In this document: positions 1-64,000 of the stretch, piece after piece | Numbering within the stretch: the stretch's first letter is position 1 | How the letters are laid out: every line of letters starts with the position of its first letter | Program-made: the position numbers and the translations under genes | Assembly (NCBI GenBank): GCA_016235555.1 | Contig: JACRKC010000124.1 | Location: 1 to 64,000 of the forward strand | DNA from: Verrucomicrobiota bacterium | Lineage (GTDB): Bacteria; Verrucomicrobiota; Verrucomicrobiia; Opitutales; Opitutaceae | DNA length: 64,000 bases | Direction of reading: 5' to 3' | The notes under the pieces: generated by a model | Told to the model about the DNA's origin: nothing | Databases searched by the model: none | The model's input: the letters and a program-made list of their open reading frames with translations, nothing else

Positions 1-812
1 ACGTCCCGAACGATGTTGGAGGCGACCCATGGCGTTTTTTCCGATATCGCGGAGGGGGCGCAGGGAAACTCGTACGTCGAGGCGGGGATGGCTTTGATCA
101 CCGCGGCGTCGACGGAGTGGGCGATGCGCTGGCCAGGCTCGACGATGAGGAAGCGAGCGGAGTCCCAGTCGCCGGTGAGCAGGTCGCGGAGTAGCGACGG
201 GTCGCCGGGCTGGTGGTCGAATTTCCAGCCGAGCGCGGCGGCGCAGTTTTTCGCGTGGGCGAGATGCGCTTCGTCGCCGGGCTGGGCGAGGTCGGTGTAG
301 ATCGCGGTGGTGTAGTGAGCGCGAGTTTCGCGTTCGGCCTCGAGCAGATCGGCGGCGGCCTCGGGCCCGTAGCGCTGCGTGAATTCCTCGCGGAGGCGGG
401 CGTCGCGGTCGGGTCCGGGGAGACGGCCGGCGCGATCCCAGCCGGGCGCATACCAGTAGGCGGCGGGCTCGCGTGCGAGGCAGGCGGCGTAGCGCTCCTT
501 GCTGCCGAGGAAGAACGTCATGCAGTCGTGGGCGCGCGGCACGATGAGGCGGCAGCGTTTGGGCGCGAGATCGACGAGCGCGAGGCCGCAGAGGCCGTAG
601 ACGAGGACGATGTCCTGCACGGCGGGGTCCGCCTCGGCGCGGGCGATGGCGGCGGCGAGCGTGGCGCGGAGTTCGCCGGGACGGTCGTGCAGGCCGATTT
701 CGAAAAACTCGCGGCGAACGAAATGCGCGGTGTCGCCGCCGAGCGCGGCGATCTCGGGCTCGACGACTTTGCAGGCGATCAGGGCGCAGGGAGCGCGAGG
801 CGTTGCGGACAT
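1..812 (-). CDS. DUF1638 family protein, C-terminus beyond the left edge
   Basis: I translated this frame by hand from the ATG whose complement is at 810-812; it stays open to the window edge (270 codons). The N-terminus MSATPRAPCALIACKVVEPE, the block YGLCGLALVDL and the following PRAHDCMTFFLGSKE with AAYWYAPGW match the conserved pattern of DUF1638 (a small-residue/Cys N-terminal strand, YGLCG, PRAHDC, then YW..PGW). The family's biochemical function is not established. Members often sit beside corrinoid protein or methyltransferase genes, but the expected neighbour would lie outside this window. The conserved Cys residues in ALIAC, YGLCG and AHDC suggest metal or cofactor binding, which is inference. 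The downstream sulfatase is on the same strand and ends about 120 bp upstream of this start. Family assignment is fairly sure, function unknown. Confidence 0.8.
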   Translation of the reverse strand, partial: MSATPRAPCALIACKVVEPEIAALGGDTAHFVRREFFEIGLHDRPGELRATLAAAIARAEADPAVQDIVLVYGLCGLALVDLAPKRCRLIVPRAHDCMTFFLGSKERYAACLAREPAAYWYAPGWDRAGRLPGPDRDARLREEFTQRYGPEAAADLLEAERETRAHYTTAIYTDLAQPGDEAHLAHAKNCAAALGWKFDHQPGDPSLLRDLLTGDWDSARFLIVEPGQRIAHSVDAAVIKAIPASTYEFPCAPSAISEKTPWVASNIVRD

Positions 813-930
813 GGCGGGGGCGAATTCGGGTGGTGGGCGGGCACGTCCCGGTGTCCGCACGGTGTGGCCCGGTGGAGGCGGAGAATGCGGGCGCAGGGAC
901 GCGCCTGCCCACCCGCTGAGGTGGGGTCGA

Positions 931-2451
931 TCACTTTTTGTTTTTGCCGGCTTTGCCTTTGCCGCCGGCCTTGCCGGCGCCAGCACCCGCGCGATCGCCG
1001 AGGTCGGGGAGCGGGAGGTAGTCGAAATCGAGGATCATCTTTTCCGCGAGGGCGGTGCGCAGCGCAAACTCGACGTCGTGCAGCGCGGGCTGGCCGCTGA
1101 GGTTGGTGAGTTCGGACGGGTCGGCTTCGAGATCGTAGAGTTCGTAGACCGGGCGCGGGGTCGTGAAGTAGGTGGTGCGGAGGCCGGCGGCGAGTTGGCC
1201 GTCGGCGTTGGCGGCGGTCATCTCGCGCCACGCGGCGCCGCCGGCGGAATCGACCGGCGAGTAGGGAATCCACGGCGTGCAGTTGTAGATGAATTTGTAG
1301 CGTTCGCTGCGCACGGCGCGGCTGAGATCGTAGCCGCTGTTGGCCATGTTGACGGTGACGGGGGCGCTGCCGTGCGGGCCGCGCTCGAAGAACACGTGTG
1401 CGCGGGGGATGTGGCCCTCGCCCTTGAGCAGGCCGAGGAAGCTGAGGCCGGACATCTTGGGGCCGGCGGACACGCCGGCCGCGGCGAGGATGGTGGGGGC
1501 GATGTCTTCGTTGCTGAGGAGTTCGCGCGAATCGCCGCCGGGCTTCACGACGCCGGGCCAGCGGACGACGAGGGGGACGTTGCAGCCGGGATCGTAGAGG
1601 GAGCCCTTGCCGTGGGGGAAGGCCATGCCGTTGTCGCCGGCGAAGATGACGAGGGTGTTGGGCGTGAGGCCGCGTTCGGCGAGCAGATCGAGCACGGATT
1701 TCATGCTGCGGTCGACGCGGTTGACCTCGCCGCAGTAGTCGGCGAGTTGCGCGCGCACGCCGGGCAGGTCGGGCCAGTGGGCGGGAAGCTTGAGCGTGGC
1801 CGGATCGGGGCGGAACTCGGGTTCGGGCGTCCACGCGTGGTGCGGATCGCTGAAGTTGAGCCAGAGGCAGAACGGTTTGTCGGCGGGTTTCTGCGCGAGG
1901 AACTCCCGCATCTGCTCGATGGCTTGTTTGTCGGAGCCCTGGCGGAGGAAGTCGACGCGCCGGTCGAACGTCTTGAGGCTGTTTTTCTCGAGCAGATTTT
2001 GCATCGTCGGGCCGGCGTTGGCGGAGTTGGAGCCGTCGAGATGATAGGCGCGGCCGGCGATGCCGGTGTGGTAACCGCCTTTTTCGCGGAGCAATTCCAT
2101 GAACGTGACCTCGTCGCGCGGGAGGGGCGAGGAGAAGCGCGTCATGCGCGCGGCGACGGCGGAACGGCCGGTGAGGTAGGCCGCGCGCGACGGCACGCAT
2201 TGGGGGGCGGCGGTGAAGAAGCGGTGGAACTTCATGCCGTCGGCCGCGAGGCGGTCGAGGGTGGGCGTGCGGACGTTGGTGTCGCCGTAGCAGGAGAGAA
2301 ACGGGTAGCTATGATCGTCGGAGAGGACGAAGAGGATGTTCGGTTTCGACGGGCTCACCGCGGAGGGGCGGGCGGGGGCGGCGGCGTGGAGAAGCGCCGC
2401 CAACGGCCAGACGACGAGAAACGCCAGCGGGGAGAGAAAACGTGGTTTCAT
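931..2451 (-). CDS. Secreted sulfatase (Cys-type, S1 family)
   Basis: Predicted 506-residue exported hydrolase of sulfate esters. The start is set at the Met before a clear signal peptide (MKPRFLSPLAFLVVWPLAAL, cleavage near HAAA); an upstream in-frame Met adds only 18 residues encoded by an intergenic repeat. Asp45-Asp46 in FVLSDDH are the usual calcium ligands. CVPSR at 85-89 is the C-x-P-x-R motif whose Cys is converted to formylglycine. GDNGMAFPHGKGS further on is the conserved metal/substrate motif. The architecture resembles heparan N-sulfatase or iduronate-type enzymes, but the substrate cannot be fixed. Residues 26-41 (PARPSAVSPSKPNILF) are encoded within a 45-bp stretch identical to one in the sulfatase at 7669-9207. 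The C-terminus is a short Gly/Lys-rich tail. No sulfatase-maturation enzyme lies in the window. Confidence 0.93.
   Translation of the reverse strand: MKPRFLSPLAFLVVWPLAALLHAAAPARPSAVSPSKPNILFVLSDDHSYPFLSCYGDTNVRTPTLDRLAADGMKFHRFFTAAPQCVPSRAAYLTGRSAVAARMTRFSSPLPRDEVTFMELLREKGGYHTGIAGRAYHLDGSNSANAGPTMQNLLEKNSLKTFDRRVDFLRQGSDKQAIEQMREFLAQKPADKPFCLWLNFSDPHHAWTPEPEFRPDPATLKLPAHWPDLPGVRAQLADYCGEVNRVDRSMKSVLDLLAERGLTPNTLVIFAGDNGMAFPHGKGSLYDPGCNVPLVVRWPGVVKPGGDSRELLSNEDIAPTILAAAGVSAGPKMSGLSFLGLLKGEGHIPRAHVFFERGPHGSAPVTVNMANSGYDLSRAVRSERYKFIYNCTPWIPYSPVDSAGGAAWREMTAANADGQLAAGLRTTYFTTPRPVYELYDLEADPSELTNLSGQPALHDVEFALRTALAEKMILDFDYLPLPDLGDRAGAGAGKAGGKGKAGKNKK
2329..2373. repeat. 45-bp segment shared exactly with 9070-9114
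   Basis: This stretch inside the sulfatase gene is identical, base for base, to a stretch in a second and otherwise diverged sulfatase. It covers the junction between signal peptide and mature domain. It contains TTCGACGGGCTCACCGC, which resembles the TTCGACAGGCTCAGGGC type of dispersed palindrome found in many GC-rich genomes. Confidence 0.75.
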
Positions 2452-2458
2452 GGGCAGT

Positions 2459-2632
2459 GGGTCCGATACCGCGAAGCTTGCTTCGCCTGGGTTGGAAAGT
2501 GGCACGGGTCTCCCGACCCGTGGAGAACGGGATCACGGGTCAGGAGACCCGTGCCACGAAACGAGCGAGGTTGGGGGCGAATCATAGCGGTTTGATCAAA
2601 TTGACCCGGAGCTTGCTCCGGGGCATCTTTAC
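2459..2632. repeat. Bipartite intergenic hairpin element, copy A
   Basis: The left unit begins GTCCGATACCGCGAAGC and contains the hairpin CGAAGC-TT-GCTTCG. The right unit begins TTTGATCAAA and contains CCCGGAGC-TT-GCTCCGGG (2605-2622), ending in TTTAC. Between them lies a perfect 15-bp inverted repeat (2499-2513 with 2543-2557, GTGGCACGGGTCTCC). The element fills the gap between two minus-strand sulfatase genes, and its left end is 8 bp from the start codon. Three more copies of the same frame occur in the window. Confidence 0.85.
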
Positions 2633-2672
2633 GCGGCCTGAGAGACGAAGTGACGGCCGGAAGTGGAAATGG

Positions 2673-4142
2673 TCACGGCCAATTCTTCGGCGTGCCGAAC
2701 CAGTCGTGCATCTCCTTCGTGAAGGGCGTGACGATCTCGCGCGGCTCGGGGATCGCGCCGCGGTCGCCGGTCTCGGTCATCCAGGTGTCGAGCGCAGCGC
2801 GGAGGCGGTGGGTGGCGGCGCGGTGCTCGGCGAGCGGGGAGTCGATGAGGTTGTCGACCTCGTGGGGATCGGCGGCGAGGTCGTAGAGTTCCTCGCCGGG
2901 ACCGCGGCGTTCCATGAGCGCGAGCGGGGCGCCGGTGAGTTTGCCGGCGCGGTGGAGTTCGCGCATGAGGGGCAGGATGAGGAAGCACTTTTCCTTGTAA
3001 CGATTGAGCGAGGCGAAGGTCGGGCCGGACGAGAAGGTGCGGACGTAGTGGTAGCGCCGGTCATGCACGGAGCGGATGCGCTGCTCGGTCTCGTCGATGC
3101 GGTCGCGGGCGGCGAAGGCATACTGGCGCGGCGGCGCGGCGTCGGCGTCGAGGAACACGCGGCCGTGCATGAGCGGCTGCGGCAGGCCGGCGGCGGCGAG
3201 CGTCGTGGCGGTCACGTCGAGGAGGCTGAGGAGGCGGTCGTCGACGGCGCCGGGTTTGAGCTGGGCCGGAGCGGGAAAGTTTTTCGCCCAACGGATGATC
3301 AGCGGCACGCGCAGGCCGGAGTCGTAGCACCAGTGGATGCCGCGCGGATCGAGGCGGCCGTTGTCCCCAAAGAATATCACGATGGTGTCGTCCTCAAGTC
3401 CGTCGTCGCGGAGCTGGGCGAGCACCTTACCGAGGCGGAGATCCATGCCGGAGATGGAATTCAGGTAGCGGGCCCACTCCTCGCGCACAATGGGGTGATC
3501 GGGATAGTAGGGCGGCGGCGTGACCGTCTCCGGTTTCGCGTGGCGGACATGGATGTCCTCGCCGACCCATTTGACGCGCTCCTTCTGTGCGCTCTGGCGG
3601 TCGTAGATGTCGTATTCGCTCTCCTCGGAGTTGACGACGGCGAAGAACGGCTGGCGGGATTTCAACGCGGACCAGTCGCTGGAGTTTTCGTGGTAGATGG
3701 GGCCTTCGTTGACGAAATTGAGGTCGAGCTTGCCGGTGCCGACGCTCGCCGAGCCGATCGTTTTGATGTTGGCGGTGAAGTAGCCGGCGTCGCGCAGTCG
3801 GTGCGTGATGGGCCGCACGCCGGCGGGCAGGCGGAAGCTGTCCGTGCGGTGCGAACGCATGTGCTGCGTGTCCGTCGTGGTCTGATAGAGCCCGGTGAAG
3901 AACGCGGAGCGGCTCGGCGCGCAGGCGGGGTTGGTGGCGAAGACGTGCGTGTAGCGCGTGCCGGCGGCGGCGAGGGCGTCGAGGTTGGGGGTGTGGACGT
4001 GCCGGCCGCCGTAGCAGGCGAGATCGGCCGGCGTGAGGTTTTCGCCGATCAGCCAGAGGATATTGGGCGGGCGCGGCGCGGCGGCGGAGAGAGTGGACGC
4101 GAGGGCGAGTGCGAGGAGCAGGAGGTGCGAACGGGGCGGCAT
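2673..4142 (-). CDS. Secreted sulfatase (heparan N-sulfatase-like)
   Basis: A 489-residue exported sulfatase. The chosen start precedes a signal peptide (MPPRSHLLLLALALAST); the longer frame upstream is GC-rich noise with a palindrome in it. CAPSR at 74-78 is the formylglycine motif, and FFGDNGRLDPRG is the second metal motif. In the first metal motif the usual Asp-Asp is replaced by Glu34-Asn35 (LIGENLTPAD); Glu-Asp occurs in N-sulfoglucosamine-sulfatase relatives, while Asn here is less common. The stop lies 40 bp after repeat copy A and the gene runs in the same direction as the next sulfatase. A 25-bp palindrome lies 88 bp upstream of the start. Substrate unknown; a sulfated glycan is the natural inference. 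Confidence 0.92.
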   Translation of the reverse strand: MPPRSHLLLLALALASTLSAAAPRPPNILWLIGENLTPADLACYGGRHVHTPNLDALAAAGTRYTHVFATNPACAPSRSAFFTGLYQTTTDTQHMRSHRTDSFRLPAGVRPITHRLRDAGYFTANIKTIGSASVGTGKLDLNFVNEGPIYHENSSDWSALKSRQPFFAVVNSEESEYDIYDRQSAQKERVKWVGEDIHVRHAKPETVTPPPYYPDHPIVREEWARYLNSISGMDLRLGKVLAQLRDDGLEDDTIVIFFGDNGRLDPRGIHWCYDSGLRVPLIIRWAKNFPAPAQLKPGAVDDRLLSLLDVTATTLAAAGLPQPLMHGRVFLDADAAPPRQYAFAARDRIDETEQRIRSVHDRRYHYVRTFSSGPTFASLNRYKEKCFLILPLMRELHRAGKLTGAPLALMERRGPGEELYDLAADPHEVDNLIDSPLAEHRAATHRLRAALDTWMTETGDRGAIPEPREIVTPFTKEMHDWFGTPKNWP

Positions 4143-4229
4143 AGGGGGCGGACAGTGGACGCGAAAACCCGGGTGGGGTCGAGCGCGGCGCCGCCCGGCT
4201 GCGAGGCGGGCCGCGATGGGCGAAAACTG

Positions 4230-4254
4230 GTTTGTCATCTAATAGATGACAAAC
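4230..4254. promoter_or_regulatory. 25-bp perfect palindrome, operator-like (site 1)
   Basis: Half-site GTTTGTCATCTA, central A, then its exact reverse complement. It sits 88 bp upstream of a sulfatase start, in the gap below the KOW gene. Two sites with the same outer bases (TTTGT...ACAAA) lie upstream of two other genes. It could be a repressor operator or a small dispersed palindrome. Confidence 0.5.
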
Positions 4255-4307
4255 TCAGAGGGATCGGCTTCCGCACGCCGGCCGCTACCGCCGACGAAAC
4301 ACGGGGT

Positions 4308-4502
4308 TCAGACGAGGACGGTATTCTTCGCGAGGGTCTTGAAGCGGTCGCCGTTGGGCTGGACGACGGTAAGGGTGGTGAAGCCGGACTTGCTGACGTT
4401 GATGTCGCGGACGACGCCCGACTTCCCGGCGTGCGTGCCGGCGACGACTTGGCAGCGGGCGCCGTCCGTGAGTTTGGCGGGGGGATGGTCTTTGGGTTTC
4501 AT
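4308..4502 (-). CDS. Small KOW-motif protein
   Basis: A 64-residue protein whose residues 14-40 (ARCQVVAGTHAGKSGVVRDI) form a KOW motif, the small beta fold found in ribosomal proteins L24/L26 and NusG that usually binds RNA. The rest, SKSGFTTLTVVQPNGDRF followed by KTLAKNTVLV, would complete a small barrel. There is no signal peptide or membrane segment. It stands alone between a low-GC lipoprotein gene and a sulfatase. Too short to be L24, so it is not a ribosomal protein; similar stand-alone KOW proteins are annotated in Verrucomicrobiota without a known role. The coding call rests on the recognisable motif and normal codon use. Confidence 0.75.
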   Translation of the reverse strand: MKPKDHPPAKLTDGARCQVVAGTHAGKSGVVRDINVSKSGFTTLTVVQPNGDRFKTLAKNTVLV

Positions 4503-4523
4503 GGAAAGTGGGACTTGTTGGGT

Positions 4524-5069
4524 TCAGTCCTTCTCCGCGGATTCACGAAGTAGGCGTAACAAGCGGTGATAGGCGTTTGGCACTGGCTGTCCGGTCAATA
4601 ATTCGGTCTGCAATGTTGGATCACCAATCGGTGAGAGTTTCGGGTATACATTATTTCCTCCGCTTTTCTTTTCGGCCTTGCCGTCACGAAAGGTGACCCA
4701 CCATTGCGTGCCATCGGAGATCTGCATATTGAGGTCCTTCGGGGAATACTGATCCTTCCAATCAAGAATGCGCAGTTCTTCGATGCGCTTCCAAACCAAG
4801 GATGCGGTTTGCGCATCCAACTTCGTCCATCGCTGCCGCGCGATCACGTAGTGAGTTTCGCCCGGCTTTACTGGTTTTGGTCTGTAGACATCGAACCCGA
4901 CGTGATGATCTGCGATTACGAACAAGTAATTCGTGGAAACCGCGCCGCCGTCATACAGCATGAGCACGCGGCGGCAGGACGAGAAATCACGTGTGTCGAT
5001 AGGGCGGAGACCGAAGGCACAACCGCCCAACACGAGCAGAAGCAGGGCGAAAAGTGACGTTCGCTTCAT
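4524..5069 (-). CDS. Putative lipoprotein of unknown function, low GC
   Basis: A 181-residue protein beginning MKRTSLFALLLLVLGGCAFG, a typical lipoprotein signal with lipobox LGGC, so it is predicted to be anchored in a membrane. I recognise no domain. The mature part is mixed alpha/beta with several Trp residues (IARQRWTKLDAQ, DGTQWWVTFRDGKAE). The base composition is visibly lower in GC than neighbouring genes and contains AT-rich codons rare nearby, which suggests transfer or weak constraint. The longer frame extending upstream has no plausible protein character and overlaps the next gene. It lies in the same direction as its neighbours, with a GCGCGTTG-type palindrome just upstream (about 5117-5141). 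Confidence 0.75.
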   Translation of the reverse strand: MKRTSLFALLLLVLGGCAFGLRPIDTRDFSSCRRVLMLYDGGAVSTNYLFVIADHHVGFDVYRPKPVKPGETHYVIARQRWTKLDAQTASLVWKRIEELRILDWKDQYSPKDLNMQISDGTQWWVTFRDGKAEKKSGGNNVYPKLSPIGDPTLQTELLTGQPVPNAYHRLLRLLRESAEKD

Positions 5070-5140
5070 GCCTTTGTTTGGCGCCAAAAAATTCGCACAG
5101 CCTGTCGATATCAAGCGCGTTGACCGCAACGCGCTCCACC

Positions 5141-6100
5141 TCACCCAAACGCCTTGCGCAGCGTTTCGAGGCTTTTCGGGACGGCGGTGTTGGGGTCTTC
5201 CTTGCCTTCCATTTCGAGGCCGATCCAGCCGGTGTAGTTGGCGCGGGCGAGGATTGCGGCGATGCGGGGGTAGTCGAGATCGAGCGTATACCACTCGCCG
5301 CCGCCGTGGTAGGTCTTGGCTTGCACGTAGATGGTGTGCGGCGCCATCGCCTCGAGCTGGGCGTAGGTGTCGTCGAGGAAGTTGCCGGTGTCCATCAGGC
5401 CGCCGAGCCACGGCGACTTGATCCGGCCGAGGATGTGCAGGAGGCCGGCGGCGGTGCGGGCGAGGCCCCAGTGGTTTTCGAGGGCGAGGATGACGCCGCA
5501 TTTCTCGGCGGTGGGCAGGCAGCGCTCGATGCCATCCATGCACCACTTGAAGCCTTCGTCCTCGGTGCGGCCCGGGAGCACGGGCTCGATGCCGCGGTTT
5601 TTCCTGAGTTCGTCGAAACTGCGGGTGGTGCCCCAGCGGCCGGTGTTGATGCGGATCGACGGGCAGCCGAGTTCGTAGGCGAGCTCGATGCACTTGTTGG
5701 TGTGCTCGACTTCGGCGGCGAGTTTCTGCGGGTCGGGCTGCACGAAGCTCTGGTGGGTGGACACGCAGCAGATTTCGAGGCCGTTGCGGAACGCGTGGCG
5801 TTTGAGCTTGTGCAGATAGGCGCGGCCCGCGGCGTCGAGCGGGGCGCGTTCGCCGAGATCCATCTGGCGGTGCAGGATGTCGACCCCCTCGACGCCGAGC
5901 TCGGCGGCGCGATCCATGACCGTTTCGATCGGGACCTTGGCGGTGCGGAAGTGCCAGTAGGAGTAGGAAGCGACGGCGAGCTTGAGGCGCTTGCGTTTGG
6001 CCGGCGCGGCGGCGTCGGCGGCCAGGGCGGGCGCGCGGGTGAGGGCGAGCGCGGTGCTGGCGGCGAGGGACGAGGTGAGGAAGTTGCGGCGGGTGAGCAT
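5141..6100 (-). CDS. Tat-exported sugar phosphate isomerase/epimerase-like TIM barrel
   Basis: A 319-residue protein of the xylose-isomerase-like TIM-barrel superfamily. It begins MLTRRNFLTSSLAASTALAL, a twin-arginine signal, so the fold is likely exported after folding. Barrel motifs visible are KLAVASYSYWHF at the start, VEGVDILHRQMDLGE, CCVSTHQSF, IRINTGRW, ILALENHWG (the conserved Glu metal ligand), GLMDTGNF and the final GWIGLEMEG. Homologues take part in sugar acid or inositol metabolism, yet many exported members of planctomycetes and verrucomicrobia are uncharacterised. The sulfatase neighbours suggest a role in sugar processing, which is inference. Reaction and substrate are unknown. 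Confidence 0.85.
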   Translation of the reverse strand: MLTRRNFLTSSLAASTALALTRAPALAADAAAPAKRKRLKLAVASYSYWHFRTAKVPIETVMDRAAELGVEGVDILHRQMDLGERAPLDAAGRAYLHKLKRHAFRNGLEICCVSTHQSFVQPDPQKLAAEVEHTNKCIELAYELGCPSIRINTGRWGTTRSFDELRKNRGIEPVLPGRTEDEGFKWCMDGIERCLPTAEKCGVILALENHWGLARTAAGLLHILGRIKSPWLGGLMDTGNFLDDTYAQLEAMAPHTIYVQAKTYHGGGEWYTLDLDYPRIAAILARANYTGWIGLEMEGKEDPNTAVPKSLETLRKAFG

Positions 6101-6267
6101 GGGGAAATTGGGTCTTGGGTTTGGGGTCTTGGGTCTGGGGGGGCGGGAGATGGAGTGGAGCGTGGGGGCGAAGGCGGCGGGTCGGGTTTGGGGTGGTGAG
6201 TGTTCGAGGGCGGGTCACAGACCCGCCCTACCGCCCTACCGCGCTGATACGGCGTGGGGTGCGGTGG

Positions 6268-7614
6268 CTACTTGTTGGCCTTTTTCTTGCCGCCTTTCTT
6301 TTTCGTGGCGGGAGTGTCGGGCGCGCTCGGCGGGGCTTGCTCGGCGCTCCATTTGTCCCACAGCGCCTGGAGCTGGCGGACGGTGTCGGGCTGCGCGGCG
6401 GCGAGATCCTTGGATTCGCCGATGTCAGTGGCGAGGTTGTAGAGTTCCGGCTGGCCGCTGCCGCCGCGCGAGACGACGAGCTTCAGGTCGCCGTGGCGGA
6501 TGCCCCACTGCGGGCCGTAGCGCCAGTAGAGCGTCTGGTGCGGGCGGCCGGAGTTGGCGCCGGTGAGGAAGGGCAGGAGATCGACGCCGTCGAGCTGCCA
6601 CGAGGCGTCGGGCTGGGCGCCGGCGGCGACGAGGGCGGTGGGGAGCACGTCGAGGTTCATCACGGGATGGTCGTAGACCTTGCCGGCGGGGAGGCGGCCT
6701 TTCCATTGGGCGAGGAACGGGACACGCGGGCCGCCCTCGAAGGTCGTCATCTTGAAGCCGCGCAGCGGGCCGTTGTGCGAGGTGGTGCTGGCGGTCGGGC
6801 CGCCGTTGTCGGCGATGTAGAAGATGAGTGTGTTTTCTTCCTGCCGGAGTTCGCGCACTTTCGCGAGGACGCGGCCGACGGCGTCGTCCATGCCGGCCAT
6901 CATCGCGGCGAAGAGTTTGCGTTTCTCGTCGGTGATTTTGGGGAAGCGATCGAGGTATTTTTGCGGGGCTTGGAGCGGGGCGTGCTGGGCGTTGAAGGGG
7001 AGGTAGAGGAACCACGGTTTGGTCTGGTTGCGCCCGAGCCAGTCGACGGCGCGGTCGGCGTAGGCGTCGGTGGTGTAGAAGGCGGGATCGGTGACGGGGC
7101 GGACGTCGTTGTTGATGCGGGAGTCGACGAAGTTGGTGGGGTGGAAGAACGGCGTGTTGTTGAGCGTGCCGTAGAATTCGTCGAAGCCGCGTTTCGTGGG
7201 GCGGTAGTCGGGGCCGCCGCCGAGGTGCCATTTGCCGATGGCGACGGTGGCGTAGCCGCGCTGCCTGAGGCGGTCGGCGAGGGTGACCTGGTCGAGGCGG
7301 AGGCCGGTGGCGTTGGCGACGCTGTTGAACTCGTGGCCGAAGCGCGTGGGGTAGCGGCCGGTGAGGAGGCCGGCGCGCGACGGGCTGCAATACGTGGCGG
7401 CGACGTAGCCGTTGGTGAAGCGGATGCCGTTCCGGGCGAGGGAGTCGATGTGCGGCGTGGGAATCTCGGGGTTGCCCTGGCAGCCGAGTTCGCCCCAGCC
7501 GAGGTCGTCGGCGTAGAAGATGAGGAGATTCGGTGGCGGCGCGGACGCGGCGCGCGCGGAGGTGAAGGCGACGAAAAGCAGGGCGAGCGAGGCGAGGCGG
7601 AAGATGGTTTTCAT
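6268..7614 (-). CDS. Secreted arylsulfatase A-like sulfatase
   Basis: A 448-residue exported sulfatase with signal peptide MKTIFRLASLALLFVAFTSA. Asp36-Asp37 (FYADDLGWGELGC) are calcium ligands, CSPSR at 76-80 is the formylglycine motif, GKWHLGG supplies the Lys/His of the active site, and YIADNGGPT the second metal pair. This pattern is that of the arylsulfatase A / N-acetylgalactosamine-6-sulfatase group. The C-terminal 12 residues are Lys/Gly-rich (KKKGGKKKANK), an odd tail also hinted at in the first sulfatase of the window. A GGGCGGGTCACAGACCCGCCC palindrome lies downstream at about 6209-6230. It runs head to tail with the next sulfatase upstream, 54 bp away. Confidence 0.93.
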   Translation of the reverse strand: MKTIFRLASLALLFVAFTSARAASAPPPNLLIFYADDLGWGELGCQGNPEIPTPHIDSLARNGIRFTNGYVAATYCSPSRAGLLTGRYPTRFGHEFNSVANATGLRLDQVTLADRLRQRGYATVAIGKWHLGGGPDYRPTKRGFDEFYGTLNNTPFFHPTNFVDSRINNDVRPVTDPAFYTTDAYADRAVDWLGRNQTKPWFLYLPFNAQHAPLQAPQKYLDRFPKITDEKRKLFAAMMAGMDDAVGRVLAKVRELRQEENTLIFYIADNGGPTASTTSHNGPLRGFKMTTFEGGPRVPFLAQWKGRLPAGKVYDHPVMNLDVLPTALVAAGAQPDASWQLDGVDLLPFLTGANSGRPHQTLYWRYGPQWGIRHGDLKLVVSRGGSGQPELYNLATDIGESKDLAAAQPDTVRQLQALWDKWSAEQAPPSAPDTPATKKKGGKKKANK

Positions 7615-7668
7615 GCGGGCGGGGGAGGATTTGATGGCGCGGGGTGCGAGGGGCGGCGGGCTGCGGGG

Positions 7669-9207
7669 TCAGCGGATTTTTTGATCGGGGAGTTCGGCTT
7701 TCACGCCTTGATCGAGCGGCATCGGGTCGCGATCGGGCGTGAGATTGGCCGCGGCGAGCAGGGAGGCGAGTTGCGATTCGAGGGTGCGGCGCTGGGCGGC
7801 GAACGTCGGATCGGCGGCGAGGTTTCGCCGTTCCTGCGGATCGGATTTCAGGTCGTAGAGTTCGGGGAGGTGGCGGTCGGGGGAACCGTCGCCGTGCGGG
7901 TAACGGATGAACTTCCACGCGTCGGTGCGGACGCCGCGGATGTTGGGGGTGTAGGGGAACTGTTTCTCGTAGTTGTATTCGTAGAACCATGCGGTGCGCC
8001 ACGCGGAGTCGCGACCGTGGGCGAGGGCGCGCCAGGAGCGGCCCTGGAGGCCGGCGAGCGCGGGTGCGCCGCAGAGGTCGAGCAGGCTCGGGGCGAGATC
8101 GATCGTGAGCACCTGGCCGTCGACGACGCGGCCGGCGGGCAGGCCGGGGCCGCGGGCCACGAGCGGAATGCGGATGCTGGGCTCGTGCATCGTGCGCTTG
8201 TCGACCATGCCGTGCTCGCCCTCGAGCAGGCCGTTGTCGCCCATGAACACGATGAGGGTGTGGTCGTATTGGCCGGTGGCCTTCAGGTGGTCGACGAGGC
8301 GGCCGACGCTGTCGTCGACGCTGAGCACCGTGCCCCAATACGCGCGCACCATGGCGGCGAAATCCTTCACGGCCGCGGGCGACGAGTCGGGGAATTTCTT
8401 CCGCCACTCGAACAGCGGACCGTAGATGCCGTGCCAGGTGGTGAGCCGCTGGCGGATCCAGTCGGGTTTGCCGTCGAGGGCGAAGGCGCTCGCTGGGTAG
8501 GGCACCGGGACGTGATCGAAGGCGGTCCGGTATTTCTCCTCGGGAAAATAGAACGAGTGCGGCGCCTTCTGGCCGAGGCAGAGCGCCCACGGCTGGCCGG
8601 GCCGGGCGGCGGCGTGATCCTTGAGCCAGCCGAGCGCGTAGTCGGTGACGACGTGGGTGTAGTAGCCCTTGGGCGTTTCGCGGCGGAGGCCGTTGACGTT
8701 CCACTCGGTGTCGAAGTATTTGCCCTGGCCCTTGTGGGTGGTGAACCAGTCGAAACCGGGGCGCGGTGCGTCGTTGTCCTCGCCCATGTGCCATTTGCCG
8801 ACGTAGGCGGTGGCGTAGCCGTTGTCGTGCAGGCGGGCGGGCCAGTGCGGGAGGTGCGCGGGCAGCTCGGTGAAGTTGTCGCGCACGCCGTGGCGGTGGG
8901 CGTAGAGGCCGGTGAGGATGCTGGCGCGGCTCGGCGAGCAGAGCGACGTTGTGCAGAACGCGCTGGCGAACCGCACGCCCTCCCGGGCGAGGGCGTCGAT
9001 GCGCGGCGTGCGCACATGGGCCGAGCCGTAGCAGCCGAGGGCGTCGGGGCGCAGGTCGTCGCAGAGGATGAAGAGGATGTTCGGTTTCGACGGGCTCACC
9101 GCGGAGGGGCGGGCCGGGGTGGAAGCGGCGCGAGCGGTGGCGTTCAGGCCAAAGGCGGAGGCGGCGGCGAGGAAACCGGCGAGGATGAAAAAGCGACGGG
9201 GGAGCAT
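7669..9207 (-). CDS. Secreted sulfatase (iduronate-2-sulfatase-like)
   Basis: A 512-residue exported sulfatase starting MLPRRFFILAGFLAAASAFG. Asp50-Asp51 (ILCDDLRPDALGCYG) bind calcium, CSPSR at 90-94 carries the formylglycine Cys, YVGKWHMGE provides catalytic Lys and His, and MGDNGLLEGEHG the second metal motif. The DDLRP...GCYG and GDNG...GEHG pattern is typical of the iduronate-2-sulfatase group, a family-level resemblance only. Its residues 31-46 share PARPSAVSPSKPNILF with the first sulfatase through an identical 45-bp DNA stretch. The gene ends 54 bp before the next sulfatase start, so co-transcription is likely. Confidence 0.93.
   Translation of the reverse strand: MLPRRFFILAGFLAAASAFGLNATARAASTPARPSAVSPSKPNILFILCDDLRPDALGCYGSAHVRTPRIDALAREGVRFASAFCTTSLCSPSRASILTGLYAHRHGVRDNFTELPAHLPHWPARLHDNGYATAYVGKWHMGEDNDAPRPGFDWFTTHKGQGKYFDTEWNVNGLRRETPKGYYTHVVTDYALGWLKDHAAARPGQPWALCLGQKAPHSFYFPEEKYRTAFDHVPVPYPASAFALDGKPDWIRQRLTTWHGIYGPLFEWRKKFPDSSPAAVKDFAAMVRAYWGTVLSVDDSVGRLVDHLKATGQYDHTLIVFMGDNGLLEGEHGMVDKRTMHEPSIRIPLVARGPGLPAGRVVDGQVLTIDLAPSLLDLCGAPALAGLQGRSWRALAHGRDSAWRTAWFYEYNYEKQFPYTPNIRGVRTDAWKFIRYPHGDGSPDRHLPELYDLKSDPQERRNLAADPTFAAQRRTLESQLASLLAAANLTPDRDPMPLDQGVKAELPDQKIR
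9070..9114. repeat. 45-bp segment shared exactly with 2329-2373
   Basis: Second copy of the identical stretch, again at the end of the signal peptide region of a sulfatase. Flanking codons on both sides differ between the two genes (FILCDDLR here, FVLSDDHS there), so the identity is much sharper than the paralogy around it. Confidence 0.75.
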
Positions 9208-9407
9208 GATTCGGAGGACGGAGACCAGAAACCGGAGAACGGAGAGCAGGGCTGGGGGTGAGGCGGAGCGTGAGGCGGAGACGGCGGATGGGCGAACACG
9301 AAAGCGGGTCGGGCTGGGGCGGGGGGCGGGTCTGAAAGCGACGGGACGCTGGCATTACCCGTGGCCGTGCGCGGGACTTGAGGCGTCATGAACCTGGCGA
9401 GGAGTGG

Positions 9408-9477
9408 CGAACACTCACCGCGCGAAAGGGCAGGTCACAGACCTGCCCTACCTCGGAGCCCGTGCGTCTTCTCGGAC
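9408..9477. repeat. 70-bp intergenic repeat with a palindromic core, copy 1
   Basis: Core GGGCAGGTCACAGACCTGCC is a near-perfect hairpin, flanked on the left by GCGCGAAA and on the right by CTCGGAGCCCGTG. The same 70-bp block recurs in the same orientation at 16197-16266 with about five differences. The two copies bracket the GT-C/GT2 glycosylation operon: this one follows its last gene and the other precedes its first. Confidence 0.75.
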
Positions 9478-9495
9478 GCAAGCGCATGACCGCCT

Positions 9496-11484
9496 CTAAC
9501 CGCGGTGTGACCGGGCGGTGCGTTCGATGAGTCTGGCCCAAGCCTGCAGCGTCCCGGCGGTGGCGGCGCGGAGTTCGTCCGCGGCGAGGCGGTAGATGAA
9601 AATGGAGTAACCCACATGGGCGTCGGCGCCGCGGGCGCGGAGGTAATGGCAGAGGCGGGCGAGGCGGAGCCACTCGTAGCGTTTGATGACGCTCTCCCAT
9701 TTTTCCTTGGAGCCATCGCGCAGCAGTTCGTCGCGTCGCGCGGGATTCTGCTGGTAGTCGCGCATCGCGCGTTCGAGGGAGCGCGCGGCCTGGAATTCCT
9801 GCTCGAGCTCCAGCGTCCACGGGCCGCGCACGGGACTGTAAACCTGTTCGAGGATCGTCGCACCGAGGCAATACACGCCCGGCTCGAGCGAGGCGAGCGG
9901 GGGCTGCGGCAGCTTGAAGCCGTTGACGAACATCAGCCGCCGGGCGCGGATGCCGTAATAGTCGGGCTCGCCCGTCCCGAAGTAGGAGAGATAGACGGGC
10001 TCGCCGGTCTTGCCATTGGCGTCGAGCCAGCGTTTCAGGCCGGGCAAATCCTGGCCCCAGTCGAGCGAACTGTCGACGAGGTGCCGGTGGCCGTTGATCG
10101 GACCGCCCGCGAGTTGGTTGAAGTAGGCGAGGAAGTGGGGCGCGACGCGCAGCGATTCCGCGCCGTGCCAGGCGAGCAGCGCGGCGACCGCGGCCGCGGC
10201 CCACCAGCGGCGGGACCGGAGCCAGGCGCCGAGGGCGCCGGCGGCGATGAACAAAACCGGATACGTCGGCAGGATGTGCCGGTGGCCGATGTTCAGGTGC
10301 ACCGTGATCGAGTAGGCCCAGTAGACGACGAAGAGGGCGGCGAGCGGGGCGAGACGGTGGCATTCGTCCCGCCAGCGGCGCGCCAGCAACGCGAACGCCG
10401 CGAGGCTCGCGCCGAGGAGCGGCAGCGTGGTTTTGAGCGCAAACGTCCACAAAAAGAACGTCGGCCAACCCGTGGTGCTGAACTCGCCGTTCAGGAAGGC
10501 CGAACGGATCTGCGCGGTTTCGAGCACGTAGGCCATCCCGTAGAGGTAGCCCTCGGGCAGGAGGTGGATCGCCGCCATGGCGCGAAGAATTTTGCCCTGG
10601 GTGCCGAGGTTGGCGTCGATCCACTCCCACGGCCGGATGAAATGATCGAAGGGCGGGAGCGCGGGATGGGCGGCGGAGAAGCGAAAACCGAAAAACACCC
10701 AGATGATGACCACTGCCACGAGCCCCTGGCCGAACGCCGACAGCGCGGCGGCGCCGATCTTGCCGGAGCGGGATGTCCAGCGGCGACCGAGCAGGGTGAG
10801 GGGCTCGGCGGACCAGGCGCGCACCGCGGCCAGTGCCACAAACATCGGCAGGAGGAGCGGCGCCGAATATTTTGCCACGCACGCGAGGCCGAATGTGACG
10901 GCGCTGAGCCACCACCAGCGCTGGCGGCCGTCGTGCAGGTGTTTCCACCAGGCGGCGACGCTCGCGATGAGGAAGAAGCTCATGCACGCATCGCTGGTCG
11001 CGAGGGCGCCGTGCGCGAGGAAGTTGGGCTCGAAGACGAACAGCAGCAGCGAGACGAGTCCGCCGGCGTCGCCGAAGAGCCGGCGGGACCACGCGAAGAC
11101 GAGCAGGCCGGTCGCCACGTTGAAGAGGGCGATGAGCGCCCGGCCGGCCATCAGCCGCGGAAAATGGTCCTCGCCGGTCTCGTAGAAAAACTGGTGCGCC
11201 AGCACCCACGCGTCGCTCTTGCGCCAGTAGATTTGGTCGAGCGAGGGAAACCTGGCGCCGGCGAGCGTCGCGGGCAGCGCCGCGACCCGCTGCGGCAGGA
11301 TGCCGTTTTCCGGGTGGAGGCGGTAGTCGTGAAAGTGGTTGAAGTTGAAACCGCCCGTGACGTGCACGATCTCGTCGGAGGTCGTGCTGTGGCTGAACTT
11401 GCTGCCGACCGCCAGCGCGTAGTGCAATGCGAGCAGGGCGGCGACGAGCGCGAAGAGCCAGGGCCGGCGGACGGGTTCGGTCAT
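9496..11484 (-). CDS. GT-C fold glycosyltransferase-like membrane protein (GT39/ArnT type)
   Basis: A 662-residue multi-spanning membrane protein. The start is MTEPVRRPWLFALVAALLAL, whose ATG overlaps the upstream gene's stop (ATGA), indicating translational coupling; an upstream extension is repeat-derived. After the first helix comes a loop with TTSDEIVHVTGG, where the Asp-Glu pair is the expected acidic catalytic site of PMT/ArnT-like GT-C enzymes. About ten hydrophobic helices follow, then a soluble C-terminal part with LVDSSLDWGQDLPGLKRWLD that is shared nearly word for word with the upstream paralogue. These enzymes use polyprenyl-phosphate sugars and transfer to lipid or protein acceptors on the outer face of the membrane. 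Acceptor unknown. Last gene of a four-gene operon. Confidence 0.85.
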   Translation of the reverse strand: MTEPVRRPWLFALVAALLALHYALAVGSKFSHSTTSDEIVHVTGGFNFNHFHDYRLHPENGILPQRVAALPATLAGARFPSLDQIYWRKSDAWVLAHQFFYETGEDHFPRLMAGRALIALFNVATGLLVFAWSRRLFGDAGGLVSLLLFVFEPNFLAHGALATSDACMSFFLIASVAAWWKHLHDGRQRWWWLSAVTFGLACVAKYSAPLLLPMFVALAAVRAWSAEPLTLLGRRWTSRSGKIGAAALSAFGQGLVAVVIIWVFFGFRFSAAHPALPPFDHFIRPWEWIDANLGTQGKILRAMAAIHLLPEGYLYGMAYVLETAQIRSAFLNGEFSTTGWPTFFLWTFALKTTLPLLGASLAAFALLARRWRDECHRLAPLAALFVVYWAYSITVHLNIGHRHILPTYPVLFIAAGALGAWLRSRRWWAAAAVAALLAWHGAESLRVAPHFLAYFNQLAGGPINGHRHLVDSSLDWGQDLPGLKRWLDANGKTGEPVYLSYFGTGEPDYYGIRARRLMFVNGFKLPQPPLASLEPGVYCLGATILEQVYSPVRGPWTLELEQEFQAARSLERAMRDYQQNPARRDELLRDGSKEKWESVIKRYEWLRLARLCHYLRARGADAHVGYSIFIYRLAADELRAATAGTLQAWARLIERTARSHRG

Positions 11485-13331
11485 GGAAAATAAGGTGGCG
11501 GCCCATCGAGCAAGGCGCGCACCTCGGCCTCCGTCAGCCGGAAAATCAAAATCGAGTAACCGACCAGGTGGTCGGGGGCGCGGGGTTGCAGCCCGGCGCA
11601 CAGCCGGCCGAAGCGCAGGTGCTCGAGGTCGACCATGCGTGGAATCGCGGCGTCGCGGGGCGTGCGATCCCGGCCGGCACGCCACTCGGCGACCCAGCGG
11701 GTCAGGTCCGCGTAGCGCCGCTCATGGTCGGCGGTCCAGCCGTGGCGCACGTGCGTGTAGATCTGCTGGAACATCGTTGCGCTGATGCAGTAGAGGCCGC
11801 CGGTCATCTCGGGCAGCAATTCCCGGCCGCGCAGATCGAAGTAGCCGTCGGCGAGGCGCGTGGCGCGGATGCCCTCGTGAGCGGGCGAGCCGGAACCGAA
11901 GTAGGAGAGGAAGATTTTTTCGCCCCGCGTATGAGGGTCGAGCCAGCGCTTCAATCCGGGCAGGTCCTGGCCCCAGTCGAGGGAGCTGTCGACGAGCCGG
12001 CGATACGCCACGGCGGGTCCGCCAAAGAGCGGGTTGAATTGCGCGAGGTAGTGGGGGCGGATGGCGCACGACTCGAGGACGTGGGCGAGCCCGAGCGCAC
12101 CAACCGCGACATAGACCCACGTGCGGCGCGGCAGCCAGACGACGGCGCCGGCGAGGACGTAAAGCGCGGGGAAGACCGGCAGCAGGTGGCGCAGCCCGAT
12201 GTTGAGACGGCTCGTGAGCGCAAACCCGCCATAGACGACCAGGAGCACCGCCAGCGGGGCGAGGCGGTAGGCGTGGCGCCGGGCTTGCGGTGTCCGCAAC
12301 AACCCCCAGCCGGTGAGCGCCAGCAAGCCGAGCTGGCCGACCGTGGCTTTCAACACGAACGCGACCGGGAAGAAAAGCAGCCAGCCTTTCGAGCCGAATT
12401 CGCCGAGGAAAAAGGCGGGCCGGCCCTGGGCAAAAAAGGCGGTGTGGGCGAGCCCTTGCAGCCAGGGCTCGGGGAGCAAGCGGAGATCCCGGGCGAGGGC
12501 GGCGGCGCGCACGGTGAGGCTGGTGCCGTAGTCGTTCCACGGGTGGTTGTAGGCGCCGGGCTCACGCAGTCCATCGAAACGGAAACCGTAGGCGGCCCAG
12601 ACGAGGACGAGGGCGAGCAGGAGGGCGGCGGCGGACCCGGTCGTCACGGCGCCGATCCGGCGCCGACTCCGCATCAACCGGATCGCGGCCATCGCCGCGA
12701 ACATGGCCGCGAACAGCGGTGCGGAGAATTTCGCGAGCGCGAGTCCACCCCACGCCAGTCCCGCCAGCATGATGCGCTCCGGAGTGGCCCGGTGCAGCAG
12801 GCGCCAGCCGGTGAGCGTCGCGGCAAAGAAGCCGAGGGTCGCCGCCATGTCCGAAGTGGCGAGGCCGGCGTGGGCGAGCGTGAGGGGGCAGAAGGCGAAC
12901 AGCACCACCGACACGAGCGCGCCCGCGGGGCCGAAGAGCGAGCGCGCCCACGCAAAGACGAGGACGCCGCACGCGACGCCGAGGAGGGCGATCGCGGCGC
13001 GGGCGGACGCGAGCATCCGCGGCAGGTCGTTGCCCGATTCGTGGAAGAACTGGTGGCCGATCTCGGCGGCGTCAGCGGTGCGCCAGGCCGGTTGATCGCG
13101 CTTGGGGAAGCGCAGGTCCTGCGTGAGCAGCGGCAGGGCGGCCAGGCGTTGCGGGAGGTTGCCGTTCTCGGGCTGGAGGCGAAAGTCGCCGAAGGTCCAA
13201 TACGAGTGGCCCGCCGTGACGTGGAAGATCTCGTCGGCGGTGGTGCTGTGTTCGCGCGACACGCTCGCGGCCATCCACCAGAAGAGTGCGAGCAGCAGGC
13301 CCGCGGCGAGCGACGGAGCCGTGCGGCGCAT
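11481..13331 (-). CDS. GT-C fold glycosyltransferase-like membrane protein (GT39/ArnT type)
   Basis: A 616-residue paralogue of the downstream gene. Helix 1 (SLAAGLLLALFWWMAASV) leads to STTADEIFHVTAG, with Asp-Glu as the likely catalytic acids of the first periplasmic loop. Roughly ten hydrophobic segments follow, then a soluble tail containing LVDSSLDWGQDLPGLKRWLD and HLVGYSILIFRL, both mirrored in the neighbour. Presumed donor: a polyprenyl-phosphate sugar made by the GT2 gene whose stop codon complement begins 3 bp upstream of this start. The tight spacing on both sides (3 bp upstream gap, 4-bp overlap downstream) supports one operon. Direction of transfer and acceptor are not determinable. 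Confidence 0.85.
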   Translation of the reverse strand: MRRTAPSLAAGLLLALFWWMAASVSREHSTTADEIFHVTAGHSYWTFGDFRLQPENGNLPQRLAALPLLTQDLRFPKRDQPAWRTADAAEIGHQFFHESGNDLPRMLASARAAIALLGVACGVLVFAWARSLFGPAGALVSVVLFAFCPLTLAHAGLATSDMAATLGFFAATLTGWRLLHRATPERIMLAGLAWGGLALAKFSAPLFAAMFAAMAAIRLMRSRRRIGAVTTGSAAALLLALVLVWAAYGFRFDGLREPGAYNHPWNDYGTSLTVRAAALARDLRLLPEPWLQGLAHTAFFAQGRPAFFLGEFGSKGWLLFFPVAFVLKATVGQLGLLALTGWGLLRTPQARRHAYRLAPLAVLLVVYGGFALTSRLNIGLRHLLPVFPALYVLAGAVVWLPRRTWVYVAVGALGLAHVLESCAIRPHYLAQFNPLFGGPAVAYRRLVDSSLDWGQDLPGLKRWLDPHTRGEKIFLSYFGSGSPAHEGIRATRLADGYFDLRGRELLPEMTGGLYCISATMFQQIYTHVRHGWTADHERRYADLTRWVAEWRAGRDRTPRDAAIPRMVDLEHLRFGRLCAGLQPRAPDHLVGYSILIFRLTEAEVRALLDGPPPYFP

Positions 13332-13334
13332 GAG

Positions 13335-14294
13335 TCACGCCCGCCCGCGGGGCGGCTTTACGAGGTAGATGGGGCGTTGCTTCACCTCGTCGTAGATGCG
13401 ACCGAGGTATTCGCCCAGCACGCCGATGGCGATGAGTTGCACGCCGCCGAGAAACAGCACCAGCGCGGCCAGCGTGGTGAAACCCGTGGGCGCGGTCTCG
13501 ATGTCGATGAGGCGCTTCACGACGTAGTAGAGGCCGAGGCAGAAGCCCACCGAGCCGACGAAGATGCCGGTGTAGGTGAGCACGCGGAGCGGCAGGTAGG
13601 AGAAGCTGAACAGGCCGTCGAGGGCGTAGCGCACCAGGCGGCGGAAGGTCTGCTGGGGTTTCCCGGCGGCGCGCTCCTGGCGGTCATAAGGCACATCGGC
13701 CGTCGGGAAACCGATCCACGCGCGCAGGCCGGGGAAGAAGCGGTTGCGTTCCGGCAGGCGGTGGAACGCCTCGATCGCGTCGCGCCCGAGCAGACCGAAC
13801 GTGCCGGCATTGGTATCGACGGTCACATCCGACAGCCGCCCGAAGACGGCGTGAAACGCGTCGAAACCCACCCGGCGCAACCCCGTCTCGGCGCGGCTGC
13901 GGCGGGTGGCGCGCACCACCTCGGCGCCGTTGCGCCACGCGGCGATGAGTGCGGGGATGAGTTCGGGCGGATCCTGCAGGTCGGCATCCATGGTCACGAC
14001 GGCATCCACCGGCCCGCCGGAGGCGGACGAGCGGGCGTGGGCGAGGCCGGCGGCGAGGGCGGCCTGGAAGCCGAAGTTGCGGGAGAGTTCGACCAGCTCG
14101 AACCGCGGGTCGCGTTGGGTCTGGGCGCGCACGAGGGCGGCCGAGCCATCGCGGCTGCCGTCGTCGACGAGCACCGCGCGCCACGTCAGATCGCGTTGCG
14201 CCTCGAAGAGCGCGGCGAGTCGTCCGAACAGCTCGGGCAACACAGCCTCCTCATTGAAAACCGGGATGACGATGGCGACAGTTGGGGCGGGCAT
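13335..14294 (-). CDS. Polyprenyl-phosphate glycosyltransferase, GT2 family
   Basis: A 319-residue enzyme of the DPM1/GtrB/ArnC-like GT2 group, which charges undecaprenyl (polyprenyl) phosphate with a sugar on the cytoplasmic side. The N-terminal GT-A domain has VAIVIPVFNEEAVLPEL, the nucleotide-binding VLVDDGSRDGS, the metal-binding MDADLQDPPE, and RNRFFPGLRAW late in the domain. Two C-terminal hydrophobic segments (LTYTGIFVGSVGFCLGLYYV and TLAALVLFLGGVQLIAIGVL) are the membrane hairpin of GtrB-like proteins, followed by GEYLGRIYDEVKQRP, a signature of the subfamily. It likely supplies lipid-linked sugar to the two GT-C genes immediately downstream. Confidence 0.93.
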   Translation of the reverse strand: MPAPTVAIVIPVFNEEAVLPELFGRLAALFEAQRDLTWRAVLVDDGSRDGSAALVRAQTQRDPRFELVELSRNFGFQAALAAGLAHARSSASGGPVDAVVTMDADLQDPPELIPALIAAWRNGAEVVRATRRSRAETGLRRVGFDAFHAVFGRLSDVTVDTNAGTFGLLGRDAIEAFHRLPERNRFFPGLRAWIGFPTADVPYDRQERAAGKPQQTFRRLVRYALDGLFSFSYLPLRVLTYTGIFVGSVGFCLGLYYVVKRLIDIETAPTGFTTLAALVLFLGGVQLIAIGVLGEYLGRIYDEVKQRPIYLVKPPRGRA

Positions 14295-14414
14295 CGAAAC
14301 GGTGGGTAGGATTGGGCGGAGGGGCGGATTCGCGAGGAAAATTGCGGGCGCCCGCCGCCACGTCGAGGAGGCGCGGGTGGGCGCGCCTCTTTGGCAGGTT
14401 TTTTCGACGCTTTC

Positions 14415-16106
14415 TCAGGGAGCGGCGGTGCGGCGGACCCGCCACAGGGCAAGGCCGAGGCAGGTGGCGAGCACCACGAGCACGAGCGCCAGCGGCGGCG
14501 CGTAAACGTCGGGGAAGAAGTCGAGGCGGTTGTTGATTTTTCCGGCCAGATTCATGAAGGCCGGACCGCTGTAGCTGCGCAGGGTGTCGTCGGGGCTGCG
14601 GCCGGCGGCGAACCAGCGGTCGAACGCATAGTTTTGCACGCCGAAATGCAGGATGATCCCGAGCGCCACGTCCGTGATCGCGCCGGCGATCGCGGCGAGT
14701 TTCCACGGGCGGCTCAGTTCCGGCCACCGCGCGGCGAGCACCGCGAGGCCGAGCAGCACGAACGCCTGCAGGCAGATGTGCGCGAGGCCCCAGTGGTCGC
14801 GGGCGCCGTGCGTGGCGACGCCGAGGACCACCACGACCAGCGAGAACCAACCCCAAAAGAGGCGGCTGGCACGCGGGGCGGCCCGGCCGCGTTGCCAGAG
14901 TATGCAGGCGAGGGGCAACCACGCGACGCTGCCAAAGGCGAGCAGCAGGTTGAGCTGGTAGCTCTGAAACAACCAGTCCCGCCACGCGCCCCACAGGCTC
15001 CGCTGCGTGAGCAGCGACTGGTCGAGCGGGCGCAGAAAATGGGGCACGAGGGTGTCGCGCAGATTCAGGCCGATCGTGACGAGTTGGTGGAGCGGCCGGG
15101 CGTCGGAGGTGGTGACGCTGGTGTTCGAGAGGAACGTCGCGTGCGGGCCCAGCCGGGTGAGCGCCCAGCCGAACCACAGGGCCAGCACGGCGAAGCCGGC
15201 GAGGGTGGCGAAGGCGGTCGCCCGCCACCACGGGGCCTCGCGGCGGCGCGCCCAACACAGCGCGAGCCAGGCGCCGGCGAGTGCCACGGCATAGGGGCCG
15301 GCCGAGTAATGGGCGAGCACGCCGGCGGCGAGACTGGCGCCGAAGAGCGGCGCGGCGGCCGGCGGTGCATCGGCATCGCGGGCGCGCAGGAAGAAGGCGA
15401 GGGCCGCGAGCACGAAGAACGCCGTGGGCAGCTTCGTCCACGCGAAGGTGGAGTTCTGCACAAAGAGGGGATTGACCATCACCAGCACCGCCAGCACGGC
15501 GATCGCCCGCGGGCCGCCCCAGCGCCGGGCCAGCAACGCGGCGGGCAGGAAAGCCAGCGTCGAGAGCAGCGCGGTCATCAGTTGATAGTGCGCGTAGTCC
15601 ACGCGCGTCGCGTGCAGGAATGCGCCGGTGACGACGTTGACCAGCGGCGGACGCGCCCCGAGGCCGTAGGCGGCGACGAACTTGTGGTCGAGCGGCCAGC
15701 GCTCGAGGAAGAAGCGGGCGCGTTCCCAGTGTTCGAACCAGTCGCCGGCCCAGCCGCCGCCGGAGTAGCTCGCGATCGTCGCCATCCAGCCGAGGCACCA
15801 GCCCGTCACGAGCGCCTGACCGAGGAGGAGCGCCCGGGCGTCGGCATCCTGCCACCACTCCCGGAGCGTCGTGCGGCCGAGAACCAAGCCGGCGGCACCG
15901 AGGACGGGCAGCAGCCAGGGCCCGCCGTTCGGCAGATCGGAGACATAGAGGGTCCAGCTCAGCAGAAACGTGCCGAGCAGTGAGAGCGCGACGCCCGCAA
16001 CCAGTTTTTCCGCGGGAGTCAGCACCAGGCGGGCGACGAACGGCGCGCCGAGGCCCAGCACGACACCGGCGACGAGCAGCAGGCAGGCGAGGAAAGAATG
16101 CAACAT
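14415..16106 (-). CDS. GT-C-like multi-spanning membrane protein
   Basis: A 563-residue integral membrane protein with 10 or more hydrophobic helices, beginning MLHSFLACLLLVAGVVLGLG. A soluble loop near residues 110-140 has YSGGGWAGDWFEHWERARFF, which resembles the acidic first loop of PMT-like transferases, and NPLFVQNSTFAWTKLPTAFF is typical of GT-C membrane proteins of Verrucomicrobiota. It heads the glycosylation operon; the GT2 gene starts 120 bp downstream. A role in lipid-linked sugar transfer or polymer export is inferred from fold and position, and no catalytic residue can be named with confidence. Confidence 0.75.
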   Translation of the reverse strand: MLHSFLACLLLVAGVVLGLGAPFVARLVLTPAEKLVAGVALSLLGTFLLSWTLYVSDLPNGGPWLLPVLGAAGLVLGRTTLREWWQDADARALLLGQALVTGWCLGWMATIASYSGGGWAGDWFEHWERARFFLERWPLDHKFVAAYGLGARPPLVNVVTGAFLHATRVDYAHYQLMTALLSTLAFLPAALLARRWGGPRAIAVLAVLVMVNPLFVQNSTFAWTKLPTAFFVLAALAFFLRARDADAPPAAAPLFGASLAAGVLAHYSAGPYAVALAGAWLALCWARRREAPWWRATAFATLAGFAVLALWFGWALTRLGPHATFLSNTSVTTSDARPLHQLVTIGLNLRDTLVPHFLRPLDQSLLTQRSLWGAWRDWLFQSYQLNLLLAFGSVAWLPLACILWQRGRAAPRASRLFWGWFSLVVVVLGVATHGARDHWGLAHICLQAFVLLGLAVLAARWPELSRPWKLAAIAGAITDVALGIILHFGVQNYAFDRWFAAGRSPDDTLRSYSGPAFMNLAGKINNRLDFFPDVYAPPLALVLVVLATCLGLALWRVRRTAAP

Positions 16107-16196
16107 GGCGCGCCAGTCCGGCGGGGCACCTAGAGGCGGTCAGGAACTCGGCGCGGAGCAGCGGCCGGGAGCACGGCAGAACTGTGACCTGCCTTG

Positions 16197-16266
16197 CGAA
16201 CACGCATCGCGCGAAAGGGCAGGTCACAGACCTGCCCTACCTCGGAGCCCGTGTGTCTTCTGGGAC
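16197..16266. repeat. 70-bp intergenic repeat, copy 2
   Basis: Same orientation and near-identical to 9408-9477, including the GGCAGGTCACAGACCTGCC core and the right flank CTCGGAGCCCGTG. It lies about 90 bp upstream of the first gene of the glycosylation operon. Confidence 0.75.
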
Positions 16267-16340
16267 AAAAGTTCATGCCGGCCTCTAGGTGCCGGTCCGC
16301 TCCATCGCCGGCAACGACATAAACGCCGCCGCGGGTTTCC

Positions 16341-16485
16341 CCGGGTGTGACAGGAAGTGAGGTCAGTAAACCGAGGCCTTGGTTGTAGCGGCGGTCTGTG
16401 ACCGCCGAACGAGAACCCTTGGCCCATCGCCGGCGGGCGCAGACCGCCGCTACAGCTGGCTGACCTCACTTCCGGTTGCACCCGG
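16341..16485. repeat. 145-bp nested inverted repeat, copy 1
   Basis: The outer arms CCGGGTGtgacaGGAAGTGAGG and their complement CCTCACTTCCGG...CACCCGG enclose an inner inverted repeat, GTAGCGGCGGTCTG versus CAGACCGCCGCTAC, with a spacer starting ACGAGAACCCTTGG. The same architecture and spacer recur at 45070-45213. The design is that of a small non-autonomous palindromic element. Confidence 0.8.
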
Positions 16486-16616
16486 TTTCCCCGGGGCGCA
16501 GCCCGGTTTCTTGCCGTCCGGTGAGAGCGACGGAGTGGCGGTTTTCAACCGCCGCGCGAACCGCGGGGGCGCGTGCGGCGATGCCGTGTCTCAGCGGGCG
16601 GATCCTGCCGAACGAC

Positions 16617-17861
16617 TCACGGCTTCCACGTGCCGCGGGCGACGGCGGGGACGAATTTTTCGAGGTCGGCGGGCTTCCACGCGAGCGTGCGTTCCTGCTC
16701 GGCGCTCATGTAGGCCGCCATGAGCAACTCGACGACTTCGAGGCCGGCATGGAAATCGAGCTCAGGCTGCCGGCCGGCGAGGAAGCAGCGGACAAAATGA
16801 CGGTTCTCGGCCTCGTAGCCGTATTCCGCGACCTCGTTGCCGACCACGGGCATCAGGCCCTGCTCGGCGTTTTGTTTCTCGACCAGATCTTCCCCGGAGG
16901 GGCCGGCGACTTTGCGGCTGAAGAAAAGGCGGCCGCCGGCGTCGAGCGAGTTGTGGGCGAAGGAGTATTCGGGGCCGAGCAGTTCCGTGCTGAGCCGCAA
17001 GCCGGCGCCGACGTAGCTCCAGGAAGTGGTGACCTCGGCGATGAGCGGCCGGCCGGCGGTGTCGGCGAATTCGATCGTGGCGCGGGCGAAATCCTCGGAC
17101 GGGCGCTGCGTGTAGTCGACCTCGGCGCCCATGCGCGCGGTGAGGTCGCGGGCGTATTCGGGGCGCGACCATTTGAGGCTGTGGATATGGCCGGTGACTT
17201 TCTTGATGCGGATGCTGTCGCGCGGGGCGCCGGGTTCGGTGAGGTAAAAGCGGGCGACTTCGACGCTGTGGCACATCATGTCGTTGAGCACGCCGCCGCC
17301 CTGGAGGTGGCCCTGCCAGAACCACGGCATGTGCGGGCCGCTGTGTTCCTCGGCCGCGCGCGCGAGATAGGGCCGGCCGCTCGTCGCGGCGCCGCGTTTC
17401 CACGCGACCTCGCGGCCGCGCGCGATGGTGGGGACGAAAATCTGATCCTCGAGGTAGGCGTGGAGCACGCCGGCCTGCGCGATGAGTTCCACGCAACGGC
17501 GGGCCTCGGCGACGTTGCGGGCGAGGGGTTTTTCGCAGGCGACGCCGACGAGCCGGCCGTGGCCGGATTTCAAGGCGGCCACGATCTCCTCCAGGTTTTC
17601 GACGCGGCGGTGATTCGGGCCGCACAGCCAGAGGGCGTCGATCGCCGGATCGGCGACCATGTCGGTGATCGACGCGTAGGCGCGGGCTTCGCCGACTCCG
17701 AGCGAACGGGCGAGCGCGGCGGTCTCGGCGGCGTGCGCGGCGTTGGGACTCCAGATGCCGAGCACATCGGCGTCGCGCACCGCGAGCCACGACTGAAGGT
17801 GAAACTTGGTGATGAAGCCGCTGCCGATGAAGCCGACGCCGAGACGTTTTTTGCTGCTCAT
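16617..17861 (-). CDS. Gfo/Idh/MocA family NAD(P)-dependent oxidoreductase
   Basis: A 414-residue cytoplasmic dehydrogenase starting MSSKKRLGVGFIGSGF; 13 further upstream codons in frame look non-native. GFIGSGFITKFHL is the Rossmann dinucleotide-binding turn, ALWLCGPNHRRV the end of the Rossmann sheet, and VACEKPLARN the family's conserved E-K-P active-site motif. HMPWFWQGHLQGGGVLNDMM matches the usual G-G-G...H/D C-terminal region where substrate is held (GGVLNDMMCHSVE). Family members oxidise sugars, sugar acids or inositols. It stands alone between large repeat-rich gaps, and a perfect 25-bp palindrome lies 65 bp upstream of the start, a possible operator. Substrate unknown. Confidence 0.9.
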   Translation of the reverse strand: MSSKKRLGVGFIGSGFITKFHLQSWLAVRDADVLGIWSPNAAHAAETAALARSLGVGEARAYASITDMVADPAIDALWLCGPNHRRVENLEEIVAALKSGHGRLVGVACEKPLARNVAEARRCVELIAQAGVLHAYLEDQIFVPTIARGREVAWKRGAATSGRPYLARAAEEHSGPHMPWFWQGHLQGGGVLNDMMCHSVEVARFYLTEPGAPRDSIRIKKVTGHIHSLKWSRPEYARDLTARMGAEVDYTQRPSEDFARATIEFADTAGRPLIAEVTTSWSYVGAGLRLSTELLGPEYSFAHNSLDAGGRLFFSRKVAGPSGEDLVEKQNAEQGLMPVVGNEVAEYGYEAENRHFVRCFLAGRQPELDFHAGLEVVELLMAAYMSAEQERTLAWKPADLEKFVPAVARGTWKP

Positions 17862-17925
17862 GGGTGAAGTGAGACGCGATTCAGGCGCGGTGCAGGGCAA
17901 AGAACAAGCCCCGGCGCGGCGGCCC

Positions 17926-17950
17926 GTTTGTAACGTAATACGTTACAAAC
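17926..17950. promoter_or_regulatory. 25-bp perfect palindrome, operator-like (site 2)
   Basis: Half-site GTTTGTAACGTA, central A, then the exact reverse complement. It is 65 bp upstream of the Gfo/Idh/MocA start. The outer GTTTGT and the inner TA match site 1 (half-site GTTTGTCATCTA), while the four bases between differ, as expected for related operators or a palindrome family kept by compensatory change. Confidence 0.5.
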
Positions 17951-18032
17951 CGGCGGGCGGGCACGCGGGTGGTCGGGGCGCGCCCGTCCCGGCGCCTGCC
18001 TTCCGGACGACACGTTTCGCCCTGCTACGGGA

Positions 18033-18149
18033 GGTGGCGCGCGTTGAACCCAATGCGCTGGGTTTAAGGTGGGAGCGGGGTTAACCCGCGACTCGTCGGG
18101 GGCGTAAAGCCCCTCCCACAAAAGCGCGTTGGGGGCAACGCGCGCCACC
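18033..18149. repeat. 117-bp compound inverted repeat, copy 1
   Basis: The outer arms GGTGGCGCGCGTTG and CAACGCGCGCCACC enclose inner hairpins, including CGACTCGTCGGGGGCGTAAA followed by GCCCCTCCC. The same arrangement with the same total length occurs at 58726-58842, with outer arms in the form GGTGGAGCGCG. Confidence 0.75.
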
Positions 18150-18417
18150 TCGATCCAATCGTTTCACCGCGAAAGCGGGTTCGACTGCGAGCTTCCGGCT
18201 GAGAAGGCGTCGAGATGGGTGCCTGGGTCGGAAGGCAGGAGCCGGCTGGCTGGCGATCGTTCCGCCGGTTTGCTGGCGACGCGCCTCCCACCGCGCGCAA
18301 GCGCGCTCCTCTCTCAGGATTTTTTCGACGGCCGCTTAGACCAACGTCACCTTGCTTTTGGACTGCAGGCCCGGCCGGAGGTCGGGCCCTACCTTTTTTC
18401 GACGTCCTCTCAGAGAA

Positions 18418-18440
18418 TTTGTCATCCATTAGATGACAAA
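18418..18440. promoter_or_regulatory. Interrupted TTTGTCATC palindrome (site 3)
   Basis: TTTGTCATC, five-base spacer CATTA, then GATGACAAA, followed by C. The arms equal those of site 1. It lies 54 bp upstream of the membrane protein start on the opposite strand from the other two target genes, so the position relative to the start codon is kept while orientation changes. Confidence 0.5.
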
Positions 18441-18494
18441 CTTGCTCGGCTTCGTCATGTCTGGTGCCCCGGCCGATATTGCCTCGCGTCACTG

Positions 18495-20384
18495 ATGGCC
18501 ACCGGGGACGCTCGGCGCCGACTGATGACCGCTGCCGTCCTCTTCATCATCATCGCGCTGGTCGCCGCTGGTTGTCTGGCGGGGTGGGGGCGTGTGGCGG
18601 CGAGTTTCACGGGGGCGGCGTTGTCGCCGTGGCCGTTGCGCCTGGCCGTCGGAATCGCGACGGTGATTTTCGTTGGCGGGTGTCTCAATGCGTTCCGCGT
18701 CGCCGTTCCGCTGGCGATCGACCTGATCGTGGTGGCGGGCGTGGTCCTCGCGTTGGCGGGCGTGTGGCGCGAGCGGTCGAAGGCGATGCCGAAAAGGAGC
18801 TGGTCCGCGGCGGGGAAAGGCATGGCGGTTGTGGTCGCCGGCCTCGTGGTGGCGCTGTTTCTGACGCCGCAACAAACCTTCAACTGGCAGGACGATTTCG
18901 AACGCTATTTTTCCTACCCGGTCAGGATGCTCGCGACGGGCACGCTGGGCGGAAATCCGCTCGGCTACATCGGTGTCGATACGCTGGGCGGGCAGGCGTT
19001 TCTACAGGCACTGGTGGTGCGATACCTGCCGCTTGAATACCTCGGCTCCGCCGAGACGGCCGTCGCGTTGCTGCTCTGTCTTCTCCTGGCGGTGGACGGC
19101 ACGGCGGGCTGGCGCGGTGCGGTGGTGACGGTGGCCGCACAAGCGACGCTGCTGGTGATCGACCCGCAGATCGCCAACGTCTCCTCAGTTTTCACCACGG
19201 CGGTGCTGGTGATGGCGGCGTGTTTCCTCGGGAGGACGCTCTTCGAGCCGACGGTGGGGCGGTGGTCGCTGCTGTTGCCCGGGCTGGTCTATGCGGGGCT
19301 GATCGCGCTGAAGACCATCAACGTGATTTTTGTCGCGGGTCATCTCGGCGCGCTGGTGATTGTCGGCTTGGTAAACGGGCGGAGTGCCCGGGAATTGGTG
19401 GGGAAGATCGCCGGGATCGCAGGCTGGACGGGTTTCGCCCTGCTGCCGTGGTGGGTGGTGCATGCGCCGACGTATCTGGCGGCGATCGGAGTGCGGCACG
19501 AGGTGCCGGCAGCGGACGTCGTTCGCGAGCCGTTCGGGTTGTTTTCGCTGACGAGTTCGGTTTACGGCGTGCCGCCGATCCTTTTCACCGTGGTGGCGCT
19601 GGGCGGACTGGCGGTGGTGAGTGCGTGGCAGATCGGCGTCTGGCGGAAACGGGAATCCGCGGAGCCGGCCGTGCTGGCGGGGATCGCGGCGGGCGGGGCC
19701 GCGTTGGTGGCCTATGTTGGTTTGGTGGCGGTGCTGGCGCCGTTGATCTTCGGCCAGGTGGCGTCGATTCGCTATTGCAGCCCGATGCTCATCGGTGCGG
19801 TGCCGGCCATGGTGGTGCTGCTCGGTGCAGTCGAGACGCGCGGCCCGATGCGGCATCATGGGGCGATGGCGGGCGCGCTGGCGCTCACCGCGCTGGTGGC
19901 GTTTTTGCCGTCGGCGAAGCGGCGGTGGGAACAGATCGTCGGGCGCGGGTCGCTGCTGGTGTTCGCCGATCTCGCCGGGAGCGACTACTACGCCGCCTAC
20001 AACGACTGGGTGCTGCGAGGGAAGGTGCGGCAGTTTCACGAAACCATGCAGGCGCTGGTGCCGGCGGGCGAACCGATCGTCGTGTGGACGACGGCGCCGT
20101 TCTGGCTGAACTTTGCGCGCAATCCGATCTACAACACGAGCCAGCACGGGCTGGGGCTGCCGCGGAAAACGTGGCCGCAGGCGCGCTACGTGATATGGCA
20201 ATATCGCGGCGCGGCGGTGTTCAAGCGCGAGCAGTATGTCGAGTGGTTGCGCGCACCGGGTGCGAGCGACCGGATTTCGGCGGCCCGTGCGCTGGAGTTT
20301 ATCGACCGATCCGAGCGCCGGAAAAAAGAAGCCGAGATTCTGTTCGACGATGGCGGCTACGTGCTGATGCGGCTGCGCGAGTGA
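18495..20384 (+). CDS. Large multi-spanning membrane protein, possibly GT-C-like
   Basis: A 629-residue integral membrane protein of unknown function. The start is ATG of MATGDARRRLMTAAVLFIII; the second Met 10 residues in is an equally good choice. Hydrophobic helices run from about residue 11 to 470 (11 or more), with QTFNWQDDFERYFSYPVRML in the first long loop, an acidic loop position often catalytic in GT-C enzymes. The soluble C-terminal part (about 480-629) contains DYYAAYNDWVLRGKVRQFHE and WTTAPFWLNFARNPIYNTS. It is one of the few plus-strand genes of the first 36 kb and is monocistronic. The GT-C suggestion is from topology only. Confidence 0.7.
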   Translation: MATGDARRRLMTAAVLFIIIALVAAGCLAGWGRVAASFTGAALSPWPLRLAVGIATVIFVGGCLNAFRVAVPLAIDLIVVAGVVLALAGVWRERSKAMPKRSWSAAGKGMAVVVAGLVVALFLTPQQTFNWQDDFERYFSYPVRMLATGTLGGNPLGYIGVDTLGGQAFLQALVVRYLPLEYLGSAETAVALLLCLLLAVDGTAGWRGAVVTVAAQATLLVIDPQIANVSSVFTTAVLVMAACFLGRTLFEPTVGRWSLLLPGLVYAGLIALKTINVIFVAGHLGALVIVGLVNGRSARELVGKIAGIAGWTGFALLPWWVVHAPTYLAAIGVRHEVPAADVVREPFGLFSLTSSVYGVPPILFTVVALGGLAVVSAWQIGVWRKRESAEPAVLAGIAAGGAALVAYVGLVAVLAPLIFGQVASIRYCSPMLIGAVPAMVVLLGAVETRGPMRHHGAMAGALALTALVAFLPSAKRRWEQIVGRGSLLVFADLAGSDYYAAYNDWVLRGKVRQFHETMQALVPAGEPIVVWTTAPFWLNFARNPIYNTSQHGLGLPRKTWPQARYVIWQYRGAAVFKREQYVEWLRAPGASDRISAARALEFIDRSERRKKEAEILFDDGGYVLMRLRE

Positions 20385-20727
20385 GCGGGGAATGCGGGCG
20401 TTGGAGCGGTTTACCGGGTCCCGCGAAATAGGGTATCACGGCGCTTGGCGGTTCGGGGAGCGCACCCGTCTCGGGTGCTGGTGTCGGCGTCTCGCCGACA
20501 CCGCTGAAGACCTCGGCGAGACGCCGAGGACAGCCCGCGGGACGCGGGCGCTCCCCGGACCACCCCTCATGTTACTCAATGATGCGAACTTCAGTAGCTT
20601 GAAGTGGAGCCGCGGCCGCCATGGAGGTCGGGGTTTATCGGTTTATCCCCGACACTTGTCCGCCTGCGGCGGGCGTCGGGCGTAAAGCCCGACCTACGGA
20701 TCCGGCCACGATAGTTTTGAAACCGCG
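20385..20727. other. Repeat-filled intergenic region (343 bp)
   Basis: This lies between two convergent genes. It has nested inverted repeats around 20457-20562 (GGGGAGCGC...GCGCTCCCC with TCGGCGTCTCGCCGA inside) and a GTCGGGCGTAAAGCCCGAC hairpin near 20676-20694. These would serve as a bidirectional terminator for the membrane protein and the ankyrin protein. No gene seen. Confidence 0.6.
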
Positions 20728-21360
20728 CTATTTCTTCAGCTTCTCGAGAATCTCGATGGCGGCGGCGTTCTTATATTCGCGGGCGAGGTCGAGGGCGGTG
20801 ACGCCGGGCTTGGAACGGATGTCGGGCTTGGTGCCGCGGGCGAGGAGGAGGTTGACCATGTCGGCGCTCGCGCCGGCGGCGGCCTCGTGGAGCGGCGTGC
20901 CGCCGAGTTCGCTGATGAAGTTTGGATCGGCGCCGGCGTCGAGCAGGGCGCGGGCGATCTCCACCTTATCCTTGGCGGCGGCGTGGTGGAGGGGCGTCCA
21001 GCCGTTGCGATCGCGGATGGTCGTCGCGGCTTTCTTCGCGAGCAGAAGTTTGACGATGGCGAGGTCACCGCGTTCAACGGCCATGTGGAGCGCGGTGCGG
21101 TTGGCGGCTTCGATCGCATCGATGGGGGCGCCGGTATCGAGGAAGAGGGCGACGAGGTCGGCTTTGCGGCGGAGCGTGGCTTGGTGCAGCGGGAGCATCT
21201 TGCCGGCGCCGGGTGTGCGGATGAGTTCGGGTTTGGCGGCGAGGTGGCGCTTCACCTCGGCGGTGTCGCCTTTGGCGATGGCTTCGTCGATCGTGGCGGT
21301 CGGCTCGGCCGCGAGTGCGGAGGAGAGGAGGAGCAGGGCGAGAAGCGTGCGCGATTTCAT
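20728..21360 (-). CDS. Secreted ankyrin-repeat protein
   Basis: A 210-residue protein with signal peptide MKSRTLLALLLLSSALAAEP, chosen over a Met six codons upstream. After a capping helix (IDEAIAKGDTAEVKRHLAAK), at least four ankyrin repeats can be read: KMLPLHQATLRRKADLVALF, NRTALHMAVERGDLAIVKLL, NGWTPLHHAAAKDKVEIARA and LGGTPLHEAAAGASADMVNL, then a fifth, partial one ending IEILEKLKK. Ankyrin repeats bind proteins. An exported small ankyrin protein in a free-living bacterium is probably a periplasmic partner or inhibitor protein, as for AnkB-type proteins, but nothing identifies the partner. It is divergent from the PafA-like phosphatase 110 bp away, so shared regulation is possible. Confidence 0.88.
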   Translation of the reverse strand: MKSRTLLALLLLSSALAAEPTATIDEAIAKGDTAEVKRHLAAKPELIRTPGAGKMLPLHQATLRRKADLVALFLDTGAPIDAIEAANRTALHMAVERGDLAIVKLLLAKKAATTIRDRNGWTPLHHAAAKDKVEIARALLDAGADPNFISELGGTPLHEAAAGASADMVNLLLARGTKPDIRSKPGVTALDLAREYKNAAAIEILEKLKK

Positions 21361-21469
21361 GGGGGCGCGAAGGAGCAAAAGGCCCTGGCGGGGATTGGCG
21401 ACAAAAAGTCACCGAGCGGTGAGGCGAGGCGCTTGCTTGCCGGAGCGAATTTCCGTCAGTGTCCCGGCC

Positions 21470-23125
21470 ATGTTTCTCCGTCGTTGGACCCTCCTTGTTG
21501 TCAGCCTCGCTCCGTTCGCGCTGCGCGCGGTGGAGCCTGCGCCGCCGAAACTCGCGGTGTTCATCGCGGTGGATCAGTTGCGGGCGGATTATCTGGTGCG
21601 ATTCCGGCCGTATTTCGCCGAGGGCGGGTTCAAGCGGCTGCTCGAGGGTGGCGCGGATTTCCGCAACGCGCACTACCGTCACGCGATCACGCACACCGGG
21701 CCGGGGCACGCGCTCATGTTGAGCGGCGTGTATTCGAATGTGCACGGCATCGTCGGCAACGAGTGGATCGATCGCACGACGTGGGAGAGCGTGAACTGTG
21801 TCGAGGATCCGGGCTCGCCGCTCGTGGGGATCAACCCGGCCGAACTCGGGCCGACGCAGGCCAAGGCGCCTCAGAAGACCGGACGCTCACCCCAAAACTA
21901 TCTGGCCACCACGGTCAGCGACGTGCTCAAAGCCCGCTACGGGGAGAAATGCCGGGTGTTTGCGGCTTCGGGCAAGGACCGCGGCGCGATCCTGCCGGGC
22001 GGACACAAGGCGGACGGCGCGTATTGGGACGAGAACGGGCGGTTCGTGACGTCGCGCTACTATCGGGCGGAATTGCCGGCGTGGGTGGTGGCATTCAATG
22101 CCGAGCACCCGGCGGCGGCGCACTACGGTGCGGTGTGGGACCGGTTGCTGGCCCCGGAGATTTACGAGAAAACGCAGGGGCCGGATGCCGCGCCCGGTGA
22201 ATTGGACGGCTCGGGCTACACGCCGGTGTTTCCCAAGAAGGTGACCGGCGGTTCGGCGCCGAACTCGCACGCGTTTTTCGTTGCCTATGAAAACTCGCCG
22301 TTTGCGACCGTGGCGCTGGGCGCATTTGCCGAGCGCGCGGTCGTCGAGGAAAAGCTGGGACGCCACGAAGGGACGGACCTGCTGTCGGTCAGTTTCTCGC
22401 AGGTTGATGCCATCGGCCACAACTACGGACCGGACAGCCACGAGGTGATGGATTCGGTGCTGCGGCTCGATCGCGTGCTGGCGGCACTCTTTGCGACGAT
22501 CGATCGCGAGGTGGGGCTGAAAAACTGCGTGATCGTGCTCACGGCAGATCACGGCGTGACGCCGCTGCCGGAACATGACAGCGGCGTGCCGTCAGGTCGC
22601 GTGAAGGTGACCGATCTCGACGCGGCGGTGAAGAAGGCGCTCGACGCGAAGTTCGGCGCGCTCGCGAAGGGGGAGACGTGGTTTGCGCGCGACAACGCGA
22701 CTTACCACCTCCGTCCTGCCGCGATCGCGGCGCGCGCCACGACCGCCGAGGCGGCGGCCGAGACCGTGAAACGGGCGTTGCTCGCGGTGCCGCAGATGGG
22801 GCATGCGTTTACGCGTGCGGAATTGGTCGCTGCGCCGATTGAGGGCGATTCGGTGCTGGCGATGGCGCGGAGAAGTTTCAATCCGGAGCGCCCGCGCGAT
22901 GTGCTGTTTTTTATGAAACCGAATTTCATGACCAAAGTCGCACCGGGCACGAGCCACGGTGCGCCTTACGAGGACGACACGCATGTGCCGCTGGTGTTTT
23001 GGGGTCAGGGTGTGCCCGCCGGGGTGCGCACTGAACGCGTGGGCGTGGAGTCGCTCGCGCCGACGCTCGCCGGGTTGCTGGGCGTATCGCTCCCGCCGGT
23101 GGCGAATGGGAAGAAGTTGTTCTGA
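21470..23125 (+). CDS. PafA-like alkaline phosphatase family protein
   Basis: A 551-residue exported phosphatase/phosphodiesterase-superfamily enzyme. The start is the ATG of MFLRRWTLLVVSLAPFALRA, a signal peptide; frames upstream are non-coding. FIAVDQLRADYLVRF gives the first zinc-site Asp, and HAITHTGPGHALMLSGVYSN holds the T-G-P-G-H motif with the nucleophilic Thr (Thr76) seen in PafA. SFSQVDAIGHNYGPDS and VLTADHGVTPLPEH provide the remaining His/Asp zinc ligands, and DTHVPLVFWGQG the final His. PafA enzymes hydrolyse phosphate monoesters in the periplasm and are often not phosphate-repressed. It converges with the dehydratase gene, with a 76-bp palindrome between them. Confidence 0.9.
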   Translation: MFLRRWTLLVVSLAPFALRAVEPAPPKLAVFIAVDQLRADYLVRFRPYFAEGGFKRLLEGGADFRNAHYRHAITHTGPGHALMLSGVYSNVHGIVGNEWIDRTTWESVNCVEDPGSPLVGINPAELGPTQAKAPQKTGRSPQNYLATTVSDVLKARYGEKCRVFAASGKDRGAILPGGHKADGAYWDENGRFVTSRYYRAELPAWVVAFNAEHPAAAHYGAVWDRLLAPEIYEKTQGPDAAPGELDGSGYTPVFPKKVTGGSAPNSHAFFVAYENSPFATVALGAFAERAVVEEKLGRHEGTDLLSVSFSQVDAIGHNYGPDSHEVMDSVLRLDRVLAALFATIDREVGLKNCVIVLTADHGVTPLPEHDSGVPSGRVKVTDLDAAVKKALDAKFGALAKGETWFARDNATYHLRPAAIAARATTAEAAAETVKRALLAVPQMGHAFTRAELVAAPIEGDSVLAMARRSFNPERPRDVLFFMKPNFMTKVAPGTSHGAPYEDDTHVPLVFWGQGVPAGVRTERVGVESLAPTLAGLLGVSLPPVANGKKLF

Positions 23126-23147
23126 ACAGAGCGCCAGAAGTCGCGAC

Positions 23148-23223
23148 GTAGCGGCGGGCGTCTCTGCCCGCCGAAGGATCGGGCGAACGTCCTGAACAGG
23201 CGGGCAGGGAGGCCGGCCGCTAC
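23148..23223. terminator. Palindromic repeat between convergent genes, likely bidirectional terminator
   Basis: The arms GTAGCGGCGGGCG and CCGGCCGCTAC with inner TCTCTGCCCGCC/GGCGGGCAGGGA pair over 76 bp. It lies 22 bp after the phosphatase stop and 47 bp from the stop of the opposing dehydratase gene. It belongs to the same GTAGCGGCGG...CGCCGCTAC class as several other gaps here. There is no clear T-run, so terminator function is inferred. Confidence 0.5.
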
Positions 23224-23270
23224 GAAATTGACTTCGCCTTGTGAGAAAAGGGTGCGGACGAGCCGCACCC

Positions 23271-25181
23271 CTACTTGCCCAGGCGTTTCACGATCTCGTC
23301 CACGTCGTAAACGCAGCCGCCCCATGTGCCACCGCTGGCGTTTTGCAGCGCGGCCCAGAGACGGGTGTCGGCGGGGACGCGTGGGTCGGGCGTGAGATTC
23401 GGATGCGGCGGGCGTGCGGCAAGATCGGCGGCGGAGAGCGAGACGACATCGACGGTGCCTTCGAGGCGGCGGGTGTCGACGACGAGGCGGATGGTGTCGC
23501 CGTCGCGCACGCGTGCAATCGGGCCGCCGGCCCATGCCTCGGGGCTGGCGTGGCCGACGCAGGCGCCGGTCGAGACGCCGGAGAAACGGCCGTCGGTGAT
23601 GAGGGCGATGCGCGAGCCGTTTTTGATGTGCTTGAGTGCGGAGGTGATCTGGTAGGTTTCGGGCATGCCGATGCCGGGCCCGAGGCCGATGAGCACCATC
23701 GTGTCGCCAGGCTGGACGCTGCCGGACTTGAGCGCGGCGATGGCCTGGCCCTCGGTGGTGAAGACCCGCGCCGGACCCTCGTGGCGAAACACGCCGTCGG
23801 CGCCGACGACCTCGGGTGCGATGGCGGTGCTCTTCACGAGGGCACCTTCGGGAGCGAGGTTGCCGCGGAGAAACGTGATCGTGCTGGTGAGGCCGCGCTC
23901 ACGGGCACGCGAGGGGGACATGATCACGTGGTCGGGATCGATGCCGTCGAGGGCGCGGAGTTTTTCACGGAGGCGGGTGCGGCGTTCGGATTTTTCCCAC
24001 CACGCGAGATTCTCGCCGAGCGTGCGGCCGGTGACGGTGCGGGCGTCGAGCTTGAGCAGGCCGGCGTCGCGCAGGTGGAGCATCACCTCGGGCACGCCGC
24101 CCGCGAGGAAGACCTGCACGGTGGCGTAGTGCTTCGGGCCGTTGGGCAGCACGTCGACGAGGCGCGGGACCTCGCGGTTGACGCGCGCCCAGTCGTCGAC
24201 GGTCGGGCGGCGCAGGCCGGCGGCGTGGGCGATGGCCGGCACGTGGAGCACGAGATTGGTCGAACCGCCGAACGCGGCGTGCACGACCATGGCATTGTGG
24301 ATGGAGTCCTCGGTGAGGAGGTCGCGCGTGGTCGTGTTTTGCTTTTCGAGCGCGAGCAGCGCGTGGGCCGAACGGCGGGCGAGGTCGCGCCAGATTTCGG
24401 CGCCGGAAGGACTGAGCGCGCCATGCGGGAGTGAGAGGCCGAGCGCCTCGGTGACGACCTGGCTCGTCGCGGCCGTGCCCATGAACTGGCAGCCACCGCC
24501 GGGCGAACCGCAGGCGCGGCAGCCCATGTCGGCGGCGTAGTCGAGGGTGATTTCGTCGCGGGCAAAACGGGTGGCGAGGGTTTGCACTTTTCCCGCATCC
24601 TCGGCGCCTTCGGCCAGCAGCGTGACGCCGCCGGGCACGAGCACGGTCGGGAGGTCGGGCGTGCCGGCGAGGGCCATGAGCATCGCGGGGAGGCCCTTGT
24701 CGCAGGTGGCGACGCCGAGCACGCCGCGGCGCGTGGGCAGCGAGCGGATGAGGCGGCGCAGGACGATCGCGGCATCGTTGCGGTAGGCGAGCGAGTCGAG
24801 CATGCCGGCGGTGCCGTTGGTGCGGCCGTCGCACGGATCGCTCACGTAGCCCGCGAACGGAACGGCGCGTTCGGCCGCGAACACGCGTGCCGCCTCCTCC
24901 ATGAGCAGGCCGACTTCCCAGTGGCCGGTGTGGTAGCCGAGGGCGACCGGCGTGCCATCGGGTGCACGGATGCCGCCCTGCGTGCTGAGAATGAGAAACT
25001 GTTTCCCGAGCAGCGCGGCGGGTGACCACCCCATGCCGGCGTTCTGCGTCCAGCCGAAGAGATCGCCGCTCGCGATGTTGCGGAGCTGGTTGGGCTCGAG
25101 CGGGAGCTTACCCGCGGGACCGGGCGCGGTGGTGCGGAGGTCGTAGATGGTGGCGGGGGAATCGAGGAGGGGATCGGGCAT
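23271..25181 (-). CDS. YjhG/YagF-type sugar acid dehydratase (IlvD/Edd family), probable D-xylonate dehydratase
   Basis: A 636-residue iron-sulfur dehydratase. It removes water from an aldonate to give the 2-keto-3-deoxy acid. The start [15 protein letters not shown] follows an untidy repeat-poor gap, and the 24 preceding in-frame codons are not family-like. [36 protein letters not shown] (Cys117), [12 protein letters not shown] (Cys160) and [15 protein letters not shown] (Cys231) are the cluster-binding blocks, and ITDGRFSG near the C-terminus is an IlvD/Edd signature. The GYHTGHWEV and DPCDGRT forms point to the YjhG/YagF subgroup known for D-xylonate, rather than amino-acid IlvD. With the aldehyde dehydrogenase and the FAH-family gene upstream on the same strand it fits an oxidative pentose pathway. 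Confidence 0.9.
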
Positions 25182-25227
25182 AGCAGTTTGTGACGGCCTA
25201 CGACGGCTGAGTAGCAGGATGATTGAG

Positions 25228-25722
25228 CTACTTTTTAAAAACCATGTAGCCAATTACCTCTCTCAAGGGAATGGGTCCATGATACCTGCTGTCGGCCGAG
25301 TTAGCGGTGTTGTCGCCTAATACGAATACGGCATCACGAGGAATTCTGACATCGCACGGCTTCAAATGAAGCCCGACAATGCTCAAGGGGCTTGGCAGCG
25401 TTAGCTTTCGTCCATCAACAATCACACCTTGAGGACCAATTACAATATGCTCGCCGGGAAGGCCGATGGCGCGTTTTCCGTAGATCTCTTCTGATCCTTC
25501 GAATCGACTCCGATGTATCACAATGTCGAAGCGAGCGACTTTGTTTCGATAGCTTTCAGATAGGCGGCCAATCGCTTTCTCGCCTTTCATGATTGTCGGC
25601 TGCATCGCTGCCGTAGGGAACCGATAAACCCGATACCCCGCGAAATAGAGCAGGCCGAAGCAGGTGTAGTAAGCAGCTACGAGACAAGCGACGCCGATGG
25701 TAATCCGCCTCAGGAATTTCAT
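25228..25722 (-). CDS. Signal peptidase I-like protein (S26) lacking the nucleophilic Ser
   Basis: A 164-residue S26-family protein with one N-terminal membrane segment ([20 protein letters not shown]). The box that normally reads S-M-x-P-T is TAAMQPT, with Ala39 where the nucleophilic Ser should be (codon GCG). The Lys general base is kept ([10 protein letters not shown], Lys83), as is the C-terminal box [13 protein letters not shown]. Length matches minimal bacterial signal peptidases. GC content is clearly below its neighbours. It sits inside the pentose operon, 46 bp from the dehydratase gene, and repeat copy B ends at its start codon. It may be catalytically dead, use another residue, or be an S26 branch with altered chemistry; the sequence cannot decide. 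Confidence 0.82.
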
Positions 25723-25730
25723 CTTCGTTG

Positions 25731-25893
25731 GGTCCGATACCGCGAAGCTTGCTTCGGCTTGGTTGGGTAGCGACGAGCGCCAGCGAGTCGAAGAGCGTCG
25801 GCTCGCTGGCGCTCGCCGCTACGATGCGTGGTCGAAGGTTGCATGGTGGGTTTGGTCTAATGCCTCGGGGCTTGCCCCGAGGACCTTTACTGA
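25731..25893. repeat. Bipartite intergenic hairpin element, copy B
   Basis: The left unit GTCCGATACCGCGAAGC with the CGAAGC-TT-GCTTCG hairpin begins 9 bp from the start codon of the signal-peptidase-like gene. The cargo is an inverted repeat of 21-bp arms with one mismatch (25767-25787 and 25802-25822, GTAGCGACGAGCGCCAGCG). The right unit has CCTCGGGGC-TT-GCCCCGAGG and ends in TTTAC, 3 bp from the stop codon of the upstream aldehyde dehydrogenase gene. The right hairpin differs from other copies by paired changes that keep the stem. Confidence 0.85.
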
Positions 25894-25896
25894 AGC

Positions 25897-27489
25897 TCAG
25901 GCAGAATCGCGCGAGGGCTTGCCTTCCACGAGGCGCACAAGGCCGAGCGGGTTCGCGTTTTTCACGGCGTCGGGGAGCAGCGCGTCCGGGATGCTCTGAT
26001 AGCACACGGGGCGGGCGAAGCGGAGCATCGCGGCGGTGCCGACGGACGTGTAGCGGACATCGGTCGTCGCCGGGTAGGGGCCGCCGTGGTTCATCGCGTG
26101 GCAGACTTCGACGCCGGTGGGAAAACCGTTGAGGAGCACGCGGCCGGCTCGTTGCTCGAGCGCGGCGAGCAGCGGGCGGGCGTCGGCGTGGTCGGCGGGG
26201 TCGGCTTGCACGGTGGCGGTGAGTTGGCCTTCGAGCGCGGCGGCGCATGCGGCGAACTCCGCGAGCGTGTCGGCCATGATCACGAGCGTGAAGGGGCCGA
26301 AGGCCTCGGTGGCGAGGACAGGGTGGGCGAGGAAGTGTTTGACGCTGGTGATCGCGACGCTCGGCTGGCCCTCGGTCTTGGCGGGATTGGCCGCGTGGGC
26401 GCCGGCGGCGAGCAGCGTGACGCCGGGGACGGAGGTGATTTTTTCGCGACGCTCGCTGAACGCGTCGCAGATGCTGCCGGTGAGCATGGTCGCGCTGGGG
26501 GCGGTGCGGACGAGCTCGGAGAGTTTGGCGAGAAACGCGTCGGTGTCCGGGCCGCGCAGGGTGAAGATGAGGCCGGGCTTCGTGCAGAACTGGCCGACGC
26601 CGAGCGTGAAGGAGGTGAGCAAACCCTGCGCGATGGCGGCGCCGCGGGTGCTCATGGCCGCGGGCATCAGGAAAACCGGGTTGAGGCTGCTCATCTCGGC
26701 GAAAACGGGAATCGGGTGCGGGCGTGACGCGGCGGCATCGAAGAGCGCGCGGCCGGCGGCGTGCGAGCCGGTGAAACCGACGGCGGTCGTGGCGGGATGT
26801 TTCACCATCGCGATGCCGACGGTGGCACCGCCGCCGTGAATCATCGAGAACACGCCGCCGGGCAGGCCGCACGCGGCGACGGCGCGCGTGATGGCGCCGC
26901 CGACGAGTTCGGCGGTGCCGGCGTGGGCGCGGTGGGCTTTCACCACGACGGTGCAACCGGCGGCGAAGGCCGAGGCGGTGTCGCCGCCGGCGACGGAGAA
27001 CGCCAAGGGAAAGTTGCTCGAGCCGAACACCACCACGGGTCCGAGCGGGATCAGCATGCGGCGCAGATCGGGGCGGGGGAGCGGCTGGCGGTCGGGCAGC
27101 GCGGGATCGATGCGAGCGTCGACCCACGAGCCTTCGCGCGCGACCGAGGCGAAGAGGCGGAGCTGTCCGCAGGTGCGGGCGCGCTCGCCGGTGAGACGCG
27201 GGAGCGGAAGGCCGGTCTCGGCGTGGGCGCGTTGCAGGAGGGTGTCGCCGAGGGCTTCGATCTCGGTGGCGATGGTTTCGAGGAATTTCGCGCGGTCGGC
27301 GCCGGAGAGGGTGCGGTAGATGGCGAAGGCGGCGGCCGAGGCGTCGAGCGCCGCGGAGACTTCGGCGGCGGAGGCTTCGTGGAAATCGGGCGCGAGGCGT
27401 TCGCTCGTGGCCGGGTTGATGGCGTGGAAGGTTTTTCCGCCGGTGGCGCCGTGGGCGCCGGCGAGGAGGGAGAGACCGTGGAGGGACAT
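25897..27489 (-). CDS. Aldehyde dehydrogenase, probable 2-oxoglutarate-semialdehyde dehydrogenase
   Basis: A 530-residue NAD(P)-dependent aldehyde dehydrogenase of the 2,5-dioxovalerate dehydrogenase group. It would oxidise 2-oxoglutarate semialdehyde to 2-oxoglutarate. IPLGPVVVFGSSNFPLAFSV is the cofactor-binding strand-turn, VVVKAHRAHAGTAELV the family-specific variant (His replaces the usual Pro-Ser), VGFTGSHAAGRALF the Rossmann turn, Glu265 in FAEMSSLNP the general base, and Cys302 in GVGQFCTKPG the nucleophile. The KAHRAH and EMSSLNPVF forms separate this group from betaine- or succinate-semialdehyde enzymes. It lies between the FAH-family gene and the dehydratase on the same strand, which supports the last step of a Weimberg-type pathway. 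Confidence 0.9.
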   Translation of the reverse strand: MSLHGLSLLAGAHGATGGKTFHAINPATSERLAPDFHEASAAEVSAALDASAAAFAIYRTLSGADRAKFLETIATEIEALGDTLLQRAHAETGLPLPRLTGERARTCGQLRLFASVAREGSWVDARIDPALPDRQPLPRPDLRRMLIPLGPVVVFGSSNFPLAFSVAGGDTASAFAAGCTVVVKAHRAHAGTAELVGGAITRAVAACGLPGGVFSMIHGGGATVGIAMVKHPATTAVGFTGSHAAGRALFDAAASRPHPIPVFAEMSSLNPVFLMPAAMSTRGAAIAQGLLTSFTLGVGQFCTKPGLIFTLRGPDTDAFLAKLSELVRTAPSATMLTGSICDAFSERREKITSVPGVTLLAAGAHAANPAKTEGQPSVAITSVKHFLAHPVLATEAFGPFTLVIMADTLAEFAACAAALEGQLTATVQADPADHADARPLLAALEQRAGRVLLNGFPTGVEVCHAMNHGGPYPATTDVRYTSVGTAAMLRFARPVCYQSIPDALLPDAVKNANPLGLVRLVEGKPSRDSA

Positions 27490-27505
27490 GGAGCTGGGGA
27501 GAGTT

Positions 27506-27570
27506 GTGGCGGCGGGCTGTGACCGCCGAGTTTGTAAGATAGGAATTCGGCGGTCATAGACCGCCGCTAC
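27506..27570. repeat. GTGGCGGCGG...CGCCGCTAC palindrome between pathway genes
   Basis: A 65-bp inverted repeat fills the 85-bp gap between the FAH-family and aldehyde dehydrogenase genes: GTGGCGGCGGGCTGTGACCG against CGGTCATAGACCGCCGCTAC. It shares its arms with the inner part of the 145-bp elements at 16.4 and 45.1 kb. In mRNA it would form a stable hairpin just before the dehydrogenase start. Confidence 0.7.
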
Positions 27571-27574
27571 AGAA

Positions 27575-28441
27575 TTAGTCGACTGAGTTCACGAGCGTGC
27601 CGACGGCTTCGATCGTGATGCGGATTTCGTCGCCGTGCTGGAGGGTGAACGTGTCGGGCGGGACGACGCCGACACCGGTCATGAGGTAGCAACCGTGGGG
27701 AAAACAGTTTTCGCGGAAGAGCCAGTCGGCGAGCGAAGGGAGCGGACGCTTGATCTGGCCGACGGTGGTCTGGCCGGTGAAGACGGCGGCGCCGGCGCGG
27801 TGGATGGCGATGGCGATGACCGTGTCGGAGGCGGGGAGGGTGTCGGTGACGACGAGGCAGGGACCGATGGCGGCGGCGCGGTGGTAGGATTTGGCCTGCG
27901 GGAGGTAGAGTGGATTTTCGCCCTCGATGTCGCGCGAGCTCATGTCGTTGCCGATCGTGTAGCCGAAGATTTTTCCCGCGGAGTTGATCGCGAGGGTGAG
28001 TTCGGGCTCGGGGACATTCCACTTGGAATCGGCGCGAATGCGCACAGCCCCGCCGGGGCCGACGACACGATGGGGCGTGGCCTTGAAAAAGATCTCGGGC
28101 CGCTCGGCCTCGTAGACTTTGTCGTAGAACGTGCCACCGCCGGCGTCCTTCGATTCGGCCATGCGGGCGGTTTTGCTGCGCAGGTAGGTGACGCCGGCGG
28201 CCCAGATTTCCTGCGACTGGAGCGGGGCGAGCAGGGGCCACTCGCTGGCGCTCCCTGCTTCGCCAAGGCTTCGCAGGGCAGGCGCGGCGATCGGCGTGGC
28301 GGTCGCGAGCGCGCCGCGCACGAGGACGCCGGGATCGGCGACGGCGAAAAGGGCGTCGAACGCGAGGGGCGAGGCGGGTTGGAGGAACCGGCCCGACGCT
28401 TCGAGCAGAGTGCCGGCGGAGGTGGAGTAGACGCGGATCAT
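27575..28441 (-). CDS. FAH-family protein, probable 2-keto-3-deoxy-pentonate dehydratase
   Basis: A 288-residue member of the fumarylacetoacetate hydrolase superfamily. In the oxidative pentose pathway a FAH-fold enzyme converts 2-keto-3-deoxy-D-xylonate or -arabinonate to 2-oxoglutarate semialdehyde. Readable blocks are EIWAAGVTYLRSKTARM, GGGTFYDKVYEAERPEIFFK, RVVGPGG, NVPEPELTLAINSAGKIFGY with acidic metal ligands, and IGNDMSSRDIEGENPLYLPQ; YLMTGVGVVPPDTFTLQHGD is the conserved C-terminal strand region. The placement directly upstream of a ketoglutarate-semialdehyde dehydrogenase and a xylonate-type dehydratase is the main reason for this function over a hydrolase role. Residues 55-63 are encoded by a hairpin that looks inserted. 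Confidence 0.85.
   Translation of the reverse strand: MIRVYSTSAGTLLEASGRFLQPASPLAFDALFAVADPGVLVRGALATATPIAAPALRSLGEAGSASEWPLLAPLQSQEIWAAGVTYLRSKTARMAESKDAGGGTFYDKVYEAERPEIFFKATPHRVVGPGGAVRIRADSKWNVPEPELTLAINSAGKIFGYTIGNDMSSRDIEGENPLYLPQAKSYHRAAAIGPCLVVTDTLPASDTVIAIAIHRAGAAVFTGQTTVGQIKRPLPSLADWLFRENCFPHGCYLMTGVGVVPPDTFTLQHGDEIRITIEAVGTLVNSVD
28253..28278. repeat. Hairpin inside the FAH-family gene
   Basis: CCCTGC and GCAGGG enclose TTC-GCC-AA-GGC-TTC, giving an outer 6-bp and inner 3-bp stem. It encodes residues 55-63 (ALRSLGEAG) in a weakly conserved stretch before the catalytic domain. Adjacent CACTCGCTGGCGCTC resembles the cargo of repeat copies B and D. Confidence 0.5.
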
Positions 28442-28542
28442 GCGAGGTGGGAAAGAAGATGCTGCCGCGGAATCGGGGCCAAGTCCAGCGCCCGGCGCGG
28501 TGGCGATGTCCGGACGATTGAGCGAGTCGCGGTGGTTGAGTC

Positions 28543-28577
28543 AAAAAGCCGCCGCGCCCGAAAGGGAGCGGCGGCGG
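28543..28577 (-). terminator. Rho-independent terminator after the TonB receptor gene
   Basis: Read on the minus strand, a GC-rich stem (GCGGCGGC paired with GCCGCCGC, arms at 28568-28575 and 28548-28555) is followed directly by TTTTTGAC. It starts about 22 bp after the receptor stop codon, and separates the receptor from the pentose-pathway operon, which therefore needs its own promoter in the next 100 bp. Confidence 0.8.
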
Positions 28578-28598
28578 AGGAGAGGCGGTGCAGGCGCC

Positions 28599-31598
28599 TC
28601 AGAAACTGACCGTGGTGGTGAATGAGATCTTCCGTGGGTCGAAGTAGTTGAAGCCATTGTTGACCATGCCGCCGACGAAGGGATTGGTCGCCTGGCCGAG
28701 CTCACGATAGGTCGTGTAGCTCTGGAACAGGTAGTCGTCCTTGTCGAAGACGTTGTTGATGTTCACCTGGAACCTCCAGTTGTGCTTGCCGATGCGGCGC
28801 GTGTAGGAGGCGTTCATGTCCTGGACCCAGTAGGTCGTGGCGTAGACATAGGCGAAGGAGGCCTGCTTGTTCTGGTCCGGGGTGGAGGTGGTGCCGACGG
28901 GGAGGTTGAACAGGATGTTCGGATTGACGGAGCCGACCTTGCGCCGTCCGCGTCCGCTGACGGCCCAGCCGGCCGACCAGCCGCGCAGCTTGCTTTCACG
29001 GGGGAAGGAGTAGTTGGCGTTGAGCGAGCCGGTCCATTTGTTCGTGCCGTTGTTGACGGTGCCGGGCGCGACGCCGGCGAAGTTGTTTTGCAGGTTCACA
29101 ATCTGGTTGCGGATCTGCGTCTGGTTGTCGGTCGTGAGGACGTCGCCCTTGTCGTTGCGGAGATTGTTCGCCCAATCGGTCCACTTCGGGAGAAACGCGG
29201 CGAAATACCCTTGGGTCACGGGGCGGATGGCGATGTTCTCGGTCTTGGGCAGGGCGTAGTTGGCGCTGACGCGCCAGCCCTTGTAGTTGCCGGTGACCTG
29301 GATCTCGTAGCCGTTGGTGTTGAGGGCGGCGACGTCACGCCACGATACGCCGGCGTAGTCAGGGTTGGTGTTGTAGGAATTGCCGGCGTTCTGCCAGAGG
29401 GAGTTGAAGTTGCCGGTGGGCGGGCCGTCGATGCGGTCGACCTGCTGGTTGTCGTAGTGGCGGATCTCGCCGTAGAGCGCGCCGTCGAGAAGGCTCAACC
29501 GGACGCCGTATTCGGTGCCGTTGCCGGTGGTCGCGCCGAAGGCCTGGCTGATGATGGTGCCGTCGGCGTTCCAGCCGGTGATCTTGGCGGCGCCCGAGGT
29601 GGGCGGGGCAAAATTTTCCGAGTAGTTGTAGAACAGGCCGACGCGCTGCTTCTGGTCGAGCCACACGACGGTGCCGACGTTGCCGGTGATCGGTTTGGCT
29701 TTGCCGATGTTCCACGCGCCGGGGCGGTTGCCCAGGCCCGGCACGAAGCCGCCGTAGCTTTGGAGGCCATGGGCGTCGGGGAATCCGCCGATGTTGCCCT
29801 GCTGCCGGTTCAACTGGTCGTCCCGGCGGAGTCCGAGCACGAGCGAAACCTGATCGTCGAGGAATGAGGTCGCGGCGACGCCTTGGAGATATTTGATGTC
29901 CTTGAACTCAGTCGACGCGAAGCCGGTCTGGACGTAGCCGTAGGTGAAACCTGGAGTGGGAGGCGGCAGGAACCGGCTGCCGTAGCGGCTGGGTTCATCG
30001 GCGTAGTAGCGGTAGCGGAGCGTGTTTTCCGCCGCGAGCCAGTTCTGGTTCGGGCCGTCGAGCCGCGCGGGGCTGAAGGCGCGGGCTTCGAAGCGTTCGT
30101 TGCGTTCGCCGACGATGGCGGAGAACTGGCCCTTGCCGCGGAAGGGCAGGCGGGTGTTCCAGCGCAGGAGGCCGCGCCATTCGTGGACCCAATTGTCCTG
30201 ATGGCTCTTGCCCGGAGTCGCCTCGCCGTAGGCGATGCCGACCTTGGGGTTGAGCTGGCCGTTGGGGAGGTAGCGATTGATGTCGAGCTGGAGCGAGCCG
30301 GCGCGCGCGTTGGAGCGCTCGTTGCGGTCGTTGTCGTAGTGGTAATAGGAAATCTGGCCGAAGAGGTTATCCGTGATCCGTTGGTCGAGGTAGAAGCTGT
30401 AGACCTGGTTCTTGAACCGACCGATCGTGTCGTTGGCGCCGAGGTTGAATTCCCGGCTGGGGAGGCGCGCGGCGGTCCTGACGCCGGGCAGGTCGGCGCG
30501 ACCGTCGGGCTGGATGGGGAAGCCGTGGCCGGTGGAGCGATAGGAGCGGAGGTTGGCGGCCGAGCCGCCGGTGTTGAGGAGCCCGAACTGGGCCAGGGCG
30601 GGGATGAACGTCCAGTTCTCGGCGTTGGTGCTCATGGCGGTGATACCGGCGAGACCTTGGTTGGCGGGGAGGTTCGGGTTGGTGCGATCGAAGATGAAGC
30701 CCGGTGTGTAGTAGGCCATCTGGTCGCCGTAGGTGTTGGCCCACGTCATGCGGTTTTCCCGGCCGAATTCGACTTCCGTGCGGAACTTGGTCCGCGGCGT
30801 GAACGCGTGCGCCAGCGCCACCGTGACGGCCTGGTCCTCGTTGTGCGCGTTGTCGCGCCACGCGCTGGCGACCGTGTTCTTCTGGTATTTGCCGTTGACG
30901 CGCAGCGCGGTCATGTCGCCGAGCTTTCGGTTGATATCCACGGTGGTGCGGAGCCCGCCCCAGTCATCGACGCGCGCCGTGCCGACGTAGAAGTTGCCAT
31001 CGAGGCGCGGCACCTTGGTCGCGGTGGTGGCGACGCCGCCGATCTGGCCGTCGCCGAAGAGGATCGAGTTGGGGCCGCGGGACATCTCGAAGCGTTCGGT
31101 ATTGTAGGAGTCGCTGACGCCGTAGAACAAAAAGTAGTTCCGGGTCGGGTAATTGCCGGAGGAGCCGACGCCGCGGAAGTTGAACTCGAACTCGCCGTAG
31201 GGCGTGCCCATCTGCGCGAGGTTGCCGGCGTCGACATTCATCGCGTAGCGGAACGATTCGCGCATGTCGGTGACGTTCCAATCCTCGAGGAATTCCTTGG
31301 TGAAGGCCGAGGTCGCCGAGGCGGTGAGCTTGAGCGGCATGTCGACGCGGCCGCCCGAACCGGCGTTGGCCGCCTGATAGCCGCGGTCCTGGTCCGTGCG
31401 GACTTCAAACGGCGAGAGGCGGAGCACGGTTTCCAAATTCATCCGCTCGAGTTCGTCGGGATCGAGCACGCCGTTCTTGTTGGCGTCGTATTTGGCGAGG
31501 GCGGCTGCAGCGGCGGGCGCGGCGGCCGTCTGGGCGTGTGATAACGAAACAGCTGCAACAAAAAGCGCAGCCGGCAGGGTGAAGTTACAAAGCTTCAT
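28599..31598 (-). CDS. TonB-dependent outer membrane receptor with N-terminal EF-hand
   Basis: A 999-residue outer membrane receptor, likely for carbohydrate fragments. The start MKLCNFTLPAALFVAAVSLS is a signal peptide; the longer frame upstream is not used. Residues 38-49, DANKNGVLDPDE, are a canonical EF-hand calcium loop placed between the signal peptide and the plug. LSPFEVRTDQDRGYQAANAG is the TonB-box-like and plug entry region of the verrucomicrobial type, followed by plug motifs MRESFRYAMNVDAG, NFRGVGSSG and RGPNSILFGDGQIGGV. The remaining 800 residues have barrel-strand character and end in ISFTTTVSF with terminal Phe for BAM recognition. It lies downstream of a PL26-like lyase gene, so the ligand may be a pectin fragment; this is inference. 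Confidence 0.92.
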   Translation of the reverse strand: MKLCNFTLPAALFVAAVSLSHAQTAAAPAAAAALAKYDANKNGVLDPDELERMNLETVLRLSPFEVRTDQDRGYQAANAGSGGRVDMPLKLTASATSAFTKEFLEDWNVTDMRESFRYAMNVDAGNLAQMGTPYGEFEFNFRGVGSSGNYPTRNYFLFYGVSDSYNTERFEMSRGPNSILFGDGQIGGVATTATKVPRLDGNFYVGTARVDDWGGLRTTVDINRKLGDMTALRVNGKYQKNTVASAWRDNAHNEDQAVTVALAHAFTPRTKFRTEVEFGRENRMTWANTYGDQMAYYTPGFIFDRTNPNLPANQGLAGITAMSTNAENWTFIPALAQFGLLNTGGSAANLRSYRSTGHGFPIQPDGRADLPGVRTAARLPSREFNLGANDTIGRFKNQVYSFYLDQRITDNLFGQISYYHYDNDRNERSNARAGSLQLDINRYLPNGQLNPKVGIAYGEATPGKSHQDNWVHEWRGLLRWNTRLPFRGKGQFSAIVGERNERFEARAFSPARLDGPNQNWLAAENTLRYRYYADEPSRYGSRFLPPPTPGFTYGYVQTGFASTEFKDIKYLQGVAATSFLDDQVSLVLGLRRDDQLNRQQGNIGGFPDAHGLQSYGGFVPGLGNRPGAWNIGKAKPITGNVGTVVWLDQKQRVGLFYNYSENFAPPTSGAAKITGWNADGTIISQAFGATTGNGTEYGVRLSLLDGALYGEIRHYDNQQVDRIDGPPTGNFNSLWQNAGNSYNTNPDYAGVSWRDVAALNTNGYEIQVTGNYKGWRVSANYALPKTENIAIRPVTQGYFAAFLPKWTDWANNLRNDKGDVLTTDNQTQIRNQIVNLQNNFAGVAPGTVNNGTNKWTGSLNANYSFPRESKLRGWSAGWAVSGRGRRKVGSVNPNILFNLPVGTTSTPDQNKQASFAYVYATTYWVQDMNASYTRRIGKHNWRFQVNINNVFDKDDYLFQSYTTYRELGQATNPFVGGMVNNGFNYFDPRKISFTTTVSF

Positions 31599-31768
31599 GT
31601 TGGGGCGGGGAGTTAAGGTTGGACACGACCGGGGGCTGAGCCGTGGACAAACGGGATGGGGTGGTGGGGAGGGTGGCAGAAAGCCGCGCGAAGCTGGTCG
31701 CGAGGTCAACGACGGAACGAACAACCACCCGCGACCGGCGTCGCAAAAAGTTCGTCAGTCTAACAATT

Positions 31769-31794
31769 GCGACTATGCCTTAAGGCATAGTCGC
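31769..31794. promoter_or_regulatory. 26-bp perfect palindrome between lyase and TonB receptor genes
   Basis: Half-site GCGACTATGCCTT followed directly by its reverse complement, with no spacer. It starts 9 bp downstream of the lyase stop codon and lies about 170 bp upstream of the receptor start. It may be a terminator stem for the lyase gene or an operator for the receptor promoter. No T-run of terminator quality follows it. Confidence 0.5.
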
Positions 31795-31802
31795 GGGCCG
31801 CG

Positions 31803-34190
31803 CTACTCCAGCAGGCTGAGCGCGTAGGGCGCGAAGAAGGTCATCTGCGCGAAACCTTTGCCGAAACTTTCGCCGCTGCCTTTCGGAATCGCGGAGCGGA
31901 TGCCTTCGCGGAGGATGCGCGCGTGCTCGCGGTTGCCGGTGAGTTTCGATTCGTAAGCGATCGCCTCGGCGCAGAGCATGAAAAGGCCGTAGGAGGTTTT
32001 CGACGAGAGCGGGCAGGCGGTGTAGCGGAGGGTTTTCGTGTCTTCGAGCCAGCACTCGCGGATCATCTGGTCGATGCCGACGGTGATGGCCTTGAGCACC
32101 TCGGGATCGCCGGTGTGGCGGTGATAGCGGGCGAGGGCGCAGAGCGTGAGGCCTTCCATGAACGGCACGTTGCCTTCACAGCGCTGGTCTTTGTAGATGG
32201 TGTTGCGCTGCGCGGTCGTGCTGCCGGCGGGATGCAGGCAGTGATCGGAGGCGAGCTTGACCACCCAGCCACGCTGCGGGTCGAGCGTTTGGCGGAGGGT
32301 CTTCCAGTTGTCGGTGGCGGCGCGGAGGTATTTCGGGTCGCCGGTCGCCTCGTAGGCGGAGAGCACCAGGATCGTCGGCCAGCCGAGGGTGCGGATGTGC
32401 GTGCCGACATTGCCCACCATGTTGGCGGCCATCATGTCGGCGACGGAGAGCGCGACCTCGCGCGCGCGGCGGTCGCCGGTGAGGTAGTAGTAGAGCAAGT
32501 CGCCGGTGACCCAGATGTGGCCGTAGTTGGAGCTGTGGCCCATCTGGTAGGTGCGCTCGACGGGGAGTTCGGGGGTGTTGAAGTAGCCGCCGGTGTGCGC
32601 GACGCTGTGGAGCCAGATCTCGCCGATTTTCGGCGGGGCGCCCCAGGGATTTTTGAGGTGGGCGTTGGTGGCGTGGACGACGTCGACGTCGATGTGGTGG
32701 CGGGCGGCTTGGGCGCCGCGGAGAAAATAGCGGCGGTCGCCGGAGCGGAGGTATTGGACCAGCATGCCGCTCTGGAGATCGTATTCGAGGTTGCCCCAGT
32801 TGACCTGGCGCTCGCCATACCAGTCGCCCCAGTTGAGCAGGCCGTATTCGCGCACGGTATCGCGGCGCTTGAGGTGGTCGACGAGGGCGCGGTCGAACCA
32901 CGCATCGTAGCCGAGGAATTTCTTCGGATCGGCGGCGGGAAACTCGCCGGCGGCAAGGGTGGCGGCGGCGTAAGCGGGCTCGGTGCTGGCGAGCAGCGGC
33001 TCCTCGGCGGCGGCGAAGAAATGCGTGAGGCGATCGGCGGGCGTGTCGGCGCCGAAGAAGAACGCGGTGAACTCGTGCGTCTTGGCGAGGCCGACCTTGA
33101 AGGTGTGCACGCCGCGGTGGAGGGCGTAGTAGAGCTTGTTGTCCTCGGTGAGCGGCTTGCCGTCGTAGAGGGCGGCGGGGAGTTCGGGGCAGAGGCCGAG
33201 GGTGATCGCGCCGTCGTGGGTGGAGATGGATTTCGGCCATTGCTGCCAGAATTCGCGGACGCCGAGACCGAAGCCGGCGCTCGCGCCCGTGACAGAGGTC
33301 CAGCCCGGGGCGCGCGTGCCGGCGGCGCGGCCATCGAGTTCGAAGTGATTTTCGTCGAGTTGAAAAACGCGGTGCGCGGGCGTGGTGGACGGCGAGGCGA
33401 GCTGGGCGGTGACGCCGAGTTCCTTGACGCTGGTCATGACGACTTCGGGCGCGTCGTTGATGAACGTGTAACTGCAACGGACGAACGACTGCCCGGCGAA
33501 GGCGTGCAGGCGAAGAATGTAGCGGAACAGCGTGCCATCGGTCGCGCCGTGGCGGCCGGTCACGCGCACGCACGCGCGCAGCGGGCCGGACTCCTCGACG
33601 ACGATCTCGGCGGGGGCTTGCGTGGACTCGAAGCGTTTGCCGGTGGCGTCGCGCACGAAAAAACCGCCGGCAGGGCGCGTGACGCGTTCGTCGTCGGCGA
33701 AGCGGCCGTCGGCGTTGCGATCAAGCCAGACGGCGCCGAGCGGATCGAGACGGGCGGGGTCGAGTTCGAGGCGGAGTGGGCCGGTGACGATCGTGGTGAC
33801 GTTGCGTTCGGTCGTGACGCGCAGAGGCGAGGTGGCGGGTGCGGCCTGCGCGGCGGGATGTTGCGGATCGTGGCGCAACGTGAAGGTGTGGATTTGCTTC
33901 GCGGCGAGCGGATCGGTTTGGAAATCGGTGAGCAGCCAGCGCACGGAGCCGTCGGGCCAGCGGGCGAGGATGTCGGTTTGAAGCGGGACGGTGCGGCCGG
34001 CGCCGTCGAGGAGCGTGAGGCCGGCGGGGTCGCGCAGCGCGCCTCGTGCGAAGGGGACGCCGGAGGTGACGGGCCAGCGCGGGCGGCCGGAGGCGGTCGG
34101 CTCCTGGACGGTGAGTTTTACGTCGAGGGTTGCGGCAGTCGCGGCGGCGGCGAGCGTGAGAAACGCGAGGGCGAGGCGCGGGGTGGTCAT
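31803..34190 (-). CDS. Exo-rhamnogalacturonan lyase-like protein (PL26/YetA family)
   Basis: A 795-residue exported protein with signal peptide MTTPRLALAFLTLAAAATAA. The N-terminal beta-sandwich (VTSGVPFARGALRDP, WPDGSVRWLLTDFQTD) is the first domain of the PcRGLX/YetA-like family. A central beta-sandwich follows (FRYILRLHAFAGQSFVRCSY, FGLGVREFWQQWPKS), then an alpha/alpha-barrel catalytic region with NWGDWYGERQVNWGNLEYDL, YFNTPELPVERTYQMGHSSN and a late SDHCLHPAGST. The fungal founder of this family cleaves rhamnogalacturonan I exolytically, and bacterial YetA proteins are little studied. Neighbouring isomerase and Gfo/Idh/MocA genes upstream and the TonB receptor downstream make a small pectin utilisation cluster likely. 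Confidence 0.85.
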   Translation of the reverse strand: MTTPRLALAFLTLAAAATAATLDVKLTVQEPTASGRPRWPVTSGVPFARGALRDPAGLTLLDGAGRTVPLQTDILARWPDGSVRWLLTDFQTDPLAAKQIHTFTLRHDPQHPAAQAAPATSPLRVTTERNVTTIVTGPLRLELDPARLDPLGAVWLDRNADGRFADDERVTRPAGGFFVRDATGKRFESTQAPAEIVVEESGPLRACVRVTGRHGATDGTLFRYILRLHAFAGQSFVRCSYTFINDAPEVVMTSVKELGVTAQLASPSTTPAHRVFQLDENHFELDGRAAGTRAPGWTSVTGASAGFGLGVREFWQQWPKSISTHDGAITLGLCPELPAALYDGKPLTEDNKLYYALHRGVHTFKVGLAKTHEFTAFFFGADTPADRLTHFFAAAEEPLLASTEPAYAAATLAAGEFPAADPKKFLGYDAWFDRALVDHLKRRDTVREYGLLNWGDWYGERQVNWGNLEYDLQSGMLVQYLRSGDRRYFLRGAQAARHHIDVDVVHATNAHLKNPWGAPPKIGEIWLHSVAHTGGYFNTPELPVERTYQMGHSSNYGHIWVTGDLLYYYLTGDRRAREVALSVADMMAANMVGNVGTHIRTLGWPTILVLSAYEATGDPKYLRAATDNWKTLRQTLDPQRGWVVKLASDHCLHPAGSTTAQRNTIYKDQRCEGNVPFMEGLTLCALARYHRHTGDPEVLKAITVGIDQMIRECWLEDTKTLRYTACPLSSKTSYGLFMLCAEAIAYESKLTGNREHARILREGIRSAIPKGSGESFGKGFAQMTFFAPYALSLLE

Positions 34191-34250
34191 GGACGAAGCG
34201 TTGTGGGCCATGACGCGCATGGGCGGGCGCGGTTTCCGCGCCGATGGGAA

Positions 34251-34276
34251 ACGAGGCGGGACGCCTCGTCCACGAC
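34251..34276. repeat. 26-bp repeat ACGAGGCGGGACGCCTCGTC, copy 1
   Basis: This hairpin unit (GAGGCG-GGA-CGCCTC plus TCCACGAC) lies just downstream of the isomerase gene stop and recurs exactly at 35177-35202, just downstream of the next gene's stop. It may act as a terminator for each gene. Confidence 0.7.
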
Positions 34277-34280
34277 TCGA

Positions 34281-35063
34281 TCAATACCCGGCGTCGGCCA
34301 TCTGGCGGCGGAGCTCGGCGACGCAGGGCTTCGCTTGCGTCGCGATGTCGGTCCAGACGGGTTCGAGGGCGAGGCGCTGGTCGTAGCCCGCGCGGCGGAG
34401 CGCGCGGAGGAACGGGCGGAGATCGTCGCCGTAGGTGCCGAGCGGGGCGCGGTCCTTGTCTTCGGAAATGTGGGCGTGGCAGATCGGGCCGACTTTCAGG
34501 ATGTCGTCCCACGACTCGCCATTGCGGACCATGTGGAAGGAATCGACGAGCAACTGCACCGCGGGGTGATTGACGCGGCGCACGACCTCGGCGCCTTCGA
34601 CGATGGTGTTGCAGATGGTGCTTTCACCGCGTTGCAGCGGCTCGACGGCGATGACGACATCGTGGCGTTGGGCCTCGGGCGCGATGCGTTTGAGAAGATC
34701 GACGAACTGCTCGAAGGCGGTCGTGGCGGAAAAGCCCGCCGGGGCGGTGCGCGCGGGGCCGCTGCCGAACACGATCACCGTCATGCCGAGTTCCTTCGCC
34801 CGGCGCGTGGCGATGGCGGCGTGGCGGTCGAGGCGCGCGGCATCGAGGTCGGGGCCGATCACTTTCAGGTGCGCGGGGTAGAAACGGTTCGAGGCCGGCA
34901 TCGGGATCCGGTGCGAGCGGAGCGCTTGAGCGACGGGCGCGAACGCAGCGTCGTCCTTCTCCGGCATCAGGCATTCGGCGACCCAGCCTTCGAGGAAATC
35001 GACCGCGATGTCGGCGGGGAGTTTGGCGAGATTGGGGGCGTCGGCGATGATTCCGATTTGCAT
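34281..35063 (-). CDS. Sugar phosphate isomerase/epimerase-like TIM barrel protein
   Basis: A 260-residue cytoplasmic protein of the xylose-isomerase-like AP endonuclease-2 fold. MQIGIIADAPNLAKLPADIA opens the barrel. MTVIVFGSGPARTAPAGF, VVIAVEPLQRGESTICNT (Glu metal ligand), VQLLVDSFHMVRNGES (Asp/His ligands), HAHISEDKDRAP and RLALEPVW are the expected barrel strands with metal-binding residues. Relatives isomerise or epimerise ketoses and keto-inositols. It is the middle gene between a Gfo/Idh/MocA oxidoreductase and the rhamnogalacturonan lyase-like gene, a pairing common in sugar catabolic loci in which the oxidoreductase makes a keto-sugar for the isomerase. Exact reaction unknown. Confidence 0.87.
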   Translation of the reverse strand: MQIGIIADAPNLAKLPADIAVDFLEGWVAECLMPEKDDAAFAPVAQALRSHRIPMPASNRFYPAHLKVIGPDLDAARLDRHAAIATRRAKELGMTVIVFGSGPARTAPAGFSATTAFEQFVDLLKRIAPEAQRHDVVIAVEPLQRGESTICNTIVEGAEVVRRVNHPAVQLLVDSFHMVRNGESWDDILKVGPICHAHISEDKDRAPLGTYGDDLRPFLRALRRAGYDQRLALEPVWTDIATQAKPCVAELRRQMADAGY

Positions 35064-35098
35064 GGTGGAGATGGAAGAGGTGATCGCGGCTTGAGTTC

Positions 35099-35164
35099 GT
35101 AGCCCCGGCTTCAGCCGGAATCGGAGTTGGTTTCCGCGATCATGCCGACTGAAGTCGGGGCTAC
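35099..35164. repeat. Palindrome upstream of the isomerase gene
   Basis: GTAGCCCCGGCTTCAGCCGG pairs with CCGACTGAAGTCGGGGCTAC across a spacer of about 26 bp. It starts 36 bp from the isomerase start codon and forms part of the GTAGC...GCTAC-ended class seen in other gaps. Confidence 0.65.
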
Positions 35165-35176
35165 AAACGTGAAGGC

Positions 35177-35202
35177 ACGAGGCGGGACGCCTCGTCCACG
35201 AC
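35177..35202. repeat. 26-bp repeat ACGAGGCGGGACGCCTCGTC, copy 2
   Basis: Exact second copy of the 34251-34276 hairpin, located 11 bp after the stop codon of the Gfo/Idh/MocA gene on the minus strand. Confidence 0.7.
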
Positions 35203-35212
35203 CCGAACGGCC

Positions 35213-36364
35213 TTACTTGTTAAACGATTTGGAGAGATCGGCGACGGCTTCGACGGCGGGTTTGGCCTTCGGTTTGGAGGTCGCGATGCGTTGGTTGAGT
35301 TCGCGCTCGTAGACGGCGCTGTCCATCGGCAGTTCGACGGCGCGACCGGTCCACGCGGAAAGGAGCACGGCGTTGGCGAGCTCGATCGAGTGAATGCCTT
35401 CTTCCGCGGGGGAGAGGAGTTTGGCGCCGTCGAGAATGGCGTCGGTGAAGTTCTTGAGGATGTCGACGTGCGATCCGCCGTGATCCTTGGGGGAGATGTC
35501 GACGGTGGTGACGGGGGGGCGGCCGAACGCTTCGCGCGTGGTGCGGCTGAATTCGGTCATCGGCACTTCGTTTTTCTCGAAGATGATCTTCTCGTTTTCG
35601 TAGACGACACGGCCGCGTTCGCCGGCGATTTCAAAGCGGTTGGTGCCGGGCGCCTCGCCCGTCGAGGAGATGAACGTGGCGTGCGCGCCGTCGGCGAACT
35701 CGAGGTAGGCGGTCACGTCGTCCTCGACTTCGATGTCGTGGTAGCGGCCGAAGGAGCAGAAGCTGGTGACGCGCTTCGGCATGCCAAAGATCCACTGGAA
35801 CATGTCGAGGTTGTGCGGGCATTGGTTGAGCATGACGCCGCCGCCCTCGCCCTTCCACGTCGCGCGCCAGCCGCCCATGCCGTAGTAGGCGTAGGTGCGG
35901 AACCAGTTGGTGATGGTCCATTGCACGCGGCGCACCTGGCCGAGGTCGCCGCCGCGCACGAGGTTGCGAATGACCTGATAAAAGGGGTCGGTGCGCAGTT
36001 GGAACATCGCGGCGAAGACGAGTCGCTTGTCGGTGTGCGCGGCGATGAGGCGCTCGGCGTCGGCTTTGTGGACGGAGATGGGTTTCTCGACGAGGGTGTG
36101 CAGGCCGGCCTTAAGCGAGGCGATGCCGAGGGTGGTGTGGGCGAAGTGCGGCGTGGCGATGAGGACGGCATCGCAGCACTGGGCGGCGAAAAGTTCCTCG
36201 GGCGTGGCGAAGCCGCGGAGTTGCGGGAATTTCTTCAGGTTGGCCTCGACGGCGTCGCACGCGGCGACGACTTCGCAGCGCGGGACCTTACCGTCGAGGA
36301 GATTGCGGGCGTGGGCCTGACCCATGCCGCCGAAACCGATGATGCCGAGGCGAACTTTGTCCAT
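35213..36364 (-). CDS. Gfo/Idh/MocA family NAD(P)-dependent oxidoreductase
   Basis: A 383-residue dehydrogenase starting MDKVRLGIIGFGGMGQAHAR, the Rossmann turn. VVAACDAVEAN and AVLIATPHFAHTTLG end the nucleotide-binding sheet, and HTLVEKPISVHKADAE holds the E-K-P active-site motif. GEGGGVMLNQCPHNLDMFQW is the conserved C-terminal block with Asp and His near the substrate, and DVTAYLEFADGAHATFISST the sheet that follows. The in-frame extension upstream overlaps the tRNA gene and is non-coding. It leads a minus-strand run with the isomerase, lyase and TonB receptor genes. Probable role: oxidation of a sugar released from pectic glycans; the substrate is not identifiable. Confidence 0.92.
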   Translation of the reverse strand: MDKVRLGIIGFGGMGQAHARNLLDGKVPRCEVVAACDAVEANLKKFPQLRGFATPEELFAAQCCDAVLIATPHFAHTTLGIASLKAGLHTLVEKPISVHKADAERLIAAHTDKRLVFAAMFQLRTDPFYQVIRNLVRGGDLGQVRRVQWTITNWFRTYAYYGMGGWRATWKGEGGGVMLNQCPHNLDMFQWIFGMPKRVTSFCSFGRYHDIEVEDDVTAYLEFADGAHATFISSTGEAPGTNRFEIAGERGRVVYENEKIIFEKNEVPMTEFSRTTREAFGRPPVTTVDISPKDHGGSHVDILKNFTDAILDGAKLLSPAEEGIHSIELANAVLLSAWTGRAVELPMDSAVYERELNQRIATSKPKAKPAVEAVADLSKSFNK

Positions 36365-36562
36365 GGTGGGGGGAGTTAGGGATAGAGAGGAGGGGAGGGA
36401 GGAAAGGGGAGAGGAACTTTTGGGAATCGGTGGACAGGGGCGAGCCGATTGTTTCCGGCTAGAACTGAAAGCTTGCAGGGCGTGACGACGGGGCGGGCGC
36501 AGAAACACGAAAAAGCACTTGCGTCGTCCCGGGCCATGTCGCTTTGTGACCCCTCTCTTGTT

Positions 36563-36639
<77 letters not shown>

Positions 36640-36698
36640 ATTTCCCCGAGACGCATCATGCCGAATTGATGCGCCTCTTCGTGCATAAGAGTGTAGCA

Positions 36699-37931
36699 TC
36701 AGCCGGATTGCAAGTGCGGCCTCGATTGCACCGGCGCGACCTCCCCGGACTCGACGAGCACCGCCGCGGACAGCGTTTGTGTGTCGTCGTGTGTGTCGTG
36801 GTGTGTGTCGTTCCGCAGCGGAACTTTGGGCAACTTGTCCAGCGCCGCCGCGAGCGGGAGCTGTGACGTGTCCGTGTAATTTTTCATCGTCAGCTTGATG
36901 TCGCTATGCCGCATCAGCTCTTGCACGACCCGCGGGTGCACCCCGGCGTTCAGGAGATTCGTGCAGAACGTCACGCGCAGCCCGTGCAGGTCCATGCGCC
37001 CATGTTCGTTTTCAAACGGAATGCCCGCCTGCCCGAGATCGCGCTTGATCGTCGAGATGCGCGGCACGCGGCTGCGAAACACCCACTCGCAGTCAAGCGC
37101 GTGGGGTGGCAGCACCGACCGCACCGCTTCGACGACGTGGGGCCGGAGACGAAGATGCGCCTCCCGCCGGCCCTTCGCAATGGCCGCCGGAATGCGGATG
37201 AACGGCGCCGGCGTGTCGAAATTCAGGTCCCCCACTTTCATGTTTTGCAGCTCGTTGCGCCGGATGCCCGTTTCGAGCACGAGGAGGTAAATCACGTTGC
37301 GAAAATCCCGCGCGCCCCCCGCGCGCCCCGTCTTTGGCCCGGTGCCGCCCAGCAGTCGCGCCTGCTCCGCCTCACTCAGCGCGCGCCGGAAACGCGGCAC
37401 CAGCCGCGTGTCGACCCGACCCACGTTTTCGAGCGGGTTGTCCAGTGTCATGCGCTGACGTTGCAGCCACCCGAAGAATCCGCAGGCATTCGCCAGCGTG
37501 TCGTTTTTCGACTTCGGCGACAGGTCGCTGGCGGTGCGCCACTGGCAGAACGTCCGCGCGGTTACGCTGCGTAACTCCGTCCAGCCACACGCCGCAAACA
37601 GGGTGCCGACATTGCTCCGGTATTTGGCGAGCGTGTTCTCGGAGCGGCCCTTCGCCTTGAGATCATCCAAGAATGCCTCTAGCAGCTCGTTTAGCGGCCT
37701 CTCCGCGGCTTCTCTCGTCTCGCGAGGGGCTAATTGCCCCAAGCGCTCCTGATGGCGTTCTTTGACCATCTGGTTCAGCGCGTCGACGGCCACGCGCTTG
37801 TCCGTCGTGTCCAGGGCGATGACCGACGGTCCGCCATGCTCCCACGGCATTTGCAGCTTGCCGAAATAGGTTTTCGACACCCGCAGCACGCCGTGGACGC
37901 GCCGCTTTGGCTTGAAGACGAAACAGATCAT
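36699..37931 (-). CDS. Tyrosine-type site-specific integrase
   Basis: A 410-residue recombinase starting MICFVFKPKRRVHGVL; its ATG overlaps the stop of the upstream xis gene (ATGA). The N-terminal half includes a SAM-like core-binding domain (about 77-165, LNELLEAFLDDLKAKGRSEN). The catalytic domain shows Arg224 (LETGIRRNELQNM), a Lys in the beta hairpin (Lys254, AIAKGRRE), the HGLR box (His316, Arg319), His342 (RHSDIKL) and the nucleophile Tyr352 (MKNYTDTS), so all catalytic positions are present. The tail has a His/Asp-rich stretch (DTHHDTHDDTQ) encoded by GTGTGT-rich DNA. It ends 60 bp from the attachment core in the tRNA gene, the normal arrangement for an integrase acting there. Confidence 0.95.
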   Translation of the reverse strand: MICFVFKPKRRVHGVLRVSKTYFGKLQMPWEHGGPSVIALDTTDKRVAVDALNQMVKERHQERLGQLAPRETREAAERPLNELLEAFLDDLKAKGRSENTLAKYRSNVGTLFAACGWTELRSVTARTFCQWRTASDLSPKSKNDTLANACGFFGWLQRQRMTLDNPLENVGRVDTRLVPRFRRALSEAEQARLLGGTGPKTGRAGGARDFRNVIYLLVLETGIRRNELQNMKVGDLNFDTPAPFIRIPAAIAKGRREAHLRLRPHVVEAVRSVLPPHALDCEWVFRSRVPRISTIKRDLGQAGIPFENEHGRMDLHGLRVTFCTNLLNAGVHPRVVQELMRHSDIKLTMKNYTDTSQLPLAAALDKLPKVPLRNDTHHDTHDDTQTLSAAVLVESGEVAPVQSRPHLQSG

Positions 37932-38125
37932 GCGTCGTTGCGGGCACGAATCAGCGCCGCGAGATAACCCTCGATGTCCGATTCGAGGACGAGGGACTTG
38001 CGACCCACCTTCAACGGCGGCGGCAAGTGTTTCTGTTGAACGAGGCGGTAAAACATGCGCTTGCAGACGTGCAGGCGCGCCGCCGCTTCGTTGAGGTCGA
38101 GTAACTTTGTTTGTGTATTGCTCAT
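37928..38125 (-). CDS. AlpA-like excisionase / small helix-turn-helix DNA-binding protein
   Basis: A 65-residue protein beginning MSNTQTKLLDLNEAAARLHV. LLDLNEAAARLHVCKRMFYR is the helix-turn-helix of the MerR/AlpA-type excisionase family, followed by the wing (PPPLKVGRKSLVLESDIEGY). Such proteins bind near the att site and direct excision or control integrase expression. A longer upstream frame adds 34 residues that do not resemble the family, so the internal Met is preferred. Its stop overlaps the integrase start, implying translational coupling. Confidence 0.88.
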   Translation of the reverse strand: MSNTQTKLLDLNEAAARLHVCKRMFYRLVQQKHLPPPLKVGRKSLVLESDIEGYLAALIRARNDA

Positions 38126-38644
38126 TGTGATATTCGTGCGGGTTGAGTATCTCACCCGCATCAAGCACAATCGCTTTTCACATTCTGCGCTTTCGTGGCG
38201 TTTCTGCCTGCAAAGCACCGTCTGCACCCAATTCGCGTAGAAATTGTGGTGACTATAAACAAGGGAAGAGCAGGCCGCGGGCCGCTCCGCGGCCCTGCGG
38301 CCTGCGCAAGCCCCAATTTATTTATTTTCGCACCCGGAACGCGCAGCGCGGCCCGGGAGGTTTTCGCACCCGGAACGCCGCCGGCCTGCGTTGAACGGCG
38401 CGCGTGGTTGAGAGCAGCGGGACGAGTCCGACACGAATCGCCCAAGGGCGCGCGCCTGTTGCGCAAGGCAGCGCCCTTGTTCGATTCTAGGCCCCGCGCC
38501 TTTGTCTCTCCGTCCTCATTCGACGCCGCCCGCGATCGCGCGCGCAGGGGTGCCCGCCGCGCCGCGTGTGTGTTGGTTTGTGTGTATCCCATGCCCCCGG
38601 TCTCCTATGTTTTTGACTCGGCATGGACTTGGGAAATGGCTTAT
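38126..38644. other. Non-coding far end of the integrated element
   Basis: About 0.5 kb with no convincing gene. It has a strongly self-complementary stretch near 38270-38310 (GCAGGCCGCGGGCCGC...) and a direct repeat TTTTCGCACCCGGAACGC at 38325-38342 and 38361-38378 (36-bp period), which could be recombinase arm-type or excisionase sites. The promoter for xis-int must lie at its left end. Confidence 0.6.
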
Positions 38645-38672
38645 GTGAGTTCGAATCTCACCGGCCCGACCA
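38645..38672. other. Attachment site, distal copy
   Basis: Exact 28-bp duplicate of the tRNA-Pro 3' end, without the rest of the tRNA. It marks the outer boundary of the integrated element and lies 36 bp upstream of the proposed start of the VanZ-like gene. Confidence 0.88.
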
Positions 38673-38707
38673 CTTTGATTTTCGATTTTGGATTGCCGAT
38701 TTTTCGA

Positions 38708-39145
38708 TTGAGAAACCCAACCGAAACCGAAATTCGCCGGCGTCAATGGCTGTGGCCGCTGCTCGTGGCCGGGTTGATCTTCTATGCCTCCAGCCGGTCG
38801 GTCGTGGCCGGGCCGGAGATTCCGAACATCGACAAGGTGGTCCATTTTCTGATCCACGGGCTGTTGGCCACGTTGTTGTGCCGGATGGGAACGGGTTGGC
38901 GCGCGGCGGCGTGGGCCTGGCTCGCGGCGTCGGCATATGGCGCGAGCGATGAGTGGCACCAGTATTTTGTGCCCGGGCGGTCGTGCTCGCTGGCGGACTG
39001 GATCGCCGACACGACCGGGGCGGCGCTGGCGGTGTCGCTTTATCGCGGCGTGGCGTTCTATCGACGGGCGCTGGAGGCGCGGCTGGGACGGCCGCGGCCC
39101 GGGGTTGAAAGCAGCGACCTGGCGGCCACAGTCGGCGCCAAATGA
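38708..39145 (+). CDS. VanZ-like membrane protein
   Basis: About 145 residues with VanZ-family character: QWLWPLLVAGLIFYASSRSV as first helix, then IPNIDKVVHFLIHGLLATLL (the D-K-x-x-H-F signature), a third helix, and DEWHQYFVPGRSCSLADWIA, the conserved D-E-x-x-Q...P-R-x...D-W/L-x-D block. Function of VanZ-like proteins is poorly defined; the founder is linked to teicoplanin resistance. The start is uncertain: no ATG lies close upstream, a TTG before RNPTETEIRRRQ gives a family-like N-terminus, and the frame also stays open through the attachment core to ATGs at 38636 and before. The stop overlaps the next start (ATGA). The 5' end may have been rearranged by the integration. Confidence 0.75.
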   Translation: MRNPTETEIRRRQWLWPLLVAGLIFYASSRSVVAGPEIPNIDKVVHFLIHGLLATLLCRMGTGWRAAAWAWLAASAYGASDEWHQYFVPGRSCSLADWIADTTGAALAVSLYRGVAFYRRALEARLGRPRPGVESSDLAATVGAK

Positions 39146-41232
39146 GCCAGCCAAAGTCCAAACCGGCGAAACCGGGCGCACCGGCCGCCGCCTCGCCCGT
39201 CGTCGCACTTTCCGGCGCACGTCCGATGGCGACGGGGCAGGCGACCCGGCAGGCGTGGCTGGTGATGGCGGCATTGTTTTTTGTGACGCTGGCGCTGTTC
39301 TGGCCGGCGACGCGGTGCGAGTTTGTCAACTACGACGATCCGGATTACGTGACGGCCAACGATCACGTGCGCGCCGGGCTCACGGCGGAGAGTGTGCGAT
39401 GGGCGACGCTCAATCTGAATATCTCCTACTGGCACCCGCTGACCTGGCTTTCGCACATGTTCGACTGGCAGGTCTTCGGCGACCGACCGGCAGGGCACCA
39501 CGCGACGAACGTGGGGTGGCACGCGATCAACGCGGTGCTGGCGTTTCTGCTGCTGCGGCGTCTGACCGGGCGGCTGTGGACGAGCGCGATCGTGGCGGCG
39601 GTGTTTGCGTGGCATCCGCTGCGCGTGGAGTCGGTGGCGTGGGTGAGCGAGCGGAAGGATGTGCTGAGCGGATTTTTCTGGCTGCTCACGTTGTGGGCCT
39701 ACGCGGGTTACGCCGAGGCGCAGCGCGACCAGAAGGGTGGGGCGGCCTGGCGCTACGTCGCCGCGCTCGCGGCGTTTGCGGCCGGCCTGGCGAGCAAGCC
39801 CATGGTGGTGACTTTGCCCGTGGTGCTGCTGGTGATCGATTTCTGGCCGTGGCGCCGGCACGAACGCGAGGCGTGGTGGCGGTTGCTCGTGGAGAAGATT
39901 CCGTTCGGCGTGCTGTCGCTCGCGGTGAGCATCGTGACCATCGTCGCGCAAAAAGGCGTGGGCACGCTCTCGACGGTGCTCGCGTGGGACGCGCGGCTGG
40001 CGAACGGCGCCGTGGCGGTTGCGCGCTACTTCGGAAAGTTTTTCGCCCCCTTCAATCTCGCGGTGCTCTACCCGCACCCCGGTTACTGGCCGGGCGCGGC
40101 GGTGGCGGCCTCGGTGGTGTTCATCGCGGGCTTGAGCTGGCTGGCGTGGACGCAGCGCGCGCGTCGGCCGTGGATCGCGGCCGGTTGGTTGTGGTTTCTC
40201 GTGGCGCTGCTGCCGGCGAGCGGCGTGGTGGCGCAGGTGGGCATTCAGTCGATGGCCGACCGCTACACCTACCTGCCGATGCTGGGCGTGACGATCGCGG
40301 TCGCGTGGACGATCGCGGACGCGGTGCATGGGCCCGGCGCGCGGCGCGCGTGGGCGTGGGCCGCGGCGGCGGTGCTCCTCGCTGGAGCGGCGCGCACGTG
40401 GGATCAGCAGCGGCACTGGCGGAATTCACTCGCGCTGTTCGATCACGTCGTCGCGGTCGCGGGGAAGGAAAACTACCTCGCCTACAACAACCGGGGCATG
40501 GCCGTCGCGCAGGCGGGCCGGCTCGACGACGCCGAGCGCGATTACCGAAAATCGCTCGAAATCGCTCCGGCCTACCCGAACGCCAACAACAACCTCGGGC
40601 ACCTGCTCGAACAGCGCGGCCGGCCGGTCGAGGCGATCCCGTTTTATCGCGCGGCCATCGCCGCGAAGCCCGACCTGTTGGAGGCGCACAACAACCTCGG
40701 CAACGCCCTGTCGGACGTCGGCCAGCCCGACGAGGCGCTCAAGGAATACGCCTTCGTGCTCGAACGTCAGCCGCGGCACGTCAACTCGCTCGTCGGTTCC
40801 GGCGTCGCGCTCGCCATGAAAGGCGCCGCGGCCGAGGCGCAGGCGCGCTTCGAGTCGGCGCTGCGCATCGACCCGCACAGCGCGTCGGCGCTCTGCAATC
40901 TCGGCATCCTCTGCGCGATGTCCGGCCGGCGGGACGAGGCGGCGGGCTACTTCGGGCGTGCGCTGGCGGTGAGCCCCGACGATGCGCGCACGCTCTACAA
41001 TTTCGGCAACGTGCTGACCGAACTCGGCCGCTACGAGGAGGCGGCGCAGCGGCTGCGGCGGGCGGTGGAGCTGTCGCCGATCAACCCCGACGCACTCGCC
41101 GCGCTCGGCAACGCCCTCGCCCGGCTCGGCCGCCGCGCCGAGGCGATCGCAGCCTTGCGCACGGCGCTCCAGCAGCGGCCGGATTTTCCCCAGGCGCGCA
41201 CGCAGTTGGGCCAGCTCGAGGCGGGCAAGTGA
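39142..41232 (+). CDS. TMTC-like GT-C membrane protein with TPR domain
   Basis: A 696-residue protein with an N-terminal membrane part and C-terminal tetratricopeptide repeats. Loop 1 has CEFVNYDDPDYVTANDHV, where the acidic D-D is the presumed GT-C catalytic site, and HPLRVESVAWVSERKDVLSG is a block typical of TMTC-like O-mannosyltransferase relatives. About ten helices span residues 35-415. From about 445, seven or so TPR units follow (AYNNRGMAVAQAGRLDDAER, ANNNLGHLLEQRGRPVEAIP, AHNNLGNALSDVGQPDEALK and others). In bacteria such proteins are mostly uncharacterised; protein or envelope glycosylation is inferred. It is translationally coupled to the VanZ-like gene by a 4-bp overlap. Confidence 0.85.
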   Translation: MSQPKSKPAKPGAPAAASPVVALSGARPMATGQATRQAWLVMAALFFVTLALFWPATRCEFVNYDDPDYVTANDHVRAGLTAESVRWATLNLNISYWHPLTWLSHMFDWQVFGDRPAGHHATNVGWHAINAVLAFLLLRRLTGRLWTSAIVAAVFAWHPLRVESVAWVSERKDVLSGFFWLLTLWAYAGYAEAQRDQKGGAAWRYVAALAAFAAGLASKPMVVTLPVVLLVIDFWPWRRHEREAWWRLLVEKIPFGVLSLAVSIVTIVAQKGVGTLSTVLAWDARLANGAVAVARYFGKFFAPFNLAVLYPHPGYWPGAAVAASVVFIAGLSWLAWTQRARRPWIAAGWLWFLVALLPASGVVAQVGIQSMADRYTYLPMLGVTIAVAWTIADAVHGPGARRAWAWAAAAVLLAGAARTWDQQRHWRNSLALFDHVVAVAGKENYLAYNNRGMAVAQAGRLDDAERDYRKSLEIAPAYPNANNNLGHLLEQRGRPVEAIPFYRAAIAAKPDLLEAHNNLGNALSDVGQPDEALKEYAFVLERQPRHVNSLVGSGVALAMKGAAAEAQARFESALRIDPHSASALCNLGILCAMSGRRDEAAGYFGRALAVSPDDARTLYNFGNVLTELGRYEEAAQRLRRAVELSPINPDALAALGNALARLGRRAEAIAALRTALQQRPDFPQARTQLGQLEAGK

Positions 41233-41273
41233 CCGGCAATTCGCGGGCTCGACTGCGGTCCACGGCTGGTTGA

Positions 41274-43968
<2,695 letters not shown>

Positions 43969-44419
43969 GAGCGGCGGAGACGATAGCTTGTTCGCGACAG
44001 CGCCGTGGAGCAAGCGGGCAAATCCCCTACATTGGGCCGGGGGATGCAAGGCAAGCGATGTGCGTAGGCCTGTTTCACCGACTGAAACGAAAACCGCCCG
44101 GTGCTGAAGCGCGGCACGATTCCCGCACCGCGTTCAGCGGTTGCTCAAGCGCTCCCTTGCGCCGTCGGATCGGAGAACGGTCCTATCACGGTTCGTCCGT
44201 TGTTCAGCGCCCCAGAAGCAACGTGACAGCGCAACGCCGGGTAGCTGCGATAAGCGTGAGCTAGTGGCTCGCCCGGGAACCACTCGCTCACGTTCGCGGC
44301 TACTCCCCACGAAATCTCGGTGCTGCTGCACTGGCGGGAGCACCTCTGGCGTGCTTGGCGAAGTCGTTTGCGATCGGCGAATTTCGCGCGGCGGTCGCGA
44401 AGATGGCGGGCGCGGAGGC
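43969..44419. other. Repeat-bearing intergenic region (451 bp)
   Basis: No gene is convincing. It holds an inverted copy of a roughly 120-bp dispersed repeat (44205-44333) whose counterpart lies at 54698-54814, plus a short palindrome GTTTCA-CCGAC-TGAAAC near 44068-44084. The promoter of the small membrane protein would be at its left end. Confidence 0.6.
44205..44333 (-). repeat. Dispersed ~120-bp repeat, copy 1 (inverted)
   Basis: On the minus strand it reads CACCGAGATTTCGTGGGGAG, then TAGCCGCGAACGTGAGCGAG and onwards to CAGCTACCCGGCGTTGCGC and GGGGCGCTG. The inner part is an inverted repeat (GTGAGCGAGTGG against CCACTAGCTCAC). Nearly the same text runs on the plus strand at 54698-54814. 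Confidence 0.75.
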
Positions 44420-45001
44420 TCAGTAACCGCGCTGCTGGAGCGCGCGGCTGAGTTCCTGCATGAAGGACTGGGCGTCCTCGGGCGTCGGCCGGTAGCCGGC
44501 CTGGCTGATCTTGGTGAAGCCGGGGCGGCCGTATTGATCGACGACCCACTGACCCGTGACACCGTCGCTGAACGTCACGCTGCCGCTGGCGATCGCGCCG
44601 GGGATGAGCGTGGCTTTGTCGACGGCCACGGACACGGTGCTCGCGCCGGCGGGAGGGAGATCGTCCGCGAATTCGGCCTCGGCGTCGGCCGCGGCTTCTT
44701 CCGGCACCTCGTCCTTGGCGAGTCCGAGCTTTTCCTTGGCCTTGTCGAAAAAGCCCTTCTTCTCGGCGGACTTTTCCGCTGCGGGCTTGGGCGGCGGTGC
44801 GGCCTTGGTGACATCCGAGGCGTCAACTTTGGGCGCGGCGTCCTTGAGCGTGAGATCGAGGTCGTCGACGAGGAAGCGCACGTCGCGGTAGGTGAGCGAG
44901 AGTTTGAACTGCTCGGCGAGTTTCTTCTGGACCACGGAGAGGTTGTCGCCGGCGGTGACCCAACTGGCGACGGCGGCTTTTTGTTCGGGCGTGAGATTCA
45001 T
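44420..45001 (-). CDS. Conserved-looking hypothetical protein
   Basis: A 193-residue soluble protein with no signal peptide. Residues 1-55 (MNLTPEQKAAVASWVTAGDN, then LSVVQKKLAEQFKLSLTYRD) look like a helix-turn-helix-like helical domain ending VRFLVDDLDLTLKD. The middle (60-115) is Ala/Pro/Lys/Glu-rich and probably disordered (AAPPPKPAAEKSAEKKG). The C-terminal 75 residues are beta-rich (STVSVAVDKATLIPGAIASG, then SVTFSDGVTGQWVVDQYGRP). I do not recognise a named domain. It follows dnaA on the same strand with a 145-bp nested repeat between them. Confidence 0.72.
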   Translation of the reverse strand: MNLTPEQKAAVASWVTAGDNLSVVQKKLAEQFKLSLTYRDVRFLVDDLDLTLKDAAPKVDASDVTKAAPPPKPAAEKSAEKKGFFDKAKEKLGLAKDEVPEEAAADAEAEFADDLPPAGASTVSVAVDKATLIPGAIASGSVTFSDGVTGQWVVDQYGRPGFTKISQAGYRPTPEDAQSFMQELSRALQQRGY

Positions 45002-45069
45002 GAAAGTTGAGAAATGAGTGTTGAGAGTTGGGCGAGCAAGGCAAGCAGCGGGCGTGGGCGCGGCGATCC

Positions 45070-45213
45070 CCGGGTGTAACAGAAAGTGAGGTCAGCACGC
45101 GGATGCCCTGGTTGTAGCGGCGGTCTGTGACCGCCGAACGAGAACCCTTGGCGCATCGACGGCGGTCACAGACCGCCGCTACAGCCGGCTGACTGCACTT
45201 CCTATTGCACCCG
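45070..45213. repeat. 145-bp nested inverted repeat, copy 2
   Basis: The outer arms CCGGGTGtaacaGAAAGTGAGG and TGCACTTCC...GCACCCG enclose GTAGCGGCGGTCTGTGACCG and CGGTCACAGACCGCCGCTAC. The spacer ACGAGAACCCTTGG is the same as at 16341-16485. The inner arms pair perfectly over 20 bp here. It lies between dnaA and the hypothetical gene and may terminate dnaA transcription. Confidence 0.8.
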
Positions 45214-45269
45214 CGAGCCCACTCTCACCCCCAGCCACCGACTCTCAACTGCGGCGCCCCGCGCCACGC

Positions 45270-46682
45270 TTACTTCGCGAGCTGCGCCTTCAGGAACTCG
45301 ACGGAGCCCCGGGCGGAAGAGTCCTGCTCCATCATGTTGTCGACGGCCTTGCAGGCGTGGATGACGGTGCCGTGATCGCGGCCGCCAAAGGCGTCGCCGA
45401 TCTCCTGGAGCGAGTGCTTGGTGAGCGTGCGGGCGAGATACATCGCGATCTGGCGGGGAATGGCGATGTTGTTGGGCCGGCGCTTGCTCGTCATGTCGCT
45501 GTGGCGGATCTGGTAGTGATCGGCCACGCGTTTTTGAATCGTCTCGATGGTGAGGATCGTCTGCGCCTGCTCCATCAGCACGTCGTGCAGAAGGCGCTCG
45601 GCGGTCGCGAGGTCGAGGGTCTTGCTCGTCAGCGCGGTGTAGCTGGCAACTTTGATGAGCGCGCCCTCGAGGCGGCGGATGTTGCGCGTGATGTGCTGCG
45701 CGATGAAGGCGAGGACGGGCTCGGGCACCTCGCATTTGAGGCTGGCGGCCTTGGCGCGGAGGATGGCGGAGCGGGTCTCGAAATCGGGCGCCTGGATGTC
45801 GGCGGGCAGGCCCCATTCGAAGCGGGAGACGAGGCGCGACTCGAGTTTTGAAATCTCGCTGGCGCGGCGGTCGCTCGACAACACGATCTGCTTTCCGGCT
45901 TCGAAGAGGTCGTTGAAGGTGTGGAAGAACTCCTCCTGGATGCCTTCCTTGCCGGACAGGAACTGGATGTCGTCGAGGAGCAGCACATCGGCGTGCCGGT
46001 AACGCTGGCGGAATTTGACGAGGTTCTTCTCCTGCAACGCCTGGATGAACTCGTTGGTGAATTTCTCGGTGGAGAGGTAGGCGACGCGCGCGTCGGGGTT
46101 GTGGCGGAGGATGGCGTGCCCGATGGCGTGCATCAGGTGGGTTTTGCCGAGCCCGGTGTCGCCGTAGAGGAAGAGGGGGTTGTAGGCCTGGGCGGGGGCC
46201 TGCGCGACGGCGAGGGCGGCGGCGTGCGCCATCTGGTTGTTGGAGCCGACGACGAAGGTCTCGAAGGTGTTGCGCGGGTTGAGTGAGCCGGCGGCGGGGC
46301 CGCGTTCGTCGTAACGGGCGGCGCGACGGGGCGCGGCGGGAGTGGTGGAGCGGGACCGGGCGGCGGCGGAATCGGCGGCGGAGCGATGGCCGCCAGCGTG
46401 GTTCTGGGCCTGGCGGCCAGCCGCGCCGTCCAGCTTGCGGAGCGTGACATTGACCATCCGCCCAGCCGTGAGGCGCAGGCGCTGGGTGATCAGGTCGAGG
46501 TAATTGTCGTGAATCCAGATCGCCGCGAAATCGTTCGGGACGCCGAGCGTGATCGAGTCGAGGCCGGCATCCAGGCACACCATGGGCTCAAACCACATTT
46601 GGAAAACGTCGTCCGGAAACAGCGACTTGAAGTCGCATTTGACGGTTTCCCAGATGCTGGGAGAGAGAGACGGAGCTGGCAT
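45270..46682 (-). CDS. dnaA: Chromosomal replication initiator DnaA
   Basis: A 470-residue AAA+ initiator that binds DnaA boxes and melts the origin. Domain I begins IWETVKCDFKSLFPDDVFQM. A low-complexity linker (about 85-135) precedes the ATPase domain with FLYGDTGLGKTHLMHAIGHA (Walker A, about 174-181), VLLLDDIQFLSGKEG (Walker B) and the sensor/arginine-finger region FEWGLPADIQAPDFETRSAI. Domain IV has RRPNNIAIPRQIAMYLARTL and the signature GDAFGGRDHGTVIHACKAVD. The start is taken at MPAPSLSPSIWE; an in-frame extension of 31 residues is possible. Instead of dnaN, a hypothetical gene follows, and ispG lies upstream, so the usual dnaA-dnaN-recF order is absent here. Confidence 0.97.
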   Translation of the reverse strand: MPAPSLSPSIWETVKCDFKSLFPDDVFQMWFEPMVCLDAGLDSITLGVPNDFAAIWIHDNYLDLITQRLRLTAGRMVNVTLRKLDGAAGRQAQNHAGGHRSAADSAAARSRSTTPAAPRRAARYDERGPAAGSLNPRNTFETFVVGSNNQMAHAAALAVAQAPAQAYNPLFLYGDTGLGKTHLMHAIGHAILRHNPDARVAYLSTEKFTNEFIQALQEKNLVKFRQRYRHADVLLLDDIQFLSGKEGIQEEFFHTFNDLFEAGKQIVLSSDRRASEISKLESRLVSRFEWGLPADIQAPDFETRSAILRAKAASLKCEVPEPVLAFIAQHITRNIRRLEGALIKVASYTALTSKTLDLATAERLLHDVLMEQAQTILTIETIQKRVADHYQIRHSDMTSKRRPNNIAIPRQIAMYLARTLTKHSLQEIGDAFGGRDHGTVIHACKAVDNMMEQDSSARGSVEFLKAQLAK

Positions 46683-47193
46683 GGGGACGGGCGAAAAGAC
46701 GGATTTATTCACATAGCGCTGCCGGGGCATCCCCGACCTGTCGAGCATCGCCTCATCCTCCGCCTCCTGCCGCAAAGAAATTCATGTCCGACCATAGCGC
46801 TGGAGACTGAAAAATCGCCAGATTATAAACGACTGATGGCCAGCTAATACCGGGGGTGCGACACGGACAGCGCCGGATGGGGCTGATTCGACATGGGAAG
46901 GAACAACCTGACGACCGCAAACAACTGAACGAGGGCGCAGTAACTGTGAACCAAAAAATTTCTTCAAGCGGAACTTCCCCGCAACTTATTCACAACCGGA
47001 CTGGGCATAACTTTTTTGGTTTTTAGGTTGCCAGCACCGGGTGCGTTTAGGCGAAGAAAAACTCCGGCGCGCCCGCGTAATCTGACCGGCGCTACATCGC
47101 CGCGGAAGTGGCTTGGCAAGCCGGCTGGCCGGTGAATTTCCGGTGACAATACGGTGACGGCGCGTGCATTCGTGAATACGCGGCGCGGCGTGC
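46683..47193. other. Intergenic region upstream of dnaA, origin candidate
   Basis: A 511-bp gap with locally low GC, unlike the surrounding sequence. Two exact TTATTCACA sequences (46705-46713 and 46986-46994) match the DnaA-box consensus TTATNCACA, and AT-rich runs lie near the second (AAAAAATTTCTTC, then AACTTTTTTGGTTTTTAGG). No hairpin repeats of the type filling other gaps are seen. An origin of replication or at least DnaA autoregulation is plausible but unproven from two boxes. Confidence 0.4.
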
Positions 47194-49269
47194 TCACGCG
47201 TGGGCCGGGTCGGGATCGACCCACTTGCCGTGGGCTTGGATGAGCGCGATGAGCCGCGCGTCGGCGTCGGCCTGCGGGAGGTTGTATTGGACGCAGTTCT
47301 TGCCGACGTAGAGGTTGATCTTGCCGGGCGCGCCGCCCACGTAGCCGAAGTCGGCGTCGGCCATCTCGCCCGGGCCGTTCACGATGCAGCCCATGATGGC
47401 GATTTTCACGCCCTTGAGGTGGCCGGTCTGGGCGCGGATGCGCTGCGTGGTCGTCTGGAGATCGAAGAGCGTGCGGCCGCAGCTCGGGCAGGCGACGAAC
47501 TCGGTCTTGGAAATGCGCGCACCGGCGCCCTGAAGGACGTTGTAGGCGAGCTTGGTCGCGCGCACGGGGTCCGCCTCGGTCTCGATGCTGAGGAGGTCGC
47601 CCAGTCCGTCGCACAGGAGGGTGCCGGAGAGGAATGAGGCCTCGAGGAGTTTGGAGAGAAAACTGGGATCGCCGCGCACGGCGGTCGCGGTGGTGTTGCG
47701 GATCCAGATCGGCGCGCGCGAGCCGAGTTGGGCGAGCGCGTCGGCCAGCTGGCGGTAGGCGCCGATGGCGTGGGCGGGAGAGTTGGGCGCCGGAGGCTGA
47801 GTGCTGAGAGTAAAAACCAGGTTTGCGTCACCGAGGCCGCGCAGCGTTCCCTCGAGGGCGGGAAAATCTCCGGGCAGGATATCGGCGGCGAGGAAATGAC
47901 CGTGTTGACGAACCAGGGCCGCGAACGCCGCGAGCGCCTCGTGATCGTCGGTGCCGAAACGCCGCACCAGCACCATGCGCCCGCGGCTCATCGCAAGCAG
48001 CGGTTGCAAAAAATCGGGCGTGAGTGAGGGACCGAGTTCAAGGACGAGAAACTCGACCGGTAGTGGCGCGCGCGCCGCCGTCTCGCAGAGGGCCGCGAGA
48101 TCGCCGGCGGTGGCGAGGGGGATGAGCAGGCCCTCGGGCGGCGTGTCTTTCAGTTTGGGCGAGGCGAGGGCCTGCGCCGCCTCGGCCAGCCGGGCGACCG
48201 ACTCGATGCGCACGATCACACGGGGCGGCTGCTCGGGGCCGACGTGGCAGTGATCGCTGAGGGCGAGCGTCACGGTTTCACGTTTGGTGAAATGGTAAGG
48301 ATCGAGGCTGTCGAAGCGTGCAGGTAGGAGCGCGCTTGCGCGCGATGGATCGGGAGAATCGCCTGCAAGCAGGCTCCTACCTTCCCACCGGCTCATCGCT
48401 TTGTCCGCGATCGCGCGAGCGACAGGGATTTCGTAGACGCTGTCCTCGGTGAGGGAGACGCGGATGGTGTCACCGAGGCCGTCGAGCAGGAGCGAGCCGA
48501 TACCGATGGCGCTCTTGATACGGCCGTCCTCACCGTCGCCGGCTTCGGTCACCCCGAGGTGGAGCGGATAGTGCATGTTTTCCCGCGCCATGCGTTCCAC
48601 GAGCAGCCGGTAGGCCTGGATCATCACCTTCGGATTCGAGGCCTTCATCGAGAGGATGATCTGATTATAGGAGTGTGATTCGGCGATGCGGAGAAACTCC
48701 AGCGCGCTTTCGACCATGCCGAGCGGCGTGTCGCCGTAGCGGTTCATGATGCGGTCGCTGAGGGAGCCGTGGTTGGTGCCGATGCGCATCGAGCGGCCGA
48801 GCTCCCGGCAACGCTTCACCAGCGGCGAGAAGGCCTCATGCAGGCGCTGGAGCTCGGAGTCGTAGTCGGCGTCGGAGTATTCGCGAACGGAGAATTTTTT
48901 CTTGTCGGCGTAGTTGCCGGGATTGACGCGGATTTTTTCGACGTGCTCCACCGCTTCCATCGCGGCGCTCGGCAGGAAATGGATGTCCGCCACGAGCGGG
49001 ACGTGCGCGAAGCCGGCAGCCGAGAACTTCGCCCGGATGTCCTTCAGGCATTGCGCGGCGGCGACGTTGGGCGCGGTCACGCGCACGATCTCGCAGCCGA
49101 CCTCGGCGAGCGCGATCGATTGCTGGACGGTGGCGGCGATGTCCTGCGTGTCGCTCGTGGTCATCGATTGCAGCCGGAGCGGATGGCCGGCGCCGACGCC
49201 GACGCCGCCGACCATCACCTCATGCGTGCGGCGGCGGATCGTGTGAAAACGGGAGGCGCAATACGACAT
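47194..49269 (-). CDS. ispG: 4-hydroxy-3-methylbut-2-enyl diphosphate synthase IspG (GcpE), long form
   Basis: A 691-residue [4Fe-4S] enzyme of the MEP isoprenoid pathway, converting ME-cPP to HMBPP. The start is MSYCASRFHTIRRRTHEVMV. The N-terminal TIM barrel shows GHPLRLQSMTTSDTQDIAAT, VPLVADIHFLPSAAMEAVEH, KIRVNPGNYADKKKF, RIGTNHGSLSDRIMNRYGD and LGVTEAGDGEDGRIKSAIGI. A long extra domain (about 320-580) matches the A* insertion of plant, chlamydial and Bacteroidetes-type IspG. The C-terminal reductase-like domain carries the cluster cysteines in ACPSCGRTLFD and MGCIVNGPGEMADADFGY. Residues 297-316 are encoded by a nested palindrome. The gene sits 53 bp after rseP. Confidence 0.96.
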   Translation of the reverse strand: MSYCASRFHTIRRRTHEVMVGGVGVGAGHPLRLQSMTTSDTQDIAATVQQSIALAEVGCEIVRVTAPNVAAAQCLKDIRAKFSAAGFAHVPLVADIHFLPSAAMEAVEHVEKIRVNPGNYADKKKFSVREYSDADYDSELQRLHEAFSPLVKRCRELGRSMRIGTNHGSLSDRIMNRYGDTPLGMVESALEFLRIAESHSYNQIILSMKASNPKVMIQAYRLLVERMARENMHYPLHLGVTEAGDGEDGRIKSAIGIGSLLLDGLGDTIRVSLTEDSVYEIPVARAIADKAMSRWEGRSLLAGDSPDPSRASALLPARFDSLDPYHFTKRETVTLALSDHCHVGPEQPPRVIVRIESVARLAEAAQALASPKLKDTPPEGLLIPLATAGDLAALCETAARAPLPVEFLVLELGPSLTPDFLQPLLAMSRGRMVLVRRFGTDDHEALAAFAALVRQHGHFLAADILPGDFPALEGTLRGLGDANLVFTLSTQPPAPNSPAHAIGAYRQLADALAQLGSRAPIWIRNTTATAVRGDPSFLSKLLEASFLSGTLLCDGLGDLLSIETEADPVRATKLAYNVLQGAGARISKTEFVACPSCGRTLFDLQTTTQRIRAQTGHLKGVKIAIMGCIVNGPGEMADADFGYVGGAPGKINLYVGKNCVQYNLPQADADARLIALIQAHGKWVDPDPAHA
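48323..48381. repeat. Nested palindrome in frame inside ispG
   Basis: The outer arms GGTAGGAGC and GCTCCTACC enclose two perfect hairpins, GCGCGC-TT-GCGCGC and GCCTGC-AA-GCAGGC. It encodes residues 297-316 (GRSLLAGDSPDPSRASALLP) at the border between the TIM barrel and the A* domain. The structure is that of an intergenic repeat, and the reading frame is kept. Confidence 0.8.
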
Positions 49270-49322
49270 GGCGCGAAGGTGATGCGCTCCAACGGCGCGT
49301 GCAAGACGCGCGCCCGACAAAA

Positions 49323-50762
49323 TCACTTCGCCGGTGGCGTGGTGGCGGCCGGAGCTTCGTTGCGCTCGGCCCGCTCGGCCTTCATGTCACGCGCGATGCG
49401 ACGCACATCGAACACGCTCACGTAGAGCATGACCGACAGGATGAGCACGAGAAACGCGCTCTGCGCCGCGACGATGAAGTTGGCCGGGAGGGCCCGCCCG
49501 CGCAGCCGGCCGATGGTGGCGAAGAGCATCTGGCCGCCATCGAGCACGGGGAGCGGCATGAGGTTGAGCACGGCGAGGTTGACGTTGACGAGGATTGTGA
49601 ACCAGAGGGCGAAGGGCAGGCCGGCGCGCGAGGCGTCGACGAAATTGCTGATGATGCCGATGGGGCCGCTGAGATGGGAGAGCCCGATGTCGGAGCGCGG
49701 GTTGACCTGCGCCCAGAGGTAGCGGAAGGTTTTGACGACGCAGTCGGCGATTTGCGCGAAGGGCGAGGGATGCGTGTAGGTGACGCCGGTTTTCAGCGCG
49801 ACGCCGATGTCGGCGCCGTCCTTCTGATCTTTGGGACGCTCCAGGGTGAGCGACTGTTTCTGGCCGGCGCGCACGACGGTGAGGGCGATGGGCTTCTGGG
49901 CGCCGGCGCGGAGCGCCTCGACGAGCTGGTTGACGTTGCGGGTGGGCGTGTCGTTGACGGCGACGATTTCGTCGTCGACGCGCAGGCCGGATTTTTCCGT
50001 GGGGGTGTTGGGCGCGACACGGCCGACGAGGAGTTTCTGCACGGGCGAGAACCCGACCATGCGCACTTTTTCCGGCCCGCTGATCACGGGGGTGATGGGC
50101 ACATCGAGGGTTTCGTTGCCGCGCCGGATGGAGAACACGGTCTGGCGTTCGCCCTGCTTGTTCCAGCCGCTGCTGAGCGCGAGCGCCTCGACGATGTCGG
50201 TGAAGCCCTCGACGCGCTTGCCGTCGACGGCGACAACCGTGTCGCCGGCCTTGAGCCCGGCTTTCACGGCGGGGCTCACGACTTCGTGGCCCTCGGTGGT
50301 GCGAATTTTCGGCAACACCTCGGCGATCGTGGTGGTGGAGAGGCTGGTGGCGACGGGCTGGCCGATGACCCAGACGACGCACGCGAGCGCGAAGGCGAAG
50401 AGGATGTTGAACACCGCGCCCATTACGAAAACGATCATCTTGGTCGCGTAGTTGACGGGCGGGAGTTTCGCGACATCGGCGGTGCTTTCGCCCTCGATGG
50501 CGCCAAGGTCGGCGAGTTGGGGGAGCAGCACGTAGCCGCCGAGCGGGAACCAGGAGAGGCGGTATTCGACGCCATCCTTCCCGCGCCAGGACCAGATGGC
50601 CGGGCCGAACCCGATCGAGAAACGCTCGACATGGGCGCCGCGGCGGCGGGCGGCGAGGAAGTGGCCGAGCTCGTGCACAAAGATCGAGCCGCCAAACAGC
50701 ACGATGACGAGGATCGCGGGCCAGACGTAGGCCGTGAGAAAATTAGTGAGATCCGAAATCAC
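49323..50762 (-). CDS. rseP: Site-2 membrane zinc metalloprotease RseP
   Basis: A 479-residue intramembrane protease of family M50B that cleaves membrane-bound regulators such as anti-sigma factors. The first helix carries the zinc motif FVHELGHFLAARRRGAHVER (H30-E-x-x-H34), and NLMPLPVLDGGQMLFATIGR in a later helix supplies the third ligand (Asp in LDGGQ). Between them lie two PDZ domains (about 155-235, with AGLKAGDTVVAVDGKRVEGF, and 240-320, with KSGLRVDDEIVAVNDTPTRN). About four helices are expected. It stands in the dxr-rseP-ispG order, a common envelope/isoprenoid gene set. Confidence 0.96.
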   Translation of the reverse strand: MISDLTNFLTAYVWPAILVIVLFGGSIFVHELGHFLAARRRGAHVERFSIGFGPAIWSWRGKDGVEYRLSWFPLGGYVLLPQLADLGAIEGESTADVAKLPPVNYATKMIVFVMGAVFNILFAFALACVVWVIGQPVATSLSTTTIAEVLPKIRTTEGHEVVSPAVKAGLKAGDTVVAVDGKRVEGFTDIVEALALSSGWNKQGERQTVFSIRRGNETLDVPITPVISGPEKVRMVGFSPVQKLLVGRVAPNTPTEKSGLRVDDEIVAVNDTPTRNVNQLVEALRAGAQKPIALTVVRAGQKQSLTLERPKDQKDGADIGVALKTGVTYTHPSPFAQIADCVVKTFRYLWAQVNPRSDIGLSHLSGPIGIISNFVDASRAGLPFALWFTILVNVNLAVLNLMPLPVLDGGQMLFATIGRLRGRALPANFIVAAQSAFLVLILSVMLYVSVFDVRRIARDMKAERAERNEAPAATTPPAK

Positions 50763-50789
50763 GAGTAAGGGTTGGGTGGCGGGTTGGTG

Positions 50790-51968
50790 TTATCCGAGGT
50801 GGCGCATCGCAGCGCGCCGGGCTTCGGCATCGAGGGAGAGGACGGCTGTCAGGTCGGCGGGTTCAATATTTTTGATCGCGCCGAGAGTGTGCTCAACGAC
50901 CCGCGGAATCGCAAGAAAGGGAATACGCCCGTCGAGGAAAGCGGCGACTGCGACTTCGTTAGCGGCGTTAAAGACGGCGGGGGCCGCGCCGCCCGCGCGC
51001 ATGGTCTCGCGGGCGAGACGCAACATCGGGAAGCGCGCCTCGTCGACCGGCCGGAATTCGAGGCCGAGCAGCTTCGTGAAATCCAGCGTCGAGTCGACGC
51101 CGGGCGCCCGGGTCGGATGGAGCAGGGCGTGCTGGATGGGGAACGTCATCGACGGGGGGGAGAGCTGCGCGAGCATGGCGCCGTCGTTAAACTCGACGAG
51201 GCAGTGCACGATGCTCTGCGGATGCAGGACGGCGGTGCATTGCTCGGGGCGGAGGCCGAAGAGCCATTGGGCCTCGATGAGTTCGAGGCCCTTGTTCGCG
51301 AGCGTGGCGGAGTCGACGGTGATCTTGGGGCCCATCGACCAGTTGGGATGTTTCAGCGCGTCGGCCGGGGTGACGTGGGCGAGGCGCTCCGCGGGCCAGT
51401 CGCGAAACGCGCCCCCACTGGCGGTGAGGACGATGCGGCGCACCCCGGATTGCGGGTGGCCTTCGAGGCACTGGAAGACGGCGTTGTGCTCGCTGTCGAC
51501 GGGCAGGAGTTTCACGCCGTGCCGTTTCGCGGCGGCCATGACGAACTTGCCGGCGAGCACGAGGATTTCCTTCGAGGCGAGCGCGAGGTGTTTGCCGGCG
51601 GCGATGGCGGCGAGGGCGGGCTCGAGCCCGGTGGTGCCGACGACGGCCACGAGCACGATGTCGGCCTCCGGGAGCTGCGCGAGTTCGACGAGGCCGGAAA
51701 GGCCGCCGACAAACTTCGTGCCGGCGGGAAAAGTGCCCGAAGCGCGGGCGGCGGCGAGCGCGGTGTCGTCAAAGATGCCGACATGGCGGACGCCAAACGT
51801 GCGCGCCGTGGCGGCGAGTTTTTCCCAATTGCCGCGGGCGGCGATGGCGACGAGTTCCAGCTTGTCGGGATGGGCGGCGATCACGCGCAGGGTGTTTTCG
51901 CCGATGGAGCCGGTGGCGCCGAGGAGGACGACGCGTTTTTTGGGAGGTTTGCCGGAGAGGGGAGCCAT
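50790..51968 (-). CDS. dxr: 1-deoxy-D-xylulose 5-phosphate reductoisomerase Dxr
   Basis: A 392-residue NADPH-dependent enzyme of the MEP pathway, making 2-C-methyl-D-erythritol 4-phosphate. RVVLLGATGSIGENTLRVIA is the NADPH-binding turn, and LASKEILVLAGKFVMAAAKR, LLPVDSEHNAVFQCL and LTASGGAFRDWP are the substrate/metal-binding segments with the conserved D-S-E. HPNWSMGPKITVDSATLANK and GLELIEAQWLFGL are strongly conserved. Length is normal for the family. It precedes rseP by 27 bp and follows cdsA by 70 bp; all are on one strand and probably co-transcribed. Confidence 0.97.
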   Translation of the reverse strand: MAPLSGKPPKKRVVLLGATGSIGENTLRVIAAHPDKLELVAIAARGNWEKLAATARTFGVRHVGIFDDTALAAARASGTFPAGTKFVGGLSGLVELAQLPEADIVLVAVVGTTGLEPALAAIAAGKHLALASKEILVLAGKFVMAAAKRHGVKLLPVDSEHNAVFQCLEGHPQSGVRRIVLTASGGAFRDWPAERLAHVTPADALKHPNWSMGPKITVDSATLANKGLELIEAQWLFGLRPEQCTAVLHPQSIVHCLVEFNDGAMLAQLSPPSMTFPIQHALLHPTRAPGVDSTLDFTKLLGLEFRPVDEARFPMLRLARETMRAGGAAPAVFNAANEVAVAAFLDGRIPFLAIPRVVEHTLGAIKNIEPADLTAVLSLDAEARRAAMRHLG

Positions 51969-52038
51969 CTTTCGCTTGATCGTTCGCGGGAGTCTTCGTC
52001 GAGAGAACGAAAAACGACGATGAGAACGAGAACGATTT

Positions 52039-52869
52039 CTAGGGCAGGCCGAAGAAGAAATAGCCCACCGGCGCGGCGAGGATGAGGCTGTCGCTCATGT
52101 CGAAAAAACCGCCCAGGCCCGGGATGGCCACGCCGGAGTCCTTGAGATTGGCGCGGCGCTTGATGACCGATTCGATCAGGTCGGCGATGATGCCGAGGAT
52201 GGCGATGGGCACGGCCATGACGGCGGCGACGAGCGGCGTGAGGTGCGGGGGAAAGTGTGCCCGCGCCAGCCATGCGATCGTGGCACCGATGGCCATGGAG
52301 AAGACCACGCCGCCCACGGCGCCTTCCCAGGTTTTCTTCGGTGAGATTTGCGGCGACATCTTGTGGCGGCCGATCGCCATGCCGGTGAGCAGCGCGCCCA
52401 TGTCGCAGAATTTCGCGGTCGCCACGACCCAGAGGCACATCAGCAACCGGCCGTCGGGCGAGACGGTGTCGCCCGGCAGCACGACGATGATGCGCGTGAA
52501 GAATCCGAGCATGAACGAGACGTAGGCCAGGCCGAAGAGCGTCGAGCACAGGGCCTCGACGCGCGTCTCGGGCGTGCGTTCGCGCAGCAGGCGGATCGAA
52601 AACGCGATGACGGCGAACGCGAGCCACAGGTGGGCGGGCAGGCCGAGGCGTGCCTCGAACCACGGGCTCAGCGTGATGAAAGCGCCCACCGAGACGCCCA
52701 GCCGCATGAACGGCATGTAGCCCATCGCGCCCATGAGGCGGTAGAATTCCCACAGGGTGAGGGCCGAGACCACGGTGAGGAGCACGAGCGCACCCCGCGC
52801 GCGGAAAAACCACAGCGAAACGAACACGAGGCTCCACAACAGGAAGGTGCTGACGATGCGTTTGGCCAC
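52039..52869 (-). CDS. cdsA: Phosphatidate cytidylyltransferase CdsA
   Basis: A 276-residue multi-spanning enzyme that makes CDP-diacylglycerol from phosphatidate and CTP at the inner membrane. Seven or eight hydrophobic segments occur, starting TFLLWSLVFVSLWFFRARGA. The family's C-terminal signature begins SPKKTWEGAVGGVVFSMAIG and ends near IIADLIESVIKRRANLKDSG, with VAIPGLGGFFDMSDSLILAA, matching the CdsA pattern S-x-x-K-R-x-x-x-x-K-D-x...G-H-G-G-x-x-D-R-x-D with Asp residues retained though Gly-Gly-Phe-Phe-Asp-Met-Ser-Asp replaces the typical G-G-x-x-D-R-x-D. A perfect-looking palindrome lies upstream at 52904-52972. Confidence 0.93.
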   Translation of the reverse strand: MAKRIVSTFLLWSLVFVSLWFFRARGALVLLTVVSALTLWEFYRLMGAMGYMPFMRLGVSVGAFITLSPWFEARLGLPAHLWLAFAVIAFSIRLLRERTPETRVEALCSTLFGLAYVSFMLGFFTRIIVVLPGDTVSPDGRLLMCLWVVATAKFCDMGALLTGMAIGRHKMSPQISPKKTWEGAVGGVVFSMAIGATIAWLARAHFPPHLTPLVAAVMAVPIAILGIIADLIESVIKRRANLKDSGVAIPGLGGFFDMSDSLILAAPVGYFFFGLP

Positions 52870-52903
52870 GGAGCGAGGAGACTAGGAGACGGTTGCGAAC
52901 CGT

Positions 52904-52972
52904 GTGGGAGGGGCTTTACGCCCCGATGGGTTCCGGCACGCACCCCAAGTCGGGGCATAAAGCCCCTCCCAC
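52904..52972. repeat. Palindrome between uppS and cdsA
   Basis: 23-bp arms (GTGGGAGGGGCTTTACGCCC and its complement GGGCATAAAGCCCCTCCCAC) pair with one mismatch, separated by 23 bp. It lies 35 bp upstream of the cdsA start. The same GGGGCTTTACGCCCC text recurs in the 117-bp elements at 18.1 and 58.8 kb. Confidence 0.75.
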
Positions 52973-53095
52973 AATTTTCCGGAGCGCGATTTCATGAGTT
53001 TGAAAACATACCGTTGGCTAGAGGTGCGTCACAGCAGCGGGCAGCCTGGTCGTTCTGAGCAGAGTGAAGAATGACAGGGCAGGGAAAGTGGCATC

Positions 53096-53884
53096 TTATT
53101 TCGCAACAGTCTTCACCGGCCCTGTCACCTGTTCGCTCGTCTGGCCGAACCGCCGCTCGCGTTTGTTGAACTCGGCGATCGCGGCGGCGAGATCGGCCTT
53201 GGTGAAATCGGGCCACAGCACCGGGGTGAACACGAACTCGGCGTAGGCGGCCTGCAGGAGCAGAAAGTTGCTGATGCGCGTCTCGCCCGAGGTGCGGATG
53301 ACGAGATCGGGGTCAGGCATGTCGGCGGTGTAAAGATAGCGGTTGAAGGTGGCCCACGAACCGTCGTTGAGCTTTTCCTTGCCGGCGGCGACGGCGGCCG
53401 CGTAGGCGCGCGCGGCGTCGACGATCTCCGTGCGGGCGCCGTAATTCAGCGCGAGGACGAGGGTGTAATCGGTGAAATGCTTCGTCTCCTCGATGGTGGT
53501 GCGGAGGAGTTTTTGCACGCCGGGCGGCATCTCGTCGGTGCGGCCGATGGTGCGCAGCCGCACGCGGTCGCGGACGAAGGTCTCCAGCTCCTTTTTCAGG
53601 TAAAACTCGAGCAGCCCCATGAGCGCGCCGACCTCGTCCTGCGGGCGTTTCCAGTTTTCGACCGAGAAGGCGTAGAGCGTGAGCATCTTCACGCCGAGGT
53701 CGCGGGCGGCGAAGGTCGTGGTGCGCACGGTCTCCACGCCGCGGCGATGGCCCTCGATGCGCGGGAGGCCGCGCTGCTTGGCCCAGCGGCCGTTGCCGTC
53801 CATGATGATGGCAACGTGTGGTGGAATGTGCGTCGGCGCCCGTTCGGCAGGCTCAGGGCGGAGATGCGTTCGGCTCATGCTCAA
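53096..53884 (-). CDS. uppS: Undecaprenyl diphosphate synthase UppS
   Basis: A 262-residue cis-prenyltransferase making the C55 lipid carrier for peptidoglycan and glycans. HVAIIMDGNGRWAKQRGLPR holds the catalytic Asp29 in MDGNGRWA, followed by GHRRGVETVRTTTFAARDLG, LTLYAFSVENWKRP, TLVLALNYGARTEIVDAARA and the C-terminal PDPDLVIRTSGETRISNFLL with LLQAAYAEFVFTPVLWPDF. The first 20 residues precede the family core, and residues 9-16 are encoded by a CGCCCTGAGCCTGCCGAACG-type palindrome. First gene of the uppS-cdsA-dxr-rseP-ispG run. Confidence 0.97.
   Translation of the reverse strand: MSMSRTHLRPEPAERAPTHIPPHVAIIMDGNGRWAKQRGLPRIEGHRRGVETVRTTTFAARDLGVKMLTLYAFSVENWKRPQDEVGALMGLLEFYLKKELETFVRDRVRLRTIGRTDEMPPGVQKLLRTTIEETKHFTDYTLVLALNYGARTEIVDAARAYAAAVAAGKEKLNDGSWATFNRYLYTADMPDPDLVIRTSGETRISNFLLLQAAYAEFVFTPVLWPDFTKADLAAAIAEFNKRERRFGQTSEQVTGPVKTVAK
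53837..53860. repeat. Palindromic repeat in the uppS 5' coding region
   Basis: CGCCC and GGGCG flank GTTCGGCAGGCTCA; on the coding strand it reads CGCCCTGAGCCTGCCGAACG. This text resembles the well-known CCCTGAGCCTGTCGAAGGG dispersed palindrome of GC-rich bacteria. It encodes RPEPAERA near the protein start, outside the conserved core. Confidence 0.55.
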
Positions 53885-53986
53885 ACGGCAGAGTTAGGGT
53901 GCGGGCGCGGGTTTTGACAAGCCGCCTTCGCACTCAGCCGCGAAGAGGGGTGTAACTCAAACTGATGTCAGTCCTCGAGTGCCTCG

Positions 53987-54068
53987 GTGGTAGCGGTGGG
54001 CGTCCCTGCCCGCCGGTTAAGGACTTCCGCCCGATCCGGCGGCGGGCAGGGACGCCCGCCGCTACCAC
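53987..54068. repeat. Long palindrome upstream of uppS
   Basis: GTGGTAGCGGTGGGCGTCCC pairs with GGGACGCCCGCCGCTACCAC, continued by inner TGCCCGCC/GGCGGGCA; total about 82 bp. It belongs to the same class as 23148-23223. Confidence 0.75.
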
Positions 54069-54212
54069 CCAGCCGGCGCGGGCGAACACGCGCCAAACCG
54101 CGTGTCCGATTCCTGATTTACGCCCCGCGAGGAGGTGAACCGCGGGTTGGCTGGCGTGCGTGATCGGCCAAAGAACCCGATGCAGCGGCAACGACGCCTG
54201 GCCGGACTGACG

Positions 54213-54510
54213 ATGCCCATGCCGAACCGAGACCGAGCGCGTGAAGACCGCAACACCTGGAGATTGTCGTCGATTGCCACGATGAGAGCGAAGCGTGGCA
54301 GGGCTGGTGATGCTACCTCGACGGCAAGCTGGGGTGTCCGTTTGAGGCGGAGTGCATCCGCGAGCGGCCGGCGTCGCCGCTGAAGAGGGGAGAACGGGTG
54401 ACCGTTGCCGGCCTGCTCGACGACGATGAGGCGGCGGACGCGCTCGGCGAGATGGAGGTGAAATCGCGTGGCCGGGCCGGACACTGGGGGAGGCCTTGGC
54501 ACAGCTCATA
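54213..54510 (+). pseudogene. Decayed CcbP-like calcium-binding protein gene
   Basis: Fragments read MPNRDRAREDRNT in one frame, then LEIVVDCHDESEAWQGW followed by TGA (54308-54310), then CYLDGKLGCPFEAECIRERP and ASPLKRGERVTVAGLLDDDE, and finally RTLGEALAQL in another frame. Together they match the order of the CcbP calcium-binding family (a short charged start, EIVVD, GWYYYLED-like, PF.A.CI.ER..SPL..G..V.V.G, then a terminal L-x-V-P-L-A-Q-L). At least two frameshifts (about 54245-54262 and 54475-54487) and one in-frame stop break it. CcbP-like proteins are small acidic calcium binders. This copy is no longer expressible as one protein unless sequencing errors explain all three lesions. Confidence 0.7.
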
Positions 54511-54697
54511 CCAATGGCGGTTGATATTTGGACGTCAGCCGCAGGTCGGGCTTTGCGCCCGACCTTCGTCCTACCGGGTGGCGCAAGGGCGACGGTTCTG
54601 CTTCCGCCGGTTCAAAGCCGCCGGAAAGAACTTCAACTTTGACCGAGCTTCTTAGCGCATTCGCAACCCTCACGCAGACGACCGGCCGGCTTCCTGG

Positions 54698-54814
54698 TGC
54701 AGCGACACCGAGATTTCGTGGGGTGTAGCCGCGAGCGTGAGCGAGTGGTTTCCGGGCGCGCCACTCGCTCGCAGCTACCCGGCGTTGCGCTGTCACGTTT
54801 CTTCCGGGGCGCTG
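54698..54814 (+). repeat. Dispersed ~120-bp repeat, copy 2
   Basis: It begins GTGCAGCGACACCGAGATTT and ends CTTCCGGGGCGCTG. The inner inverted repeat is GTGAGCGAGTGG against CCACTCGCTCGC. It abuts the 3' end of the glycoside-hydrolase-like gene at 54817 and is the inverted counterpart of 44205-44333. Confidence 0.75.
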
Positions 54815-54816
54815 CA

Positions 54817-56430
54817 CTACGTCGGATCAATCAGCGACCCCGGCTTGGCCGGGTGGCCGTCCGGCCCCACCCGGCGAAGGCGGATGGCCATGCCGGGCTT
54901 GCCGGGCAACGTCACGGCGCGGCCCTGGGCGTCGACGAAATAGTAGTTGTCCGCCTTAACCGCCCGAAACTCGCCCTCGATGGGGGTGATCGTCATCGCC
55001 CAGGTGTCAATCACCTCGGCTTTGAATTTCATGCCGGCCGTCACGCCATTCTTGTAGACGCGAAACGGCCATGAAGTCGGAGCCTCGCGTCCGAAATAGA
55101 TCAGATAGTAGTCGCCCGGCCGGCCGCCGACCCGGGGATCCTGCCAGCGGTCGATCGGATCGAGGCCGCCGGCCGGACCTTCCTCCATGATCTTGCGCAG
55201 AAACGCGAGGCGCGGCGCGCTCGTGCCTTTGAGCCTGCCGCCGAACGACGTCCAGGTATCCTCGTTGACGAGAAAATAATCGCCGTGTCCGACGTAGGTG
55301 CCGGCCACCGTGCCGCACCAAAAGCGGTGCACCAATTCCTCCCCGGACAGGTTGCCCCAGCGATACGGGCTTTGGCCCTCGTATTTCACCTCGTCGTAGA
55401 CCACCGGCTTGCGAAACGCGTCCCGGTAGAGTTCCGCGCGGCCCGGCTCCTCGACGGCCGAACCGTTCTGCATGCTGACGTGCGTCACCCACGCCCGGCG
55501 GTGGTCGTAGATGAGACTGCCGTTGTGGATCGATCGGAGGTGGTGGAACGGATCGCTGGCCTGCACGAGCGCGCCGAGGCGATCCCAGTCGGCCTCGGTT
55601 TTCGTGCGGAGGAAGTCATACTCGTTGGCGAGCGACCACCAGACGTTGCGATAGGCCGCGAAGCGTGCGACGACGTAGCGCACGAATGCGTCGTCCCGCT
55701 CCGCGCTCATCGTCTCGAAGCCCCACTTGCCATACGGGTTGAACAAGATCACGTCGGCCTCGACGCCGAGATCGCGGAGCTGCGCGAGGCGTTTTTCGTA
55801 GTGCTGGAAATACCCGGGATTGAAGCGCGTGTAGTCCCAATCATGCGGCGGCTGGCCGGCGAAGGGCCAGCGTGGCGGCGCGAAACGCTTCTGATACGGG
55901 GTCGGCTGCGGCGTGAGCAACATGCGCGCCTTGTTGAACGGCGCCGTCGCCAGCGTCTTCAGCGTTTCCTCCTGCACTTCCTCCGGCGTGTCGGTCCAGT
56001 TGTAGATGGTCGTGCCGACCGGCTGGAACGGCGTGCCGTCCGCGTAGGCGAAATGATAGGTGCCATGCACGCGCACCGGACCGTGATTGCCCTTCGCGGC
56101 GGGCGTGACCTCAAACGTCCCGCTCTGCCCCGTCAGCGGCCAGCGATTGCTCTTCGTTTCGTAGCGCCACACGCCGGTTTCCGCGGGCATGAAACGCACG
56201 CGGTAAATGCCGCCGCCATCGTAGAAGCCCGGCACCTCGACGCTGCGCCCGCCGTTTTCAAACACGGCGGAGACCCGCACCTCGACGAACGGATTGCCGT
56301 CACCCGGCCCGGGCAGTTCGAGTTGGAAAACATCCCAGCGCTGCACGGAGCGGGGGGTGTCGGCGGCGGCAACGGACGAAACGATCGCCAGTACGAGCGC
56401 GCCGGCGCGAAGGTGGAAGTGGCAGTTCAT
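54817..56430 (-). CDS. DUF5060/DUF4038 glycoside hydrolase-like protein (GH140 apiosidase-like)
   Basis: A 537-residue exported protein with signal peptide MNCHFHLRAGALVLAIVSSV. An N-terminal Ig-like DUF5060 domain (about 24-115) includes QRWDVFQLELPGPGDGNPFV, FYDGGGIYRVRFMPAETGVW and RYETKSN. A TIM-barrel DUF4038-type catalytic domain follows (HFAYADGTPFQPVGTTIYNW, FNKARMLLTPQP, VWWSLANEYDFLRTKTEADW with the presumed acid/base Glu in NEYD, and a later Glu in VVYDEVKYEG). The C-terminal part is a small beta-sandwich. In GH140 this fold removes D-apiose from rhamnogalacturonan II side chains, but other DUF4038 proteins have different or unknown substrates. Two oxidoreductases lie upstream on the same strand. 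Confidence 0.82.
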   Translation of the reverse strand: MNCHFHLRAGALVLAIVSSVAAADTPRSVQRWDVFQLELPGPGDGNPFVEVRVSAVFENGGRSVEVPGFYDGGGIYRVRFMPAETGVWRYETKSNRWPLTGQSGTFEVTPAAKGNHGPVRVHGTYHFAYADGTPFQPVGTTIYNWTDTPEEVQEETLKTLATAPFNKARMLLTPQPTPYQKRFAPPRWPFAGQPPHDWDYTRFNPGYFQHYEKRLAQLRDLGVEADVILFNPYGKWGFETMSAERDDAFVRYVVARFAAYRNVWWSLANEYDFLRTKTEADWDRLGALVQASDPFHHLRSIHNGSLIYDHRRAWVTHVSMQNGSAVEEPGRAELYRDAFRKPVVYDEVKYEGQSPYRWGNLSGEELVHRFWCGTVAGTYVGHGDYFLVNEDTWTSFGGRLKGTSAPRLAFLRKIMEEGPAGGLDPIDRWQDPRVGGRPGDYYLIYFGREAPTSWPFRVYKNGVTAGMKFKAEVIDTWAMTITPIEGEFRAVKADNYYFVDAQGRAVTLPGKPGMAIRLRRVGPDGHPAKPGSLIDPT

Positions 56431-56437
56431 GCTTGTT

Positions 56438-56607
56438 GGGTTCGATCCCGCGAAGCTGGCTTCGCCTTGGTTGGTGTAGCCGTGAGCGTGAGCGAGTGGA
56501 CGAGAAACCACTCGCTCACGCTCGCAGCCACCGGAGCCGGAAATCGTGGGAAGGACATGATGGATGATTTGATCAAATGCCCCGGAGCTTGCTCCGGGGC
56601 TATTTAC
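56438..56607. repeat. Bipartite intergenic hairpin element, copy C
   Basis: The left unit GTTCGATCCCGCGAAGC contains CGAAGC-TG-GCTTCG and begins 8 bp from the start codon of the hydrolase gene. The cargo is an inverted repeat (56476-56499 with 56508-56531, GTAGCCGTGAGCGTGAGCGA) similar to the 120-bp dispersed repeat. The right unit is ATTTGATCAAAT then CCCCGGAGC-TT-GCTCCGGGG, ending TTTAC. Confidence 0.85.
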
Positions 56608-56703
56608 GGGAAAAATCGGGCCTCCGGCACGGTGCCGGGTCCGCGCTTATGCCGACTCGGCGCGAGGGAAAGTCCACGGAAAATCGAGCGGGACCAGACG
56701 CAT

Positions 56704-57531
56704 TCACGACATGAACAACCCGCCGTCGACGTTGATCGTCTGGCCGGTGATGTAGGCGGCGTCGGCGGAGGCGAGGAAGGCCACGAGGCCGGCCACGTCG
56801 TCGGGCGTGCCGACGCGCTGCATCGGGATGTTTTTCACCCACGACTGCATGAGCTCGCCGGGCGCGTAGTTGCCGAGGAGCGCCCCCCACGCGCGGTCGT
56901 TGTAGGCCCACATGTCGGTGTCGATGATGCCGGGGCAGATGGCGTTGACGGTGACGCCGTCGGGGGCGAGTTCCTTGGCGAGGCTTTGCGTGAGGCCGAC
57001 GACGCCGAATTTGCTAGCGGCGTAGTGCGGCGTGTAGATGAAGCCCTGCCGCGCCTGGCCCGACGCGGTGCTGATGATGCGGCCGGAGCGCCGTGGTTTC
57101 ATGCAACGCGCGGCGGCCTGCGCGCAGAGGAAGACGCCTTTCGTGTTCACCGCCATGATGCGGTCCCAGTCCTGCTCGGACAGTTCCTCGAGGCGCGCGA
57201 TGGTGATGACGCCGGCGTTCTGGATCGAAACATCGACGGCGCCAAACGTGATCATCGCGGTGTCGTAGAGGCGCGTGACCTCGGCGTGGCTGGTCACATC
57301 GCAGAGGCACGGCAGCGCGCGGGCGCCGGTGGCGCGGGTGATCTCGGCGGAGGTGTCGTTCACCGCGGGTTCGTTGGCGGAGAGGACGAGGTTGGCGCCC
57401 TCGCGGGCGAAACGCAGCGCGAGTCCGCGGCCGATGCCGCGGCTCGCGCCGGTGATGACGACGGTTTTGCCGACGAAGCGGCGCAGCGCGGGCTCGGGCG
57501 AAGTGGTGGAGGCGGCGGTGGAGGAGTTCAT
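56704..57531 (-). CDS. Short-chain dehydrogenase/reductase (SDR)
   Basis: A 275-residue classical SDR. The start MNSSTAASTTSPEPALRRFV overlaps the stop of the upstream gene (ATGA). GKTVVITGASRGIGRGLALR is the NAD(P)-binding T-G-x3-G-x-G motif, SIQNAGVITIARL the N-A-G motif, IISTASGQARQGFIYTPHYA the catalytic Ser region, and YAASK the Tyr/Lys pair. ICPGIIDTDMW and the C-terminal ITGQTINVDGGLFMS are typical. Substrates of SDRs cannot be told from sequence at this level. Coupling to the phosphogluconate-dehydrogenase-like gene suggests consecutive steps in one sugar-acid route. Confidence 0.93.
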   Translation of the reverse strand: MNSSTAASTTSPEPALRRFVGKTVVITGASRGIGRGLALRFAREGANLVLSANEPAVNDTSAEITRATGARALPCLCDVTSHAEVTRLYDTAMITFGAVDVSIQNAGVITIARLEELSEQDWDRIMAVNTKGVFLCAQAAARCMKPRRSGRIISTASGQARQGFIYTPHYAASKFGVVGLTQSLAKELAPDGVTVNAICPGIIDTDMWAYNDRAWGALLGNYAPGELMQSWVKNIPMQRVGTPDDVAGLVAFLASADAAYITGQTINVDGGLFMS

Positions 57532-58397
57532 GGAGAATCGGCGTCCGGTGCGCGGCCGGAGACGATCGCCTTCGTCTGCGCGCGCACGCTGGCGGGATCG
57601 AAGAGCGTGCGCCAGTCGGCTTGCAGCATGCGGCCGCGGCCGTAGCGGGCGATGAGCGTGCAGCCGTCGCTGAAGGGAAAATTCACGCGGCCGAACGCGA
57701 TGCCGAGGGCGACTTTGATGTGGCCGAACATGAAGTCCTCCGCCGCCGCGCGCGGCACGCCGCGGTGCACGGCTTCCTCCAGCGCCTCGCGCATCGTGAT
57801 CGTCAGGCCGATCGCGATCGTCTCGGCCATCGTCGGCTCGAGGAGCGCCATTTGCTCGAGCGTGATGCGGTGCGAGCGCGTGACGGGCGCGTAGATGTCG
57901 CGGGCCACGCGTTCGCCGAGGGCGAAGTGCGCCTCCGGCCCCTGGATCAAAGAGCACACGATCGCCTGCCGCGCGTGCGTGCCGCCGAAGAAGTCGTCGA
58001 TCTCCTCCTTCGTGGAAAACTGCTCGAAGACGCTCGGGTGGCACGGATGGCTGGCGAAATACGTGACGTCGGCGCGCGCCGGCAATTCGCCCGCGTGCGC
58101 CGCGGCGGGGTCGAGCAGCATCACGATCGTGCCGGGTCGCACGAGCGGCACGGCCTCGCGCGCGATCGCGCCGAGGATGCGGTCGGGCAGCGCGAGGATG
58201 ACGACATCGGCGCGCGCCAGCGCGGCGTCGCGGGGCACGGGCGCGAGGCCGCGCTCGTGCAAATTGGCGAGGCCGCGCTCACCGGTCTCGACGCAGAGCA
58301 CCGTGTAGTCCGCGCGATCCTTGAGGTGATCGGTGATGCGGCAGCCCATCTTGCCGCCGGCGCCGAGCAGCGCGATCGTGAGGGGTGGGTTGGTCAT
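57528..58397 (-). CDS. Phosphogluconate dehydrogenase-like oxidoreductase (possible apionate oxidoisomerase)
   Basis: A 289-residue NAD(P)-dependent enzyme starting MTNPPLTIALLGAGGKMGCR, the Rossmann turn. DVVILALPDRILGAIAREAV is the second strand region, TYFASHPCHPSVFEQFSTKE follows, and FGGTHARQAIVCSLIQGPEA leads to the helical C-terminal domain (LLEPTMAETIAIGLTITMRE, AAEDFMFGHIKVALGIAFGR). The C-terminal type is that of the phosphogluconate dehydrogenase-like PGDH_C family, whose known member ApnO isomerises and oxidises D-apionate. With a GH140-like hydrolase close by, an apiose-related role is attractive but not proven. Family call firm, function tentative. Confidence 0.78.
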   Translation of the reverse strand: MTNPPLTIALLGAGGKMGCRITDHLKDRADYTVLCVETGERGLANLHERGLAPVPRDAALARADVVILALPDRILGAIAREAVPLVRPGTIVMLLDPAAAHAGELPARADVTYFASHPCHPSVFEQFSTKEEIDDFFGGTHARQAIVCSLIQGPEAHFALGERVARDIYAPVTRSHRITLEQMALLEPTMAETIAIGLTITMREALEEAVHRGVPRAAAEDFMFGHIKVALGIAFGRVNFPFSDGCTLIARYGRGRMLQADWRTLFDPASVRAQTKAIVSGRAPDADSP

Positions 58398-58906
58398 GGG
58401 GATGCGGTTGCCGTGTCGCGCGGGGCGCACTCCTGAAGCAGGATCACGCGAAAAGCACCGGGCGGAATCCTAGCGGGAGGCCGGAAAGTTTCCACCGCTC
58501 CCGTGCCTGGTTGTTCCGGGAAAATAACCGTGGCGGCGGGGTGAAGCTCCGCCAGCCGCTGGAAGGCGCGTGGCCGCTCAGAGGGCGTCGAGAAGGGCAG
58601 AGCGCGACCTCCGGGCGGGCCGAACGCCGCTTCGCGACCCGCGCGCAGAACGGCCGGCCCGGAGGTCCGGCCCTACCTTCGAACAATCTTTTTCGCCGCG
58701 CTCTCGGACAACACGTGGCAGTCGAGGTGGAGCGCGGTGCCCTCAACGCGCGGGGTTGAAGGTGGGCGCGGGTTTACCGCGCGACTCGTCGGGGCGTAAA
58801 GCCCCTCCCGTCAAAAGCGCGTTGGGGGCAACGCGCTCCACCACTTACACTGCGGTTTCGAATGCGCGCGCTCAACTGCACGATTCCGGCTGAGACCGGC
58901 GGAGGT
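58398..58906. other. Repeat-filled intergenic region (509 bp)
   Basis: No coding frame looks real. It has a GGCCGGCCCGGAGGTCCGGC-type inverted repeat (about 58595-58677), followed by TTTTTCGCCGCGCTCTCGGA, then the 117-bp compound repeat (58726-58842), then TGCACGATTCCGGCTGAGAC. Similar blocks occur between 18.0 and 18.4 kb. It should hold the promoter of the two-oxidoreductase operon near its left end. Confidence 0.65.
58726..58842. repeat. 117-bp compound inverted repeat, copy 2
   Basis: The outer arms GGTGGAGCGCGGTGCCCTCA and GGGGGCAACGCGCTCCACC enclose CGACTCGTCGGGGCGTAAAG and GCCCCTCCC. Total length and order equal the copy at 18033-18149. Confidence 0.75.
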
Positions 58907-60145
58907 TCATCGCGGGGCGGGCGCGAGTCCTTCCAGCACGGCGACGGCGGCGAAGCCGAGCGTAGGGGCGCCGTCGCGGCCGGCGGCGTTGACGGAGGTG
59001 TTGAGCGCGTCGCGCCACTTTTGATTTTCGCCGATCCAGCGGAGGGCGGTGGCGAAGTTGTCGGTCCAGGTGCCGGTGTAGCCGCGCGCGAGCGTTTCGG
59101 CGGCGGCTTGGTCGAGGCCGCGGGTGAGCGCATCGAGCAGCGGGGCGCGAAACGCGTGCCGGGGCGGGAGCGCGTGGTAGAGGTGGAGCAGTTCGCGCAG
59201 GAGGATGTTGTGGTAGACGGCGCAGGCGTTGTGCGCGTCGAACCAGCGGCCGCCGGGCAGCTGACCGGGCAGCACGCCGACCTCGGCCTTGGCGATGGCG
59301 GCGGTGAGGAATTTTTCGTCGCCGGTGGCATTTGCGAGATGGGCGAGGAAGCCGACGCTGAAGGCGTTGTAGTTCCAGTTGGTGACGAGCGGACGGCGTG
59401 CGGCCCACTCGCCGGCGCGGCGGGCGGCGGCGAGGTAGCGCTCGTCGCGCGTGAGCTCCCAGGCGCTCAGCAGCGCGTGGCCGCAGAGGCCGTGATCGAA
59501 TTGCAGACCGCCGTCGGTGGCGTCGTCGGGGATCCAGTCATCTTTCACGATCTCCGGGTGCTGCTCGATCGCGCGGGCGACGATCTGGCCGACTTTTTCG
59601 CGCGGGTGGAGCGCGGGGCCGATGGGAAACGGGAAGACACCGCTCGGATGCTGGAGTTTGACCAACCAATCGGCGCCGGCGCGCACGTGGCGCGTTAGAA
59701 CTGCGCGATGCTCGGGGACGACGAGTGCGGTGCGAGCGAGGCTGTCGAGCGGCCAGGCGGCCTCGCGCAAACCGGCGTTCATCTCGCGCGGGTTGCCCGT
59801 GGGATTCTTCGTCCAGGCCAGCCCGCGCACACCGCGCTCGATTTCGCGCAGCCACCAGGTGCGGAGTTTCGCGGCGTCGAAGGGTGAGGCGCTGACGGGA
59901 GGAAAGTAGCGCGTGGCCGTCTCGGGGTTGCCGGCCCACGAGCCGAGGATGGCGGTGGCATCGGCGGCGGCGGCGCGGACGGCCGGCGCGTCACCCTGCG
60001 CGAGGGCGCGGCGACCGGCCTCGAGCGCCGGGCGAACGCGGGCGGTGAGGTCGGCGGGCGGACGGTCGCCGGGAGTTTGGGCGAGGGCGTGCGAGAAAAC
60101 GGCGCCGGTTGCGAACAGGACGAGGGCAAGGCGGAGAAGCGTCAC
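58907..60145 (-). CDS. Secreted (alpha/alpha)-barrel-like hypothetical protein
   Basis: A 412-residue exported protein. The best start is GTG at the complement of 60143-60145, giving signal peptide VTLLRLALVLFATGAVFSHA; an ATG 31 codons upstream has no signal-like sequence before it. The mature part is helical, with repeated aromatic-rich segments such as FDAAKLRTWWLREIERGVRG, AGADWLVKLQHPSGVFPFPI, FDHGLCGHALLSAWELTRDE, VTNWNYNAFSVGFLAHLANA and GTWTDNFATALRWIGENQKW. The pattern fits an alpha/alpha toroid as in many glycan lyases and unsaturated-uronyl hydrolases, but no specific family is recognised. It starts 90 bp after the end of a sulfatase gene on the same strand, so a glycan-degrading role is plausible. 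Confidence 0.7.
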   Translation of the reverse strand: MTLLRLALVLFATGAVFSHALAQTPGDRPPADLTARVRPALEAGRRALAQGDAPAVRAAAADATAILGSWAGNPETATRYFPPVSASPFDAAKLRTWWLREIERGVRGLAWTKNPTGNPREMNAGLREAAWPLDSLARTALVVPEHRAVLTRHVRAGADWLVKLQHPSGVFPFPIGPALHPREKVGQIVARAIEQHPEIVKDDWIPDDATDGGLQFDHGLCGHALLSAWELTRDERYLAAARRAGEWAARRPLVTNWNYNAFSVGFLAHLANATGDEKFLTAAIAKAEVGVLPGQLPGGRWFDAHNACAVYHNILLRELLHLYHALPPRHAFRAPLLDALTRGLDQAAAETLARGYTGTWTDNFATALRWIGENQKWRDALNTSVNAAGRDGAPTLGFAAVAVLEGLAPAPR

Positions 60146-60234
60146 GGGGCGGGATGGAGATGGATGACGGTGTCGCGCGGAACGTGCGCGAGTGGAGCAC
60201 GAATTCAGCGCCCGGAGTAGAGGCGGCAGGTGGA

Positions 60235-61554
60235 TCACGGGCTGGCCGGGATCGGCCAGACGTAGCCGACGGCGGTCTTCTCGCGCTCGATGCGCGCGGT
60301 GAACTCCGCAATGCGGGCGGCGTGCGCGGGATCGGCGGAGAGGTCACGGAGTTCGCGCGGGTCGGTCTGCAAGTCGAAGAATTCGATCCGGCCGTGCTCG
60401 GGGTAGCGGATGAGTTTCCAGCGCTGGTCGCGCAGCGCGAACTGCTCGTGGCGGAAGTGCGTGAACGCCACGTCGCGCACCTGCTCGCGTTCTCCGCGCA
60501 GGATCGGCGCCAGGCTGAGGCCATCGACGCGCGCAGGCGGCGCGAAGCCCGCGAGGCGGCACAGCGTGGGAAACACGTCGATCAGGTGGACGAAGGCGCG
60601 GCTCTCGCGTGGCGCGATGCCGGGGCCGGCGATGAGCAGCGGGATGTGCAGGCCGCCGTGTTCGTAGACGTCGGACTTGGCGAAGCGCCCGTGATGGCCG
60701 AGGGAGAATCCGTTGTCGCCGAGGAAGACGACGATGGTGTTGGCGTCGGCCTTGGTCTCCGCGAGCGCGGCGAGGATCTGGCCCACGCCATCGTCAAGAA
60801 ACGAGATCGAAGCGTAATACTGGGCGAGCGCCTCGCGAGCACGCGTCTCGGTCCAGCCGGCGGCGTCCGCGGCCTGCTTCGGTTCGCGGCCCCGCTTCTT
60901 CGCGTTTTCGGCGGCCTCGTCGGCTTCGGCCCGGAGGAACGGATGCTGCGGACGAAACTCCGGCGGCAGCGCGATCTTGTCCGGCGCGTAGAGCGCGCGG
61001 AAGCGGTCGGTCGAGGGATAGGGCGAGTGCGGCACGCGCGGCTCGACCACGAGGAGGAACGGCCGCCGGCCGGCATGTTCGCGGATGAAGGGAAGCGCGT
61101 TGGCGAGATGCGTTTCGAGGGGAATCGAGCTGCCCTCGACGTTGCGCTCGAACTGGGCGTTGAGGGGCGAGGGGACGTTGACACCCTTGCCGGTCCGCAG
61201 CGTGGCATAGCCCGCGGCGCGAAACGCGCGGCCGAGCGCGTAGCCCGCCGGGTCGGTCTCGGCCGGCCGGGTTTGCGACCAGTGAAAGAGGCCGCGGCCG
61301 GAGTGGAGTTGCGTGCGCGCCGGCGTGCAGACAGCGGAGCGATCCGCGCCGGAGACGTAGGCGTGGCGGAAAACGACGCTGCGCCGCGCGAGCGCGTCGA
61401 GGTGCGGCGTCTTCAAGTCGGGGTGGCCGAAATAGCCGAGGGCGTCGGCGCGGTGATCGTCGGAGACGATGAGGACGATGTTGGGCGGCGCGGCGGGGGT
61501 GAGGGCGGCGAGCGCGAAGGCGAGGAGCGGAGCGAGCCAGGGGAAGAGCTTCAT
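60235..61554 (-). CDS. Secreted sulfatase
   Basis: A 439-residue exported sulfatase with signal MKLFPWLAPLLAFALAALTP. Asp32-Asp33 (VLIVSDDHRADALGYFG) bind calcium. The active-site motif is CTPAR at 76-80; Ala replaces the frequent Ser but the C-x-P-x-R core is intact, so formylglycine conversion is possible. FLGDNGFSLGHHG is the second metal motif, and FEPRV-type VVEPRVPHSPYPSTD precedes it. The closest general group is the iduronate/choline-type sulfatases, unspecific. It lies in tandem with the hypothetical secreted protein downstream and a second sulfatase upstream across a palindrome. Confidence 0.92.
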   Translation of the reverse strand: MKLFPWLAPLLAFALAALTPAAPPNIVLIVSDDHRADALGYFGHPDLKTPHLDALARRSVVFRHAYVSGADRSAVCTPARTQLHSGRGLFHWSQTRPAETDPAGYALGRAFRAAGYATLRTGKGVNVPSPLNAQFERNVEGSSIPLETHLANALPFIREHAGRRPFLLVVEPRVPHSPYPSTDRFRALYAPDKIALPPEFRPQHPFLRAEADEAAENAKKRGREPKQAADAAGWTETRAREALAQYYASISFLDDGVGQILAALAETKADANTIVVFLGDNGFSLGHHGRFAKSDVYEHGGLHIPLLIAGPGIAPRESRAFVHLIDVFPTLCRLAGFAPPARVDGLSLAPILRGEREQVRDVAFTHFRHEQFALRDQRWKLIRYPEHGRIEFFDLQTDPRELRDLSADPAHAARIAEFTARIEREKTAVGYVWPIPASP

Positions 61555-61631
61555 GGCAGGGGAACGTGACGGATGGGCGCGGCGATGGGGAGGAATTTTC
61601 CTCGGCGACGCGGCGGAGGAAAACGGCTCGG

Positions 61632-61713
61632 GGTGGAGCGGGTTGACCGCAACACGCTTTCAGGATTTTCGCACGTTCCCCAAACCAGCGCGTTGGGGTC
61701 AACGCGCTCCACC
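61632..61713. repeat. Palindrome between two sulfatase genes
   Basis: GGTGGAGCGGGTTGACCGCA against GGGGTCAACGCGCTCCACC over 82 bp. It belongs to the GGTGGAGCGCGTTG class also present near 5.1, 18.1 and 58.8 kb. It starts 78 bp upstream of the downstream sulfatase start. Confidence 0.75.
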
Positions 61714-61733
61714 TCGATCAGAAGACCGGCACA

Positions 61734-63218
61734 CTACCGGGCGACGGCGGCGGGGCGCAGGTGCGGCGGTTTTTCGCGGACCTCGCGGAGCGGCTGCGTG
61801 GGATCATGGTGGGGATTGGGTCCGGGGAACTCGGCACCGACGCTTTGCAGCCAGTGGCGCAAGGTGGCTTGGAGGGTGCGGGCGCGATCCGGCTCGCGCT
61901 CGGCGAGGTCGGTCGTCTCGGCGAGATCGGAGCGGAGATGGAAGAGTTCGAGGCGTGCGCCGGGGCGGTAGCGGTTGGCGGCGTCGAACGAGTCGCCGAA
62001 GTAATCGATCAACTTCCAATCGCCCTCGCGGATGACGGCGCACGGCGTGGCGGCCCAGCGCAAATCGTAGAGCGGCAGGTGCCAGAAGAGAGCGCGTGAC
62101 GGGAGCGATCCGCCGCGCAGGAGCGGGCCGAGGTCGACGCCATCGAGGTGGGCCTCGCGCGGCGCCGCGGCGCCGGCGGCGGCGAGAAGCGTCGGGGCCC
62201 AATCCACGACGTGGACAGGCGTGGCGACGGTGCGGCCCGGGGCGACGACGCCGGGCCAGCGCACGAGACACGGCACGCGGATGCCGCCTTCGTAGGCGGA
62301 GCCCTTGCCGGCGCGGAGCGGGGCGTTGCTGAACTGTGCTTGTTCGACGCTGAGTTGCGTCGCGGTGCCGGGACCTTGGGTGAAGGGTTTGACGTCGAGC
62401 CCTTGGTAGATGCCGCCGTTGTCGCTGAGAAAAACGACGAAGGTGCGTTCGCGCTGACCGAGTTCGTCGAGCGCGGCGAGGAGGCGGCCGACGGAGTGGT
62501 CGAGGTGCTCGATCGCGGCGAGGTAGGTCGCGTTGTGCAGGCCGGTGGCGGGGGCGCCGCGGGCGCGGTATTTTTCGACGAGGGGCGCGGGCGCCGCGAC
62601 GGTGTTGTGGATCGTGTGGTGCGCGAGGTAGAAGAACCACGGGCGCGAGCGTTCGCGACGGATGAACTCGATCGCCTGCGCGGTGAGATAATCGACGTGT
62701 TTGTCGCCTTCGTTTTGCGAGCCGGGGCCGGGCGGGGCGGAGAAATCGAAGCCGTAATGTGCGGCGGCCTCGGGCTTGAGGGAGACGTAGTTGCCGTCGG
62801 CGCTGGTGGTGAGGTGCCACTTGCCGGCCATGCCGGTGGCGTAGCCGGCGGCGCGGAGCGCTTTCGGAAACGTGAAGGCGTCGCGCGAAAGTTGTTCGGT
62901 GAACGGCGGCTCGCGCACGGGCGCCCACGGCGCGCCATACCACGGGATGACGTGCCACAGGCCGTTGCGCGCGGTGTGCTGGCCGGTGAGCAGCGCGGCG
63001 CGCGTGGGTGTGCACTGCGGCATCACGTAGGCGTCGGTGAAGCGCGCGCCCTCGGCGGCGAGCCGGTCGAGGTGCGGCGTCGCGACGAGTTTGTTGCCGT
63101 AGCAGGAGAGCGTGGGCCAACCTTGGTCGTCGGTGAGGATGAAGAGGAGGTTGGGGCGGCCGGCGGTGGCGGCGCCGGCCGGGGCGCACATCAGCAACGC
63201 GAGGAGCAGCCGCTTCAT
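61734..63218 (-). CDS. Secreted arylsulfatase-like sulfatase
   Basis: A 494-residue exported sulfatase starting MKRLLLALLMCAPAGAATAG. Asp30-Asp31 (FILTDDQGWPTLSCYG) are calcium ligands, CTPTR at 69-73 the formylglycine motif with Thr in the fourth place, GMAGKWHLTTS the Lys/His site, and FLSDNGGIYQG the second metal motif. It resembles the arylsulfatase A/B-like group, with substrate unknown. Repeat copy D begins 8 bp upstream of its start codon, and a partial Gfo/Idh/MocA gene follows beyond that on the same strand. Confidence 0.93.
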   Translation of the reverse strand: MKRLLLALLMCAPAGAATAGRPNLLFILTDDQGWPTLSCYGNKLVATPHLDRLAAEGARFTDAYVMPQCTPTRAALLTGQHTARNGLWHVIPWYGAPWAPVREPPFTEQLSRDAFTFPKALRAAGYATGMAGKWHLTTSADGNYVSLKPEAAAHYGFDFSAPPGPGSQNEGDKHVDYLTAQAIEFIRRERSRPWFFYLAHHTIHNTVAAPAPLVEKYRARGAPATGLHNATYLAAIEHLDHSVGRLLAALDELGQRERTFVVFLSDNGGIYQGLDVKPFTQGPGTATQLSVEQAQFSNAPLRAGKGSAYEGGIRVPCLVRWPGVVAPGRTVATPVHVVDWAPTLLAAAGAAAPREAHLDGVDLGPLLRGGSLPSRALFWHLPLYDLRWAATPCAVIREGDWKLIDYFGDSFDAANRYRPGARLELFHLRSDLAETTDLAEREPDRARTLQATLRHWLQSVGAEFPGPNPHHDPTQPLREVREKPPHLRPAAVAR

Positions 63219-63225
63219 TCTCTTT

Positions 63226-63385
63226 GGGTCCGATACCCCGAAGCTTGCTCCGGCTTGGTCGGGTAGCGACGAGCGCCAGCGAGTCGAAGAGCGTCGGCTC
63301 GCTGGCGCTCGCCGCTACGATGAGTGGTCGAAGGTTGCATGGTGGGATTGGTCAAATACCCCGGAGCTTGCTCCGGGAATGTTTA
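63226..63385. repeat. Bipartite intergenic hairpin element, copy D
   Basis: The left unit GTCCGATACCCCGAAGC begins 8 bp from the sulfatase start. The cargo and the stretch to the right unit (GTAGCGACGAGCGCCAGCG, then GTGGTCGAAGGTTGCATGG) are almost identical to copy B, 37.5 kb away. The right unit CCCGGAGC-TT-GCTCCGGG ends in TTTAC, and this end overlaps the TAA stop of the neighbouring gene. Confidence 0.85.
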
Positions 63386-64000
63386 CATCGCCGGGAGTTT
63401 CCAGTCGCCGCGCAGGGGGCGCGGCTGGAGCAGGGCGTTGGCGGCGTCGTCGTTGAGGAAGCGCTCGGCTTGCGGATCCCAGCGGAGAGCGCGGCCCTGT
63501 TTCACGGCGATGAGGCCGAGCTGGCAGAGGGTGTCGGAGCGCAGCGCGGTCTCGACGTCGCAGATGGCGCGGCGTTTCTGGCGGATGGCGTCGAGGAAAT
63601 TGCGCGTGTGATGCACGCTGATCGGGAGCGTGACCGGCATGGTGTCGACTTTGTTCTGCGGGTCGCGGAGCACGGCTTCGTCGGAGGCGGTGATGACGCC
63701 GCGGCGGACATGCACCCAGCCGGACTCGCCGAGGAACTTGATGCCGTGGTCGAAACCCGGCGCGCCCTCGTGGGCGAAGACGAGCGGGGCGCGGCCGGCG
63801 TATTCGTAGCGCACCTGCCATCGCTGGATGGCGTCGTGGTCGCCGGCGGCGGCGAATTCGCCGGAGCCGGTGATGCGGGTCGGTCCCGTGGCATCGGCGC
63901 CGTTGCCCCACTGCGCGATGTCGAGGTGGTGGATGCCCCAGCAGGAAATCATGCCGAGGGAGAACGCGGCGATGTTCTCGTGGTTGTCGCGCTTGAGTTT
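63383..64000 (-). CDS. Gfo/Idh/MocA family oxidoreductase, C-terminal part (N-terminus beyond right edge)
   Basis: The frame is open to the window edge, giving 205 residues of the C-terminal domain. NHENIAAFSLGMISCWGIHH followed by LDIAQWG is the conserved block seen in Bacteroidetes/Verrucomicrobiota-type Gfo/Idh/MocA proteins with an exported or Tat N-terminus, and TGPTRITGSGEFAAAG follows. The last third (HHTRNFLDAIRQKRRAICDV and RALRWDPQAERFLNDDAANA) matches the usual end of this subgroup. The Rossmann half is missing, so its cofactor motif cannot be checked. Its stop codon lies inside the right end of repeat copy D. Confidence 0.88.
   Translation of the reverse strand, partial: KLKRDNHENIAAFSLGMISCWGIHHLDIAQWGNGADATGPTRITGSGEFAAAGDHDAIQRWQVRYEYAGRAPLVFAHEGAPGFDHGIKFLGESGWVHVRRGVITASDEAVLRDPQNKVDTMPVTLPISVHHTRNFLDAIRQKRRAICDVETALRSDTLCQLGLIAVKQGRALRWDPQAERFLNDDAANALLQPRPLRGDWKLPAM

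What the first reader, a model, noticed from the sequence alone, without database searches (positions are those of the whole stretch)
25228..25722. Signal peptidase I-like protein with Ala in place of the nucleophilic Ser
The S-M-x-P-T box reads TAAMQPT, while the Lys base ([10 protein letters not shown]) and the GDN...NSADSR box are intact. The DNA codon GCG is one base from TCG. It lies inside a pentose-catabolic operon and has lower GC than its neighbours. It could be a pseudoenzyme, a chaperone-like decoy, or an S26 branch with changed chemistry. The adjacent Thr37 could conceivably act instead.
Basis: partly seen in the sequence, partly recalled or inferred. Interest (0 to 1): 0.6.

Follow-up and report, generated by a model that had tools for sequence, protein, structure and literature searches.

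The report
Signal peptidase lookalike missing its serine
A gene sitting alone inside a sugar-acid operon of an Opitutaceae-like bacterium encodes a membrane protein built like the enzyme that clips signal peptides off exported proteins, but with the cutting serine replaced by alanine; it is probably a recently acquired, inactive copy, of a kind already known from other bacteria.

Summary
Window 25228-25722 (-) encodes a 164-aa type I signal peptidase (S26A): Pfam PF10502 at 85 bits, one N-terminal membrane helix and a confident SPase fold (pLDDT 92; Z 17.9 to SpsB and SipA). Residue 39, the nucleophile position, is Ala (GCG); Lys83 and GDN..NSADSR are intact. No serine lies in residues 1-54. 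Thr37 is the ordinary residue there (71 of 104 dyad-intact relatives), not a likely stand-in.

The genome has two other S26 genes with intact dyads. The window gene looks foreign: GC 51% against about 71% in its neighbours; no room for it upstream of the dehydratase in 7 of 7 relatives read; nothing above 33% identity over most of the protein in 252 family genomes. No 'Ala clade' was found: its weakly supported sisters have Ser, and the other two Ala proteins have lost Lys too. It keeps 17 of 20 other conserved positions, so the loss is recent or the fold is still used.

Most likely a dead, laterally acquired accessory SPase that at most binds signal peptides. Precedents: SipA (S. pyogenes), SpsA (S. 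aureus). New member of a known kind, modest interest.

The parts
25228..25722 (-). S26A signal peptidase-like protein, 164 aa, nucleophile Ser replaced by Ala39
25606..25608 (-). codon GCG of Ala39, at the nucleophile position
25612..25614 (-). codon ACG of Thr37, the usual residue at this position in dyad-intact relatives (71 of 104)
25474..25476 (-). codon AAA of Lys83, general-base position, intact
25285..25317 (-). [11 protein letters not shown] box (residues 136-146), intact
25639..25719 (-). single N-terminal helix, residues 2-28 of the model, read as the membrane anchor
25718..25891 (-). dispersed ~175-bp repeat filling nearly the whole gap between the ALDH stop and the S26 start; its edge contains the S26 ATG
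25767..25822 (.). palindrome with 25-nt arms inside the repeat
23271..25181 (-). downstream neighbour: YjhG/YagF-family D-xylonate dehydratase (start taken at the ATG at 25181)
25897..27489 (-). upstream neighbour: aldehyde dehydrogenase
27575..28441 (-). FAH-family protein of the same operon

Best explanation
This is a type I signal peptidase (S26A, single membrane anchor) that lost its catalytic serine to alanine. It was most likely acquired from outside the lineage and now lies between two genes of a xylonate-type sugar-acid operon. Shown: family, predicted fold, Ala at the nucleophile column, intact Lys and GDN boxes, no alternative Ser in residues 1-54, odd base composition, no copy at this site in the relatives read, and two other S26 genes with intact dyads in the genome. 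Inferred: it cannot cleave signal peptides; if made, it sits in the membrane with its SPase domain outside and at most binds the cleavage region of preproteins without cutting; the loss is recent, and the gene is either drifting towards a pseudogene or kept for weak binding.
For: Family and fold. Nucleophile column Ser in 110 of 121 relatives, window Ala. No Ser in residues 1-54. Own genome has three S26 genes; the other two read SGSMQPT/VKR and TNSMWPT/IKR. Foreign: GC 0.509 against 0.714/0.706; the gap upstream of the dehydratase is too short for the gene (about 200 bp or less) in 7 of 7 relatives read, and ALDH is the next gene in 5 of those 7; best match over most of the protein 33% in 252 family genomes; single-protein scans of genome contigs and viral contigs found no relative, and alignment scans found relatives of at most 35-39% over 110 residues or more. 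Recent or constrained: 17 of 20 otherwise conserved positions kept, against a mean of 18.1 in 70 dyad-intact relatives.
Against: With no close ortholog there is no dN/dS and no population sample, so recent inactivation rests on motif retention alone, and that measure does not separate cleanly: two dyad-broken relatives (L104, L120) also keep 17 of 20, and dyad-intact ones range from 13 to 20. An open frame of 164 aa, in front of which a genome repeat places a start codon, could equally mean a used gene. Only the 30 best of the S26 matches in 334 of 372 genomes of the order were fetched, so further Ala forms may exist. Activity was not measured.
Confidence: 0.6

Rival explanations
1. A selected, working pseudoenzyme: the Ser-less SPase domain binds signal peptides or exported proteins as a chaperone, decoy or regulator, in the way proposed for SipA in pilus assembly.
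For: The fold is predicted with high confidence and matches SipA (4n31, Z 17.9, 124 residues, rmsd 1.7) as well as SpsB (4wvi, Z 17.9); 17 of 20 conserved positions kept; SipA lacks Ser and Lys yet is essential for pilus polymerisation (PMC4049620, passages); dyad-broken S26 proteins recur, 17 of 121 relatives, one of them (L129) doubtfully aligned.
Against: No ortholog with the same Ala-Lys pair was found (0 of 121 relatives), so nothing shows that the state is maintained. Its direct neighbours are metabolic genes. Even in SipA, a change meant to block the peptide cleft did not affect polymerisation (passage), so cleft binding is not proven there either.
Confidence: 0.27
2. The Ala codon is a base error of the draft assembly or a rare variant, and the real gene has Ser (TCG).
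For: GCG is one base from TCG; the rest looks like an intact SPase; the assembly is a 140-contig draft.
Against: Assembly base errors are rare (general knowledge), so hitting this one codon is unlikely a priori, whereas lost nucleophiles are not rare among the relatives gathered: 11 of 121 lack Ser. No reads are available here.
Confidence: 0.08
3. An active peptidase with a different nucleophile, for example Thr37, Thr43 or an activated water.
For: Lys83 is intact, and some Spirochaetaceae relatives carry Thr at the nucleophile column with Lys intact (L100, L111, L113, L116).
Against: Thr37 is the commonest residue of that column in dyad-intact enzymes (71 of 104), where the Ser two places on is the nucleophile. 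No Ser occurs before residue 55. The Spirochaetaceae proteins have Thr at the nucleophile column itself, which the window protein does not.
Confidence: 0.03

Closest known systems
Active type I signal peptidases of family S26A (E. coli LepB, S. aureus SpsB; PDB 1b12, 4wvi)
   Same: Fold, N-terminal anchor, Lys general base, GDN..DSR box, Thr/Ser two residues before the nucleophile.
   Different: Nucleophile Ser is Ala; 16-32% identity to the solved ones, by aligner and entry; the genome has two other S26 genes with intact dyads.
SipA of Streptococcus pyogenes (PDB 4n31, 4k8w; PMC4049620)
   Same: SPase fold without the catalytic Ser; top Foldseek match and tied best by VIA-align.
   Different: SipA has also lost Lys (Asp and Gly, passages read) and is a pilus assembly factor; the window protein keeps Lys and lies in a sugar-acid operon. 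16-19% identity.
SpsA of Staphylococcus aureus (review PMC12445088, passages)
   Same: An inactive SPase paralogue in a genome with a working one.
   Different: SpsA lacks two catalytic residues; the window protein lacks one. Not compared by sequence here.
Other Ser-less S26 proteins of the same order (L009, L130: A-M-x-P-T with Lys to Phe)
   Same: Ala at the nucleophile column; L009 is from the same order, L130's record is titled Opitutaceae.
   Different: Lys lost too; not grouped with the window protein in the tree; L009 has a lipobox-like stretch.

Membership tests
Peptidase S26 / type I signal peptidase (by homology) | Significant match to the family profile over most of its length | tested here: met
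   PF10502 85.3 bits (cut-off 22.9), profile 9-165 of 168; TIGR02227 81.5 bits (cut-off 47)
Peptidase S26 / type I signal peptidase (by homology) | SPase I fold with membrane anchor | tested here: met
   Predicted model: pLDDT 92, helix 2-28, Z 17.9 to SpsB 4wvi and SipA 4n31
Catalytically competent type I signal peptidase | Nucleophilic Ser in S-M-x-P | tested here: not met
   Ala39 in the column that is Ser in 110 of 121 relatives
Catalytically competent type I signal peptidase | Lys general base in KR-x-x-G-x-P | tested here: met
   Lys83
Catalytically competent type I signal peptidase | GDN..(N)S.DSR box | tested here: met
   [11 protein letters not shown]
Catalytically competent type I signal peptidase | Cleaves signal peptides | not testable with these tools
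   needs a bench assay
Inactive SPase homologues (SipA/SpsA kind) | SPase fold, at least one dyad residue missing | tested here: met
Inactive SPase homologues (SipA/SpsA kind) | A non-catalytic function | not testable with these tools
   no functional data for this gene
SipA (pilus assembly factor) | Encoded in a pilus gene cluster | tested here: not met
   direct neighbours are ALDH and xylonate dehydratase; only the genes around 22000-29000 were looked at

The most novel reading that the evidence does not exclude
A working pseudo-signal-peptidase in a diderm bacterium: a Ser-to-Ala SPase, natural equivalent of the laboratory trap mutant, that holds signal peptides without cutting them and tunes export of sugar-acid uptake proteins; one of several independent Ser-less S26 lineages (Opitutales, Acidobacteria, Spirochaetaceae), part of which have become lipoproteins.
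Probability: 0.15. Interest if true: 0.6.

Novelty: new member of a known kind. Interest (0 to 1): 0.3.

Why it matters
If it is real and expressed, it is a natural Ser-to-Ala signal peptidase, the kind of mutation made to trap substrates, and would show whether a cell tolerates or uses a non-cutting SPase. The wider survey (biased) suggests that loss of the S26 dyad has happened several times in bacteria outside the Gram-positive cases met in the papers read, some in proteins that look like lipoproteins, so 'signal peptidase I' annotations should be checked for the dyad.

Tried and rejected
Orthologs: single-protein pattern scans of genome contigs and viral contigs gave no relative; alignment scans gave 61 loci in genome contigs (best over most of the protein 33-34%; up to 39% over about 110 residues, 44% over 90) and 5 in viral contigs (26-45%; 31% over the full length for L151). 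tblastn against plasmids (97 records, 15 listed) and phages (14 records, all listed) gave matches under 60% identity; of the 15 plasmid rows, 12 are annotated as signal or leader peptidase, one has no feature and two have no annotation; I opened none. Searches of 95 relatives and 252 family genomes gave nothing above 33% over most of the protein, though short C-terminal stretches of other S26 genes reach 54%.

An Ala clade: not found. The tree used 88 of the 122 aligned rows; 34 rows of the long Opitutales-type S26 clade were dropped, and columns 37, 39 and 83 were masked. Before alignment I had dropped six rows (L069 own copy; L074, L077, L049 duplicates; L008 and L057 without the box), the own copies L003/L004, and loci without a tblastn hit (L007 among them). 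The five viral relatives (L150-L154), fetched later, are not in the counts; by eye all five have Ser and Lys. The window joins L063/L064 at SH-aLRT 93, not starred, with a long-branch warning, so its place is unsure.

Shifted nucleophile: rejected (no Ser in residues 1-54). Lipoprotein: rejected for the window protein (no lipobox by the pattern used). Known RNA in the repeat: no Rfam match at gathering scores in 25600-26000.

Literature: (SpsA/SpsB, nothing). Of 31 papers with 'signal peptidase' and 'Verrucomicrobia' only 8 were listed. No title that I saw in these listings was about a Ser-less signal peptidase of Verrucomicrobiota; subscription papers are not held. PMC13104630 was opened for SpsA; its matches are the abbreviation of another signal peptide, not this protein.

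The relatives are not an unbiased sample: they were chosen by similarity and, by patterns around M-x-P, KR-x-x-G-x-P and the GD box, so '17 of 121' is not a frequency in nature. Of the S26 matches in 334 of 372 genomes of the order only the 30 best loci were fetched.

Full report
What was checked. The reading frame at 25228-25722 (-) is intact and encodes 164 residues. It matches Pfam Peptidase_S26 (85.3 bits) and NCBIfam signal peptidase I (81.5 bits, cut-off 47). By sequence its best solved relative is B. anthracis SPase I 4nv4 (2e-8). An AlphaFold2 model on a 35-row alignment has mean pLDDT 92 with one N-terminal helix, residues 2-28. Foldseek ranks SipA 4n31 first and SpsB next; VIA-align gives Z 17.9 for both SpsB 4wvi (132 residues, rmsd 2.3) and SipA 4n31 (124 residues, rmsd 1.7), and about 15 for E. 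coli LepB. The distance between Lys83 and residue 39 in the model was not measured.

The nucleophile. In an alignment of the protein with 121 relatives, its Ala39 stands in the nucleophile column (Ser 110, Thr 5, Ala 2, Gly 2, Asp 1, Asn 1) and Lys83 in the base column (Lys 111 of 121); 104 of 121 have the full Ser-Lys dyad. No Ser occurs before residue 55, so the nucleophile has not slid. Thr37 is the commonest residue of its column in the dyad-intact set (Thr 71, Ser 19, Gly 13, Val 1 of 104), so it marks an ordinary SPase loop, not a replacement nucleophile. None of the 121 relatives has the window's Ala-Lys pair; the two Ala rows (L009, L130) have Phe for Lys.

Does the genome need it? The genome has three S26 genes. 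The other two read SGSMQPT with VKRVIG (L001) and TNSMWPT with IKRLIG (L002), both with the dyad.

Origin and context. The gene has GC 0.509 and GC3 0.552, against 0.714/0.889 for the aldehyde dehydrogenase before it and 0.706/0.878 for the xylonate dehydratase after it. Of 57 genomes searched, 19 including the own one have the dehydratase at E 1e-200 or better; I read the upstream flank in 7 of the 18 relatives. In all 7 the gap before the dehydratase is too short for the S26 gene (about 200 bp in G003, a few dozen bp or less in the other six). The next gene is the aldehyde dehydrogenase in 5 (G025, G003, G007, G029, G013) and the FAH-family gene in 2 (G001, G020). The best match over most of the protein is 33% in 252 family genomes. 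So the gene is best read as foreign DNA placed into an old operon. That f1 is Opitutaceae is inferred: genome contigs records titled 'Opitutaceae bacterium' (L074, L077) carry S26 proteins of the same length, boxes and match as those of G439 and G434.

Tree. On 88 of the 122 rows, with columns 37, 39 and 83 masked, the window protein joins the Ser-bearing proteins L063/L064 of its own family (SH-aLRT 93, not starred; long-branch warning), apart from L009 and L130. The Ala is thus best read as a separate, late loss, although the position is unsure.

Recent loss or constraint. At the 20 positions, other than the dyad, that are at least 80% conserved in 70 dyad-intact relatives, the window keeps 17; those 70 keep 18.1 on average (range 13-20); the 17 dyad-broken relatives keep 10-17, two of them (L104, L120) also 17. 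A long neutral drift after the loss would have eroded these positions. So either the loss is recent or the fold is still under selection. The data cannot choose; I weigh the first somewhat higher because no relative found shares the state.

Expression signals. Nearly the whole gap between the aldehyde dehydrogenase and the S26 start is one copy (25718-25891) of a dispersed repeat of this genome, whose edge holds the S26 ATG. This neither proves nor excludes expression.

Comparison with the known. SipA of S. pyogenes has an SPase fold, lacks Ser and Lys (Asp and Gly), shows no peptidase activity, keeps the peptide-binding cleft, and is essential for pilus polymerisation; changes at the Asp, and one meant to block the cleft, did not affect polymerisation (PMC4049620, passages read). 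SpsA of S. aureus is called inactive and dispensable, lacking two catalytic residues (PMC12445088, passages read). The window protein is of the same kind in having an SPase fold without its nucleophile, and differs in keeping Lys, in its host and in its gene neighbourhood. It belongs to family S26 by homology; it fails the test for a catalytically competent SPase.

Verdict. A real feature, correctly read. It is most likely a dead, recently acquired accessory signal peptidase. Cleavage, binding and expression are all untested.

Noticed in passing
window 25718-25891, 63214-63386, 2458-2495 (partial); L160-L179: A dispersed ~175-bp repeat with a strong palindrome and GC-rich hairpin-like stretches. 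In the own genome 40 of 286 candidates were scored and 40 places matched along the repeat (plus 8 reverse matches of the palindrome); no match in 11 relatives at E 1e-12, in four of which only 40 of 47-75 candidates were scored. Of 23 copies read, the S26 one included, 22 have an ATG at the downstream edge (typically GACCCAACGAGAATGAA); from it the frame stays open 40 codons or more in 18 of 22, against 0 of 22 (closed at once by the TGA in ATGA) and 13 of 22 in the other frames. A stop at the upstream edge could be read in 16 copies (TAA 14, TGA 2), with 13 of 16 open 40 codons or more before it, against 9 and 8 in the other frames. So the repeat may carry start and stop codons of its neighbours; some of the following frames look by eye like signal peptides. 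No Rfam match.
   Followed up: partly
L005, L009, L010, L078, L120, L124: S26 proteins with a broken Ser-Lys dyad often have a lipobox-like stretch before the domain: 6 of 17 against 4 of 104 dyad-intact relatives by a loose pattern (Fisher p 5e-4, rows not independent; by eye only L083 of the four looks like a lipoprotein). Possible recurrent 'lipoprotein pseudo-SPases'.
   Followed up: partly
L100, L111, L113, L116, L118, L125, L115 (Spirochaetaceae / Treponema / Spirochaetes MAGs): S26 proteins with Thr (4) or Gly (2) at the nucleophile column, Lys intact and SDD..NTNDSR for GDN; L115 of the same clade has Ser. In 7 of 7 of these genomes another S26 match lies within about 1 kb on the same contig, and a further one elsewhere. 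Could be an active-inactive pair or a Thr peptidase; the partners' nucleophiles were not settled.
   Followed up: partly
L078 (Acidobacteria MAG, 2426-2965 +): S26 protein with Asn at the nucleophile column, Lys intact, lipobox-like SGGC; its genome has four S26 matches in all.
   Followed up: no
window 28599-31724 (-): A large ORF that by eye resembles an outer-membrane receptor, with a short EF-hand-like stretch (KYDANKNGVLDPDEL) near its start; read, no family search made.
   Followed up: no
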